This document shows, piece by piece, positions 1-48,111 of a DNA stretch of 48,111 bases. Position 1 is the first letter of the stretch; each line of letters starts with the position of its first letter. The notes under the pieces were generated by a model, which did no database searches, was not told where the DNA came from, and saw only the letters and a program-made list of their open reading frames with translations. This DNA comes from a virus. Both the position numbers and the translations under genes were made by a program. The stretch covers positions 1-48,111 of the IMG/VR virus record IMGVR_UViG_3300030616_000004; one strand, given 5' to 3'.

Positions 1-115
1 TTTCTATAACAGCGGAGAGTATTCCACGGGTGCGGGGGTATATAGCCTTTACTACAACAGCGGAGATTATTGCACAAGTGCGGGGTCTGTTAGCCTTTAT
101 TACAACAGCGGAGCA
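1..115. repeat. Terminal direct repeat (circular overlap)
   Basis: Bases 1-115 are identical to 47997-48111. The match includes the variant bases that tell neighbouring fibre repeat units apart (TTCTAT at its start, TTATTAC near its end). The fibre reading frame passes through the join without a shift. This is what an assembler leaves on a circular or circularly permuted phage genome. Because the overlap lies inside a tandem repeat, the number of repeat units at the join may be miscounted. Confidence 0.85.
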
Positions 116-288
116 AATTGCACAGGTGCGGGGTATGCTAGCCTTTACTACAACAGCGGAGAGTATTCCACGGGTGCGGGGGTATATAGCCTTTACTACA
201 ACAGCGGAGATTATTGCACAAGTGCGGGGTCTGTTAGCCTTTACTACAACAGCGGAGATTATTGCACAGGTGCGGGATATCAAAGCCT
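1..288 (+). repeat. 48-bp coding repeats, left part of array
   Basis: Near-identical 48-bp units encode 16 residues each. A higher-order period of 144 bp (three units) is also visible: the unit order GEYSTGAGVYS, GDYCTSAGSVS, then GANCTGAGYxS or GDYC recurs. The array continues from 47863-48111 across the join. Synonymous sites are nearly identical between units, so the expansion is recent. Confidence 0.9.
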
Positions 289-889
289 GCGCTACTCCGA
301 TTATAACGACAATTCAGCATTTGGATATAACGCATGGTCAACATTTCATGCTGATGCGGGCTCGGCGCAGACGTTTGATGCGGCTGATGTTGATACCGTC
401 AATAATCGGGTGACAATCGTCGGTCATAGTTTTGGGGCAGTTGGGAAAAAGTTATATCTATACTTCACCCCGGCAGGCGCAGGCGTTCCCGGTCTGACTG
501 ATGGTATTGACAAATGGGAAGTGATAGACGCTGATACCCTAGAATGTTTAAATGATACCATGACCGGAGCAGGTGTCGATAATGGACATACGCTCACGCC
601 TCAATACGCATGGACAAATACTACAGTGATAGGGGCCAACGCCGAACCAGATGCAAGTAATCAGATTTTTCTTGGCGACTCAAACGTAACGGAAGTGAAA
701 ACGTATGGTGGCGTGAATATCGGCAGCGGAAAGGTTTATAAGATAGATGGAACCCAGGTGGTGGGGGCGCAACAAGCCGCTATTGCTGATCATGGCACGA
801 CAACTGGAACGGATTCTGATGGTGAAGCAAGGACAAAAATCAATGACATTCTCGCCGCTTTAAGAGCGCATGGATTAATTGATACATAA
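2..889 (+). CDS. Repeat-rich tail fibre, C-terminal part
   Basis: This is the 3' part of the fibre gene that begins at 45157 and crosses the contig ends; the joined product would be about 1242 aa. The frame opens inside 16-residue units of the type SLYYNSGxxCTGAGxx, which end near base 290. A beta-rich domain (about 410-728, starting VTIVGH) follows and contains the fibre motif IFLGDSNVTEVKT. The C-terminus is a helical tail ending LAALRAHGLIDT, typical of phage tail proteins. The same VTIVGH domain occurs earlier in the protein at 46402-46730, so it is an internal duplication. A GTG at 410 could start a shorter product but has no ribosome site and is inside the domain. A role in receptor binding is inferred from type and position. 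Confidence 0.85.
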   Translation, partial: FYNSGEYSTGAGVYSLYYNSGDYCTSAGSVSLYYNSGANCTGAGYASLYYNSGEYSTGAGVYSLYYNSGDYCTSAGSVSLYYNSGDYCTGAGYQSLRYSDYNDNSAFGYNAWSTFHADAGSAQTFDAADVDTVNNRVTIVGHSFGAVGKKLYLYFTPAGAGVPGLTDGIDKWEVIDADTLECLNDTMTGAGVDNGHTLTPQYAWTNTTVIGANAEPDASNQIFLGDSNVTEVKTYGGVNIGSGKVYKIDGTQVVGAQQAAIADHGTTTGTDSDGEARTKINDILAALRAHGLIDT

Positions 890-898
890 GGAGGAATT

Positions 899-1111
899 AT
901 GGTTTACAAAATTGTTGATGAAAAAATTGAAACGGCAAGGCCGCCGTTATTGGAAGACATTGTTACGCTGAAAGAAAACCTGAAATTCGCAAACGAAGAA
1001 AAGGATCGTTTGACAAATGAATTGAATCGAGTCAACGCAGAAATAGCGGTTCTTGAAGCAAAAGTTCAAGCCCTATTCGATGCTGGCGTAAAAGATGTGA
1101 GTGACAAATAA
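899..1111 (+). CDS. Small coiled-coil protein
   Basis: This is a 70-aa protein, not recognised as a family member. After a short N-terminal strand, residues 20-65 are a highly charged heptad-like helix (ENLKFANEEKDRLTNELNRV), so a coiled coil is likely. A strong AAGGAGG site sits just before the ATG, nine bases after the fibre stop codon, so the two are probably cotranslated. Position directly after the fibre gene would suit a fibre assembly factor or a small structural protein, but nothing in the sequence proves that. Confidence 0.7.
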   Translation: MVYKIVDEKIETARPPLLEDIVTLKENLKFANEEKDRLTNELNRVNAEIAVLEAKVQALFDAGVKDVSDK

Positions 1112-1147
1112 TAAATTATGAGTAATAATTAAGCTTAGGAGGTTTAT

Positions 1148-1432
1148 ATGGAAGATATGAAAGAAAAGGCAATTGTGATTGGTCCTGCAAGCCGTTCAAG
1201 AATGCAGATGATTTCTGCTCAGGCTCAAGCTGCTATGAGAACGGCAGATGAGCGCATTCAGGAAATGGTTATTGCGTTTCTTGAAGCAAATGGAGTAACC
1301 AATCCTCAGGGTTGGATTCTGGCAAATGATTTTTCCAGAATCGATCCTCCCGGTACGCCTCAAAAACCAAAGATGAAAACGCCTGAATTGAAGATTCCGA
1401 AAAAGTCATCCAAAAAAGGGGAAAAGAAATGA
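1148..1432 (+). CDS. Small basic protein, paralog A
   Basis: This 94-aa protein of unknown function has a strong AGGAGG site seven bases before the ATG. It shares its layout with the next gene: KEKAIVIGPASRSRM at the N-terminus, a helix, then EANGV, NDFS, and a lysine-rich tail with KPKMK. The two are tandem paralogs with an ATGA stop-start overlap. The C-terminus is very basic (KKSSKKGEKK), which could bind nucleic acid or membranes; this is a guess. No signal peptide or membrane helix is seen. Confidence 0.7.
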   Translation: MEDMKEKAIVIGPASRSRMQMISAQAQAAMRTADERIQEMVIAFLEANGVTNPQGWILANDFSRIDPPGTPQKPKMKTPELKIPKKSSKKGEKK

Positions 1433-1692
1433 TCAAAGAAAAAGAAATTTCGATTGGCACAAAGAGCCGGGAGAGAATGCTTGACATTCACAATGAAATG
1501 CTTCGGTTGAAGGCAGAGCAAGATAGTATTGTTGTTGCCCATATGGAAGCAAATGGTGTTTTTGATGCAAAATCGGTCCAAGTAAAGAATGACTTTTCTT
1601 TGCTTCGATGTACTTTCGAGGTTCAGGAAATAAAAAAACCTGAAATGAAAATTCATTCAAAGAAAAATCACAAAGAGGAATCAAAGAAATGA
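1429..1692 (+). CDS. Small basic protein, paralog B
   Basis: This 87-aa tandem paralog of the preceding gene has KEKEISIGTKSRERM at the N-terminus, then HMEANGV, NDFS and KPEMK with a basic tail. The start overlaps the upstream stop (ATGA), and the stop overlaps the next start in the same way, so the three genes are one translation-coupled set. Function is unknown. The duplicate kept the overall pattern but diverged strongly, so the duplication is old. Confidence 0.7.
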   Translation: MIKEKEISIGTKSRERMLDIHNEMLRLKAEQDSIVVAHMEANGVFDAKSVQVKNDFSLLRCTFEVQEIKKPEMKIHSKKNHKEESKK

Positions 1693-3185
1693 TGGAACAT
1701 CCCGTTCTTGTAAATAGAAAATTCATTGTTGGCTTCGGTTCGCTTGGATTACACTATGACAGGAACGGGAAAGTTCCCGAATCATATTATGATAATCTTT
1801 CTCGATTGGGTGTGAATTATGTCCGGCAATTTCTCACAAGTCATGATGCAATTCGTGATAAGATTTTTGAAATGCCTTTCAAAGAAAGGGTGCTTGAAAG
1901 CGCACAATTTCAGAGAAAGTATGATTTATATCCGATGTTGGTTCCGATGTATGATCATGGCAATGATTATGCGACTTACAATGATGTAAAACAGATTCTT
2001 GAGACTTTTGTTCCTATATTCCTTTTGGCTGGATTTAAAAAGAAAGAAATTTTATGTTCTCCGGGAAATGAAAGAGTTAAGCCAATGCCTGGAATTGGGA
2101 TAAAGAAAGATATAGGGAATGGTCGATATTTATATTATCCTGGTAGTTCAAATTATCTATCTCCAAAAAGTGGGATTACATATGTAAATTTTGTTGATGA
2201 TAATGCGTGGCCGAACCTTAATACTGCAAGCCAATTGACACTGAACAGAAGGCTTTTGGCTGCATATTATTTTGCCATCTCACGATGGTTGGAAACCAAT
2301 TACGGTATTCCTTTAAGCAATATTATTGGGAATGTAAGAAATGATTGGCAATCTGATGGGAGTGCCGGCCCACACCAAACAACTGATCCTATTATTTCCG
2401 GTCTTTCCGGGCTGTGGTTTGGTGAAGATCGGAGAAAGGAAGTTACTCTTGAGTATCATAAGATTTTAACGGTTGGTTCCATTTTTCATAATAATGGTAC
2501 TGGAGGGCTTCTTAAACGGCAGAATATGATTAAGAATGTAATTTTTTCCGAAGATGGGAGTGATGTCGTTGGTGCTTCTGGAAAGTGGTTGATTATTAAT
2601 GGAAAGAAGCGATTCCGTAGGGCAACAGCTAAAGAACGAAAAGACAAAAATGATACGTTATTTTTGATCAGTCGAGTAGGAAAGCAGGTTAAAGATTTAA
2701 GCATGTTTGAAGAATTGACTCCAAAGGATTTTTTTGAATATAGGAACCGTCAGTCGTTAAAAGTTTTTGTTGAGTTATTTGATTTTGGTCGTTTCGCAGA
2801 TACAACTTCTGCAACTCCTGATGAATGGGGAATGGATTTTTCTAAAACCGATTTTGAAGGAATGCGGGATTCCTTGCCTACGGAATACAAAGCTATTCAT
2901 CGATTGAATAAACCTTTTGTTGATATGAATGCTTCGGATGATCCAATTGTCGAAGAACCAATTCCCAATGAACCACCGGGAGAGGAGGAAGAGATGTCTC
3001 AGATTAGATACTTTAATCCTATGCGTTATTTGATTCCGACATTTGAATTTAAACCTAAGTTTAAGGTTAAGGTTCATTTTAAAGGTTTCTTTCAGCGTGC
3101 AAAGTTTGTTGATTATGTGTTTACTCTTTTTTCTATTTTGGGCATTTGGCAAACAGTAGAGATTTTTTATGCGTTACTATTCTAA
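1689..3185 (+). CDS. Glycoside-hydrolase-like protein with C-terminal TM
   Basis: This is a 498-aa protein. Residues 10-130 read like the first half of a TIM-barrel glycosidase: VGFGSLGLHYD, then VNYVRQFLT, YPMLVPMYDHG and ILCSPGNE. An Asn-Glu pair at the end of strand 4 (E128 here) is the acid/base signature of clan GH-A enzymes. A candidate second glutamate lies in KVFVELFDF. An acidic proline-rich linker (EEPIPNEPPGEEEE) leads to a basic stretch and one hydrophobic helix at the extreme C-terminus (about 473-498). The membrane anchor and the spanin-like and holin-like genes downstream suggest a wall-degrading or lysis role. A capsule depolymerase is the alternative. Family assignment is by motif only. 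Confidence 0.5.
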   Translation: MMEHPVLVNRKFIVGFGSLGLHYDRNGKVPESYYDNLSRLGVNYVRQFLTSHDAIRDKIFEMPFKERVLESAQFQRKYDLYPMLVPMYDHGNDYATYNDVKQILETFVPIFLLAGFKKKEILCSPGNERVKPMPGIGIKKDIGNGRYLYYPGSSNYLSPKSGITYVNFVDDNAWPNLNTASQLTLNRRLLAAYYFAISRWLETNYGIPLSNIIGNVRNDWQSDGSAGPHQTTDPIISGLSGLWFGEDRRKEVTLEYHKILTVGSIFHNNGTGGLLKRQNMIKNVIFSEDGSDVVGASGKWLIINGKKRFRRATAKERKDKNDTLFLISRVGKQVKDLSMFEELTPKDFFEYRNRQSLKVFVELFDFGRFADTTSATPDEWGMDFSKTDFEGMRDSLPTEYKAIHRLNKPFVDMNASDDPIVEEPIPNEPPGEEEEMSQIRYFNPMRYLIPTFEFKPKFKVKVHFKGFFQRAKFVDYVFTLFSILGIWQTVEIFYALLF

Positions 3186-3201
3186 TGGAGAAGGTGAAAA
3201 A

Positions 3202-3528
3202 ATGCCTGATAGAAGGGAAAAGATTACACTAAGTTGGAGGCAGATATTTGGATTTGGGTTATTTCTCATTGCTCTTACTACATTTCTTGTAACCTTTTTT
3301 GTTGATAATCCCTCGAGGAATTGTAATGCGCTTTATGAAAAAATAGATATAAAAACAATTTTAAACAAAGAGGCAATTAGGGAAAATCATTCAAGAATCT
3401 TGGTACTAGAAAATAGAAGTCAGCATATTGAACAATGTATAAATTCTATTGAGAAAAAGATTGATAGAATTTTAGAAATTAGTTTAAGCAGATATAGTCT
3501 CAATTCAAAAGAAGGTGGGTCAAAATGA
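3202..3528 (+). CDS. Membrane coiled-coil protein, spanin-like
   Basis: This is a 108-aa protein. The start at 3202 is chosen because GGAGAAGG lies just upstream; the ATG at 3169 lies inside the previous gene and lacks a site. There is one N-terminal membrane helix (about IFGFGLFLIALTTFLVTFFV), then a charged helix with heptad character (ILVLENRSQHIEQCINSIEK) that would be outside the membrane. That topology fits an inner-membrane spanin or a holin-partner protein. It sits between the glycosidase-like gene and a holin-like gene. Assignment is by topology and position. Confidence 0.55.
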   Translation: MPDRREKITLSWRQIFGFGLFLIALTTFLVTFFVDNPSRNCNALYEKIDIKTILNKEAIRENHSRILVLENRSQHIEQCINSIEKKIDRILEISLSRYSLNSKEGGSK

Positions 3529-3725
3529 AAAAGTTTTTTAAAAGAAAGTTTTTGTTGAGCCTGATTCTTTTTATTGTGGCGTGTATTTTTAAGTGGTACA
3601 CCAAAATTGGAGATGTTGCATGGTTGGTAGCAATGATTGCCGCCGTATGGGGTTATCAGGCTGCTAATTCCTTTTTGAAGGCATGGTTTCATCTTTATGA
3701 GGATGACGATAATGCTGACAGCTAA
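3525..3725 (+). CDS. Holin-like small membrane protein
   Basis: This 66-aa protein has two predicted membrane segments (FLLSLILFIVACIF and VAWLVAMIAAVWGYQAA), a basic N-terminus (MKKFFKRK) and an acidic C-terminus (EDDDNADS). These are features of small class II holins. The ATG overlaps the upstream stop codon (ATGA). Its place in a run of lysis-like genes supports the call, but holins share little sequence and this cannot be proved by reading. Confidence 0.5.
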   Translation: MKKFFKRKFLLSLILFIVACIFKWYTKIGDVAWLVAMIAAVWGYQAANSFLKAWFHLYEDDDNADS

Positions 3726-4188
3726 TGATGATCAAGATATTATGCTTGCAAGACGGAGTAATCTTGGTTACCCAAAAACAGTTCTTGATCAAAAAACTGG
3801 ACAGGTTATAAGGTTTAAGACTGCTGCAGAACATGAGGCTTGGAAAAAAAGAGGTCTCAAGGAACATGAAAAAGAATTGGAAAGGCAACGTCAAGTTGAA
3901 GAAAAGTTGAGACTTGAACAAGAAGCCAAGAAAAAGGAGTTCCAGGCAAAGACTGCAAACCGTGGTAGACCCATTACAAACGCTGAGGCTGTAGCAGAGG
4001 CAAGGAAAGATATACAATCATCTGAATCTATGTCTCCGAAGCCAGAGAAGCGAGATGTAATGGATATTAAAAGTATAGAAGAATGGTTAAAAAAAGGATT
4101 TAGTTTGATGGAAATAACACGGATTTTGAATTCTGACAATCCTGCTGCTGAAGCAGAGAAAATTAAGAAAGGAAGAAAAAATGCCTGA
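3712..4188 (+). CDS. Charged helical protein
   Basis: This is a protein of about 158 aa. The ATG at 3712 (MLTANDDQD) has a GAGG-type site at the right distance; ATGs at 3697 and 3703 are alternatives. The central region (about 45-90) is a long charged helix rich in Glu, Lys and Gln. The C-terminal part (SIEEWLKKGFSLMEITRIL) could be a small helix-turn-helix. Function is not recognised. It starts inside the end of the holin-like gene and overlaps the next gene by eight bases. Confidence 0.65.
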   Translation: MLTANDDQDIMLARRSNLGYPKTVLDQKTGQVIRFKTAAEHEAWKKRGLKEHEKELERQRQVEEKLRLEQEAKKKEFQAKTANRGRPITNAEAVAEARKDIQSSESMSPKPEKRDVMDIKSIEEWLKKGFSLMEITRILNSDNPAAEAEKIKKGRKNA

Positions 4189-4573
4189 TGCACCTATGTT
4201 TACTGACCCGATGATGGGGCAAGGCCCTGAAATTGCTCCTCTTGATGATAGTTCTCAAATGGCGGCGAATCCAGAAATGCTTGGAGAAGCCGAGTTTGAT
4301 CAGTTGATTGGACAAATTCCAGAAGAAGTTGCACAACAAATTCTTGCACAACCGCCTGAAGCAGCTTTAGAATTTTTGGTTGACATTGTTATGGAAACCA
4401 ATAATGGCGTTAATGCCAGTTCTGCGCTTCAACTTGCAAAACTTATCTATTCTGCTCTGCAGAAAAATCATGGAGAATCCGAATATCATGGTATGAAGGG
4501 AGAAGAACAGCAACAGATTGCCCCTCAAGCTGCTCCTCAGCCTGAAATACCAGTAGACGGACAGGGAGTTTAA
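4181..4573 (+). CDS. Acidic protein, unknown
   Basis: This 130-aa acidic protein has a disordered N-terminus rich in Pro, Met and Gln, a short helical core (IGQIPEEVAQQILAQPPEAA, then ALEFLVDIVME), and a Gln/Pro-rich tail. GGAAG lies just before the ATG and the frame overlaps the end of the gene before. It stands at the head of the three internal-virion-type genes, so a small virion or chaperone protein is possible. No family was recognised. Confidence 0.6.
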   Translation: MPDAPMFTDPMMGQGPEIAPLDDSSQMAANPEMLGEAEFDQLIGQIPEEVAQQILAQPPEAALEFLVDIVMETNNGVNASSALQLAKLIYSALQKNHGESEYHGMKGEEQQQIAPQAAPQPEIPVDGQGV

Positions 4574-4574
4574 A

Positions 4575-5870
4575 ATGGCAAACGCCCCACTCGAATGGGA
4601 TGGTACTGGCTATAAAGCAAAAACTTATTCCAATTCAGGTAGTCAGAATTCTCCTGATACACGAAGTCCTTCTTTTGCAGATGCAGGTAATGATTTTGCT
4701 CCAAGTGGAAGCGGTACAGGAGGTCAAAACCAACCTGATTCTGGTTATCCTGGTGTAGGAAGCGCAATGTTTGCTTCGCTTAATCCAGGACAAATATGGA
4801 GACCCAACGGAAATGTTGTCCAGCCGACTTCTTTTGAGGGTTACAACAAGTATGCTGAGACACATAATAAGGGTGTTGGTGGTTTTTTTGATCAGTATGC
4901 CGGGATGATTGGAGGGTTCAATCAAGGTGGTGGCGGTGGTGGTGGCTATGATCCGGGAATGTTTGATTTTTCCCGTCAAGGAGTAGGTTTCTCAAATGCT
5001 TATCTTGAAAAACAAAAGCAACAACTTGATTACGAAAAAGAATTGGCAGACAAAGACCCGTTTGGACAAGCGTCAATCAACATTAGAAATAAGGAACTTG
5101 AATTACAACTTCAGCAAGAGAAACAGAAAATTAACGAAACATTTGCGGCTCAAGGGGCAGTAGGAACACCTCAACATGCAAAAGCTTTGCGTGATGCAGA
5201 GACAAAATCAATGTCTCGAAGAGACTCAATCATTCAATCAATGAAAGAAGCTTCTGGTCAATATAAACTTTCTGTTGCAGAACAAGGTTCTTTGACAATG
5301 CAAAGAATTGGACAGCTTGATACAGCCCTTTCTGATATTAATGCAAGAATCAACATTTCCGAGGGCCAAGCCAAAGTCGAGTTGCAAAAGCAAAAAATTG
5401 CCGCCAGTTCAGCAAGGGCAGCAGCCCGGGTAGCTTTGAAGCTTGGTATTTTGGATAGAGCAATCATTTCTGAAAGAGATCAGTATGGAAGATGGGAAGG
5501 TGGCCGGCAGTTTGATGCAGATAATTTCTGGAAAGGTCAGCAGTTTTCTCGGGGAATTTATGAATGGGATTCTGAGTTTGATTATACTCGTTGGTATAAC
5601 AACGAAATGATGAGTCTTCAAAAAGATTTAAATAAGCAGTCTATTTGGGACACTATCGGAAATCTCGCATCTACAGCATTAAATGTTTTTGGTGTCAGAA
5701 AACCAAACAGTAATGCAGGAAACAATGCTGGTAATGGTGCATCCCCGATGCAGTTACCAAGTTTTTCAATGGGTCAATTTAATTTGAATTTGAATAGTCA
5801 ATATGGTGGCGGTGGCACTACACCTTCATTTGCCCCTTATGGTACTCATGGAGAAAAAGAAAATGGCTAA
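4575..5870 (+). CDS. Internal virion protein (gp14-like position)
   Basis: This is a 431-aa protein. The first 140 residues are low-complexity, rich in Gly, Ser, Asn and Pro, with a seven-glycine run. Residues 145-300 form a long coiled-coil region (QLQQEKQKINETF, then a Ser/Ala-rich helix near RAAARVALKLG). The C-terminus is Gly/Asn-rich again. It is the first of three consecutive helical proteins (431, 438, 1448 aa) downstream of the tail genes. Podoviruses of the T7 type carry three ejection proteins of increasing size in that order. The parallel is positional; no sequence similarity is claimed. Confidence 0.5.
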   Translation: MANAPLEWDGTGYKAKTYSNSGSQNSPDTRSPSFADAGNDFAPSGSGTGGQNQPDSGYPGVGSAMFASLNPGQIWRPNGNVVQPTSFEGYNKYAETHNKGVGGFFDQYAGMIGGFNQGGGGGGGYDPGMFDFSRQGVGFSNAYLEKQKQQLDYEKELADKDPFGQASINIRNKELELQLQQEKQKINETFAAQGAVGTPQHAKALRDAETKSMSRRDSIIQSMKEASGQYKLSVAEQGSLTMQRIGQLDTALSDINARINISEGQAKVELQKQKIAASSARAAARVALKLGILDRAIISERDQYGRWEGGRQFDADNFWKGQQFSRGIYEWDSEFDYTRWYNNEMMSLQKDLNKQSIWDTIGNLASTALNVFGVRKPNSNAGNNAGNGASPMQLPSFSMGQFNLNLNSQYGGGGTTPSFAPYGTHGEKENG

Positions 5871-7179
5871 CATTCCTACGTTTCAACCTAGCAAAGCTTT
5901 GATTCCTCCAAGTACTGGCATAGCTTCTTTTGCAGAAAACATTAACAAGGTTTCTGAAACATATCGTAGAATAAAACTTGAAGATGAAGAAATTGCAAGA
6001 AGGGAAGCCTATCGCCAACAGCAGGCAGAAATGCAGAAAGAGCAATTGCAAATTCAAAAACAACGTGCAGACACTTCTCAAAAGTATATGCAACAACAGT
6101 CTGAACATATGGAAGCTTCAGCAAAAATTCAGGCATTGACTTTTGGGCGTACACTCGCAGCTTCGGGAGATATTGAAAAAGCAGTAGAATACGGATTGAC
6201 AAGGGAAGTCGCCGAAAAGATTTATAATCAAGCAGAACATGATCAAGAATATAAGCGAGTAATGCAAGAAAAAAATCTTCATTTGACTGATCTTCGAATT
6301 GCAGGTGAAAATGCCAAGGCTCTTCAATTCAATGATGCAAAAACAAGGCAAGAATTGATTAAGGTTTTTTCTGGCATAATGGATGCATCTCGGGCTGATA
6401 TTCAGCAAATTCTTATGGATGCAAAAATGCCAAAAAGTTCTGATGCTGAAAAAGCAATTATTATAAAAGCGATTATCGGGTCTCACCCCTCCGTGGCTTT
6501 TCAAAATTACAACAGATACGTAAGGGCTGGAAAAATTTCTCCAGAATTGGCTCTTAAACTTGAGCCTCATATGACTGCATTGCATTCTGCAATCTCTCAA
6601 ACCAAAGAAGCAAGAAATGCCTTTGGATTGCCTGATTTTGAAGTTGAAGAACCTATCATGATGCATGAATTGTTTATGGACAAAGCAAAAGCTGGACCTT
6701 CTACTACAGGAGTAAAAGCAGTAGAAGACGTAATTGGTGATTCTTTAAAGCCTCATCAAAAGAAATCAACCTTTATCATGGCCTTAAGACGAAGTGATCC
6801 AGAATTTAATTCGTTGATACAACATGCTGCCAAAAAGTCAATAAAAGAAGGATATACTCCTTTGGATAAAATTACTCCTGGAATAAAGGTTTATTCAAAT
6901 AGTCCGCAAGGAAGAAATGATTTTATTGAAAATTACATTTTATCTAAAGCAGGACTAATTGGTTTTGATGATCCAACCTTTGTTACTCCCGAAATGATGT
7001 CACAGGTATTTGAGGATAATTTTCTTGTAATAATACAGAACAAATTGGATAAAATGTTGGCTGCACCAGATAGGCTTAAATATTCTTTGAAGAAAGTGAT
7101 GGTTTCTCCTAAAGAAAAATTTGCAGAGAAAGCTAAAACAATTATTGACAAAGCCGTTGATCAGTATAAAGGCCGATAA
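5863..7179 (+). CDS. Internal virion protein (gp15-like position)
   Basis: This is a 438-aa protein starting MANIPTFQPSKAL. The ATG at 5863 has a GGAG site and overlaps the preceding stop codon; the frame is open further upstream but without a ribosome site. Residues 20-130 are a continuous charged helix rich in Gln and Glu. The rest is helical with few aromatic clusters. No enzyme motif was found. The role as second ejection protein is inferred from size, helical content and order. Confidence 0.5.
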   Translation: MANIPTFQPSKALIPPSTGIASFAENINKVSETYRRIKLEDEEIARREAYRQQQAEMQKEQLQIQKQRADTSQKYMQQQSEHMEASAKIQALTFGRTLAASGDIEKAVEYGLTREVAEKIYNQAEHDQEYKRVMQEKNLHLTDLRIAGENAKALQFNDAKTRQELIKVFSGIMDASRADIQQILMDAKMPKSSDAEKAIIIKAIIGSHPSVAFQNYNRYVRAGKISPELALKLEPHMTALHSAISQTKEARNAFGLPDFEVEEPIMMHELFMDKAKAGPSTTGVKAVEDVIGDSLKPHQKKSTFIMALRRSDPEFNSLIQHAAKKSIKEGYTPLDKITPGIKVYSNSPQGRNDFIENYILSKAGLIGFDDPTFVTPEMMSQVFEDNFLVIIQNKLDKMLAAPDRLKYSLKKVMVSPKEKFAEKAKTIIDKAVDQYKGR

Positions 7180-10100
7180 TGGATTCGTTTTTTGATTTTG
7201 ATCAATATTCATTAGATAAAAACGAATTTCAAAGATCATTGTTCGGTGAAAGTCTTACGGAAAGAGATCCCTATAGGTTTCAATCTTTTGGTTTAGAAAG
7301 TCGTGCTAGAAGTGATGATCCGTATGGCTATAAAAGCTTTGCTTATTCTCAAAAAAAATATATGAATGCAATGATGGGTACTCAACCATCAGCTTCAGAA
7401 CAAGAATTGGTTGGCATTAAAAGTCAGGGTGAACCAAAGAAATTGTCTTGGTGGAGAGATAACGAAGAATATATGAAATGGCTCGCATCTGAAGGGTATG
7501 ATGATGAATATCTTACAGATGAAGAAGGGAACCGAATGTATCTCGGGTATGTTAAGTCTTTAGCTGAAGAAAGAGGCAAAGATATGCCCGGAATCTTTAA
7601 AAAGTTTGGTGGTGTGGTACAAGCCGTTGGAGACGCTATTGAAGGAATCCCCCTGGTAGAAGACGTTGCTCATGGGACTGTTACCCTACTTTCATTTTTT
7701 GGGAATCTTCTTGATATGCCGATGAATATTGTCAGAAGCATAGTGACTTCTGTTGGTGCGGGGCATCCTGAAGAAGTATTTGGTAATGCTTGGGAAGCAT
7801 TTAAGCATGGTGTTACGGGTGGCAAGGAAGGAGGGTATTTTTCTTTTCTTGATTATCAGTTACAAAATAAAATCGATGAAGCAAGACAGGGTATGTCTGA
7901 AGAAGAGTTTAAGGAGTATATGGATTCAGATGAATATAGGCAAGTAAAAAGGTCTTGGCAATTAGGTGGATTGCTTTTAGATGTGGTCGTTGACCCTATG
8001 TGGCTTATGGCAACAACGGGTAAATTGTCAAAGCTTCCGGGAATCATGGCTAAGGGCGAAGATGTTACCGCTGACTTAGTTAGAACGGCTGGAAGAATTT
8101 CTGAAACATTTAAAATGACCGAAATGCCAATGCATGAAGTTCTTTCAAAATCTGCAGAGATGACAAGGGCTGTTTCTTCTCAAGCCGACAAAGCCAGGAA
8201 ATTGTTTAAAGCCGTTTCTGAAAATGATGATTGGTTAAAGCTTGGTCAGATGGAAAAGGCAACGGCAGAAGCCCTCTCAAAAACAGATGACATAATAAAA
8301 TTAGCTGATGGCTTTATGGATTATGCATCCAAAGTGAATGATGCAAAATGGATGACCCCTAAACCATATTGGAGTGAATTTGGCAAAAAGACAGCCCTTC
8401 ATGTTCCATTTACAGGAAGATTTGGACAAAAGCTTGGCTATACTGGTGAACGAAAAGTAATGTTTACCATTGGTCCAGAATTGGAGGGTCTCAGGAGAAG
8501 CATTTTTAGAAGATTGGGTTCCGATATGAAGTCAACCCTTGATGTTGGTGCAAGGCAATTTAGAGGAACCATGAAGCATCTTGAACGCACAAGAGATAGG
8601 ATCGCAATAAAAAGGTCAGCAGAAAGGATCAATGCGGCTGCAGACGATTTGGTCGATTATATGAATACTGGAAATCCTGAAAAGGTTTTTACTAGAGAAG
8701 ATGCCCTTGATCATATAAACGAAGTAATTGCAACCTCTGGATATAAAGAAAATATGAGTGGCAAGGATTGGGCAAGATATACTTTCGAGGAAGAAGTTCT
8801 TCAAATTGATGGAGTCGCGACAAGAGCAAGGTTACACAAAGATATTCTTGTACCTTCTTTGGAAGAAGGTCTTGAGCAGGCTGATAAAGCTATTGATACC
8901 GTTAAGGGTCTTTATTCCAATGGTGAGTATGAAGATGTTCTTATTCATCTCCTTGGAGATAAAAATGTCAGGGAGATGATTCAAGAATGGGGGACTGTTT
9001 CAAAGAAAATCTTAAAAGAAGAGGCTGAAGCCAGAGCAAAGAACCTTGAACTTTTTAAAAGAAGTGGTTTTGTCAGGGAAGCTATTGGTGATGACGGGAA
9101 GGCTTATCTTGTTTTTGATGATTATGGTATGGCACCAAAGGTGGTAATGAAGGGAGAGAAGGGTATAGGTAAAACAAAAGCATGGAAACATAATACCATT
9201 GCATATCGTCCTGCTTATCCAACGAAAGAATTTCAAAAACTTATTTTTGAACAATTGGTACATAAGAATTCTCTTGGTCATCCTTCTGAATTGCTTAATC
9301 AGCCTACAAGAATGTTGATGGTTCCAAGTAAATATAATGATTTGGAATCTCTCAAAAAGCTTTATCCAGCATTAGAGGATGCCAAAGAATTCACAAAAGT
9401 AGAGAAATTGTTTCTTGATGCTGCAACAAGTGAAAGAGAGAAATGGTTTACTGCTTTGAATCGTGTGAGAGATTTGCAACAAACGTCTGATGGTTGGAAG
9501 CTTGTCCAGAATTTAATTCAAGAAGGTGTGCTTGAATATACAGATGTTCATCGGGCAAATTTATTAGCTGAAGCTGGTCTTTTATTTGATGGTTTCAATA
9601 AAAAAGTATTTGATTTAAGCCCTGCAGTATTTGCCGAACGGATAAAGAAAACAGATAGACTTCTTGCAGAAACGGAAGCATTGCAAAAAGTAATTCCTGA
9701 TGGTCTGAAAGATGGGTGGATGCAGAAAAAATTCATTGATGGGAAAAGAGTAAATCCTGAAAAGATTCCAAAATATGCAGGAAAATATAAATGGGTCTCG
9801 GGGTCCGGGGCTTTTCAGGGGTTTTATATTCCAGAACATTTAGTAGAGATGGTAAACACTTTCAGCCGGGGCCTATTGAGGTTCCATGTTCCGTTTGGCT
9901 CGACTTATTCTCCGGTAATTCAAAATGTGTTAAAAGCATCGATGAAGTTTAATAGCTATTGGCGACATCAGATGACTATTAAGCATCCTCAATTTCATGC
10001 AAGAAACTTAGTATCAAATAGGGTTATGCTCCTGGGTGAAGGAAGGCCGTTTTATAAATGGATTATTCCTGATGAAATTACCAATGATTCCAGAAATGTT

Positions 10101-11525
10101 TATTTCTATTCAAAATACCTTGATAAAAAGGCTCGAGGAACTTTAACAAATACTCAAGCGAAAAGGCTTAATCAATTGGAAAGTATGCACGTTATGGATG
10201 GTATGGAAAAAGTGCCGATCCCGGTTGCATATGAACGATTGTTAAAGAATGGAGTTATTGGAACTTCTCATACAGAGGACATCTCAAAAAGTTTAAGAGT
10301 GTCTTATGTCGGAGAAACAGAAGAAGAGTTAAGTAAATTGAAGAAATTTATAATGCCATTTACTGGAAAAACAAAGAACATCTATAGCAAAAAGCTAAAG
10401 AAATATAATGTAATTTTCGGTACTGAAGATATAGCAAGCGAAGTAATGGGAGACTTGGGAAGATATGTGGAAGAATGTGCCGGCAGAATTGAGGGCTACT
10501 TCCATTTAAGAAAAAACAAGGGTATGAATATTGATCAGGCATCCCGTAGAGTCAATCATATTTTTGTCGATTACAACGCCCTATCAGAGGGCGAGAAAGC
10601 CTTACGCAACTACTTGATCCCATTTTACACTTGGCGGTCTAGAATGATAGGTGTAATGGGTGGACAGATGATTCAAAACCCTGTTATGTTTACCTCTTTG
10701 GTTCATTTGAGAGAAAATGCCTTTAAGATGCTTGAAGTCAATGAATTGTTGCGTACAAAATATGAGGCAAAGGGTGAAGGAATCCCATTTGTGAATGCAG
10801 AAGATTTGTTGAAATTCATGCGTGGCGAAAGAATGTCAGAAATCTCTGTATCATATATCAGTGGAGAAGGGTTTCTCCCTCAATCAGCAATTAATGTGGT
10901 AGATTTTGAGAAAGTTTATGATCTTTTGGACCCGAGAACTTATGTTTCAGGGTTGACTGACGAATTATTGCAGGGGTTAACACCAGCAATCAAGCTTGCG
11001 GTTGAGGAAAATCTTAACTATTCCTTCTTTTTTGGTAGAGAAATTGAACGCTATCCAGGTGAATTGAAACAGTTTTTAGGTCTTAACCTGCCTCCTAAAG
11101 TGGCAAATATTGTTCGTTCTGTTTTTGGTTTTCGGAGAGAAGCAGAAGATTTTATTAATCTGTGGAGAAAGAACGCATATACTGGTAAGCCCAACATGAC
11201 TGTTTATGAACTTATTCAGAAACATGCGTTTGGTACTCGTCCTTATACTCATGATGAAATTAGAGAATTGAACCGTTGGATGGGGCAAGTAAAAGATATT
11301 TATCGTTTTAATGCCCAGGCAGCGAGGTCGAAGAAGTTTGATGTAGATGCTCAAATTAAACATGCTTCAAGTGCTTTGGAAGCAAAGTATATGATTGATA
11401 TTCTTGAATGGTACAAACAGTTTTTGGCTTATCATAAGAGCAGTCGTGAATGGGCTGAAATTTTAAGAGAACGGGCTGGAAGAAAGAGAAAGTATCTTAA
11501 AGAGGATGAATTTAATCCCAGGTAA
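7179..11525 (+). CDS. Giant internal virion / DNA ejection protein
   Basis: At 1448 aa this is the largest protein wholly inside the window. Its ATG shares one base with the previous stop codon (TAATG). The N-terminus has DPYRFQSFG and DPYGYKSFA imperfect repeats. Residues about 130-195 are hydrophobic and glycine-rich (GGVVQAVGDAIEGIPLVEDV, then LLSFFGNLLDMPMNIVRSIV), suitable for membrane insertion. Near residue 930 the motif HPQFHARNLVSN resembles a motif seen in large polyvalent phage proteins. No transglycosylase signature was found. It is the last gene of the late operon and ends 29 bases before the convergent early operon. Ejection-channel function is inferred. Confidence 0.55.
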   Translation: MDSFFDFDQYSLDKNEFQRSLFGESLTERDPYRFQSFGLESRARSDDPYGYKSFAYSQKKYMNAMMGTQPSASEQELVGIKSQGEPKKLSWWRDNEEYMKWLASEGYDDEYLTDEEGNRMYLGYVKSLAEERGKDMPGIFKKFGGVVQAVGDAIEGIPLVEDVAHGTVTLLSFFGNLLDMPMNIVRSIVTSVGAGHPEEVFGNAWEAFKHGVTGGKEGGYFSFLDYQLQNKIDEARQGMSEEEFKEYMDSDEYRQVKRSWQLGGLLLDVVVDPMWLMATTGKLSKLPGIMAKGEDVTADLVRTAGRISETFKMTEMPMHEVLSKSAEMTRAVSSQADKARKLFKAVSENDDWLKLGQMEKATAEALSKTDDIIKLADGFMDYASKVNDAKWMTPKPYWSEFGKKTALHVPFTGRFGQKLGYTGERKVMFTIGPELEGLRRSIFRRLGSDMKSTLDVGARQFRGTMKHLERTRDRIAIKRSAERINAAADDLVDYMNTGNPEKVFTREDALDHINEVIATSGYKENMSGKDWARYTFEEEVLQIDGVATRARLHKDILVPSLEEGLEQADKAIDTVKGLYSNGEYEDVLIHLLGDKNVREMIQEWGTVSKKILKEEAEARAKNLELFKRSGFVREAIGDDGKAYLVFDDYGMAPKVVMKGEKGIGKTKAWKHNTIAYRPAYPTKEFQKLIFEQLVHKNSLGHPSELLNQPTRMLMVPSKYNDLESLKKLYPALEDAKEFTKVEKLFLDAATSEREKWFTALNRVRDLQQTSDGWKLVQNLIQEGVLEYTDVHRANLLAEAGLLFDGFNKKVFDLSPAVFAERIKKTDRLLAETEALQKVIPDGLKDGWMQKKFIDGKRVNPEKIPKYAGKYKWVSGSGAFQGFYIPEHLVEMVNTFSRGLLRFHVPFGSTYSPVIQNVLKASMKFNSYWRHQMTIKHPQFHARNLVSNRVMLLGEGRPFYKWIIPDEITNDSRNVYFYSKYLDKKARGTLTNTQAKRLNQLESMHVMDGMEKVPIPVAYERLLKNGVIGTSHTEDISKSLRVSYVGETEEELSKLKKFIMPFTGKTKNIYSKKLKKYNVIFGTEDIASEVMGDLGRYVEECAGRIEGYFHLRKNKGMNIDQASRRVNHIFVDYNALSEGEKALRNYLIPFYTWRSRMIGVMGGQMIQNPVMFTSLVHLRENAFKMLEVNELLRTKYEAKGEGIPFVNAEDLLKFMRGERMSEISVSYISGEGFLPQSAINVVDFEKVYDLLDPRTYVSGLTDELLQGLTPAIKLAVEENLNYSFFFGREIERYPGELKQFLGLNLPPKVANIVRSVFGFRREAEDFINLWRKNAYTGKPNMTVYELIQKHAFGTRPYTHDEIRELNRWMGQVKDIYRFNAQAARSKKFDVDAQIKHASSALEAKYMIDILEWYKQFLAYHKSSREWAEILRERAGRKRKYLKEDEFNPR

Positions 11526-11554
11526 TTAGCTTTATTGTTTTAATCATCAATTGT

Positions 11555-11959
11555 TTAAGGTTTTTTTTCTGATTGAGGAGTGTTATGTGCAACTTCATAA
11601 TCATAATCCATTTGGTGAGATTCGTGAAAATTTAAAATGTCTCTGATTATATTCCTGTTGTTTTGAATATTTTTTACTTTAATAAAAATTTTGTGGTCCA
11701 TCCCCATTGGCATTTCTGTTGGATCAGCAAAAACAATATTGTGGCCGCAATTTCCTGCATAGTTTTTACTTTTTTCGGTTATTCCGAGAATTTTATCTCG
11801 ATTATTACGATATGTGTCTTCTTCATCATGGAATTTGTCTCGTAAATCAGAAATTGTTATTAAACCATTTGTGTAATCATGGACTGCATTTTGGGAATTA
11901 GAATCCAATTCTTCCCAAAGTTGTTCTAATTCTTTTTCTTGTTTTTTGGTAAGTTTCAT
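11555..11959 (-). CDS. Hypothetical early protein
   Basis: This 134-aa protein is the last gene of the minus-strand operon. The N-terminal 60 residues are a charged helix (KLTKKQEKELEQLWEELDSN); the C-terminal half is mixed, with DYDYEVAHNTPQSEKKP at the end. GGAGG lies upstream of the ATG. No family was recognised. The gap to the convergent late gene (11526-11554) holds no clear hairpin with a T run, so no bidirectional terminator can be named. Confidence 0.6.
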   Translation of the reverse strand: MKLTKKQEKELEQLWEELDSNSQNAVHDYTNGLITISDLRDKFHDEEDTYRNNRDKILGITEKSKNYAGNCGHNIVFADPTEMPMGMDHKIFIKVKNIQNNRNIIRDILNFHESHQMDYDYEVAHNTPQSEKKP

Positions 11960-11971
11960 TTCATCCTCCTT

Positions 11972-12367
11972 TCATTTTGGATCATATTCGATATGAATAT
12001 GGTCATATTCATATACAACATCATATGAAGAACCTAAATAATTTTGAAGTAAAGCCCTGACTGCCAAAGCTTCTTCTTCATCCATTGAACCAATTCTTTT
12101 GTACTTATCTACAGCACGTATATCTATGGCTCGATCTTTATAATGAAGCGAATCTTTTCTATGTTTACCATCATTAGCAGATGTAATTACTATAGAAATG
12201 TCTCTCATTATTGCCATATGGAGAAGTTCTTTCAGAATAAATAGCACAGCTGGATTTATAGTTTTAAATCGAACGGAGCGTTTAACTAAAAGTTTTGCTA
12301 CTACTGGTGAAATGTTTTTGAAACGAATGTTTTCCAGAAATTGCATAAATTTACTTATTGTTTTCAT
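11972..12367 (-). CDS. M15-type peptidase, possible endolysin
   Basis: This is a 131-aa protein. The start at 12367 is chosen because GAGAGGAA precedes it; an in-frame ATG lies 15 bases upstream. The C-terminal half carries the zinc-peptidase pattern of the M15 (D-Ala-D-Ala carboxypeptidase/VanY-like) family: H75 and D82 spaced H-x6-D in HYKDRAID, then E120-x-D-H123-x-H125 in EYDHIHIEY. These are the zinc ligands and the catalytic glutamate of that fold. The N-terminal 50 residues are basic, with no signal peptide. It probably cuts peptidoglycan cross-links at lysis. It overlaps the upstream gene by 17 bases. Confidence 0.65.
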   Translation of the reverse strand: MKTISKFMQFLENIRFKNISPVVAKLLVKRSVRFKTINPAVLFILKELLHMAIMRDISIVITSANDGKHRKDSLHYKDRAIDIRAVDKYKRIGSMDEEEALAVRALLQNYLGSSYDVVYEYDHIHIEYDPK

Positions 12368-12821
12368 CTTTGTTCCTCTCAAATTTTATTATTTGAATTA
12401 ACCGCTTTCTGGTTCTTTCATAATTACTTGGATAGTGATGAATTTCAAAAACTTTGATTGTTCTATCAGACAGTGTGACTTCATAAAGATATTCAATATC
12501 ACCATGTTTGCCTGTAGTTGGCTCAATTGCTCCGACTTTCCATGAAAGAAATGGATTTTTTGATGTAACAATTTGATACTCCTTGAACGGAATTGATGGA
12601 TCAAATTCTGGTACTTCTGTATTATACTCTGCCATGCCTAATGCAATAAGCCAACCGCCTGATTGACCTGGATTGTCTCTAAGGTCTCCATTAGCAACAG
12701 CTTGCATAAATGCAGATAAAAGCGGTAAGGCTCCTTCTGGATAACCATCACAATGACGGTAGAACCAGAGTTTTTCATCAGTGTCATTATAAGATAGTGT
12801 AATGTTACAACGTGTGGACAT
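12351..12821 (-). CDS. Conserved phage protein, YRHCDGYP type
   Basis: This is a 156-aa protein. The N-terminus (MSTRCNITLSYNDTDEKLWF followed by YRHCDGYPEGALPLL) matches a pattern I know from many uncharacterised phage and prophage proteins. A mixed alpha/beta globular fold is likely: alternating strands, a GGWLIALGMAEYN segment and a basic C-terminal helix. Biochemical function is unknown. It is followed closely by the M15 peptidase and preceded by a zinc-binding protein in the same operon. Confidence 0.65.
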   Translation of the reverse strand: MSTRCNITLSYNDTDEKLWFYRHCDGYPEGALPLLSAFMQAVANGDLRDNPGQSGGWLIALGMAEYNTEVPEFDPSIPFKEYQIVTSKNPFLSWKVGAIEPTTGKHGDIEYLYEVTLSDRTIKVFEIHHYPSNYERTRKRLIQIIKFERNKDENNK

Positions 12822-13229
12822 TTAAGCCTCCTTTAAGTCCTTTAATTTTTGATGCTTTGTGGCGGGGTTTGCCATTTTGTCTATCATGTGGATAACAGGT
12901 ATTCCGAAAGAGCCTGTACTTCTGTATTTGGCCAATGGTCCAATGGCTAGGTTTTCGTATGGTCTGATTCTTTTGGTGCTGATGATGGAGAATTCTCCAA
13001 GAAGTTTTGTGTAGAATACTGGAGACCTGGGACATTTTTCGTTCATGCAGCAGTAGAAGACTGCTTGACTTCTCTTTATGGGATCGATGCAAATTTCAGT
13101 TATAATCTGATCGAATGTTTTTCTTATAGAGAGGAGGTAGTCTTGTAATTCAAAGTAAGTGAAGGTCTTCACTGAATAGATTTTTTTCCCACAGAGTGGG
13201 CATATGTTATTATCGCCTGAGCATGTCAT
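12822..13229 (-). CDS. Zinc-ribbon protein
   Basis: This is a 135-aa protein. Two cysteine pairs, CPLC near residue 10 and CCMNEKC near residue 60, frame a probable zinc ribbon split by a helical insert. The segment CPRSPVFYTKLLGEF is strikingly like CPESPNFFKYLMGE in the small protein at 15743-15979, so the two are related. GGAGG lies about ten bases before the ATG, and the start overlaps the upstream YopX-type gene by 20 bases. Function is unknown. Confidence 0.6.
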   Translation of the reverse strand: MTCSGDNNICPLCGKKIYSVKTFTYFELQDYLLSIRKTFDQIITEICIDPIKRSQAVFYCCMNEKCPRSPVFYTKLLGEFSIISTKRIRPYENLAIGPLAKYRSTGSFGIPVIHMIDKMANPATKHQKLKDLKEA

Positions 13230-13701
13230 CTTGTGGTTCCTCCCATTGATCTAGTAATTTATTGCAATGTTCGCAGAATATTGTGTAAAGGATAGTTCTG
13301 GTTGATTCGTATGTCTTTCGTTTGGTGTATGTTTCTGCCCCGCAAAAAGGGCAATGTTTTGTTTTTGGTTTAATGGAAATATTATTTTCTTTGGTTTCTG
13401 TTTTTTTGTTTTCCTCTAATAACTCCGGGTTTTCGTGAATGTTGCCGATTACCTTTGGGAAATTTTCAAACAAGTCCCAATACAGCGAGTCGTAATCGGT
13501 CTGAAACATAGCGTCATCAAAATACACAGTCCTTGAAGTCTCTCCGTCTGAAACTATATCCCCCTCATAAATCTCAACACCATTCTTATCCTTCAGGCCG
13601 GTGTATTGCTGCCATTCAATTCCATGGTTAAGTTCAATTACATCAGGATAAACAAAATGCCTGTTGTTTCCATCCCAAACCCTAAATTTAATTTCCCTCA
13701 T
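13210..13701 (-). CDS. YopX-family protein fused to zinc ribbon
   Basis: This is a 163-aa protein. Residues 1-95 are a YopX-type domain: MREIKFRVWDG, then QQYTGLKDKNGVEIYEGDIV and VIGNIHENPELLEENK. After a Lys/Thr-rich linker, residues 115-150 carry CPFC and CEHC pairs of a zinc ribbon. YopX proteins are common in Gram-positive and other phages, with no settled function. The gene overlaps the next YopX copy upstream by four bases (ATGA). It is the only one of the YopX copies here with the extra zinc domain. Confidence 0.75.
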   Translation of the reverse strand: MREIKFRVWDGNNRHFVYPDVIELNHGIEWQQYTGLKDKNGVEIYEGDIVSDGETSRTVYFDDAMFQTDYDSLYWDLFENFPKVIGNIHENPELLEENKKTETKENNISIKPKTKHCPFCGAETYTKRKTYESTRTILYTIFCEHCNKLLDQWEEPQDDMLRR

Positions 13702-14102
13702 TTTTTCTCCTCCAATAATTCTGGATTCTCGTGAATGTTGCCGATGATTTCAATGGAAACTCGCTGTCCATCAGATGTTGCTTCCCATAATGTTTCGGCG
13801 AATGATCCCCAGTTCATATAAAATGCGCCGCCATCAAACTTCACCTGCGAAACACAAACCAATCCGGTGCTGTGATCCTTGTTCTTGACAACATCTCCCT
13901 CATAAATATCAACACCATTCTTGTCCCTCAGTCCTGTGTATTGTTCGAGGACAACACCCCCCATGACGTGCCCGTCTTCAGTGGCCCCAATCAACGCCCC
14001 ATCCTTCCCGTGTGACCACGACACGACATACCCATCGGACAAAAGGTCTATTTCGTGGTGATATTTCTCGCCATCCCAAACCCTAAACTTAATCTCTTTC
14101 AT
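13698..14102 (-). CDS. YopX-family protein
   Basis: This is a 134-aa protein with a complete YopX pattern: MKEIKFRVWDGEKYH, then LEQYTGLRDKNGVDIYEGD and IEIIGNIHENPELLEEKK. The ribosome site GAGGTG lies just before the ATG. It shares its N- and C-terminal blocks with the neighbour at 13210-13701 and its first ten residues with the fragment at 14517-14621, so the family has been duplicated locally. Confidence 0.8.
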   Translation of the reverse strand: MKEIKFRVWDGEKYHHEIDLLSDGYVVSWSHGKDGALIGATEDGHVMGGVVLEQYTGLRDKNGVDIYEGDVVKNKDHSTGLVCVSQVKFDGGAFYMNWGSFAETLWEATSDGQRVSIEIIGNIHENPELLEEKK

Positions 14103-14123
14103 ATTTCACCTCGCAGTTTGTTT

Positions 14124-14504
14124 CTAAATATAATCCAAAACCTGACCTGTAGACAGGCACCCCTCAACAACCTCTGCACCTGTCGGGGTTACGATAATAG
14201 TTGCGTGAGGATGGAAGCTATCGTTCAGGTATTTAATGGCTGGATCAACAGCGTTTCTAAGCTCACTATGTTCCCGCTCAATTTTATCCCGATCAACCTC
14301 AGGCCACGGGGTTATGTCGCAATCATCAGGGTCAAGGGGCACCCTGTTGTCAGTCATATCCATAAATCGCTTGCTTCTACGCTTTTCCTCTCCTTCCGGA
14401 ACCGCGTAGATATACCCAGGGGCCGTGTTTCCCGGTACTCCCCAACGCACATCGAACCAGAAATGATTTCCAGTGCTCCTTTCAACTACATGAAATCTGG
14501 TCAT
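14124..14504 (-). CDS. Hypothetical protein
   Basis: This 126-aa protein is not recognised. It is rich in acidic residues and prolines (PLDPDDCDITPWPEVDRDK) with an aromatic N-terminus (HVVERSTGNHFWFDVRW). The leader, with GAGGTGAAA before the ATG, is nearly the same as that of the YopX gene downstream, which fits local duplication of operon segments. It lies between a YopX gene and a YopX fragment. Confidence 0.55.
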   Translation of the reverse strand: MTRFHVVERSTGNHFWFDVRWGVPGNTAPGYIYAVPEGEEKRRSKRFMDMTDNRVPLDPDDCDITPWPEVDRDKIEREHSELRNAVDPAIKYLNDSFHPHATIIVTPTGAEVVEGCLSTGQVLDYI

Positions 14505-14516
14505 TCTTTCACCTCG

Positions 14517-14621
14517 CTAATGTTCTGAGCAAGTCAGAGTCTTGGCCCTGGAATCGTGAGCGCACCATTGCGCCACAATTATCACTTCGTCATCCCAAAC
14601 CCTAAACTTAATCTCTCTCAT
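14517..14621 (-). pseudogene. Truncated YopX fragment
   Basis: A 34-codon frame starts MREIKFRVWDDE, the YopX N-terminal signature, and then runs into unrelated sequence (VIIVAQWCAHDSRAKTLTCS) and a TAG stop. Its ATG overlaps the stop of the gene upstream (ATGA), as for the intact genes, so this was a normal operon member that lost its body. The unrelated part contains two small inverted repeats (GCGC/GCGC and TCTGA/TCAGA). It may be the scar of recombination between YopX copies. Confidence 0.65.
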
Positions 14622-14851
14622 ATTTCATTCTCCTTTTTTTCAGGGTTACGCATACTATTTTCTACCATTCCAAATTTTCCGATGCACTCTTCGTGCCTAA
14701 GATTTCCGCCAATCTTCATGCAGTTCATAAAATATCCCCAAAAATCACATGATGCAAAGTAACCGTCATCTGTTGGGCGATAGAATTGACACCCATCACA
14801 ATACTTCCCTGTTGGTATCTCAACCTCAATAAAATGTTTTTTTGTTTTCAT
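14618..14851 (-). CDS. Small cysteine-rich protein, paralog 1
   Basis: This 77-aa protein starts MKTKKHFIEVEIPTGKYCDG and has further cysteines in CQF, SCDFW, NCMK and EECIG, a pattern that could bind one or two zinc ions. It is clearly related to the 69-aa protein at 27882-28091, which starts MKTKKQIISFACPTGRYC. The two copies sit at opposite ends of the early operon. Function is unknown; the PTGxYC start is common among small phage proteins. Confidence 0.65.
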   Translation of the reverse strand: MKTKKHFIEVEIPTGKYCDGCQFYRPTDDGYFASCDFWGYFMNCMKIGGNLRHEECIGKFGMVENSMRNPEKKENEI

Positions 14852-14853
14852 CG

Positions 14854-15093
14854 TTATTTCCTTTTATTTAATTCTTTAATCATGGCGTCGGCGTATCCGA
14901 TTGCCTCTTTTGCATACACTGAATATCCACAGTTAGCAGAGTTTGGGTTCGCAATAATTCCCGTCAATGCTGCAGCCGCAAAGTAATCTCGGCGGGCGGC
15001 TTTTCTCTTTTCGAATCTGAGGTCTTGTTCTATTCGCATTATTTCTTTATCGCTTCTGCGGAACAGATCATATTTTTCTTTTTTGTTACTCAT
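14854..15093 (-). CDS. Small phage protein (ALTGIIA / YADAMI type)
   Basis: This 79-aa protein has a basic N-terminal helix (MSNKKEKYDLFRRSDKEI). It is followed by RRDYFAAAALTGIIANPN and YAKEAIGYADAMIKELNKRK, a pattern I recognise from many small uncharacterised phage proteins with AADAMI-like ends. No catalytic residues are evident. It overlaps the upstream gene by four bases (ATGA). Confidence 0.65.
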   Translation of the reverse strand: MSNKKEKYDLFRRSDKEIMRIEQDLRFEKRKAARRDYFAAAALTGIIANPNSANCGYSVYAKEAIGYADAMIKELNKRK

Positions 15094-15743
15094 GATTCTC
15101 CTTGTTGTTTTTTGTGTTTTGCTATTACCATTGATGTTATTCTGCGGTTAAGTTTATATTGAAAATTAGGCATTTTGCCGGAGTTTTCTGCAGTCCACAT
15201 AGCATATTTCGATGCGAGGGTCGCTGAGCTTATTGCGTCATCTGGAAGAGTTTTTGCTGAAGAGGCTTCCATTGCTGCTCTTGCGGCTCTTTCTTGAATT
15301 ATTGTAGTTGAATGCATACGTACAAAAAAATCTGCGGCACAATGCGCTTCTGCTCGAATTGATACGTTTCCGGTTTTTAAATATTTCATAACTACATCGC
15401 TATAATCTATGCCAATATTCCATAAGTGGATTACATCAAGCGCACATTTTCTTGCGAATTCAAATAGAATGTCTGTTGAATCAATCATCCATTCAACTTC
15501 TCGATAATAGGCAACTGATTTATCTACAGCATTAATTCGTTTGCCAATTAAATTTACACGGCAAAGTATTGTTCCTGGTGCATAAAGAAGTGCATCCATT
15601 ATTCTCCTTGATGCATGGAGTCCATGGCTACATAAACGTAAGGGTTCATCCTCTGGTACGGAATATATTTCCCCTACTTCAACTAAGCGATTATCGCCAA
15701 AACGTAATCGTTGATCATTTTTTAAAAAATGCCAGCCTTTCAT
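15090..15743 (-). CDS. Conserved phage protein (GLHAS / YAPG type)
   Basis: This is a 217-aa protein. The N-terminal 90 residues contain GWHFLKNDQRLRFGDNR, CSHGLHASRRIMDALLYAPG and a DKSVAYYREVEW block. This is a recurrent phage domain that I believe corresponds to a DUF7666-like family; its function is not known. The C-terminal half is Ala-rich and helical. It is followed with overlap by the small YADAMI protein and preceded directly by a zinc-binding protein. Confidence 0.65.
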   Translation of the reverse strand: MKGWHFLKNDQRLRFGDNRLVEVGEIYSVPEDEPLRLCSHGLHASRRIMDALLYAPGTILCRVNLIGKRINAVDKSVAYYREVEWMIDSTDILFEFARKCALDVIHLWNIGIDYSDVVMKYLKTGNVSIRAEAHCAADFFVRMHSTTIIQERAARAAMEASSAKTLPDDAISSATLASKYAMWTAENSGKMPNFQYKLNRRITSMVIAKHKKQQGES

Positions 15744-15979
15744 TAATTTTCCTCCTTTTCTCCCATTAGATATTTAAAAAAGTTTGGTGATTCCGGGCAG
15801 CGATAATTGTTACAGTATGTGTGTGCATACTCATTATTGTCTTTATCCTTAAGACGTACCATCGTTTCTCTACAAAGAATACATTTGGGGGGGGTACCAT
15901 ACACATCTGTTAATTTTCCACTTGTTGGCGGCCAGTTATGAATATCAAGTTTAATCGAATCACCGATGTTTGGAATCAT
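15743..15979 (-). CDS. Small zinc-binding protein
   Basis: This 78-aa protein starts MIPNIGDSIKLD. The start at 15979 has an ideal AAAGGAG site; the open frame upstream to 16090 runs through the tRNA-like element and is probably not translated. CILC near residue 33 and YCNNYRC near residue 55 make a four-cysteine zinc site. The segment CPESPNFFKYLMGE matches CPRSPVFYTKLLGEF of the protein at 12822-13229. Confidence 0.65.
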   Translation of the reverse strand: MIPNIGDSIKLDIHNWPPTSGKLTDVYGTPPKCILCRETMVRLKDKDNNEYAHTYCNNYRCPESPNFFKYLMGEKEEN

Positions 15980-16040
15980 TTTGCACTCCTTTGGATTATA
16001 CTTGACATAAAGATGATCCATTATCCCCTTCAAAAAAAGT

Positions 16041-16130
16041 GGGCGGCGGGGGAGTCTAACCCCCGTTGGCATCAAACTGTTGAAGCACACTGTTTCCCCA
16101 ATCTGCCAAGGTCATGCCATCTAACCGCCC
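16041..16130 (-). ncRNA. tRNA-like element, non-canonical
   Basis: Ninety bases on the minus strand have a tRNA-like frame. A 7-bp acceptor pairs GGGCGGT with GCCGCCC, and directly adjoining it is a 5-bp T stem (GGGGG/CCCCC) with a 7-base loop TTAGACT, where TTCGACT would be usual. The discriminator is followed by CTTTTTTTG rather than CCA. The central 57 bases do not fold into normal D and anticodon arms; they allow either GGCAT/ATGCC or TTGGCA/TGCCAA. A CTTCAAC heptamer lies in the centre, but its flanks do not pair. The 5' end overlaps the stop of the nuclease gene. It could be a degenerate tRNA, an insertion scar, or a terminator. Confidence 0.45.
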
Positions 16131-16855
16131 ATTTGAAATCTTCTTATAAATAGATTGCAGTCTTTGAATCTAAAGGGTTTTCTAGGTATTACATTTCGCT
16201 TACGTCTTGTTCCAGCAGAAGTTAGGATATATGAGGCACGTGGAAGCCAAGTCTTCTTGAAGAAGGAATGTAATAGGACTTTGTTTACATAAAGGCCGTG
16301 TTTTTGGAGCATCCATTTTTGATTAATGGAGAACATAGGTAGCGAAGGGTTGAATCTTGCCCGAGAATATTGCCCTTTGATCTCAATTAAATATCTTGAT
16401 TGTTCTCCGAATCTTTCAATTGGTATGAGTTTTAGTTCAGGAAACATTGTTATGAATTTAGAATCAACTGTAATATCAAAGTCAGGAGTATAAACGTGTT
16501 TGTGAAGCTTTACTTTGTAGTAATCATAAATGGCTGGAAGCCTGTCTCTTTCTGTTGAAGAAGCATATGCTGCTCCGGCTCCAGTAAACCCATACCATAA
16601 ATGTTTTTCTTCTTCTTCTGAGAGAACGTATGTGGTTTTTTCTCTTTTTTGATATACAAGAAGTTCGACAGAATTTAATTCCATTAGCCAATTCGCAAAT
16701 AACAGTTCATCTACAGAATCAAATTCATCACTCATTTCAATGACAGGTGTTTGGTTTATACGGGCAACATTTTCTGCAGAGAAGAATTCTTCACGTTTTT
16801 GTTTTCCTAAAATCTTTACAAGTTTTTTGTCGTGGACACATTCATTAGTATTCAT
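16121..16855 (-). CDS. PD-(D/E)XK endonuclease, resolvase-like
   Basis: This 244-aa protein shows the ordered PD-(D/E)XK residues: E50 in DSVDELLF, D125 in VYTPDFDI, then E158-x-K160 in RYLIEIKG. The pattern fits phage Holliday-junction resolvases or debranching nucleases of the endonuclease I/DUF1064 type, which resolve branched replication intermediates before packaging. The C-terminus is basic (TRRKRNVIPRKPFRFK). The last codons (MGG, stop) overlap the tRNA-like element. The start overlaps the spanin-like gene's stop by four bases. Confidence 0.7.
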   Translation of the reverse strand: MNTNECVHDKKLVKILGKQKREEFFSAENVARINQTPVIEMSDEFDSVDELLFANWLMELNSVELLVYQKREKTTYVLSEEEEKHLWYGFTGAGAAYASSTERDRLPAIYDYYKVKLHKHVYTPDFDITVDSKFITMFPELKLIPIERFGEQSRYLIEIKGQYSRARFNPSLPMFSINQKWMLQKHGLYVNKVLLHSFFKKTWLPRASYILTSAGTRRKRNVIPRKPFRFKDCNLFIRRFQMGG

Positions 16856-17412
16856 AGTTCAATCCTGAATCCATAGCTTAAATTAAGTCCTATCCCAATG
16901 TGTCCAGAAGGGCTAAGTGTAGGCCCAACACCTATGTAGAATGCTGGTTTGCGAAGCTTTCTATTGAGAATGCCAATCTGTTCATTCTTTTTGTTTATGA
17001 TTATTGCTGCTGATTTAATAAGAGTATCGCCGCTTGTGCTGAAATCATCTGAAACTTTAATTGATTTATCAAGTAGCTTCATCATTGCATTTGAAAAGCT
17101 TTTGTAATTGAAAAGATATGTGGCCGGCACATATTCAACCTTTTCAATAACCTTGATTGGTATTGGCTGAGAATTCAAAGCATCAAGTTCCGCTGCAAGT
17201 TGATCTCTATCAGTCTTTATCTTTATAAGGGTTTCCTTTGCCTGATCATGTATAAGCTTTGCTTGATTAAATATCTTTGTTTGTCTATCAATTTCTGCTT
17301 GCGCTTTTTTGTAGGCTTTATTTAGGTTTGCGTTCTTGTGAGATTGTACCACTCCAAACCCTAGGGCGATCAACATTACGATTACGAGAAGAAGGAAGGT
17401 TCTTTTTGTCAT
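16852..17412 (-). CDS. Spanin-like membrane coiled-coil protein
   Basis: This is a 186-aa protein. An N-terminal membrane helix (LLLVIVMLIALGFGVV) is followed by a coiled coil (about 25-85, NKAYKKAQAEIDRQTK) and a C-terminal glycine-rich strand region (FYIGVGPTLSPSGHIGIGL). The shape, a membrane anchor plus a long periplasmic helix plus a beta C-terminus, is that of Rz-type or unimolecular spanins and of related phage envelope proteins. ATAGGAG precedes the ATG. Its first third overlaps the end of the small membrane gene at 17318-17515 in another frame. Confidence 0.55.
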   Translation of the reverse strand: MTKRTFLLLVIVMLIALGFGVVQSHKNANLNKAYKKAQAEIDRQTKIFNQAKLIHDQAKETLIKIKTDRDQLAAELDALNSQPIPIKVIEKVEYVPATYLFNYKSFSNAMMKLLDKSIKVSDDFSTSGDTLIKSAAIIINKKNEQIGILNRKLRKPAFYIGVGPTLSPSGHIGIGLNLSYGFRIEL

Positions 17413-17515
17413 TTAACTTTCTCCTATTTAACATTTCTCCCAAGGCTCTTGCTGATATGATAAGGATTGTTATGAATAAAAGGTACATTGCGGTGCCTAA
17501 AAGAAATGTTTTCAT
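17318..17515 (-). CDS. Small membrane protein overlapping spanin-like gene
   Basis: This 65-aa protein has one N-terminal hydrophobic helix (FLLGTAMYLLFITILIISA) and a basic, polar tail. An AGGGA site precedes the ATG, which overlaps the stop of the upstream gene (ATGA). The last 95 bases overlap the start of the spanin-like gene in a different frame. There is no lipobox cysteine, so it is not a classical outer-membrane spanin; a holin-like or antiholin-like role is possible. Confidence 0.5.
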   Translation of the reverse strand: MKTFLLGTAMYLLFITILIISARALGEMLNRRKLNDKKNLPSSRNRNVDRPRVWSGTISQERKPK

Positions 17516-17922
17516 TTTAAGTCCCTGTCTTTCATTATTGCGTCAAATTCTTTTTTCTCCACAAGATTTTTAAATCTTCGATTTTCGATTTCTTTTTTAA
17601 ATCCTTTCCAATATGGCATATCATATTCAGTTATATGCGTTTTTGGAACAACGATATATCCTCTGTGATTACAAACTTTGCATATTGATTTTAAACCGAT
17701 GATCCCATCACACTTGGGACATCTTATGCAAGCATATCCTGTAAAGTCCATAAAGTATTGCATTGCAATTTGTTTGCGAAGATTGAAATGTTTTCTCATA
17801 ACGAGTGGTGCAAGTGGTTCCATAGCTTGTCGAATGGATTTGCCTATAAGCTTTCCTTTCATTTCTATTCCAACAATAACTCCAAGAATGAATGAGAGTA
17901 ATAGATTAAAGATGCTTTTCAA
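17512..17922 (-). CDS. Membrane-anchored zinc-ribbon protein
   Basis: This is a protein of about 136 aa. A TTG start at 17922 is preferred because ATAGGAG lies six bases before it; the ATG at 17967 would extend the overlap with the primase gene to 62 bases. An N-terminal membrane helix (IFNLLLSFILGVIVGIEM) is followed by two helices and a zinc ribbon with CPKC and CKVC pairs in CIRCPKCDGIIGLKSICKVC, like a half DnaJ zinc finger. It lies directly after the primase fragment. Function is unknown. Confidence 0.55.
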   Translation of the reverse strand: MKSIFNLLLSFILGVIVGIEMKGKLIGKSIRQAMEPLAPLVMRKHFNLRKQIAMQYFMDFTGYACIRCPKCDGIIGLKSICKVCNHRGYIVVPKTHITEYDMPYWKGFKKEIENRRFKNLVEKKEFDAIMKDRDLK

Positions 17923-18442
17923 ATTTTCTCCTATGATTTTTTGTAGCCTCAAGAAATATCTTTTCAAAGAAGCTTGGATTGGTTTCAGAAAGCTTCATGA
18001 TTGCCTGGATAGTTGCAATCTTTTGTTCCTTGGCAGATTGTATTTCAAGTTTATCAATGGCTCTTTTAATTCTATGGCGAGTTATTTCAAAGATTGAGAT
18101 TTCTTTTTTTTCGGGAGATATTCCCAATTTGTTTTCAAGATATACAATTGTCTTTTTGAAATTAAGTTTTTCTATTTTAGAAACAAAGTCTATTAAGTCG
18201 CCTGCAGCAGATTGGCCGCAACGGAAGCAATAGAACCTTTTGGAATCTACAATCATAGATGGGTTAACATCTTTATGAAATGGGCATAAGATACTTATCC
18301 TTCTCTTTTTATTGCTTGAGTCTTTGTGGTTCTCGGTCAGATATGGATAGTTATTGAAAATATAATCTATGAGGTCAATCCTTTCTTTTATTGCTTTCGC
18401 TCTATCCGTCCAGGAAATTGTCGAAACTGTCATCTTCTTCAT
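17906..18442 (-). CDS. CHC2 zinc-finger primase-like protein
   Basis: This 178-aa protein carries the DnaG N-terminal zinc-binding motif: C53PFH56 and C72FRC75 in LCPFHKDVNPSM and YCFRCGQSAAGDLIDF. Only the zinc domain and a helical C-terminus are present; no TOPRIM catalytic domain is visible here or nearby. It may recruit or guide host primase, or bind DNA for the phage replisome. AGGAGG lies just before the ATG at 18442, which is 41 bases inside the helicase gene, so the two are translationally coupled. Confidence 0.8.
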   Translation of the reverse strand: MKKMTVSTISWTDRAKAIKERIDLIDYIFNNYPYLTENHKDSSNKKRRISILCPFHKDVNPSMIVDSKRFYCFRCGQSAAGDLIDFVSKIEKLNFKKTIVYLENKLGISPEKKEISIFEITRHRIKRAIDKLEIQSAKEQKIATIQAIMKLSETNPSFFEKIFLEATKNHRRKFEKHL

Positions 18443-19454
18443 TTATTTCCTCCTGAGATATTATCAGGTCTTCATCATTATCTGCGACCTGAGTTGAGAT
18501 CGGAGAATATTTCCAGAAGCGGAGTACCGGAACATAGCTGCTTAGAATTCTATTCTTTACGGCTTTCCATTTTAAGGTGAATCTTAATTCTTCTGGACAA
18601 TGTTCTGACTTGGTGTTGTCCACGAATGATAATTGTAAGTCTGCATCTTCTCCGATGTTCTTTGCTCCCTTTGGAGCCTTTTGGCTAGGCACTTTAGAGA
18701 AACCATTCTTTCCAAACTTGCCATCATATTCATCTGAACCAATTTGAGTTAAGAGATAGAAAACCATATTCAATTCTTCTTTCAGAAATTGAAAGAATTT
18801 TGATGATGTCATGGTTTCTTTATAAATGTTATCTCCACTATGTTCTACCTTTGTGAGATGATCAAGCACTACTGCATGTGGTTTATCTCTCCTGAGAACA
18901 GCTTCTATTTTTCCGAGTGAGGCTAGGTCTGATGTGCCTGTGAGGTTCTTTTGAGTGTAGATTTTTAAATGTGAAAAGAAATTGTTTTTGATTAATCGTT
19001 TTTTAACTTGCTGTGGATTTTCTTTGAGTAATAGTTTAGCTTTGCTTTCTCCTATTTTGAATATCAGTCTTATGAATTTTATAAGTATGTCTTTGTAGCC
19101 CATATCGAGTGAGAAGAAGACAACTTTAAATTCTTTCCTGATCATGAAAAGGATTTGATTAACCATCCAACTTGTTTTGCCGCTACCGGCTTGTGCTTGA
19201 AGAAGCATTAACTTACCTGATTCTAATCCTCCATTTTCTGGCCCGTTGTCCGAGGTCGCATCATTTAATGATTCAAGAAAGAAGGGGATTTTAAATGTTT
19301 TCTTTTTAAAATCTATAAGAAAATTTTCAAATTGTTTTTCAGGAGTTATTTCTTGTTCATAAGGGCGTTTGCCCTTCTGATGTTCTCCTGATACCGAATC
19401 TTTTTCTTGTCTATCTCCCCTCCTGCTTTGTGTTTGCCCACGATGTTTTTCCAT
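18402..19454 (-). CDS. DnaB-type replicative helicase core
   Basis: This is a 350-aa RecA-fold ATPase with Walker A AQAGSGKTS (about 87-95) and Walker B AVVLDHL (about 194-200). A following T-Q-I sensor segment (YLLTQIGSDE) and a basic stretch near 250 fit the DnaB/gp4 helicase core. The usual N-terminal domain of DnaB is absent; instead there is a basic, disordered first 40 residues. The ATG at 19454 with a GGTGGA site gives a 109-base overlap with the gene upstream, and no later start precedes the ATPase. The C-terminus is strongly acidic. It acts with the organiser-like protein, SSB and the zinc primase. Confidence 0.8.
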   Translation of the reverse strand: MEKHRGQTQSRRGDRQEKDSVSGEHQKGKRPYEQEITPEKQFENFLIDFKKKTFKIPFFLESLNDATSDNGPENGGLESGKLMLLQAQAGSGKTSWMVNQILFMIRKEFKVVFFSLDMGYKDILIKFIRLIFKIGESKAKLLLKENPQQVKKRLIKNNFFSHLKIYTQKNLTGTSDLASLGKIEAVLRRDKPHAVVLDHLTKVEHSGDNIYKETMTSSKFFQFLKEELNMVFYLLTQIGSDEYDGKFGKNGFSKVPSQKAPKGAKNIGEDADLQLSFVDNTKSEHCPEELRFTLKWKAVKNRILSSYVPVLRFWKYSPISTQVADNDEDLIISQEEINEEDDSFDNFLDG

Positions 19455-19912
19455 TCATTATCCACCGAAAATTGATAGCGATCCGTTTTTTTGTAGTTCG
19501 CCCTGGCTTTGCTGAAGTCCCTTGAAATCCAAAGTCTTACTGCAACGTCAAGACGTTTAAGTGGGTATCGCTTTGAGCCTTGTGCGTAGGTCCAACCATT
19601 TTGCTCATAATGAGCATGAAAGGACTCGACTTCCTCATATAGGAGTTCTTCTGGAAGAATATCTTTTTCCTGGAATACTTCCATACATTCTTCAAAAGAA
19701 AATCCAATGGAATTTTTCGGGTTCTTTCTGATCTTATAGACCTTTACAAGCTGGTCAAGAAAAGTCTTGACTTCATCTTCTGGCCACCCCCATTCTTTTG
19801 CATACTTTGATGCCCTTCTTTTATCAAATAATTCTGCAGGAAGGTATTGAAATATCAAATAGAATGCAGCCTGATTGGGTGCCAATGATGAATTAGAATG
19901 GGTCTGCTGCAT
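19346..19912 (-). CDS. Replisome organiser-like protein
   Basis: This is a 188-aa protein. The N-terminal half looks like a winged helix (ASKYAKEWGWPEDEVKTFLD). The second half contains FHAHYEQNGWTYAQGSKRYP followed by VAVRLWISRDF, the NGW...W pattern of the helicase-interaction domain found in phage replication initiators and DnaD/DnaC-like proteins. It most likely loads or tethers the helicase encoded next, with which it overlaps by 109 bases. It follows SSB with a 20-base overlap. Confidence 0.65.
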   Translation of the reverse strand: MQQTHSNSSLAPNQAAFYLIFQYLPAELFDKRRASKYAKEWGWPEDEVKTFLDQLVKVYKIRKNPKNSIGFSFEECMEVFQEKDILPEELLYEEVESFHAHYEQNGWTYAQGSKRYPLKRLDVAVRLWISRDFSKARANYKKTDRYQFSVDNEWKNIVGKHKAGGEIDKKKIRYQENIRRANALMNKK

Positions 19913-20294
19913 CGGGGAAATCCTCTGGTATGTTTTCTGCTGTCGGCGGTTCGGGGTCTTCTTCCCTTGTTGTAGAACCGTGTTTGGGATTAAGCTTCAT
20001 GAATCCCGTGGCATGAAGGTTGAGGAATTTTCTCTTTTCTGAAACAGAAGTTTTCAATTGAAAGGTAACAACAACCAGGTCACCCTTCTTAAGCTTCTTC
20101 AGCTTTTCTGCTTGCTTTCCCCAAAAAGTAACGTCAATCCATGATACAGAACTCTTCCAATCTTTTGAACCTTTAGGGAGATAGTAGTCGTTGACTCCAA
20201 TGCTGATCCTACCAAGTGATTTTTCCGGGTCAATGACCGGATCGGCTCCAAGTCTTCCTCCTACTTCTCCTCTTGCCCATGAATCAAAATACAT
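19893..20294 (-). CDS. ssb: Single-stranded DNA-binding protein
   Basis: This 133-aa protein has an SSB-type OB fold: GRLGADPVID near the start, WIDVTFWGKQAEKL and GDLVVVTFQLKTS in the core. The C-terminus is disordered and acidic and ends DFPDAADPF, matching the conserved acidic tip of SSB that binds partner proteins. AGGAGG precedes the ATG. It belongs to the replication block, between the homing endonuclease and the organiser-like protein. Confidence 0.85.
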   Translation of the reverse strand: MYFDSWARGEVGGRLGADPVIDPEKSLGRISIGVNDYYLPKGSKDWKSSVSWIDVTFWGKQAEKLKKLKKGDLVVVTFQLKTSVSEKRKFLNLHATGFMKLNPKHGSTTREEDPEPPTAENIPEDFPDAADPF

Positions 20295-20303
20295 TTGATC
20301 CTC

Positions 20304-21251
20304 CTAAATGATAAAGAAATTTTTATTTTGTCGAAGCATTATGCCGGCATCGAATGGCAATCTTAATGAGCGCCCATTTCTTGATTGTATGTCATGTTTT
20401 GTTTTGAAGATAGTCCTTTTGATAATACTAAAGTGACATTTGTCAGCATGATCATTTATAAGTGAAGAGGGAATTGTAGAATGATACCCTCTAAAAAACA
20501 AAAGAAGCCTGAAGAATGACACTAGACTTGGTTTGTAGAATCCTCCTGTTGTCCAGTTTTCTTTCATGGTTCCGTCTGCATCGATCATTGCTTTAAGCAT
20601 CGTGTCAATTGATGTAGCTTTCAAGCTTAAAAAGAAAGGGAGTCCAAGCCCATTTTGTATTTCATCTCTAAGGAAGGGAAAGAATCTTTCATTCACCTGA
20701 AAACGCCATGTATAGTGTTGATTGTTTTGCCTTTTGTAGACCTTACATTTAATGCCCAGGACATTTAAATACTGGTTGATGTACTCACATATTCTTGCGT
20801 TCTTTTTTCCTTGATATAACTCATATGTATTCTCTTGGTTTTTGTATATCGATCCATCCGTGAGAAGCATTCCGTAGATGTAAAAGTATGCTTCTCTTTC
20901 TCGATTTGTTGGGAACCTGATGTAAAGTGAGAGTGCTTTAGCATTAAGTGGTGCATTGGAATTTTCAAGAATCCAGGTGTTCGGAAGAATCGGGAAACGA
21001 GTAACATCTTCTGAATCATAATACATAGAAACTTCAGTTTTATTTAGTTGGAAAATAATTCTTTTTATAGTCTTGTCTCTATATGGGTTATGTGGAAAAC
21101 TCGCTGAACGTGGAATATCAAGTTGTCTCCTTTTGTTTCTGTTGAAAATGATTATATCTCCGATGTCTTTGGTGTCCTTATTGATAAATTTCCATCCATT
21201 GATGGTGAGTATGTATGTTGCTGATGGAATGTGGATTATCGAAGTTTTCAT
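20304..21251 (-). CDS. LAGLIDADG homing endonuclease, free-standing
   Basis: This 315-aa protein has two LAGLIDADG-type helices: YGMLLTDGS near 126-134 and LKAMIDADG near 219-227. They place the two metal-binding aspartates of a monomeric, two-motif enzyme. The N-terminal 110 residues are beta-rich and may bind DNA. No intein splice residues were seen and the gene is not inside another frame. Its ATG overlaps the stop of the annealing-protein gene by one base (TAATG). It is a mobile gene placed between the recombinase and ssb genes; its target would be the equivalent gap in related phages. Confidence 0.75.
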   Translation of the reverse strand: MKTSIIHIPSATYILTINGWKFINKDTKDIGDIIIFNRNKRRQLDIPRSASFPHNPYRDKTIKRIIFQLNKTEVSMYYDSEDVTRFPILPNTWILENSNAPLNAKALSLYIRFPTNREREAYFYIYGMLLTDGSIYKNQENTYELYQGKKNARICEYINQYLNVLGIKCKVYKRQNNQHYTWRFQVNERFFPFLRDEIQNGLGLPFFLSLKATSIDTMLKAMIDADGTMKENWTTGGFYKPSLVSFFRLLLFFRGYHSTIPSSLINDHADKCHFSIIKRTIFKTKHDIQSRNGRSLRLPFDAGIMLRQNKNFFII

Positions 21252-22204
21252 TATTCTTCGATAGTTCCACCGATTGTGTCTGCGAGTTCTTCTGCTTTGT
21301 CCATTAAGTCTTTTGTTATCTTATGGACTTCTTCAAGTGTTTGTGCTGATTCCATTGCAGTTTTGGCTGCTTCGTTTAAGGTGATCTCTACCTTTGAATT
21401 TTTCTTTAGTTCTTTTGCAGTGTCTCGGATGATTGAAGCATATTCTTTTGATTCATCCAATACAGGTTTAATGAGTTCGATTGCGCCCTTTGGTGTCGGA
21501 TTTGTTTCTTTTATTTTTTCAAATACATTAGAGATTTGTTTTTTATAATAATCACTTAGAAATGCTGATGCTTCTGCCTTCACACATTTATCAAGTAAAA
21601 CAGAAAGTTCTTTTTCATCGGGATCTTCAATTACTTTCTCTTCTATTTTCGGGAGAAATAGTTTGGGCATTGTGGGATTGTCATATGACAACCATACCTT
21701 TTTCTTTTCCTTTCGATCATAAAAAGAATAGTTTTTCTTTTTGGCATCATATCCTTCTTTAGCTGAAACCAATATGTCTTCAAGTTTGTAGAGGTATCTT
21801 CCAATCCCAAACTTTACTGCAGCCCTTTTGAGAGAATCGGATTCTCCTCCTTTGATTGGCTCAACATTTGTGAATGTGGCAAACCCTTGTTTCTCTACTG
21901 TCCTGTCAGGGAATCGAACGCTTAGTGTGCAAAGAGTTCCATATTCAACTTTACATATTTCATTATTGTCTCTATCTTTTTGATATGTTTCAAACTTGAT
22001 TACATCATAATTATCTGACCAATTTGAGGGTCCCATTACATCATCGAGTCTATCCATTACTGCCCTGGCAGTAACATAGGCAAGCATAAGAATCTTATAC
22101 TTTCCTGGGAAGCCGGTATGATGTGACGGTCTCCATTCAATTTCTGATTCAAGAAATGGTTCTTTAAGCCGATCAAGAATTAAGTTGTTGGTTGTTGTTG
22201 ACAT
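21251..22204 (-). CDS. Rad52/Sak-type single-strand annealing protein
   Basis: This is a 317-aa protein. The N-terminal 150 residues match the Rad52/22 (Sak) pattern: LKEPFLESEIEWRPSHH near the start, LAYVTARAVMDRLDDVMGPS, a VEPIKGGESDSLKRAAVKFG block and IGRYLYKLED. These form the annealing ring in the family. The C-terminal 120 residues are acidic and helical and may contact SSB. An AAGGAG site lies before the ATG. With the Cas4/RecB-like nuclease upstream it would form a phage recombination pair used in replication and repair. Confidence 0.85.
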   Translation of the reverse strand: MSTTTNNLILDRLKEPFLESEIEWRPSHHTGFPGKYKILMLAYVTARAVMDRLDDVMGPSNWSDNYDVIKFETYQKDRDNNEICKVEYGTLCTLSVRFPDRTVEKQGFATFTNVEPIKGGESDSLKRAAVKFGIGRYLYKLEDILVSAKEGYDAKKKNYSFYDRKEKKKVWLSYDNPTMPKLFLPKIEEKVIEDPDEKELSVLLDKCVKAEASAFLSDYYKKQISNVFEKIKETNPTPKGAIELIKPVLDESKEYASIIRDTAKELKKNSKVEITLNEAAKTAMESAQTLEEVHKITKDLMDKAEELADTIGGTIEE

Positions 22205-22472
22205 TCATATTCTCCTTTATAAACTCTTTGACTTCTTCCATTTTTAGTAGGAGCAATTGAATTGCTGTTTCCGTTTCTCCGTCTGCATCTCTGATTGATT
22301 CTCTGAATTTTGATTCGATGATGCGATTGATCAAGGAATCAAGGTGTGGATAACAGAAGATAATTTGATTGATTGGTTGTCCGCTGTTTTTGTGTATTCC
22401 GACTTTTTTGCAGAGCATATAGTTGTATTCGTCAGCGTCAATAAAGTATTTGCCCTTTAAATTTATTGGCAT
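22173..22472 (-). CDS. Hypothetical protein before annealing gene
   Basis: This is a 99-aa protein. A small beta N-terminus (LKGKYFIDADEYNYMLCKK) resembles short phage proteins often found next to recombination genes; the rest is helical (SLINRIIESKFRESIRD, then KMEEVKEFIKENM). GGAGG lies before the ATG. The last 32 bases overlap the start of the annealing-protein gene. Function is unknown. Confidence 0.6.
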   Translation of the reverse strand: MPINLKGKYFIDADEYNYMLCKKVGIHKNSGQPINQIIFCYPHLDSLINRIIESKFRESIRDADGETETAIQLLLLKMEEVKEFIKENMNVNNNQQLNS

Positions 22473-22484
22473 TTTTCCTCCTCT

Positions 22485-23471
22485 TTATGCCATTGCTTTG
22501 TGAAACATGGAGGCTGTCAGGAATGCCTTCCGAGTTCTTGAGTGATTGCTCCTTGAAGAGATATGGGAAGCGTAAACGATCAGGTTGTATAGCGCAAACA
22601 TGTTTGTGATCTGTTCTTGATATTGATGTCCCGGACTATTGTTCCATAACTTCTCTGCTCTCTTGAGATATTTATTGTAATGTTCGGGAGAGAATTCAGG
22701 ATTTTGTTTTATCATTTTGATAGATTTCTTTCTCATGATGTCCATATAAATTTCAAAAGGAGAAGAATATACTGTTGATTTTATTGGAACAAGATTTGTT
22801 TGCAATGCAGACATAATGAAAGCCAGAAAGGTATTTGACATTGATGTTTTAAAGAATTCTGCTTTCATAACTGGTTTTTCTGTAAGCATAGTTTCAAAAA
22901 TTTGTTGTCCATTCGCAAAAACATTTGCAAGAGAACTCAGGAAACCTTCAAATTTATCTTTGATCATACCAAAATGAGGAAGATAGATGGTAGTGGTAAC
23001 TCCAGCCGGCACGATCAGAAGATTGGTACAAACCATCCTGTACCATCCTGCTGTAACTCTTAATCCCCTGGTTCCATCATATCCATTCTGGATAATGACC
23101 CTGGGAAAGCTTTGCCCTGATTCTGTTAAGGCGAATTTTTCCGAAAACGAATCGAGCATTTCAAAAACAAGGTATGAATGTGGCCCTCTTTTGGATGAAT
23201 GTTTCTCTGATATATGAAGGTTATGGCTTTCGAGATTTTCAGCAATATATCTGTTGGTTACGGGTACATATCTTTGCTTAACAAGCCCATGAGAAATACA
23301 ATGATCTTCTTTCATTTCTACAACAACTCTGTTGTCTTTCATGTCAAGATACTTGGGAATACCTTTGATACCTTTTACGTCAAGAAGCTTGGTAGGCACT
23401 TTGTTCTTAAACGAAAGCACTTCAACTTGGTTAAAGAGATTGGTGTCTCTTTGGGTTGTCCAAAAGTCCAT
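22485..23471 (-). CDS. DUF932-like protein
   Basis: This is a 328-aa protein. The core NGYDGTRGLRVTAGWYRMVC followed by TNLLIVPAG corresponds to the HDG...R.VC.N block of DUF932 (phage/plasmid-like TIGR03299) proteins. RYVPVTNRYIAENLESH precedes it as in that family. The C-terminus is helical. These proteins are widespread on phages and plasmids near recombination genes but have no proven activity. The ATG overlaps the stop of the gene upstream (TAATG), with GGAGG before it. Confidence 0.7.
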   Translation of the reverse strand: MDFWTTQRDTNLFNQVEVLSFKNKVPTKLLDVKGIKGIPKYLDMKDNRVVVEMKEDHCISHGLVKQRYVPVTNRYIAENLESHNLHISEKHSSKRGPHSYLVFEMLDSFSEKFALTESGQSFPRVIIQNGYDGTRGLRVTAGWYRMVCTNLLIVPAGVTTTIYLPHFGMIKDKFEGFLSSLANVFANGQQIFETMLTEKPVMKAEFFKTSMSNTFLAFIMSALQTNLVPIKSTVYSSPFEIYMDIMRKKSIKMIKQNPEFSPEHYNKYLKRAEKLWNNSPGHQYQEQITNMFALYNLIVYASHISSRSNHSRTRKAFLTASMFHKAMA

Positions 23472-23671
23472 TAATCCTCCTTGATTTTGTAAAGCATGTT
23501 TTCGTATGCGCCTGGATCATTAATCGCTAGCGCAATAATGGACTGAATGCTGAGATTGAAATGTTTCTTGATTTTTTCAAGAATTCTCATCGAGTCTTTG
23601 GATATGAAGTAATTACGGTAATAACCCGGAATACCTCTTACTTTTGCATTCGGCTTAGGTAGTTTACGCAT
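23471..23671 (-). CDS. Small basic DNA-binding-like protein
   Basis: This 66-aa protein has a basic N-terminus (MRKLPKPNAKVRG). It is followed by YFISKDSMRILEKIKKHFNL and SIQSIIALAIND, a strand then two helices as in ribbon-helix-helix proteins, although the match is only suggestive. It lies between the nuclease and DUF932 genes and overlaps the latter by one base. A small regulator or nuclease partner is possible. Confidence 0.5.
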   Translation of the reverse strand: MRKLPKPNAKVRGIPGYYRNYFISKDSMRILEKIKKHFNLSIQSIIALAINDPGAYENMLYKIKED

Positions 23672-23673
23672 TG

Positions 23674-24684
23674 TTATTTCCCACTATAAGGGCAAACAGA
23701 ACGTACATCACAATATTTATTACATTTAATGAGGTTTCCTGTGAAAAAAGGAGAACAATGGGGAATTTCTTCTGGTTGCAGAAATGCTCTGGAAAGAAGA
23801 ATGAATTTGTCCCTGATTAGAGAATATGTGCTTTCAAGAGACAGTAGTTCGATTGGGATTTCCATAAATTGGCTACCGCCAGGAATGGCTTCAGACATTT
23901 TAAGCTTTCTGCCATGCGCCTGTATCATAGAATATGGTTTCCAGTCCCTAATGAGTGCAGAAATTTGTCCAGAAGTAGGCAAAATGGGGGTTCCCGTCAT
24001 ACAGCAGTAACAAAAATATAGGAAATTATTCACGGATAACTGTGTTTGCCATGAGTTACCAAAGGTTTTTCCATTAGCTACGTTCCATGCGGTGGTAGTT
24101 TTAAGATCATCTATGATTACCTTATTGAATTCGACGTATGCTGAATCTTTGTTTTTGTTCTCGATATAGATAAGGTCTACCTTACCACGGAGATATACAG
24201 CATCGTCTTCATCATAAAGATTGGGATCGAATGTCTTCTCATTTATCAGCCTGATGTTTTCATTTTCAATTTGATGGTTGAGCCTTAGCATAAAGGGTGT
24301 TCTTACCATAAGGGGTGCTTTGCCGCCGTTACATTCTGCCGAGGGGCTGAGTTCTTCTATTGCCTTAGGCTTTATCATGATACAGATTCTTTTCTCAACA
24401 GAGAGGATTCCTAATTCGTTTGTACTTCTTAGTTCTTTGAGCCGTTGTTCCCGCAGTAAATGTACTCCTGTTCCGAATGTCTTCCAGAATAGGTCAGATA
24501 CTTTTGTAGGGGGTAGTTGGTCTTGTGTGACCGTTCTCTTTAAGTAGAGTTCTAGCGTGTCGTTAGACATATCTGTAGAGGATAATGTTCTTTCGATAGG
24601 TGTTACCGGATAATCATAGTCATCGACAATGAGCCAAGCAAGGTTGGGCTTGCTGAGGTTTCTGTCATTTTCAATGTTATTCAT
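23674..24684 (-). CDS. Cas4/RecB-like PD-(D/E)XK nuclease
   Basis: This is a 336-aa protein. The start at 24684 has AAGGAG five bases upstream; an ATG at 24726 is less likely. Motifs occur in the RecB order: GTGVH near 71-75, GKVD at 167-170, IDDLK at 191-195 and QTQLSVNNFLY near 213-223. The last 30 residues hold C-x11-C-x3-C-x5-C, a plausible iron-sulphur cluster as in Cas4 and AddB. It probably resects DNA ends to give single strands for the annealing protein downstream. Confidence 0.75.
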   Translation of the reverse strand: MNNIENDRNLSKPNLAWLIVDDYDYPVTPIERTLSSTDMSNDTLELYLKRTVTQDQLPPTKVSDLFWKTFGTGVHLLREQRLKELRSTNELGILSVEKRICIMIKPKAIEELSPSAECNGGKAPLMVRTPFMLRLNHQIENENIRLINEKTFDPNLYDEDDAVYLRGKVDLIYIENKNKDSAYVEFNKVIIDDLKTTTAWNVANGKTFGNSWQTQLSVNNFLYFCYCCMTGTPILPTSGQISALIRDWKPYSMIQAHGRKLKMSEAIPGGSQFMEIPIELLSLESTYSLIRDKFILLSRAFLQPEEIPHCSPFFTGNLIKCNKYCDVRSVCPYSGK

Positions 24685-24722
24685 AAAGACTCCTTTGTCA
24701 TTGGGGAGAAGGCTTCGATTGT

Positions 24723-25133
24723 TCATTCAATGTCCTTATTATGTATTTTTTCTGGAGAATTGTCAATCCTTTTTCTTTCTTTGAAATTTTCTTGCATGTC
24801 CGAGATGATTGAATTGACTGAATCAATCAAATATGGATTCGTTTCATTCGGTAGAATTTCTACATAATCAAGGTTTAGTTCACCCATTGCTTCTAAAGAG
24901 AACAGTGAATATAGAAATTCTGTGATAGTGATGTTTCTGTCCTTTTGATTCTTTAAGGTTAATGGTGCATAAATTGTCATTACATGATTCTGAGCAAGTG
25001 GAGCGAGAGCAAACTTATAGAAGTGTTCTACTGTTTCGCAAATTAATGCTGGTCTGTTTATTACTTCAATGTTTGAAGAATAAGCAGGGTTCTCAATGTA
25101 AATCGTTAATGCTGTTTGGTGTTTAGTTTTCAT
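24723..25133 (-). CDS. Hypothetical early protein
   Basis: This 136-aa protein of unknown function has an N-terminal segment that alternates strands (ALTIYIENPAYSSNIEV), a helix (ALICETVEHFYKFALAPLA), and a charged C-terminus. TTGGAG lies before the ATG, and the frame overlaps the upstream membrane protein by 11 bases. No motif was recognised. Confidence 0.55.
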   Translation of the reverse strand: MKTKHQTALTIYIENPAYSSNIEVINRPALICETVEHFYKFALAPLAQNHVMTIYAPLTLKNQKDRNITITEFLYSLFSLEAMGELNLDYVEILPNETNPYLIDSVNSIISDMQENFKERKRIDNSPEKIHNKDIE

Positions 25134-25773
25134 TGAACAAGCTCCAAGGGCAAGGCAAAGATTCTTTAATTATTGGTAAGTATGCCAAGACTTCACGACT
25201 TGGTACAAAATGCATAGACGTTTTTTCGCCTTCAGGCAGTTCTATTGATGTAGATACTGTTTCTGTTTCTATGTTAAATGAAATCTTGAATGATTTTATT
25301 TCTATGTTATTTTCAAATTCATCACCTGTTGTTCTGTTGTTTCGGTATCTTGAAAGGAATATGCCATCATCTATCCAGGTAGTCTCAATGAGATGCTCTT
25401 CGCAAGTACGGTGAAACAAACTGATGGAAAGAAATCCGTGATCTGTATCTTGAACAATAGTGATTGGGGGATAATCTCCTATGAGATTTAAGCCGGCCAT
25501 AGTCATGTCTGCTGACAGATGCTGAGTCATCTGAATGATCAAAGATTCTTTGGGATTCCCTGTTTTTGTCATTGGTTCCTCCGTTTGAATAATTTTTATT
25601 TGAAAACAATTAAGCATGAATTTGTCTATTATCTTTGCTCCAATGAGGGCAAAGCATAGTGCAAACAGTAAAAGAAAAAAGTTGTCGTCTATAAAATTGC
25701 AAAGCCACATTAATTGTGGCTTGAACATCGTTTGAATATCTTCAGGAATTCCCTTGAATAATAAGTTAAACAT
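25123..25773 (-). CDS. Membrane-anchored hypothetical protein
   Basis: This is a 216-aa protein. One hydrophobic helix near 31-47 (FFLLLFALCFALIGAKI) follows a short N-terminal region; the remaining 150 residues are beta-rich (IEIKSFKISFNIETETVSTS). No signal-peptidase site is obvious, so it is likely a single-pass inner-membrane protein. It starts one base after the preceding stop without a clear ribosome site, so translation is probably coupled. Function is unknown; superinfection or host takeover are guesses. Confidence 0.55.
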   Translation of the reverse strand: MFNLLFKGIPEDIQTMFKPQLMWLCNFIDDNFFLLLFALCFALIGAKIIDKFMLNCFQIKIIQTEEPMTKTGNPKESLIIQMTQHLSADMTMAGLNLIGDYPPITIVQDTDHGFLSISLFHRTCEEHLIETTWIDDGIFLSRYRNNRTTGDEFENNIEIKSFKISFNIETETVSTSIELPEGEKTSMHFVPSREVLAYLPIIKESLPCPWSLFNEN

Positions 25774-25774
25774 T

Positions 25775-26296
25775 TTAGTTTTTCGGTTCGAGGAATTTTG
25801 ATGTTATGACTTGATATGTTTCGGTTCCGTGTTCGTCACAAAGTTCTTTTGTTTGTTTTATCATTTTTAAAAGACTTTCGTCTACTTTTCTTTTGTTATT
25901 TTCGTCATAAAAAATAATATTCTTTTTGATTTGATCTTCAGTATATCCGAATCTGAGAGCAAGTCCCAACAGCATTCCAAGTGTGGTCAATGGTTGTAGT
26001 GATTTCCCGACTAGGCTTAATGCGGCGAATGCCACTATAGCATCAGAGGGGTCTTTCAGAATAGAAAGGAAGCCTTGCATTTCTTTTACAATCATTTCTT
26101 TTATATTGGCTTCATTGAATTCTTTCATGTTGTTTTCTGTTCTGTTTTCTATAGTTGAAGTTGCTACTACATCTTTGACTCCATTCATGCAGGCAAGCCT
26201 TTTTTTGTCTTCAAGCGGTACGCAAAAATAATACGCAGCTACAAAAGTAGTGTAGTCTTCAGGGTTAAGCAAAAGCTGAGATAGTTTGTTTTGCAT
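25775..26296 (-). CDS. Early protein, tandem paralog 2
   Basis: This 173-aa protein is mainly helical. It aligns with the next upstream gene product: MQNKLSQLLLNPEDYTTFVA at the start, LGLALRFGYTEDQIKKN in the middle, and KELCDEHGTETYQVITSKFL at the end correspond to MINKLSNVIEDPEN, LGNKVGYDIDEIMKA and KKLINQYGKNAYHLQTQIF. AGGAG precedes the ATG. Function is unknown. Duplication in place and full divergence of the middle suggest a binding protein that has been tuned to different partners. Confidence 0.6.
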   Translation of the reverse strand: MQNKLSQLLLNPEDYTTFVAAYYFCVPLEDKKRLACMNGVKDVVATSTIENRTENNMKEFNEANIKEMIVKEMQGFLSILKDPSDAIVAFAALSLVGKSLQPLTTLGMLLGLALRFGYTEDQIKKNIIFYDENNKRKVDESLLKMIKQTKELCDEHGTETYQVITSKFLEPKN

Positions 26297-26304
26297 AGTT
26301 TCTC

Positions 26305-26871
26305 CTAGTTGATTGTTTCTTTTGGATTTGATTCTGCAGAAGTGATAAACTTTTCCGCAGCAAATATTTGAGTCTGTAAATGATATGCATTCTTACCATA
26401 TTGGTTGATAAGTTTCTTGAGTCTTTGAATGCCATCGTAAACAGGACATGACTTTTTATCGAAAGGTGGGTTGCCGGGCAATGTATTGTTGAAAGCTTTC
26501 ATGATTTCATCAATGTCATAGCCGACTTTGTTTCCAAGTGAAACTACTTGTGCGAGTTCTACGATTGCTTGAAAGACCCTTCTCTTTTGAATTAGAAAGT
26601 CCAGGGTTGCAATAAAATAATTTTTGCCTAGATGTCTGTGGCAAAGTAGGAGAAATTCTACTGTTGCTTTCTGGCAAAGTTCCAGGGGGTTAAGTGGGTC
26701 AAGGTATTCTTCGTTTTCCTTGGGGTCATCTTTCTTTTTGAACAATCGATTGATTGCTTCGTGTACCGCCGCAGTTTGTTTTTCATTAAGTGTAAGCTGA
26801 TAGAAGAATGAAGCGAAGAAAACAAAAATGTTTTCAGGGTCTTCAATGACGTTACTCAATTTGTTGATCAT
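26305..26871 (-). CDS. Early protein, tandem paralog 1
   Basis: This 188-aa helical protein is the tandem paralog of the 173-aa protein downstream (shared MxNKLS start, LGxxxGY and the YxxxTxxF end). A charged insert (KKKDDPKENEEYLDPLNP) is specific to this copy. AAGGAGAAACGA stands before the ATG, and a strong GC-rich hairpin (26891-26933) lies just upstream. No catalytic motif was found. Confidence 0.6.
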   Translation of the reverse strand: MINKLSNVIEDPENIFVFFASFFYQLTLNEKQTAAVHEAINRLFKKKDDPKENEEYLDPLNPLELCQKATVEFLLLCHRHLGKNYFIATLDFLIQKRRVFQAIVELAQVVSLGNKVGYDIDEIMKAFNNTLPGNPPFDKKSCPVYDGIQRLKKLINQYGKNAYHLQTQIFAAEKFITSAESNPKETIN

Positions 26872-26890
26872 TCGTTTCTCCTTAGAAGGT

Positions 26891-26933
26891 GGGGAGCGGA
26901 TGAGCCATGTTGCGAGTACTCATCCGACTCCCC
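26891..26933 (-). other. Strong intergenic hairpin after 143-aa gene
   Basis: GGGGAG(C)GGATGAG pairs with CTCATCC(GA)CTCCCC, a stem of about 14 bp with a one-base bulge and a 14-base loop. No T run follows on the minus strand; the ribosome site of the next gene follows instead. It is better read as an mRNA-stabilising or processing hairpin than as a terminator. A hairpin of similar strength lies downstream of the paralogous gene at 29112-29147. Confidence 0.7.
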
Positions 26934-26955
26934 GGTATGTAGCTTGTTGTGCGGA

Positions 26956-27387
26956 CTAGATGGAATCCATCCGCACCGGCTGGTAATCGCCCTCATTGTC
27001 CTTGGTAAGGACCGGTTTCAGGCGAGCGGCGTTCAGTACGGCCAGGGCGTTGCCAACCTTCAAGGCAACCGTCTGTTGTTCGGTGTATGCCTTGATGTAG
27101 GCTTCCTTGGTCTTGGCATCCGTCTTTGCCAAAGCACCTTCGGAAATGCGAGGACGCATCTTCGAGACCGAGGCAACAAGGCCGTTGTCACGGAAACTCC
27201 GTTGGAAGCGGGTGAAAATACGTTCGGGTTGGGAAGGTCCCCGTACCGAATCGTACATTTCATGGGCGGTGCGATAGTCTTCCATCGACACAACTGCTTT
27301 GAGCCAGGAGTCGGCCAGCTTGTTCCGTTTGAGAATGAGTTCCGTGGCTTCCTTTACCGCTTTCGTGATTTTTTCGTTGACTGACAT
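26956..27387 (-). CDS. Early protein, FRDNGL family, paralog 2
   Basis: This 143-aa protein is helical and basic. It aligns with the 161-aa product at 29165-29650: LADSWLKAV with LVESWIDQV, SFRDNGLVASVSKMRPRI with AFRDKGLTASIVKVEPAI, and ARLKPVL with DRIRPKL. The DNA is visibly more GC-rich than its neighbours. AAGGAG before the ATG is directly abutted by a 28-base hairpin whose structure is shared with the paralog's leader. An open frame on the opposite strand over the same DNA has no such support. An RNA- or DNA-binding regulator acting on its own leader is one hypothesis; no known family was recognised. Confidence 0.7.
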   Translation of the reverse strand: MSVNEKITKAVKEATELILKRNKLADSWLKAVVSMEDYRTAHEMYDSVRGPSQPERIFTRFQRSFRDNGLVASVSKMRPRISEGALAKTDAKTKEAYIKAYTEQQTVALKVGNALAVLNAARLKPVLTKDNEGDYQPVRMDSI

Positions 27388-27399
27388 TGCAATCTCCTT

Positions 27400-27427
27400 G
27401 TCCGTCTAGGTTTTCCTAGAATCGAAC
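27400..27427 (-). promoter_or_regulatory. Covarying leader hairpin before 143-aa gene
   Basis: On the minus strand the outer stem is GTTCG/CGGAC, then a two-base bulge AT on the 5' side, inner stem TCTAGG/CCTAGA, loop AAAA. The last paired base adjoins AAGGAG, so the hairpin touches the Shine-Dalgarno sequence. The leader of the paralogous gene (29664-29691) has the same length and layout with different paired bases. Confidence 0.75.
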
Positions 27428-27432
27428 GAATG

Positions 27433-27798
27433 CTATTTAATCCCCCGTCCGGGGGCAGTCTGTCTCCAACCAACGGGATTGAACCGAGAGAATACTTCCT
27501 CTTCAGTTAAACGATCTTCTGTCTCTCCGTTGATGAATTCTTCTTCCCTCATTTTTTGTTCCAGCCTGCTGTCTCTGGTTTCAAGAGAGTTTATTGATTG
27601 CTGCCTGATTGTGTCATCTGCTTCTTTGCAAGCAGTATCCATGACTTGCGGTGCAAGAAGTTTTTCTCTCTCTGTGAGCAAGAGTTTTTCAGTATAGCCT
27701 TGCCGAGTGGAGATGATGATATGATTCTTCAGTTTGCGGACTAAATTCTTTTTGATCTGTTCGTTTGCTCTTTCTTCCAATTCTTTCATGAAATCCAT
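27433..27798 (-). CDS. Charged helical early protein
   Basis: This 121-aa protein is not recognised. It is nearly all charged helix (MKELEERANEQIKKNLVRKL, then SLETRDSRLEQKMREEEFI), and the C-terminus is FNPVGWRQTAPGRGIK. The ATG has TAAGGAG upstream. It lies between the repeated double-hairpin element and the 143-aa gene. No cysteine motif or membrane helix was found. Confidence 0.6.
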   Translation of the reverse strand: MDFMKELEERANEQIKKNLVRKLKNHIIISTRQGYTEKLLLTEREKLLAPQVMDTACKEADDTIRQQSINSLETRDSRLEQKMREEEFINGETEDRLTEEEVFSRFNPVGWRQTAPGRGIK

Positions 27799-27820
27799 TT
27801 TTCGTTCTCCTTAGTTGAAT

Positions 27821-27876
27821 TTAAGCCGAGCCAAAGGCGAGGCTTTCACCCCCCCCCCGGAGGGGGAAGGGCTTAA
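27821..27876. repeat. Double-hairpin element, copy 1
   Basis: TTAAGCC/GGCTTAA encloses two smaller hairpins: one built on GCCGAGCC and GGCGAGGC around AAA, and one on a run of C, GGA, then a run of G. The same pair in the same order occurs at 28731-28772. It fills the gap between the 69-aa and 121-aa genes. Strand of action is unknown. Confidence 0.65.
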
Positions 27877-27881
27877 GAGTA

Positions 27882-28091
27882 TCAAGTAAAGCGTGAACGA
27901 CATTCTTTAAGTCGAATCCATCTTTCTTTCTTGTAGCTGTAGCTTGCTTTGGGATTCAGTCTGAAAATAAGGCAGTAGTATTCTCCGGGTAACATATGAG
28001 ACTCAATAAGAAATGGACAAGAATAATTGTCATTCGCACAATATCTTCCGGTAGGACAAGCAAAACTGATAATTTGTTTTTTTGTTTTCAT
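27882..28091 (-). CDS. Small cysteine-rich protein, paralog 2
   Basis: This 69-aa protein starts MKTKKQIISFACPTGRYCAN with further cysteines in YSCPF, YYCLIF and KECRSR, a likely zinc site. It is a paralog of the 77-aa protein at 14618-14851, which has the same MKTKK...PTGxYC start. A GGAG site lies upstream of the ATG. Function is unknown. Confidence 0.65.
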   Translation of the reverse strand: MKTKKQIISFACPTGRYCANDNYSCPFLIESHMLPGEYYCLIFRLNPKASYSYKKERWIRLKECRSRFT

Positions 28092-28316
28092 TTAAAAGTC
28101 TCCGTCAGGTGGATTAAATGGTTCACCATACTCATTCAAACCGTCTTCATGGAATCCTTGGTAAACCATTAAAAGATGCTTTGGAATCTCACAATAATAA
28201 CCTTCATCGGTCTCTTCAAAACAAATACAACACGTTTCCTTTTTTCTATCTGAAATCCGATGAACCCATTGGAGATGAACATAATTAGTAGCACAGTCTA
28301 AACATACTGGTCTCAT
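28092..28316 (-). CDS. Small zinc-finger-like protein
   Basis: This 74-aa protein has CLDC near the N-terminus and CCICFEE near residue 30, and YYC follows, which would bind zinc. The acidic C-terminus (DGLNEYGEPFNPPDGDF) is disordered. The ATG overlaps the stop of the SLOG-type gene (ATGA), so the two are coupled. Function is unknown. Confidence 0.6.
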   Translation of the reverse strand: MRPVCLDCATNYVHLQWVHRISDRKKETCCICFEETDEGYYCEIPKHLLMVYQGFHEDGLNEYGEPFNPPDGDF

Positions 28317-28693
28317 TTTTTCTCCTTTTCGTTACACCAATAATTCAATCCAGTCGATGCGTTGTATACAAAAACAGGCTTGTTAAGCTTGGTCATGGTT
28401 CGTATCATGTGGGCTGTGCCTGCTGATATACCATCCCATATGGCAATTCCAATTTCAGCTTCTTGAGCCATTCTTTCGTTGCGCCTGAACCCTGCAGACC
28501 GCCCGTATGTTCCCCATTGCGCCGGCATCCGTACTACTGGCAATGTTTCTCCAAGTATCTTTCCAGCTATGCGGTCAACACCACGTGCATCACCGTGAAT
28601 CAACTTAGTAATGCTGACATCAGCCAATTCCAAAGCTTCTTCAATTACCTTAAAATCAGTAATACCACGTGACCCAAATACTACTGTAACCAT
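28313..28693 (-). CDS. SLOG-superfamily (DUF2493-like) protein
   Basis: This is a 126-aa protein. The start at 28693 has AAGGAGAAG upstream. The Rossmann-like pattern MVTVVFGSRGITD, HGDARGVDRIAG, then RSAGFRRNERM and IAIWDGISAGTAHMI matches the DUF2493/YspA-type SLOG family, which binds nucleotide-derived ligands. The family includes phage and prophage proteins and defence-related nucleotide sensors. A role in host nucleotide signalling or anti-defence is possible here but is not shown. Confidence 0.75.
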   Translation of the reverse strand: MVTVVFGSRGITDFKVIEEALELADVSITKLIHGDARGVDRIAGKILGETLPVVRMPAQWGTYGRSAGFRRNERMAQEAEIGIAIWDGISAGTAHMIRTMTKLNKPVFVYNASTGLNYWCNEKEKK

Positions 28694-28715
28694 TCTTCTT
28701 CTCCTTATTCGTTCT

Positions 28716-28731
28716 CCCAAGTGTTCTTGGG
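28716..28731 (-). promoter_or_regulatory. Leader hairpin before SLOG-type gene
   Basis: CCCAAG/CTTGGG with loop AACA on the minus strand lies 13 bases before AAGGAG. The A-rich tetraloop (AACA) resembles the AAAA and AAGA loops of the two paralog leaders. The outer part is weaker (CTC/GAG), so the relation is less certain. Confidence 0.45.
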
Positions 28732-28772
28732 GCCGAGCCTAAGCGAGGCCCGCACCCAACCCCGGAGGGGTT
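28731..28772. repeat. Double-hairpin element, copy 2
   Basis: A first hairpin with GGCC ends and internal GAG/CGA (28731-28750) is followed by AACCCC-GGA-GGGGTT (28758-28772), a perfect 6-bp stem with a three-base loop. Order and core sequences match 27821-27876. A shortened core, GCCAAAGGCGA, also appears at 29726-29736. Confidence 0.65.
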
Positions 28773-28885
28773 AAAATACATATATATAAGTATTAAATCA
28801 ATCTCTGTAGATAGTAAACAATACCCAATATCTGAGAGTCAAAAGGTATGAGTAAAGCAAGTCCATAGAGTATTACTTAAGATTT

Positions 28886-29049
28886 AAGCGTAGCTTTAGT
28901 ACCATTACGTAGGCTTGTCATGGCGTTATTCCGTAGGATAATAGGTGGGTACCACCGTAACGTGAGTACTGGCCGTAGGCCTAATTTTTAAGTACCTAGT
29001 AATGCCGTAGGCATCGTCAGAAAATTTTTGGCGTATGCCACCGTAACGG
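28886..29049. repeat. Array of small GTA-loop hairpins
   Basis: Short inverted repeats around a GTA loop: AAGC-GTA-GCTT (28886-28896), TCC-GTA-GGA (28930-28938), GGTGG-GTA-CCACC (28944-28956), GGCC-GTA-GGCC (28971-28981), ATGCC-GTA-GGCAT (29002-29014). Then TGGC-GTAT-GCCA (29029-29040) and CCG-TAA-CGG (29041-29049). A direct repeat, CCACCGTAACG, occurs at 28952-28962 and 29038-29048. The loops stay the same while the stems change. Confidence 0.7.
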
Positions 29050-29111
29050 GTGAACTTGGTACGCCATGTAATTTAGTGTATCTGGGTGTAACGATATATG
29101 AAAGTATAGAC

Positions 29112-29147
29112 GGGTGGGGATCACGGATTTACCGTGACCCCTCACCC
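29112..29147 (-). other. Strong hairpin after 161-aa gene
   Basis: GGGTGGGG(A)TCACGG pairs with CCGTGACCCC(T)CACCC around ATTTA, about 14 bp. It stands 17 bases past the stop of the 161-aa gene on the minus strand. The sequence that follows (GTCTATACTTTC) is only weakly T-rich, so termination would be partial at best. Confidence 0.65.
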
Positions 29148-29164
29148 TTGGTCTGGGGTAGGTT

Positions 29165-29650
29165 TTAAATTTCTTCGATGACTTGAATCCAAGTCACCAG
29201 AGAATACTTATCGCCTACCCTTTGAAGCTTTGGGCGGATTCTGTCCGCAGAAAAATAGAGCAGGCATAACGCTGCCATCTCTATTAATTCTTCATACACT
29301 TTCCGCACTCGACGGTAATGCTTGACACCTTCCGTTTCGCACTTCGAGAGTGTTTCTTCCGGGATTGCCGGTTCCACCTTTACAATAGAGGCAGTCAGCC
29401 CCTTATCCCGGAAAGCGTGATAGAAACGACTCTGATACTTGGAAATGTCCGAGGGCAAGCGGAGAGATTTTGCGTCATAAAAATCTCGAAGCTCATGGAG
29501 CCGGGGCTTTACCTGGTCAATCCATGATTCCACTAAGTCGCATCGATGCTGTAAAAAGTGCGTGTGTCTTTCCAGCATATCAATGCGACGCCGGAGCCTT
29601 CTTTCTTCTTCCGTCACTTGGACGTTCTTACGTTTCTTTTCCTGAGTCAT
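29165..29650 (-). CDS. Early protein, FRDKGL family, paralog 1
   Basis: This 161-aa protein is the first gene of the minus-strand operon. The N-terminal 40 residues are very basic (KKRKNVQVTEEERRLRRRID), suited to nucleic-acid binding; the rest is helical and holds AFRDKGLTASIVKVEPAIPE, shared with the 143-aa paralog at 26956-27387. GAGGAG before the ATG is abutted by the 28-base covarying hairpin. Being first in the early operon, it is a good candidate regulator or host-takeover protein. No family was recognised. Confidence 0.7.
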   Translation of the reverse strand: MTQEKKRKNVQVTEEERRLRRRIDMLERHTHFLQHRCDLVESWIDQVKPRLHELRDFYDAKSLRLPSDISKYQSRFYHAFRDKGLTASIVKVEPAIPEETLSKCETEGVKHYRRVRKVYEELIEMAALCLLYFSADRIRPKLQRVGDKYSLVTWIQVIEEI

Positions 29651-29663
29651 CTCGACTCTCCTC

Positions 29664-29691
29664 GGCCGTCCGGGTCTTCCCGGAGTCGGCC
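29664..29691 (-). promoter_or_regulatory. Covarying leader hairpin before 161-aa gene
   Basis: Outer stem GGCCG/CGGCC, two-base 5' bulge AC, inner stem TCCGGG/CCCGGA, loop AAGA; 28 bases in all, ending two bases before AGGAG. Every stem difference from the copy at 27400-27427 keeps a pair, either Watson-Crick or G-U. Confidence 0.75.
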
Positions 29692-29703
29692 TAACTTCAG
29701 AAC

Positions 29704-29730
29704 ACTATACATTAGCAAGACTCATGCCAA
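29704..29730 (-). promoter_or_regulatory. Candidate early promoter
   Basis: On the minus strand TTGGCA (29730-29725) and TATAGT (29709-29704) are spaced 15 bases. Transcription would start near 29698 and give a leader that consists almost only of the hairpin and ribosome site. The spacing is short for sigma-70, so confidence is modest. Confidence 0.35.
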
Positions 29731-29733
29731 AGG

Positions 29734-29926
29734 CGAAAACCCTGTGATATCGCGGGTTTCGAGTGTTAAGACCCTAAATTATAGGGTAAAAAGTGACATT
29801 ATTTGACACCACAAAATCAGCTGAAATCCCGGAAATGCAGTGATAGTGCGGCTTTCGGGGTTGACAATCTTTTCCGGGCCAATGGCGGGGATTGTCAAAA
29901 TCGGCCTGAATCCTTCGCTTTCAGCG
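29734..29926. promoter_or_regulatory. Cluster of inverted repeats
   Basis: Five inverted repeats in succession: GAAAACCC/GGGTTTC (29735-29760), ACCCTA/TAGGGT with loop AATTA (29771-29787), CCCGGAAA/TTTCGGGG (29828-29860), TTGACAAT/ATTGTCAA (29861-29898, with GCC-AAT-GGC at its centre) and CGCT/AGCG (29916-29926). No gene lies here. Operators or an origin structure are possible. Confidence 0.55.
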
Positions 29927-30051
29927 ATAAGTTAAAAAGAAACTTTATTTTGTTTGAATTTCAATCCCCTTGAATTGGCATGGAATCAATGGCACCTGGC
30001 CTTGCGTCTTGGAATCAAAAAAAAGTTAAATTGATAAACCACATTTAAATA

Positions 30052-30205
30052 TATCGTTTGCGCTTAGAGCTATATTTCAATCTATCGTTTGCAGATGGAA
30101 CGACAAATTAAATAGTTATTCCGTAACGTTATAATGAAACGACAAATTAAATGGTTATTCTATAACGTTTATTCAGTGAACGACATTATGTAATTGCGTT
30201 TCGAG
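30052..30205. promoter_or_regulatory. Iteron-like repeat cluster, possible origin
   Basis: AACGACAAATTAAAT starts at 30099 and 30138, and a partial copy (AACGACATTATG) at 30179, about 40 bases apart. In the first two it is followed by GTTATTC and TAACGTT, which form a short palindrome. TATCGTTTGC occurs at 30052 and 30083, and its flanks resemble the reverse complement of the iteron. The stretch is AT-rich and non-coding, as expected for an origin or a multi-site operator. Confidence 0.55.
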
Positions 30206-30315
30206 ATTTAACGTCAAAACAATGCGATCCCCATCCAATCGTTCTAAGGTGGAACATCATTATACTGTTAAAGAAAAAAACGCAATCCGCTGAATCGTTA
30301 ACCCCCCTAACGGAT

Positions 30316-30353
30316 ATACGCCGCCCCCCCTAGGGTTAGTCCGGGGTGCGTAT
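30316..30353. other. GC-rich hairpin in control region
   Basis: ATACGC (30316-30321) pairs with GCGTAT (30348-30353), and CCCC with GGGG inside. The surroundings, 30300-30347, carry C-rich and G-rich runs in otherwise AT-rich DNA. There is no T run on either side. Confidence 0.5.
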
Positions 30354-30408
30354 AAGTGTATTACCACTCGGAAAAATTTTTAGTGGATTTTAGTGGATAT
30401 TGCATAAG

Positions 30409-30450
30409 AGACTATAAGCTACGCTTATAGTCTTAATATATATATTTTTT
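30409..30450 (+). terminator. Rho-independent terminator-like hairpin
   Basis: AGACTATAAGC pairs perfectly with GCTTATAGTCT (11 bp) around TAC, followed by TAATATATATATTTTTT. It faces the late genes although no gene lies before it on the plus strand in this gap. It could stop stray or early rightward transcripts before the late promoter, or act as an attenuator. Read on the minus strand its loop is GTA, like the array at 28886-29049. Confidence 0.6.
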
Positions 30451-30472
30451 CGGAGTAGTACTGAGAAATATA

Positions 30473-30582
30473 CTTGTTAGGAACAAGAGTGTTTGTTTCC
30501 TTACAGTATTTATTATAATAATAATAAGAGAACAAGAATTATTTATTTAATAACTAATATTTATTCCTTTTTTATTCTTGTT
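30473..30582. promoter_or_regulatory. AACAAG operator-like repeats
   Basis: CTTGTT-AGG-AACAAG is a perfect palindrome at 30473-30487. AACAAGAAT (30531-30539) and its inverse ATTCTTGTT (30574-30582) follow. They lie just upstream of the late promoter and would suit a regulator binding to several sites. Confidence 0.45.
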
Positions 30583-30623
30583 TTGCATAATACTAGTTTG
30601 TAATAGGTGAGGTATGGGTTGAG

Positions 30624-30652
30624 TTGACAGAGGGCTTTGAGGGCATTATATA
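30624..30652 (+). promoter_or_regulatory. Late promoter, sigma-70 type
   Basis: TTGACA at 30624-30629 and TATATA at 30647-30652 are spaced 17 bases. The predicted start site falls at or next to the ATG of the small terminase gene (30659), so the message would be leaderless. Confidence 0.65.
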
Positions 30653-30658
30653 TGCTCT

Positions 30659-31549
30659 ATGCGCTGTCAATTCTTATACTTGAAGGGATTGGATATAACT
30701 GGTCGTTGTAAATCGAATATGGCTTCCAAAAGAAAATATTGGATGCCGAAGACTCATTATCTGGTTGAGGCTGAGATTTATAAGGAGGGAGAGATTTCTC
30801 TCTGTCCGGCTCATGCCAAGAAGTTGGGAGTATATCCTGCAGATAAAGAGTTGCTTCGTAGGAAGAGGATTTCTGAAACTGTCAGGAAGAAGGCTCTTGA
30901 AAAGAAGAATGAAGCTCCTAAATTCAATCCCAACAAAAAGGAAGTCGATTCGGAAGAAGAAGGTTCGGTTGAAGATTATTTGTCTCCTCCTGCTGAAGGG
31001 TCTTCTGCGGAAATGTCCGGTTTGACTGAGGAGGTCGCCAAAAAGATCGTTGAAGGCGTATTCGGAGATTCGGAATTCAATCTCAATGATTTCCTTGATG
31101 AACTGTCTCGGGATGGGATCGATTATAAGCTTGATTCGGTCCTGGTCGATTGTGTTGTTATATGGTGGATGGCTGAAGCTACTACAAGAACTCCTACAAG
31201 CATTGTAGGGGTCTCTAAGTGTCTTGGAATCACCGTTGCCAAGGTTAATAAAATAATCAATTCAAATGTCTTCAGAAACAAGCTTAATCTCATGAGGTAT
31301 CAAAGATATAATCGGATTATGCCTGTTTTAGAGAAACGATTGATGATCAAAGCAATGATGGGAGATGCTTCTGCTGAAGGATGGATAAAATCAATTTACA
31401 AAAAAATGGAATTAGATCAATCAGAATACAATCCGTTAACCGGCGTGAGTGATGAAATTATTCAAAAACTTAATTCCGGTATCGATGAAATTGAACTTGA
31501 TGATGAATCCGTTGCGGCAAAGACATATCAAGAACTGGTAAATGAATGA
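30659..31549 (+). CDS. Terminase small subunit-like protein
   Basis: This is a 296-aa protein. The N-terminus has a zinc-like set, C3, C17, C49 and H52 (MRCQFLYLKG, RCKSN, SLCPAHAKKLG), so the first ATG at 30659 is kept although it has no ribosome site; the next ATG (30719) would lose two cysteines. A disordered acidic linker follows. Residues 165-250 hold a helix-turn-helix (SIVGVSKCLGITVAKVNKII) and a helical block (LEKRLMIKAMMGDASAEGWI) typical of small terminases that bind the packaging site. The stop overlaps the large terminase start (ATGA). Confidence 0.65.
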   Translation: MRCQFLYLKGLDITGRCKSNMASKRKYWMPKTHYLVEAEIYKEGEISLCPAHAKKLGVYPADKELLRRKRISETVRKKALEKKNEAPKFNPNKKEVDSEEEGSVEDYLSPPAEGSSAEMSGLTEEVAKKIVEGVFGDSEFNLNDFLDELSRDGIDYKLDSVLVDCVVIWWMAEATTRTPTSIVGVSKCLGITVAKVNKIINSNVFRNKLNLMRYQRYNRIMPVLEKRLMIKAMMGDASAEGWIKSIYKKMELDQSEYNPLTGVSDEIIQKLNSGIDEIELDDESVAAKTYQELVNE

Positions 31550-33165
31550 AAGTCAAAACATATAGCAAAGAAAGTAATTTTAAAGCCAAGGTTTGTTCTT
31601 CTTTCATATTTACGGCTGAAGCACTTCTTGGAGTTGATAGCATGTTTTTCTTGCCTTTTGCTAAATTTCATCGATATATCGAAAAGGCAATTTCATTCAG
31701 TGATAAAATTTGGCATGTAATCGCTCTTCCTCGAGGATATGGAAAATCAAAGCTTGCAGCATTGTTTGCGGCCTGGAGTGTTCTGGTTGATAAGCGCAAT
31801 TATGTTGTCATTGTTAGTTACAATGAAGCCAAGGCCACTCAGATACTTCGAGACATAAAGCGGATTCTTATGCATCCGAAAATCCTTGCTTTTTTTGGGC
31901 ATAGGCAAGGACCTACCGATGGGGCTACAGTCAAGAATTTCATCATGAAAGATGGAAGAGAAGTAACACTTCAAGCTATGGGGGCCAAGTCCCCAGGTAT
32001 CGGTCTTTCTGAAGGCGAATCCCGTCCCGACATTTATATTCTTGATGACCTTGAGAACCCGGATCAGCCCAAGAACCCTGAAATTCTCCCCACTATCGAA
32101 GAAAATATCAATGTCAAATACTACTATGGCCTTTCAAGAAGAGACCGTTTTGGCAGACATGGGAAAATTCTTTATATCGGAACAATGCATTATGCCGGCT
32201 GCATCCTTGAAACAACCTTGAAGAAGCCCAATGCCTTCACGTTGGTCCTTCCCCAGGAAATCATTCCAGAAACCATAAACATTGTTGGAAGAGATGTAAT
32301 TGGTGGTTCCATCTGGCTTGATCTTTATTCTGATGAAGATGTCAAAGAAGAAAGAGAAGCAGCAATAGCTGATGGTTCTTTTCATTCATACTCTGCTCAG
32401 AAGCTTATGGCTCCATTAACTGAAGGTAGCTTCAGATTTGATGAGAAGAAGCGGAAGACAATGGGTTATAGAGAAGCAATGGAAAAAGCCAACGAAGGAA
32501 AGATCGTCACTCTCATTGACATGGCATATTCAGATAAGTCATGGGCAGACTATGTAGGCATTACAACGCACCTTATTTTGCCGAATTCCAGATGGATAAC
32601 CCTTGAGGCTTCAAGAAATAAGTTTAATGATGAGGTCTTCTTTGAAGAACTTGTAAGAATCAAAAATACATATAAGCATTTCACTTTCATGGGGTTTTAT
32701 GCAGAAACATTGCAGATTTTACCCATTAATGCGTTTCTGAGAGAGTATTCTATACGCAAAAAAGAGAATATCTTTCTTAATCATCTCACTCAAATTCCAG
32801 GATTATCTCCTACAGAAAGGATAAGATCGCTTGTCGCTTATCATGATTCAGGTTTATGGATAATGTGTTACGACACTTGTGGCCCTTTATTCTCCGATAT
32901 GCAGAATTGGAAGGGTATGAAACTGCGTGGTGGTGTTGATGACGTTCTTGATTCTTCTTCTTGGGTTCCTCATATGTTTAAGACTGAATCGGACTCTTCA
33001 GAATTGTCAGGAATGAATGAAGAGGAAAGACGGGCAAGAGAAATACTTGAAATGAAAGATATTATTGGAATTGCAGGTAATGCGAATCAATTGGAATTCA
33101 ATGAAGTGATGACAATTTATCGAAAAATTGAACAAGAAGAAGAGGATTTCTATGAAGCCGTTTAA
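31546..33165 (+). CDS. terL: Terminase large subunit
   Basis: This is a 539-aa packaging ATPase-nuclease. Walker A is LPRGYGKSK (61-69), Walker B IYILDDLE (163-170), followed by the coupling region IGTMHYAG. The nuclease domain begins with VTLIDMAYSDKS (D325), and a further acidic site lies in GGVDDVLDSS near the C-terminus. Length and order fit the P22/T7-like terminases. It pumps DNA into the procapsid through the portal encoded downstream and cuts it. Confidence 0.9.
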   Translation: MKVKTYSKESNFKAKVCSSFIFTAEALLGVDSMFFLPFAKFHRYIEKAISFSDKIWHVIALPRGYGKSKLAALFAAWSVLVDKRNYVVIVSYNEAKATQILRDIKRILMHPKILAFFGHRQGPTDGATVKNFIMKDGREVTLQAMGAKSPGIGLSEGESRPDIYILDDLENPDQPKNPEILPTIEENINVKYYYGLSRRDRFGRHGKILYIGTMHYAGCILETTLKKPNAFTLVLPQEIIPETINIVGRDVIGGSIWLDLYSDEDVKEEREAAIADGSFHSYSAQKLMAPLTEGSFRFDEKKRKTMGYREAMEKANEGKIVTLIDMAYSDKSWADYVGITTHLILPNSRWITLEASRNKFNDEVFFEELVRIKNTYKHFTFMGFYAETLQILPINAFLREYSIRKKENIFLNHLTQIPGLSPTERIRSLVAYHDSGLWIMCYDTCGPLFSDMQNWKGMKLRGGVDDVLDSSSWVPHMFKTESDSSELSGMNEEERRAREILEMKDIIGIAGNANQLEFNEVMTIYRKIEQEEEDFYEAV

Positions 33166-33173
33166 CTTTAATG

Positions 33174-33202
33174 TTGACAAAGGTTTCTTTGAACACTATA
33201 AA
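33174..33202 (+). promoter_or_regulatory. Internal promoter, sigma-70 type
   Basis: TTGACA at 33174-33179 and TATAAA at 33197-33202, spaced 17 bases. The next ATG (33210) is seven bases after the -10 box, so this transcript too would be leaderless. It would drive the portal and capsid genes. Confidence 0.65.
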
Positions 33203-33209
33203 TGAGACA

Positions 33210-33572
33210 ATGGCTGAGACAAAAATACTTATAAATTATGTTTTGTTGCTCAACATTGCTGTTTTATGTACGATTTTACTAATATTCTTATTTCATTTAA
33301 TAGATATTTTTAAACGCTTTGAATTCAGAAAGAAAAGATTTTCAAGAAAAATAAAAGAAGAAAATTTTTATGAAGAACCGGAAGAAGAACTCAGACATGA
33401 AGAAATAAACGTAGTGAGAAGTAATAAAACTCTTTTCCCCGAGATCGATTTAGCGGAAGACGAAGAAATTATCGCCCAAAGAATAGGTAACGAAATCCCG
33501 ACTGCTCCTGTGGCAGAAGGATATGCTGATTTTATCCCTGTTGCAGAAGATGACAGGCAGGACGACGAATAA
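33210..33572 (+). CDS. Membrane protein between terminase and portal
   Basis: This is a protein of about 120 aa if the ATG at 33210 is used; an in-frame ATG at 33171 precedes the promoter box and neither has a ribosome site. One long hydrophobic helix (YVLLLNIAVLCTILLIFLFH) is followed by a basic stretch (KRFEFRKKRFSRK) and a very acidic tail ending DDRQDDE. The stop shares a base with the portal ATG (TAATG). Function is unknown; its place in the head operon is unusual for a membrane protein. Confidence 0.6.
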   Translation: MAETKILINYVLLLNIAVLCTILLIFLFHLIDIFKRFEFRKKRFSRKIKEENFYEEPEEELRHEEINVVRSNKTLFPEIDLAEDEEIIAQRIGNEIPTAPVAEGYADFIPVAEDDRQDDE

Positions 33573-35632
33573 TGCCTAAAAAATCAGGGGTTAAAAACCC
33601 ATTTATCAACGACAAAGGAATAAGTACAACGTCAGATAAGGCAAAAAGCACCGTAGCTAAGATTCTTACTGAACTTTATACGCATCCACAATCAGGGATT
33701 TATGGTACAAAGCATCGATTCTATGAAGAATTCTACAATGGGAACCATTATATCCGCATGGGAGATGCAATCCCTACTACTCTTCAAGAAAATCCGAGAG
33801 GGCAAGAACTTGCAAGGAAGATTGAAAAAATCCGTAGATCAAAAAAGCTTCCACACAGATCAAAAATTAATGTAGCAAAGGGTGCTGTAGAAATTTCCAC
33901 TGGCAAAATCCTTCAGAATGCTCCTACTCTGTCGGCATATCCGATTGGTGATGATCCCAAAGATGTTGGTGATGCAAAAATTTATGATACTTTGCTTAAC
34001 CAATTGTTGCATGATGATGTGAGAGATGAAAACTCTGTTTTTGGTTCTGTATTAAAATTTGCCAATTTGTTTTCCCTTGCTTGGATAAGGCCCTATTTCA
34101 GTAGTAGCTATTATCATGTTGATGCAAATGGGAGTACGCCTGTATTTGATGGAGAGATTATGCTTGAAGCTCTTCCTTCATATGCAGTTTACCCTGATCC
34201 TAGGGCAAGAAATATTAGTGAAATAAGATATATTGATCATTTGCACTATGAATGTGCTGATTATTTAACGTATCAATATCCGTTTCTTAAAGGCAAATTG
34301 AAATCTGAACCTTATGAAAAGTTTGATATTGGTTCACAAGATGCTTTGGTAAACACTCTTTATGTTGGGAATGGGAATGTTTCTGGAAGAATTTTTGTAA
34401 TAGACCGCTATATCAAGCCTATGCCTTGGCTTCCTCAAGGGAGGATATTGAGGATCGTCAATAGAAGGTTTCTTGTTACGGACAAGCCTAACCCATTTGC
34501 AAGGTTTGGTCCTTTGTTCTCTTTGGGAATGATCCCGGTGACATGGGATAACCTCCACGGCAGTCTGTACAGTAATCCCCCTTTTGCTGATGCCGTTCCC
34601 ATTCAAAAGGAAATCAATCTTGTAGCGTCAATGATGATGATGAATATCCGGCAATCATCAATGAAAAAGATTGGTATTCCCACCGGGACATTCCTTGAGG
34701 GAGAATGGGATAATTTGCCAGGAATGTTTCAGTATAATCCAATGGCTCAGGCAAGACCTATTGAAGTGGGCGGTACGCCTATGGGCAGCTATCCGCTTCA
34801 GTATCTTGATATGTTGTTGGGTTTCCTGCAGGATATTTTTGGAATTCATGAAATCAGTGAAGGCAGAATGCCTAAGCGTGGTTCTCAAATGTCTGGCTCT
34901 GCGCTTTCTTTGCTCTACCAGGGAGAATTGACAAGGCATATTTTCAATATCAATTCCTTCCATACTTCGTTGCGCCGGCTTGGAAGAATGCTTTTGTATA
35001 TGTTTAGGCATTATTACACGACAACCAGACGGGTTAAGTATTTTCATGTTAACAGGCATTTTAGGGAAAAGGCGTTTATTGGTTCAGATTTAAGTTCTCG
35101 GATTGATGTTGGTTTGCAGGTTGGTTCTTTGCTTGATAAATCTCCTGCAAGTAGACAAGAGGTTGCAATGCTTCTCTGGAATAACAATATTCTTCAAGAG
35201 GCACAAAATAATAATCCGGCTGCTATTGCTGTTTTGAAGGCAGTCCAATTTGGAGATATTGAAGGCTTGACCTCAAGCAGGAAGAGAATGGAAGAGTATG
35301 CTCAACGCTGTTTGCAAACAATTATTGAGAGTGAGGGAAAAAAGGTTCCACCTATTCTCCAGATCGAAGATCCCAAAATTGTTCTTGAAGTTATCACCAA
35401 TTTTATGCTGACGGAAGAATATGAAGAGTTGGATAAAACAATTAAGAGTGCAATTGAACAAAGAGTTTCAGAAATGAAATCAAGGCTTGAGCAACAAGAA
35501 CAAGCGCAAATGCAGAATAATGCTCCACCGAAAGGTGGTGTAAATTTGCCCAAAGGACCACCCAAGAATGATTTGGCAAATGGTCCTAATATACCTCCAT
35601 CACCCGGAAACGGAATGGAACAGGAGATGTAA
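33572..35632 (+). CDS. Portal protein
   Basis: This 686-aa protein has length and pattern fitting podovirus head-tail connectors. An alpha/beta N-terminal wing includes FYEEFYNGNHYIR. A region (about 200-330) has EALPSYAVYPDPRARN. The stem contains FLQDIFGIHEISEGRMPKRG and SGSALSLLYQGELTR, the ring-forming helices of portal proteins. The C-terminus is Gln/Pro-rich. Position between terminase and scaffold supports the call. It forms the packaging and ejection channel at one capsid vertex. Confidence 0.85.
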   Translation: MPKKSGVKNPFINDKGISTTSDKAKSTVAKILTELYTHPQSGIYGTKHRFYEEFYNGNHYIRMGDAIPTTLQENPRGQELARKIEKIRRSKKLPHRSKINVAKGAVEISTGKILQNAPTLSAYPIGDDPKDVGDAKIYDTLLNQLLHDDVRDENSVFGSVLKFANLFSLAWIRPYFSSSYYHVDANGSTPVFDGEIMLEALPSYAVYPDPRARNISEIRYIDHLHYECADYLTYQYPFLKGKLKSEPYEKFDIGSQDALVNTLYVGNGNVSGRIFVIDRYIKPMPWLPQGRILRIVNRRFLVTDKPNPFARFGPLFSLGMIPVTWDNLHGSLYSNPPFADAVPIQKEINLVASMMMMNIRQSSMKKIGIPTGTFLEGEWDNLPGMFQYNPMAQARPIEVGGTPMGSYPLQYLDMLLGFLQDIFGIHEISEGRMPKRGSQMSGSALSLLYQGELTRHIFNINSFHTSLRRLGRMLLYMFRHYYTTTRRVKYFHVNRHFREKAFIGSDLSSRIDVGLQVGSLLDKSPASRQEVAMLLWNNNILQEAQNNNPAAIAVLKAVQFGDIEGLTSSRKRMEEYAQRCLQTIIESEGKKVPPILQIEDPKIVLEVITNFMLTEEYEELDKTIKSAIEQRVSEMKSRLEQQEQAQMQNNAPPKGGVNLPKGPPKNDLANGPNIPPSPGNGMEQEM

Positions 35633-36739
35633 ATGGACGAAGGAGTAAAAGCAAAAAGAGAATCAAGTCTCGCTGAAATGCGCCGACAAGCAATGGAAAT
35701 TGCCAACAATCGGCCTATTGGTACAACCGCCACAGCGAATACCAATGATGATGAGACCGGATTACCCGTAGACGGTGAGGAAATTCCCTTTCGTCCTGCC
35801 GGTACGGAAGAAGATGAACCCAAAGAGGAATCTTCAGAAGAAAAAAAAGTTGAAGCAAAGCCTGTCGAAGAAGAAGGAAACAAGACCGTTGATTTAGATG
35901 ACGATACTCTTGTTTCTGTAAAAATTAACGGTCAGGTTGTTCAAAAGCCCTGGGGTGAAATTCGGTCTGATTTTGCTGGCAGAGAAATGATTACACGAAA
36001 ATCCCAATCTCTTTCTGAGTCCCAAAGGGCCTTGGATGAAAGAATTCAACGAGTTGATGAACTACTCAGCAAACTTGAAGGAAAGGGTGTCGGAAAAGAA
36101 AAACCTGAAGAGGAAACTCCACAACGAAAATTCTCAATTGAAGATTTTGGTATTGATCCGAAAGACCCAATGGCAAATCCTGAAGCTTATAGGAACATGA
36201 TCTCTAAGTTGAATGAACTTGCCAATCAAGTTGGTAGTGTAAGCAAATATGTCCAGGACACAGAAATTAAGGAATCTCAAGCTGAACAAGAAAAGAAGAT
36301 CAATACTACAAGGCAGTTGTTGAATGAGCGAGCCAAAGACCCAGGCAGCCCAATTCAGGAAGGTATGGAACCATTAGTCTATGGTTTATTTGAAATGGCG
36401 AAAGTACAAGCTAAAGCAGAACCCAATGGACGTTGGAACCTTTATGGACCTGAACAGGGAGTAAGAGACTTGGAGGCTTTTTTGTCAAAAATTCCTAAGA
36501 AACCTATAACTGAAAAAGACATCTCACCCGAACTTATGCAGAAATTGCACAACAAATGGTTAAAGGAAATGAGCGGGAAAGAAAAAGATTTTTCGGCAAA
36601 TAAAGCTGAAGGTGTCTCTGATGATGAAGTCAGGGAATTGGATCAAAAAGTTAGTGGAAGAAAGCCCTTGAGTTTGGAAACAGGTCTTTCTGATCTCCGA
36701 AGCCAAGCAATTAATAAATATGGGAGAACTGATTTTTAA
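35633..36739 (+). CDS. Scaffolding protein
   Basis: This 368-aa protein is highly charged and helical, with an acidic disordered N-terminal third (EEDEPKEESSEEKKVEAKP), a coiled-coil centre (SESQRALDERIQRVDELLSK) and a basic/charged C-terminus. That profile, together with the site between portal and major capsid protein, is diagnostic for a scaffold. It starts directly after the portal stop with GGAG upstream. It guides procapsid assembly and then leaves. Confidence 0.75.
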   Translation: MDEGVKAKRESSLAEMRRQAMEIANNRPIGTTATANTNDDETGLPVDGEEIPFRPAGTEEDEPKEESSEEKKVEAKPVEEEGNKTVDLDDDTLVSVKINGQVVQKPWGEIRSDFAGREMITRKSQSLSESQRALDERIQRVDELLSKLEGKGVGKEKPEEETPQRKFSIEDFGIDPKDPMANPEAYRNMISKLNELANQVGSVSKYVQDTEIKESQAEQEKKINTTRQLLNERAKDPGSPIQEGMEPLVYGLFEMAKVQAKAEPNGRWNLYGPEQGVRDLEAFLSKIPKKPITEKDISPELMQKLHNKWLKEMSGKEKDFSANKAEGVSDDEVRELDQKVSGRKPLSLETGLSDLRSQAINKYGRTDF

Positions 36740-36754
36740 ACGGAGAAACACTAA

Positions 36755-38005
36755 ATGAAAGAAAAAATTAGTTATATCCAAGATGTATTTATGGATATTT
36801 ACGACAAACAGCTAGTTGACTTGCTGCTCCGTTCCACAAATGTTCTCAGCTTGTTGCCTCATAAAGACTTTACAGGGAAATCACACGTTTACACCGTAAG
36901 GCGGCGTGGGAACTTCGGTTCTGGATTCCGAAAAGAGCGTATCACGCTTCCTGAAGCGCAAGCCCGAGAATACAAACAGAGTAGCCTGTCTACCTATTAC
37001 TTCTATCAGGCACTTGACCTGACTCTTCCTGAAATTCGGGAATCGAAGGGTCCTGGTGCGTTGATTGATGTTTTGGGTGATGCTGTGGACGATGCACACG
37101 ATAATGCTTTGCATAACGGCAACCGTGTTTCAATTGGTGATGGTAGTGCCAGGATGGGAACCATCTCCTCAATTGATTCAAGTGATGGTACTTACACTAC
37201 TCTCACTGTTGCCGATTTTCCGATTGAAATTTTCCAGATCGGCATGGTTTTGACTGCTGGAACCGGATCAACCGGATATCGTGTTGAAGGTGTTGACAAC
37301 AGTACTGCACAAATCAAAGTCACAAACGATTCTACTGGTGCTGATGCGTCCGGTGATGGACAATGGACCGGCACAAACAATATTTACTGGTATGGTGGTT
37401 ATGATGCTGGCTTTGACACTGAACCTCCTGGCCTGATGGCTGTCATTAGCGATTCCAACCCTCCCTCTGGAACCTTCCAGGGCAAGGACAGGACCGCTAC
37501 TGGCAACGAATGGCTGAAGGCTTATGTGCAAGGTACTGCTGGTGATAACACCCTGTTGAGTTATCTGGTTATGAAGCAATTCCTTGATAATCTTCGTGCG
37601 CATTCTGGCAAGAAAACCAAGGTTAATTCGCTTCTCGCTGAAACCGGGGTATATAACTCATGGATGCTGGTCCTTGAAAACAAGGGAATCACGACTCAAC
37701 CTGTTGTGAGTGAAGGTGGTTTTGCCTCTGACTTGTCTTTTGTCTTTGGCGGCAAACGCTATGTTTTCCGTGAAATCGACGAAATGCTTGATGGAGAGCT
37801 TTATGCGCTGGACACTCAGGGCGGCATTGAAATTCGTGAATCCTTCCCGCTGCAATGGGAAACCTATGGAAGTGGTGGAAAGTTTGTGCGTTCGGTAACT
37901 GAAGACATTATTACCGCACGTATGGCGTGGTACTTTACCATCGGTTCCAAAGACCCCAGGCGCAATGGTGTTTTCAAGGGCATCAAGCGGAACGCAATTA
38001 GTTAA
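36755..38005 (+). CDS. Major capsid protein
   Basis: This 416-aa protein starts with an N-terminal arm (SYIQDVFMDIYDKQLVDLLL), then HVYTVRRRGNFGSGFRKERI. An inserted Gly/Thr/Asp-rich beta domain spans about 125-220. The C-terminal core has ETGVYNSWMLVLENKGI, FVFGGKRYVFREIDEM and RRNGVFKGI, a layout expected for an HK97-fold capsid protein. A GGAG site stands before the ATG. The identification rests on position after the scaffold, size and fold pattern. The insert may be an outward-facing domain. Confidence 0.75.
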   Translation: MKEKISYIQDVFMDIYDKQLVDLLLRSTNVLSLLPHKDFTGKSHVYTVRRRGNFGSGFRKERITLPEAQAREYKQSSLSTYYFYQALDLTLPEIRESKGPGALIDVLGDAVDDAHDNALHNGNRVSIGDGSARMGTISSIDSSDGTYTTLTVADFPIEIFQIGMVLTAGTGSTGYRVEGVDNSTAQIKVTNDSTGADASGDGQWTGTNNIYWYGGYDAGFDTEPPGLMAVISDSNPPSGTFQGKDRTATGNEWLKAYVQGTAGDNTLLSYLVMKQFLDNLRAHSGKKTKVNSLLAETGVYNSWMLVLENKGITTQPVVSEGGFASDLSFVFGGKRYVFREIDEMLDGELYALDTQGGIEIRESFPLQWETYGSGGKFVRSVTEDIITARMAWYFTIGSKDPRRNGVFKGIKRNAIS

Positions 38006-38015
38006 GGAGACTAAA

Positions 38016-39011
38016 ATGATCATTGTAACAGAAGGTCTTCATCCTTGGAGTAAGCTTGCTTTCGTTGATTGGAAGCTGACAACTTCTCACTCGGACCTTA
38101 ACTTTATTGCTGATGGTGCTATCAAGGCCGGCGCTGCGTTGAAGTTTTCCAGTACCGCTGGAAAGGTAGAAGAGGCGGGTGCGGGAGAACTTGACATTAT
38201 TGGTTTCCATAGGGCAGATGAGGCTGCGGCTGATGGTGATGAAGTTTGGCTGTTTAACTACTGCCACACTAAGGCTTATGCCGTAACTCCTATTACCAAG
38301 GGTTATCCCCTTAAGCCTGCCTATGATGGTGGTGTTACAATGTTGATTGATGCCAATCTGACTGCCACCACAATCAAGGCTGTTGCTGCGGGAGGTGACT
38401 TCGGAAACCAGCCTGCAAATGACAACATTACGGCGGTTTCTTCTGCTGCTGGCGATACCACTCAAACTCTGACTGTTATTGCCTTGAAAAACGGTGAAAC
38501 CATTCCTGAGGTTGTTACACTCGCCTTGAACGGAACGACTGATGTTGATTCTGCGAGTAAGTATGATCGTGTTTATGCCTGCTGGCTTGATGCGGTTACT
38601 ACTGGTGACGTAGAACTTTCTGAAACGTCTGGTGGTTTGGCGATCACTACAATTACTGCAGGTAATTTGACTGCTGGTGTTGTAGAGCCGGCTGCCGCTT
38701 CTCAATGGGCGTATGATCAGAAACCCACTGTTGTTGCTGGTGGAGCCTCTACAAAGTATGTAGCGATTAAATATCTGGCCAATGACGGTGCAACTATCGG
38801 TTATATGGAAAAGCAGCTTAATGGCACAACTGCTGCAACTTTTGCTACCAATGCTCTCAAGGTTCTTGAAGTGTATTATGGTGATGTTGCTGCGGGTTCA
38901 GCCATTACGGTTAAGGTTGGTGCGGTTGATGATGAACTGCTTAAAGTCGGACGGGCTTTGGAAACTGTTACCTCTGCCGGTTCGCTTTTTGCTGCATGGG
39001 TGGGGGCGTAA
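38016..39011 (+). CDS. Capsid decoration / head fibre-like protein
   Basis: This is a 331-aa protein starting MIIVTEGLHPWSKL with AAGGAG upstream. The first 115 residues (ADGAIKAGAALKFSSTAGKV, IIGFHRADEAAADGDEV) look like a DUF2190-type decoration domain. The rest is Ala/Gly/Thr-rich beta sequence (TITAGNLTAGVVEPAAASQW) as in head fibres. It follows the capsid gene and is followed by a terminator, so it is likely abundant. Its stop codon lies in the loop of that terminator. Confidence 0.65.
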   Translation: MIIVTEGLHPWSKLAFVDWKLTTSHSDLNFIADGAIKAGAALKFSSTAGKVEEAGAGELDIIGFHRADEAAADGDEVWLFNYCHTKAYAVTPITKGYPLKPAYDGGVTMLIDANLTATTIKAVAAGGDFGNQPANDNITAVSSAAGDTTQTLTVIALKNGETIPEVVTLALNGTTDVDSASKYDRVYACWLDAVTTGDVELSETSGGLAITTITAGNLTAGVVEPAAASQWAYDQKPTVVAGGASTKYVAIKYLANDGATIGYMEKQLNGTTAATFATNALKVLEVYYGDVAAGSAITVKVGAVDDELLKVGRALETVTSAGSLFAAWVGA

Positions 39012-39025
39012 GCCCCCTTCCTTTT
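39002..39025 (+). terminator. Terminator after capsid genes
   Basis: GGGGGC-GTAA-GCCCCC, a 6-bp GC stem with a GNRA-type loop, is followed by TTCCTTTT. The TAA stop of the decoration gene is inside the loop, so ribosomes finishing translation would melt or mask the hairpin. Partial termination would keep capsid genes above the tail genes in expression. Confidence 0.75.
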
Positions 39026-39038
39026 AATGGAGGAATAA

Positions 39039-39359
39039 ATGGATGATCGTATGATGAAGCTTGTTCAGGATGCGACACGGAAATCTCCCGAAGAATCTCT
39101 TCTTTTTCTGAAGAAGATGGCTCAGAATCGCAATTTGGATCACCAAGGATATTTGATCGGTATCGAGAATATTCTGGCAAATGAAAGCTTTAAGAACATT
39201 GAAAAGCTTGAAGATGTTCTGCGGCGCAATGCGTTGTTGGAACAAGAAGTCAATGCTCTTGAGCGAGTACTTGCCCGGATTCAAATTGCACCGGAAAAAG
39301 AGGAGAAGAAGTCTCCTGGTCGCCCTGCCGCCAAAAAAAGTGGCACTAAAGAAGCTTGA
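39039..39359 (+). CDS. Small helical head/tail protein
   Basis: This is a 106-aa protein. A helical body (IEKLEDVLRRNALLEQEVNA) is a likely coiled coil; the C-terminal tail is Lys/Pro/Ala-rich (EKKSPGRPAAKKSGTKEA) like a histone tail. GGAGG lies before the ATG. It may be a head-completion or internal protein; no family was recognised. Confidence 0.6.
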   Translation: MDDRMMKLVQDATRKSPEESLLFLKKMAQNRNLDHQGYLIGIENILANESFKNIEKLEDVLRRNALLEQEVNALERVLARIQIAPEKEEKKSPGRPAAKKSGTKEA

Positions 39360-39693
39360 GCGGGAAACCCGTCTTGCGAGGCGGGTTCACCCTAAAATTG
39401 AAGTGTTCTATGACACAATAGATCACTATATTCAATTCAAAATGAATGGGAAGGATTGGATTTCCTTTTTACAAGGAGAACCATTTTCAATGCGAAAGCT
39501 TCAGGAGTCCTTCAGGCAGCGGTTTAATACCAGAAAGAATGTGGCGAGAGCAAGGAAAGAAAAAGAAAGGCTTCATCAGACAAGAAAAAGAGAAGTGCGG
39601 GATGAAAGACGATTAATGGAACTTGAAAAGGGACTTAAAAGACAAGCAAGAATTGACAATGGAGAAGACCCCGAAAAGGTCTATTTCTGCTAA
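39340..39693 (+). CDS. Basic helical protein
   Basis: This is a protein of about 117 aa. The start is uncertain: GTG at 39340 is the nearest plausible one, overlapping the end of the preceding gene, and translation would be coupled. The centre holds WISFLQGEPFSMRKLQESFR. The C-terminal half is a very basic helix (RARKEKERLHQTRKREVRDE). The stop shares a base with the adaptor ATG. Function is unknown. Confidence 0.55.
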   Translation: MALKKLERETRLARRVHPKIEVFYDTIDHYIQFKMNGKDWISFLQGEPFSMRKLQESFRQRFNTRKNVARARKEKERLHQTRKREVRDERRLMELEKGLKRQARIDNGEDPEKVYFC

Positions 39694-40334
39694 TGAACAG
39701 ACGAGAAATTTATGATTTCATTGCTTTGATGCTCAAAGACCCTAATCAAAACAGATTCACCGATGCTGTTATTACCACAGTCTTTGTTCCAACATATCAG
39801 TCTGAAATAAAAAATCTTGGAACACAATTTGAAAGGTACTATCTTGGTACTGATACTGTTACGCTTACAGCAGGGAGTGATACCGTTGCGTTGCCTTCAG
39901 ACTTTGCTTCGGTTGTCTTTAGTGTTTTTAACGCCTCAGACAATACGCAATTAACAAATAATTTTGCAATCTTAGAATATGCAGATGTGGGATCTGGAAC
40001 GCCCACTCGGTATTCAGTGGTTGGGAATTATTTGTATTTCGAGGCAAAGCCTGGAGCAAATTTAAGCCTTACAGTATATTACAGCAAGGTGCCGACCCTT
40101 CCTGTTCTTGATTCCGGTACAGAGGTCACGTTCCCGAATTCAGAACTTCTGGCGTGGCTTGTAATAAAGAAATTCTTGATTATGTACCGTCAAGACATAA
40201 GTTTCGTGAATCAAGAAATTGTGGTTCAAAGAGAAGAAATGAAGTCTATGTTGAGTAAGAGGGATTTTGGTACTCATAAGTGGGCCGGTGATGCGTTTAA
40301 TTATGACTTTGGGCAGGGAGAAGAAGATTTATGA
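39693..40334 (+). CDS. Head-tail adaptor / gp11-like tail tube protein
   Basis: This 213-aa protein begins with a helical N-terminus (MNRREIYDFIALMLKDPNQN). A beta region has VALPSDFASVVFSVFN, YSVVGNYLYFEAKPG and LTVYYSKVP, and a C-terminal helix follows. This is the pattern of podovirus adaptor proteins that dock under the portal. The neighbour downstream is the large nozzle-type protein, as expected. The genes overlap by four bases. Confidence 0.65.
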   Translation: MNRREIYDFIALMLKDPNQNRFTDAVITTVFVPTYQSEIKNLGTQFERYYLGTDTVTLTAGSDTVALPSDFASVVFSVFNASDNTQLTNNFAILEYADVGSGTPTRYSVVGNYLYFEAKPGANLSLTVYYSKVPTLPVLDSGTEVTFPNSELLAWLVIKKFLIMYRQDISFVNQEIVVQREEMKSMLSKRDFGTHKWAGDAFNYDFGQGEEDL

Positions 40335-43300
40335 TCCCTGCAGTTGGTGAGTCAGCTAGGATAAGTCTCGGCAATTTTTCCCGTGGCATAAATTTAGACA
40401 ATTTAACAGGAGAGGAAGGAGATGCCCTTTCTTTGTTTAATGTTTATCCTATCGGGACTTCTGGTTTTCGAGTAAGGGGAGGGTCACAAAGAATAAATGA
40501 TATTCTTTTGTTTAGTGGTATATCTGCTGTTTCAAAAACTGTAGTTGCGGTAGAAGCTTCTGATGATGCAATTGAAGCTTTGGGGAATATCAATTTAAAT
40601 TCTTCTGCTTCTGAAACAGGTGATGAGGACACCTTGAATGGTAATCCTATAACTTGGGATTTTAATGGGATGCATCCAGAATTAATAAATCCTGCCAGTT
40701 CTTCAGGAACCGCTGCAAATGCAGTAGATAACAATACTGGAACAAGCTGCATAGTGGCTGAAGCTGGAGGAAACTACATTTCTGTAAGTCGTGGAACAAA
40801 ATTTACAGATGATGAAGATACGCTCGGAGGAATGGCGATAGCCCATGAAATTGCTGCCACTCACATTGATTCCATTGATGTATATGGTGGATTTGAATTT
40901 ACTAAGGTTGAAATCAAAGCAGCCTCAGGTGATGCTTGGACAACGGTATATGATGATGTCGCAATCACTTCATTCGACTTTGATGATGATGGAGAAACAA
41001 TCGAAGTCAATCACATTAAATTAACAGGTCACGGAACGATTACTCGTCTTGTGGCCAATCAGCATAGAAATATCTTGGGTTTTAAAACAAGTGGTAGTGG
41101 TACGGGTGCGCCTGATAGGTTTGCCCTGGGTTGTTACTTGGAAGAAGGGAAAACTTATAGTTTTATTCTTTATGGTGGAGACACCGTTACCGCATACGGC
41201 TCCAGGGATGGTGACACTCGAGATTGCACAGATGAAGTTTGGACAAAAACATATACTGCCGAAGAAACAGGAATGCATTATTTCGAAGAAGCTGTTTCTC
41301 CGAGTGCTGATCATATATATTTTGTCTTGGAATGTCGTTGTACCACTGATAATTGTTTCCCGAAAATTGATGACAATCATTGTTTCTTCTTATCTACAGA
41401 AGAATATCATGAGAATTATGCTTCCGATTGTCCGGGTGCGCTGTGTATTTGTGTGGCTGGCATTGGGATGAAAACCAAAATGACTGATGTTGAGTCATTT
41501 TATTATGCTGAAGGCAAAGGCCCGAGTTATCCTCAATTCTGGAATGGATCAGTTAGTGTTTACAAAGGCGATTCTATAGCCTCTGAGAATTTAATAAAAA
41601 CTTTTTCTATGAGCAAAAACAACGAAGATCAAAGATTTATCTTTGATACTCCAACAAATCAAACTTCTTATACAATAAAAATTTCTCATGGTACTTCATA
41701 TGCCTATAATGTCATCCAATATATGTTTGAGGAAATTGATTTATTAAAAATAAACAAAGACGATTCTGTCCTTTCTACTCCAGTTTTGGGATTGAAAGAA
41801 TATAATAAGGTTGATGGCAACACTACTATCTCTGGAGATGCCTTGATTGCAGCTATAAACGGTTCTTCAAATGCAAAATTGTTTGTTGCATTGAAGAAAA
41901 CTTCAGGAATGGGTGTTTCTAATTGGATTCCAATTGACGAAACGCTAACTAAAGATATTAAAACACATTTTGTCCAATATCGGGATCGAATGTTTTTTGT
42001 TCAAGAAGGTGAAGAGTCAAAGTGGACTGATGGAGATCAGGTGTTTCAAAACGGGATTGATCCTCCCGATGCTCCAACTTTAGAAGGTACGGGCATTTCA
42101 GGTGGAAGTATTTTGAATGGAACTTATTATGTTTATGCTACATATGTCCGCTCAATTCTTGGTGGAGCCGAAAGTGCTTTATCAGAATCAGTTGAGGTTG
42201 TTGTAAACAATACTGAGATGGTGGAGGTTGAAGAAGGAGGAGAAGAGGCCCCTGTCCCGGATCGTCCAACGATTGCCGCTGCGTATTCAGAAATTACAAT
42301 TACTTCTCCGAATGGTTCCGAAGATTGGGAACATGGTTCAAGCCAGGATATAACCTGGGATTCCACTATTACTACTGGAAAATTTACAATTTATTTATAT
42401 CGATACCCCGATATTAATATGGGCATGATTGCTTACGGATTAAGTGCAAGCACAAGAAGTTATACTTGGACCGTAGGAGATGTAATCGGTGGTGCAGATA
42501 TTCCATATGGTACTGATTATATAATCAAAATCAGAAAAACCAGTGAAGCCCCTTATGATTTCAGTGATTCCACTTTTGACATTTCGGATCCAAGTCCCCC
42601 GGTTGATCCTCCAGAATATATCGAAGAAGAAATCACGACAAATACAATTAATATTACTGTTCCCGTTCCGACTGATCCCCAGGTTGATGAAATTCGTGTA
42701 TATCGGTCTTTGCTTGGCGCAACAACTGCAAAATATCTCGCCCACCAGCAAACAGTTTATCCGGGTGATAATGCGGATGCTGTTGTTTCAATTGAACTTT
42801 CGGATTCAGACAATTCATTAATTTATCAACATTCAGAAATGAATGAAAGGCCGCCAGTTTGTAATTTAATGGAAATTGCCGGCGATAGATGCTTCTATGC
42901 AGATGATGATTATGTTTATTATTCTGAGATAGGTTATCCTGAGCATGTTTCAACTGATAGTCGCTTTGGGTTTGATCCCGGAGATGGAGAGAAAATCACA
43001 ACTTTAATGAGTGTTGGTTCAACTCTTTTAATTCAAAAGCCTAGCAAAACCTGGATTCTTGATGTAACAAATATTGCTTATAGCTTTCCAGTAATGATAT
43101 CAAGTGTTGTTGGTAATATTGCAAACGGTACGATTCAGAAACTTCCCGATGATATTGGAGCCATTTTCCTTGGACCCGATGGGCTATATGCTTATAATGA
43201 AATGACAATTACTCCATTAACCAGAACAAGAATAAACTATTGGTTAAAAAAAAATATTGATTACTCTAGAATCGAAGATGTTATTTCTGCATATGATCCG

Positions 43301-43996
43301 ATTGAAAATACATTCTTATTGCAGTTGCCTTTTGGTACTTCTGATTGGAGACATTTAAGTTTTTCCATAGAAAGTGGTGGGTTTCAATTTCATCAATATC
43401 CTTTAACTTGGTATGGATTTATAAGATTTAAATACAACAATGTTGAATATCCAGTATATTTAACCAATGTGGATTCATCTAATTTAGTAGAAACTATGTA
43501 TAGCTTTTGTTTTGTCCAAACTGGATTGGATGATAGTTGGGAAGATTTTCTTTCTGTAACTTCTTCTATTTCATCTGCATGTAGAGAAAATTTGGTAAAT
43601 ACTATGCAATCGATTCCCTATAATGCAATAACTACATTTCATTCTTTTGGTGTTCCTGGACAACTTAAAACGATTAGAAGTGTAATGATTGATTGGTTTA
43701 CAGGTAGCGCACAAAATATGACAGTAGAAACCAATGTCGATTTTGGTCTTGATTCAGGATCAAATACAATTTCTAACCCAGGCGAATCTGCTCCACTCGA
43801 TTATGATGAAGTCCCAGGTTGGGATAATCAAAAAGCTGAAGCCTCTTTGTTTTCTCCTGAAATTACTACTAGCGGATATTTTTATAGTTTAAAGCTAAGT
43901 GGTCAATGTGATTCTGAATTAAAGGTTTATAGTCTTTTCATGGAATTAACGGTTGATGGTAATCAGGCAACGGACAATGCAGCAATATCCCCATGA
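40331..43996 (+). CDS. Tail nozzle/hub protein with Ig-like insert
   Basis: This is a 1221-aa protein. The N-terminus (LGNFSRGINLDNLTGEEGDA, then LFNVYPIGTSGFRVRGG) and the C-terminal half (GDRCFYADDDYVYYSEIGYP, ITTLMSVGSTLLIQKPSKTW, GAIFLGPDGLYAY) follow the beta-propeller pattern of podovirus tail nozzles. Residues about 656-754 form a Kre9/KNH-type Ig domain (ITSPNGSEDWEHGSSQDITW, RSYTWTVGD, DYIIKI). Residues 90-440 hold further beta sequence with a cysteine-rich patch, as if another domain was inserted. The usual nozzle is much shorter, so the excess is accessory. It likely forms the tail tip that carries the fibres. Confidence 0.65.
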   Translation: MIPAVGESARISLGNFSRGINLDNLTGEEGDALSLFNVYPIGTSGFRVRGGSQRINDILLFSGISAVSKTVVAVEASDDAIEALGNINLNSSASETGDEDTLNGNPITWDFNGMHPELINPASSSGTAANAVDNNTGTSCIVAEAGGNYISVSRGTKFTDDEDTLGGMAIAHEIAATHIDSIDVYGGFEFTKVEIKAASGDAWTTVYDDVAITSFDFDDDGETIEVNHIKLTGHGTITRLVANQHRNILGFKTSGSGTGAPDRFALGCYLEEGKTYSFILYGGDTVTAYGSRDGDTRDCTDEVWTKTYTAEETGMHYFEEAVSPSADHIYFVLECRCTTDNCFPKIDDNHCFFLSTEEYHENYASDCPGALCICVAGIGMKTKMTDVESFYYAEGKGPSYPQFWNGSVSVYKGDSIASENLIKTFSMSKNNEDQRFIFDTPTNQTSYTIKISHGTSYAYNVIQYMFEEIDLLKINKDDSVLSTPVLGLKEYNKVDGNTTISGDALIAAINGSSNAKLFVALKKTSGMGVSNWIPIDETLTKDIKTHFVQYRDRMFFVQEGEESKWTDGDQVFQNGIDPPDAPTLEGTGISGGSILNGTYYVYATYVRSILGGAESALSESVEVVVNNTEMVEVEEGGEEAPVPDRPTIAAAYSEITITSPNGSEDWEHGSSQDITWDSTITTGKFTIYLYRYPDINMGMIAYGLSASTRSYTWTVGDVIGGADIPYGTDYIIKIRKTSEAPYDFSDSTFDISDPSPPVDPPEYIEEEITTNTINITVPVPTDPQVDEIRVYRSLLGATTAKYLAHQQTVYPGDNADAVVSIELSDSDNSLIYQHSEMNERPPVCNLMEIAGDRCFYADDDYVYYSEIGYPEHVSTDSRFGFDPGDGEKITTLMSVGSTLLIQKPSKTWILDVTNIAYSFPVMISSVVGNIANGTIQKLPDDIGAIFLGPDGLYAYNEMTITPLTRTRINYWLKKNIDYSRIEDVISAYDPIENTFLLQLPFGTSDWRHLSFSIESGGFQFHQYPLTWYGFIRFKYNNVEYPVYLTNVDSSNLVETMYSFCFVQTGLDDSWEDFLSVTSSISSACRENLVNTMQSIPYNAITTFHSFGVPGQLKTIRSVMIDWFTGSAQNMTVETNVDFGLDSGSNTISNPGESAPLDYDEVPGWDNQKAEASLFSPEITTSGYFYSLKLSGQCDSELKVYSLFMELTVDGNQATDNAAISP

Positions 43997-45147
43997 TCAC
44001 AAAAAATGCAGACAAACCTGTTGCGGCCAAAATTATCGCTAGAAAATTTGAAACAGATATAAATGAATTAAGAACGACTTCTGAAGTATTAACAACTAGA
44101 GCCTTAGCAATTATAGAAGAACTCGAAACTGCAAGAAGTGCTTTGCAACAAACTATTGATGCTTTGCCCGTTGATCATGTTGATGCAATGGGAAAACAAA
44201 GTACTGATGGTTCAACAAATACTGATCACGATGATAGGCTTCGTCCTCCAGATTGTGACGGGGCTGATCCGATAACACCACAAAAAATATTTTATAGAGA
44301 GGATATTACCGGATTAGGAAGCGGTGCAACCAATATTCAGGCAGAAGACATACCGACAAATGTTTCTAATTTTGATGGCAATCTTTCCGCTGCAGACAGC
44401 AACTTACAACTTGTTTGCGATACGCTAGATGACTTGGCAATGGGAGGCGGTTCAGAAGAAACTGCAAACAAAACTTATACAATTCCACTTGGTAGTACAG
44501 CAGCCCAGGCTCAAGCAATTGTAGATTCAATTGGAAAACATATTCATTCTGATGTTTCAATAATACTTCAATTTGAAGACGGAACATATACATGGACCGG
44601 TGGAATTACGGTAAGCGGGTTCTTTGGTGGAGGAACACTAAGCGTGAAAGGAGATGAAACCGATAGTGAATCTCTCTCGTTACATACGAATCAATCTGTG
44701 ATAATAAATGGAACAGACGCTTCGGCACAAAATCTTATTACAATTGAAGGAAATTCGTTGAAAAATTTGTACGTGAGATATATTAACGCTTCGCTTTCAA
44801 CAACATCATCTGATGGCAGCAATTGTATAAGAATCCACTACAACGCTGGAAATGTTGATGTTCAAGGTTGCTATGTAAGACATACGGCATCTCAATATGG
44901 TAGAGGCATTGGCGTTTATTACAATTCCGGGACAACTTACATTGCATATAATTATGTAAGAAAACTTTATATTGGTATTTACAGCTATCGGAGTAATTAT
45001 TCTTGCTTTGCGTATAATGATGATTATAGCAGTCGGCCCGTATATGGCATTTTGGTTTATGGTTCTCACACTTCATGGTATGCAAGTTATCCAGCAGGAA
45101 CATCGTATGGAATCAAATATGATCAAGGAGGAACTTGCGGTAGCTAA
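43993..45147 (+). CDS. Beta-helix tail fibre/spike
   Basis: This is a 384-aa protein. An N-terminal helical domain (EVLTTRALAIIEELETARSA) probably attaches to the tail. A linker with NVSNFDGNLSAADSNLQLVC and TLDDLAMGG is common in fibres. From about 160 a right-handed beta-helix follows: NCIRIHYNAGNVDVQGCYVR, GIGVYYNSGTTYIAYNYVRK, GIYSYRSNYSCFAYN. Pectate-lyase-like helices of this kind bind or cut surface sugars. No catalytic acid pair can be named. The ATG overlaps the nozzle stop (ATGA). Confidence 0.7.
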   Translation: MITKNADKPVAAKIIARKFETDINELRTTSEVLTTRALAIIEELETARSALQQTIDALPVDHVDAMGKQSTDGSTNTDHDDRLRPPDCDGADPITPQKIFYREDITGLGSGATNIQAEDIPTNVSNFDGNLSAADSNLQLVCDTLDDLAMGGGSEETANKTYTIPLGSTAAQAQAIVDSIGKHIHSDVSIILQFEDGTYTWTGGITVSGFFGGGTLSVKGDETDSESLSLHTNQSVIINGTDASAQNLITIEGNSLKNLYVRYINASLSTTSSDGSNCIRIHYNAGNVDVQGCYVRHTASQYGRGIGVYYNSGTTYIAYNYVRKLYIGIYSYRSNYSCFAYNDDYSSRPVYGILVYGSHTSWYASYPAGTSYGIKYDQGGTCGS

Positions 45148-45156
45148 GGGATAAAA

Positions 45157-48111
45157 ATGTCTGGTACAATATTTTATCGAGATGACCTGGGAAACCTAAT
45201 CCCGTTGAATCCAATCCCTTATGCTCATTCTGTGGTTACTACAACTACAGATTTTGGCGGTCAATTATCAGCCTTAGATACAACGGTTCAAAAAGCCTTA
45301 GATACCTTGGACGATCATCTTCACGATGAAAGATATGTAAAGCGTGCTGGTGACAATGAATTAACCGGGAATTGGGATGCAGGTGATTATAAGATTACCG
45401 CAAAACAATTCGAGTCAGATATTCCGATCGGAACGGCTCCTCTAATAGTTGCATCTACAACATTGGTTTCAAACCTCAATGCAGATTTACTTGATGGAAA
45501 AGAAGAGACTGCTTTCTTATTGCAAGATTGTTCAAGGTACATTCCAAACGATACGTTTATCATCGGCAGGAATAACGCCGACGATGGCAACGTGGATATG
45601 TGGAAGGTTAACACTTCGGATCAGATCGAGGCCGGGGCGAATATTCACCTGGACACATATAGTCTCGGTGACGGAACCGGCACGCTGGCGTTCGACGGGA
45701 GCGGAAACCTTACTGCATCCGGCGATATGACCGCTGATAAATTCATTGCGACCGAAGAAACACAAAATACGGGCGTTCACAAGGCTGTAGTCCTGATTAA
45801 GTCTAATAGTTCTATTGTATTACGGCATTTAACAAAGTATTGGGATGGTGCGGCATGGCAAGATTCAGATAGTTTCGGGTTTGGTGAATTCTCTTTGAGT
45901 TCTGCTGTCACCAGTGATTCTTCCGCATTCGGTTATAGGGCCGGGCGTGGTTTGACTGGTATGCAATGCAATGCGTTCGGAAATCACTGCATGGATTACG
46001 CTTCGGGCAGTTATTCGTGTGGGTTCGGGAATTATGCGGCATATAGCAATACAGGCATTTTTTGCAATGGTTTTGGTGTCCAAGCATTATTTTCAAATCA
46101 AGGCGCAAGATGCGGTGGGTTCGGATATTCAGCCTTGATGTACAACAAAGGAGATGACTGTAATGGGATCGGATATAACAGCCTTGGAAGAAATCGTGGA
46201 GATGATTGCTTCGGGGTTGGACGTGATTCTCTATATTTCAATCTAAATGATGAAACAATAGGCATAGGCAAAGAAAACTTACAATATGGAGAAGGTGACT
46301 CAAATACTGCTTTGGGAGCTTTCGCTTTCTCTACATTCAAATCTGATGTCGCAAACGCAGTCACCTTTGATGATTCTGACATTGATGTCGGAAATGATCG
46401 GGTGACTATCGTTGGCCATGGATTGGGTGGTGTTGGTGATATTGTTTTGCTGCAACTGACAGCAGTTGGCGGCGGGGTTCCGGGATTGGGTGATGGTGAG
46501 ATAGAACAATGGGAAGTCATTGATGCTGACACGTTGGAAGTTCTTACCGATACCATTACTGGTACAGGATCAGATGACGGACATACCCTGACCCCGCAAT
46601 ATCGTTACACCAACTCAACCGCAATCGGGGCAAATGCCGAACCAGACGCAAGTAATCAGGTCTTTCTCGGTGATTCAAACGTAACGCAGGTTAAGACTTA
46701 TGGAAGTATAGATATTGCATCCGGGCAGAGTTATTGCATTGACGGCGAAGAAATTTTGACAACCGGAACGGTTATATCAGATGTAAAGTTAGGTTATCTA
46801 GCGGGAGAAGATGCCTGTGAAGGGGCAACAACTCAATATGAAAATATATATATTGGTGGTGGCCGTGACTTTGCGAAAAATGCAACTGCAAATGTTTTCA
46901 GAAACTTTATTTTAGGCGTAAGGAACACTGCTTATCGATTTGGGTATTCTGGCGCACAAGTCATTTACAATACCATTATTGGAGCATATTCCGCTTTCGG
47001 TGTCGGAGATGATGCGGCGGCAGCGGGGTTGTATAGATATAATACTATTGCCGGCTCACAGGCTGTGATGACCGGCTGTGGCACCACGACTAGCTTCGAG
47101 TACAATTCGATTTTTGGCTACTATGTTTTGTATTCGAGTTTTGATGATACGACCGGAGGAATATCTTGCAATTTGATTGTAGGAAATTCTGCCCTAAGTA
47201 ATGCCGGTGCATCGATCACATCGGGCTCAGTGCTAGGCAATACGATCTTTGGCCCCTATGCTGCACGTGGAGCCATGAGTAGCGCAACCGCTGACAAAGA
47301 TTTTGAATACAATCTCATTGGCGGTTACAAGGCAGGTGAAAACTGGGGTGCTTCGGCAACAACGGATCAACATAGAAATATATTATTAGGCAGTCATGCT
47401 GGTTATGGCGGCGATGGCTCTTACAAATTAATCATATCGAGTATTGAAGAAACCACATACGCCGACAATATCGCAAAGGCGATTATCTACGGCGAGATGA
47501 ATACCACTACCGCCGACCAGACGCTATTCTTACACGCCACAACACAGATTGGAGTCGGTGGAACTAACTATTGCCAGATCGATGCTGATGGAAAATTGTC
47601 TTTCGCTGGAACTGGTTGTTTTACTGACGGCACCGGAACATTATCCTTTGATGGAAGTGGGAACCTCACTCTCACCGGAGATATGTCGGCATATACTTTT
47701 ATCGTTACGGAAGAAATCGAAATCGCAACGAAGCAAAAATACTACGCACTCTCAACGGTTGGATCAGACGTTCTGATCCGCTATCAATCAAAATACTGGA
47801 CCGGAGCGGCGTGGGCTGATGCGCATGGTATCGGATTTGGCTTTGAGGCATTGTTTAATAACAGCAGAGCAAATTGCACAGGTGCGGGGTATCGAAGCCT
47901 TTACTACAATAGCGGAGCAAAATGCACAGGTGCGGGGTCTGTTAGCCTTTACTACAACAGCGGAGCAAATTGCACAGGTGCGGGGTATGGTAGCCTTTTC
48001 TATAACAGCGGAGAGTATTCCACGGGTGCGGGGGTATATAGCCTTTACTACAACAGCGGAGATTATTGCACAAGTGCGGGGTCTGTTAGCCTTTATTACA
48101 ACAGCGGAGCA
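45157..48111 (+). CDS. Repeat-rich tail fibre, N-terminal part
   Basis: A 985-codon open frame runs off the right end and continues at base 116, or base 2 counting the overlap. AAGGGA lies before the ATG. Domains in order: N-terminal attachment (TVQKALDTLDDHLHDERYV), LTGNWDAGDYKITA, NADLLDGKEE, a GTLAFDGSGNL block, and diverged 16-residue repeats (about 45929-46330, FGxxALxxNxGxxCxG). Next come the VTIVGH domain copy A (46402-46730) and a Gly/Tyr-rich region (IYIGGGRDFAKNA, NTIIGAYSAFG). A second GTLSFDGSGNL block and the homogeneous 16-residue repeats follow. The LLDG motif and the 16-mer repeats are typical of adhesive fibres. Confidence 0.85.
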   Translation, partial: MSGTIFYRDDLGNLIPLNPIPYAHSVVTTTTDFGGQLSALDTTVQKALDTLDDHLHDERYVKRAGDNELTGNWDAGDYKITAKQFESDIPIGTAPLIVASTTLVSNLNADLLDGKEETAFLLQDCSRYIPNDTFIIGRNNADDGNVDMWKVNTSDQIEAGANIHLDTYSLGDGTGTLAFDGSGNLTASGDMTADKFIATEETQNTGVHKAVVLIKSNSSIVLRHLTKYWDGAAWQDSDSFGFGEFSLSSAVTSDSSAFGYRAGRGLTGMQCNAFGNHCMDYASGSYSCGFGNYAAYSNTGIFCNGFGVQALFSNQGARCGGFGYSALMYNKGDDCNGIGYNSLGRNRGDDCFGVGRDSLYFNLNDETIGIGKENLQYGEGDSNTALGAFAFSTFKSDVANAVTFDDSDIDVGNDRVTIVGHGLGGVGDIVLLQLTAVGGGVPGLGDGEIEQWEVIDADTLEVLTDTITGTGSDDGHTLTPQYRYTNSTAIGANAEPDASNQVFLGDSNVTQVKTYGSIDIASGQSYCIDGEEILTTGTVISDVKLGYLAGEDACEGATTQYENIYIGGGRDFAKNATANVFRNFILGVRNTAYRFGYSGAQVIYNTIIGAYSAFGVGDDAAAAGLYRYNTIAGSQAVMTGCGTTTSFEYNSIFGYYVLYSSFDDTTGGISCNLIVGNSALSNAGASITSGSVLGNTIFGPYAARGAMSSATADKDFEYNLIGGYKAGENWGASATTDQHRNILLGSHAGYGGDGSYKLIISSIEETTYADNIAKAIIYGEMNTTTADQTLFLHATTQIGVGGTNYCQIDADGKLSFAGTGCFTDGTGTLSFDGSGNLTLTGDMSAYTFIVTEEIEIATKQKYYALSTVGSDVLIRYQSKYWTGAAWADAHGIGFGFEALFNNSRANCTGAGYRSLYYNSGAKCTGAGSVSLYYNSGANCTGAGYGSLFYNSGEYSTGAGVYSLYYNSGDYCTSAGSVSLYYNSGA
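47863..48111 (+). repeat. 48-bp coding repeats, right part of array
   Basis: Five full 48-bp units and the start of a sixth code for SLYYNSGxxCTGAGxx with few base changes. They continue at bases 1-288 across the circular join. Cysteine (sometimes serine) recurs at the same place in every 16-residue unit, and would stack on one face of a beta-solenoid. Confidence 0.9.

Follow-up and report, generated by a model that had tools for sequence, protein, structure and literature searches.

Two paralogous genes of an uncultured tailed dsDNA phage each start just downstream of a small bulged RNA hairpin of the same layout, which raises the question of whether these hairpins are translational operators. 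The virus record is 48,111 bases long; this whole stretch is called the window here. Its plus strand carries the terminase, portal, and capsid genes, and its minus strand carries an early-type block with SSB, Erf, primase, and helicase. Heading this block are the genes for P0002, a basic protein of 161 aa (29165 to 29650, minus strand; GC 47%, GC3 51%), and, 1.8 kb further on, for P0001, a basic protein of 143 aa (26956 to 27387, minus strand; GC 54%, GC3 65%). We call both genes early, which we infer from their position heading this replication and recombination block.

Two hairpins of one layout before paralogous genes

Both hairpins were read directly, folded, and their pairs counted. Hairpin 1, 5′ of the P0001 gene (27400 to 27427, minus strand), has a 5-bp stem, a 5′ bulge AU, a 6-bp stem, and an AAAA loop; read from 27427 to 27400, its segments are GTTCG AT TCTAGG AAAA CCTAGA CGGAC. 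The Shine-Dalgarno sequence AAGGAG follows directly (27394 to 27399, minus strand), and the ATG is at 27387. Hairpin 2, 5′ of the P0002 gene (29664 to 29691, minus strand), repeats this layout with AC as the bulge and AAGA as the loop (GGCCG AC TCCGGG AAGA CCCGGA CGGCC from 29691 to 29664), followed directly by GAGGAG (29658 to 29663, minus strand) and the ATG at 29650. The reading and the folding thus agreed with the preliminary description, which had reported two 28-nt minus-strand hairpins of identical length and layout with GGAG at once or within a few bases; GGAG starts 2 nt past the end of the hairpin at both loci. It had also stated that pairing is kept at every position despite the differing stems, and indeed 11 of 11 pairs formed in both hairpins, one of them (U3-G26 of hairpin 1) being a wobble.

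The minimum free energies were −10.8 kcal/mol for hairpin 1 and −19.3 kcal/mol for hairpin 2, with folding z-scores of −4.2 and −4.5, respectively, and none of 200 shuffles folded equally well. When 60-nt leaders were compared among genes, that of P0001 had the lowest folding z-score. The P0002 leader also folded strongly, but its z-score in this comparison was only −1.8, probably due to its high GC content. An Rfam scan of the window gave no match above the gathering threshold of any family.

In the predicted folds, the Shine-Dalgarno sequences lie outside the hairpins and are mostly unpaired. This is also what would be seen under the main rival explanation, a passive 5′-protecting hairpin that keeps the Shine-Dalgarno sequence single-stranded, shields the 5′ side of the mRNA from nucleases, and raises expression without a specific ligand. 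Stable hairpins of different sequence in the leaders of other early genes (27799 to 27881 and 28694 to 28772; also 26891 to 26933) fit such a role as well, and a candidate promoter found by eye, TTGGCA-15-TATAGT (29730 to 29704), would start the mRNA about 6 nt ahead of hairpin 2. However, the spacing of this candidate is short and the promoter scan did not report it, hairpin 1 is intercistronic rather than at an mRNA 5′ end, and the loop, the bulge bases, and the stem length are conserved beyond the needs of a clamp. We consider a purely passive hairpin possible, if rather unlikely.

The two downstream proteins had been described as related and basic, and this was borne out: they are true paralogs (28% protein identity, E = 1e-13) with pI values of 9.7 and 9.3. 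Conserved basic residues are found in an R-F-x3-FRD-x-GL-x-AS-x2-K segment of their alignment, and P0002 has an arginine-rich N terminus that is absent from P0001. Searches of Pfam, PHROGs, NCBIfam, and PDB sequences gave no match better than chance for either protein, and family and sequence-profile searches recognised no RNA-binding domain in them. AlphaFold models (mean pLDDT 70 for P0001 and 66 for P0002) were mostly helical; a structure search with the models gave no viral matches, and the P0001 model had no PDB match at E ≤ 0.001. No homolog was found in IMG/VR with P0001, P0002, the full alignment, or a C-terminal sub-alignment, in the genome contigs of 85,000 prokaryotes with both alignments as query, or among phages and plasmids by tblastn with both proteins. 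The GC3 of P0001 (65%) is the highest among the listed genes and that of P0002 (51%) is among the highest, which suggests acquisition from a GC-richer source. Directly after P0001, two further minus-strand genes (25775 to 26296 and 26305 to 26871), with no family known, have mutually related N termini (30% over 40 aa, E 4e-5).

Evidence for selection on the RNA structure

The two hairpins are identical at 19 of 28 positions, and the nine differences comprise one bulge base, one loop base, and seven stem bases. The seven stem changes are accounted for by three pairs with compensating changes on both sides and by a C-G pair that became U-G, and no pair is broken. In random-substitution trials, nine changes left all 11 pairs intact with P of about 6e-4, and seven stem substitutions fell on both sides of three pairs with P of about 0.015. 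Leader identity (68%) exceeds that of the codon-aligned coding DNA (43%; P about 0.006 at the coding rate), and identity drops to background (16/60) in the 60 bases just 5′ of the hairpin. Among the unpaired bases, A6 and A14, A15, and A17 are kept. Given that no pairs are broken, that random substitution rarely achieves this, and that the leader is better conserved than the coding DNA, the RNA structure is likely to be under selection, as judged from the comparison of two certain copies, both in one genome. The fold, the pair counts, and the substitution test together support the view that a conserved RNA structure sits at the ribosome site, where an operator would be. The hypothesis put forward in the preliminary description, a new family of autoregulatory RNA-binding proteins, is supported only in part, as far as this structure and its placement go. 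Since the stem stabilities differ widely, what is conserved seems to be the shape and the loop and not the energy; the difference of 8.5 kcal/mol is an argument, though not a decisive one, against a simple thermometer or clamp.

This architecture is not in itself rare. About 3 occurrences are expected per 48-kb window (both strands, G-U allowed), and the 6 observed include hairpin 2 as read from the opposite strand. The non-chance signal therefore lies in the matched spacing before the Shine-Dalgarno sequences of both paralogs and in the compensatory changes, not in the architecture itself. From a base rate of about 3e-5 per position, we infer that the chance of the only paralog of P0001 having the same structure and spacing, with a few bases' slack allowed, is below 1e-3. 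The frequency of the bare architecture, and the fact that both genes are GC3 outliers, as imported genes may be, could be taken to mean that the hairpins have no function and are chance structures or remnants of a recently acquired GC-rich cassette. Against this stand the matching positions in the two paralogs and the substitutions that compensate each other at a protein identity of 31%, and we regard it as very improbable.

To look for relatives of the hairpins, IMG/VR was searched with patterns of 16 and 18 fixed bases. This gave 58 and 6 stretches, none with all 11 pairs and none before a start; they are chance or conserved coding matches and double as a negative control. No relatives of the hairpin were found in IMG/VR, the 85,000 prokaryote genomes, phages, or plasmids. 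Related phages were also sought through the terminase, without result, and through the capsid, which brought up a single 7.9-kb fragment; its capsid protein is identical, and nothing in it matches P0001 or P0002.

A possible operator-like mode of action and its parallels

We tentatively favour reading the hairpins as a translational-operator-like, cis-acting RNA element recognised by a trans-acting factor, which we hold to be plausible, if still short of probable. Such an element would have been inherited from the common ancestor of the P0001 and P0002 genes, or copied between them. It lies on the side of the start site where the ribosome docks and would work in the way of a phage translational operator. 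Recognition would be of the A-rich tetraloop, G(AANA)C, and perhaps of the CGAY bulge region; once bound beside the Shine-Dalgarno sequence, the factor would block or modulate 30S loading. On this reading, the element would act as RNA, a protein would bind it, and translation would be what it controls. P0001 or P0002 could be the putative ligand; just as open is a protein of the phage or the host that would control the YspA leader (described below) too. Characterised structured translational operators are few in tailed dsDNA phages, T4 gene 32 and gene 43 being the classic cases. Two certain copies in a single orphan genome make a promising lead, not an established system, and a compact hairpin common to paralogous orphan genes makes a directly testable candidate; if a protein binds it, the two would form a new MS2-type pair of RNA and protein that could find use as a tool.

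The preliminary description had likened the hairpins to classic operators, those of the MS2 coat protein and of the T4 RegA type, and only the former comparison proved apt. The MS2 operator, too, is a hairpin that is short and bulged and lies at the start site of a phage gene; it includes the Shine-Dalgarno sequence, its bulge is a single A two pairs down from the loop, and a pyrimidine is preferred at loop base 3. Its minimal loop is GGAUCACC (PDB 1ZDJ; PMC10610835), and it includes the start codon (PMC10610835). This minimal operator (PMC10610835) and the present hairpins have the loop frame GGANNACC in common, and the closing frame GG-A-N-N-A-CC appears as GGAUCACC in MS2 and as GGAAAACC and GGAAGACC here. 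In contrast to MS2, the start codon and the Shine-Dalgarno sequence are outside the present hairpins, the bulge is of 2 nt and lies six pairs below the loop, and loop position 3 is a purine (A or G), so that the A-N-N-A frame is present but A-N-Y-A is not. The present phage is, moreover, a tailed dsDNA phage with no coat-type regulator known. The hairpins are therefore not members of the MS2 operator type, although by analogy they may work like one. T4 RegA, which represses the translation of several early genes, was ruled out as a comparison, since its targets are unstructured, A+U-rich starts without secondary structure (PMC3014915). By analogy, the T4/RB69 gp43 operator is a functional parallel: its hairpin precedes the ribosome site in an early phage gene, and recognition is loop-specific (PMC3014915). 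It differs in that the repressed gene is the DNA polymerase, the hairpin is of 16 to 18 nt with a UAAC-type loop, and there is no known relation to P0001 or P0002.

A further parallel, the boxB hairpin of the lambda nut site, bears on whether the element acts at the level of transcription, as a nut/boxB-like antitermination site, an attenuator, or a palindromic DNA operator. Like boxB, the present hairpins are short, lie in an early region, and have A-rich loops (AAAA and AAGA, which recall the lambda boxB pair), and the P0002 N terminus makes for an arginine-rich early protein. However, there is no boxA within 80 nt (best 5 to 6 of 9 bases), and the tetraloop is closed by a G-C pair, so that no GNRA-like pentaloop is formed. 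Neither hairpin has a U-run or was called as a terminator, the 2-nt asymmetric bulge disrupts dyad symmetry in the DNA, and the placement is tied to the Shine-Dalgarno sequence. Altogether, a transcription-level element appears improbable.

A candidate third hairpin and the surrounding structured leaders

A covariance model of the two hairpins gave, after the hairpins themselves, one notable match in the window, in the leader of a gene for a YspA/cpYpsA-related SLOG protein (28313 to 28693, minus strand; PF10686 at E 4e-6, just under the curated cutoff, and phrog_289 at E 5e-27). This third-best match, CCCAAG-AACA-CUUGGG (28716 to 28731, minus strand), scored 16.8 bits (E 0.049), compared with 50 to 52 bits for hairpins 1 and 2. 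Its score is inside the range of decoy loci, which reached at most 26 bits and, being chosen by sequence, are a rough control. The candidate has a perfect 6-bp stem and a G-C-closed AACA loop; its outer stem is of only 3 bp (UCG/CGA), with a 2-nt 5′ bulge and a 4-nt 3′ bulge, and the 6-bp stem ends 23 nt before the start, compared with 18 and 19 nt for the other two. A 6-bp G(AANA)C stem was found in 0 of 55 other leaders, and shuffling gave at least one such stem across these 55 leaders in 2.9% of cases (0.9% without G-U), a chance figure of 1 to 3% that is modest for a motif defined after the fact. A fourth such hairpin, with a G(AAGA)C loop (27272 to 27287, minus strand), is inside the P0001 coding sequence and may be due to chance. 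Covariation in the set of four sequences is not independent evidence, as rows 3 and 4 were picked by requiring pairing.

A real YspA copy would extend control beyond the paralogs. It would point away from strict autoregulation and towards joint control of several early genes, which the phage would then coordinate post-transcriptionally. As the YspA/SLOG gene is unrelated to the paralogs, a third hairpin before it would be accounted for by a shared regulon, or by a generic element of leaders, no less well than by autoregulation. The more specific idea of an early-gene regulon, in which a phage protein, perhaps P0001 or P0002, binds G(AANA)C hairpins at P0001, P0002, and YspA and thereby times their translation, seems to us doubtful. 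If true, it would mean a new RNA-binding protein family and an MS2-like operator that evolved independently.

Longer bulged hairpins were also found after the stop codons of both paralogs. The one after P0001 (26891 to 26933, minus strand) has 6 bp, a 1-nt 5′ bulge, 9 bp, and no U-run, and the one after P0002 (29112 to 29147, minus strand) has 5 bp, a 1-nt 5′ bulge, 10 bp, and no clear U-run. Each cistron thus lies between a bulged hairpin before its Shine-Dalgarno sequence and a longer one after its stop, as would be expected if an endoribonuclease cut bracketing hairpins to release stable individual mRNAs in the manner of the T7 early region. However, RNase III substrates span about two helical turns, for which stems of 11 bp are short, and the two 3′ hairpins are alike in layout, not in sequence. 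We therefore judge such processing unlikely.

Structure in the leaders is usual in this minus-strand block, and this favours modest readings, mRNA protection or processing among them. A second homologous pair of such leaders (about 27799 to 27881 and 28694 to 28772, minus strand) precedes the gene for a 121-aa protein and the YspA/SLOG gene. These leaders have a 39-nt repeat in common (72% identity), although the genes themselves are unrelated. The repeat comprises a UCCG-loop stem and a GCCTCG-GGCTCGG stem (GCCTCG..GGCTCGGC), with paired changes.

Other repeats were observed nearby. Within the noncoding stretch 28694 to 29164, an array of eight TACG words (28885 to 29050, minus strand) raises the density of this word, taken across the 471 intergenic nucleotides, to 17 per kb, compared with 1.4 per kb in the window. 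Several of the words are in short inverted repeats (GATGCCTACGGCATT, GGCCTACGGCC, ATCCTACGGAAT, and AAGCTACGCTT), and the array holds two copies of CGTTACGGTGG; it could be an origin, a protein-binding array, or an RNA with UNCG hairpins. In a 1-kb divergent control region, the features noted at 29734 to 29761 and 30095 to 30169 are two 36-nt direct repeats, 89% identical and spaced by 39 nt, with inverted repeats near them, and also CGAAACCCGCGATATCACAGGGTTTTCG, a near-perfect palindrome resembling a repressor operator. Elsewhere in the window, two overlapping genes (13210 to 13701 and 13698 to 14102, minus strand) are tandem paralogs of phrog_98 with 40% identity.
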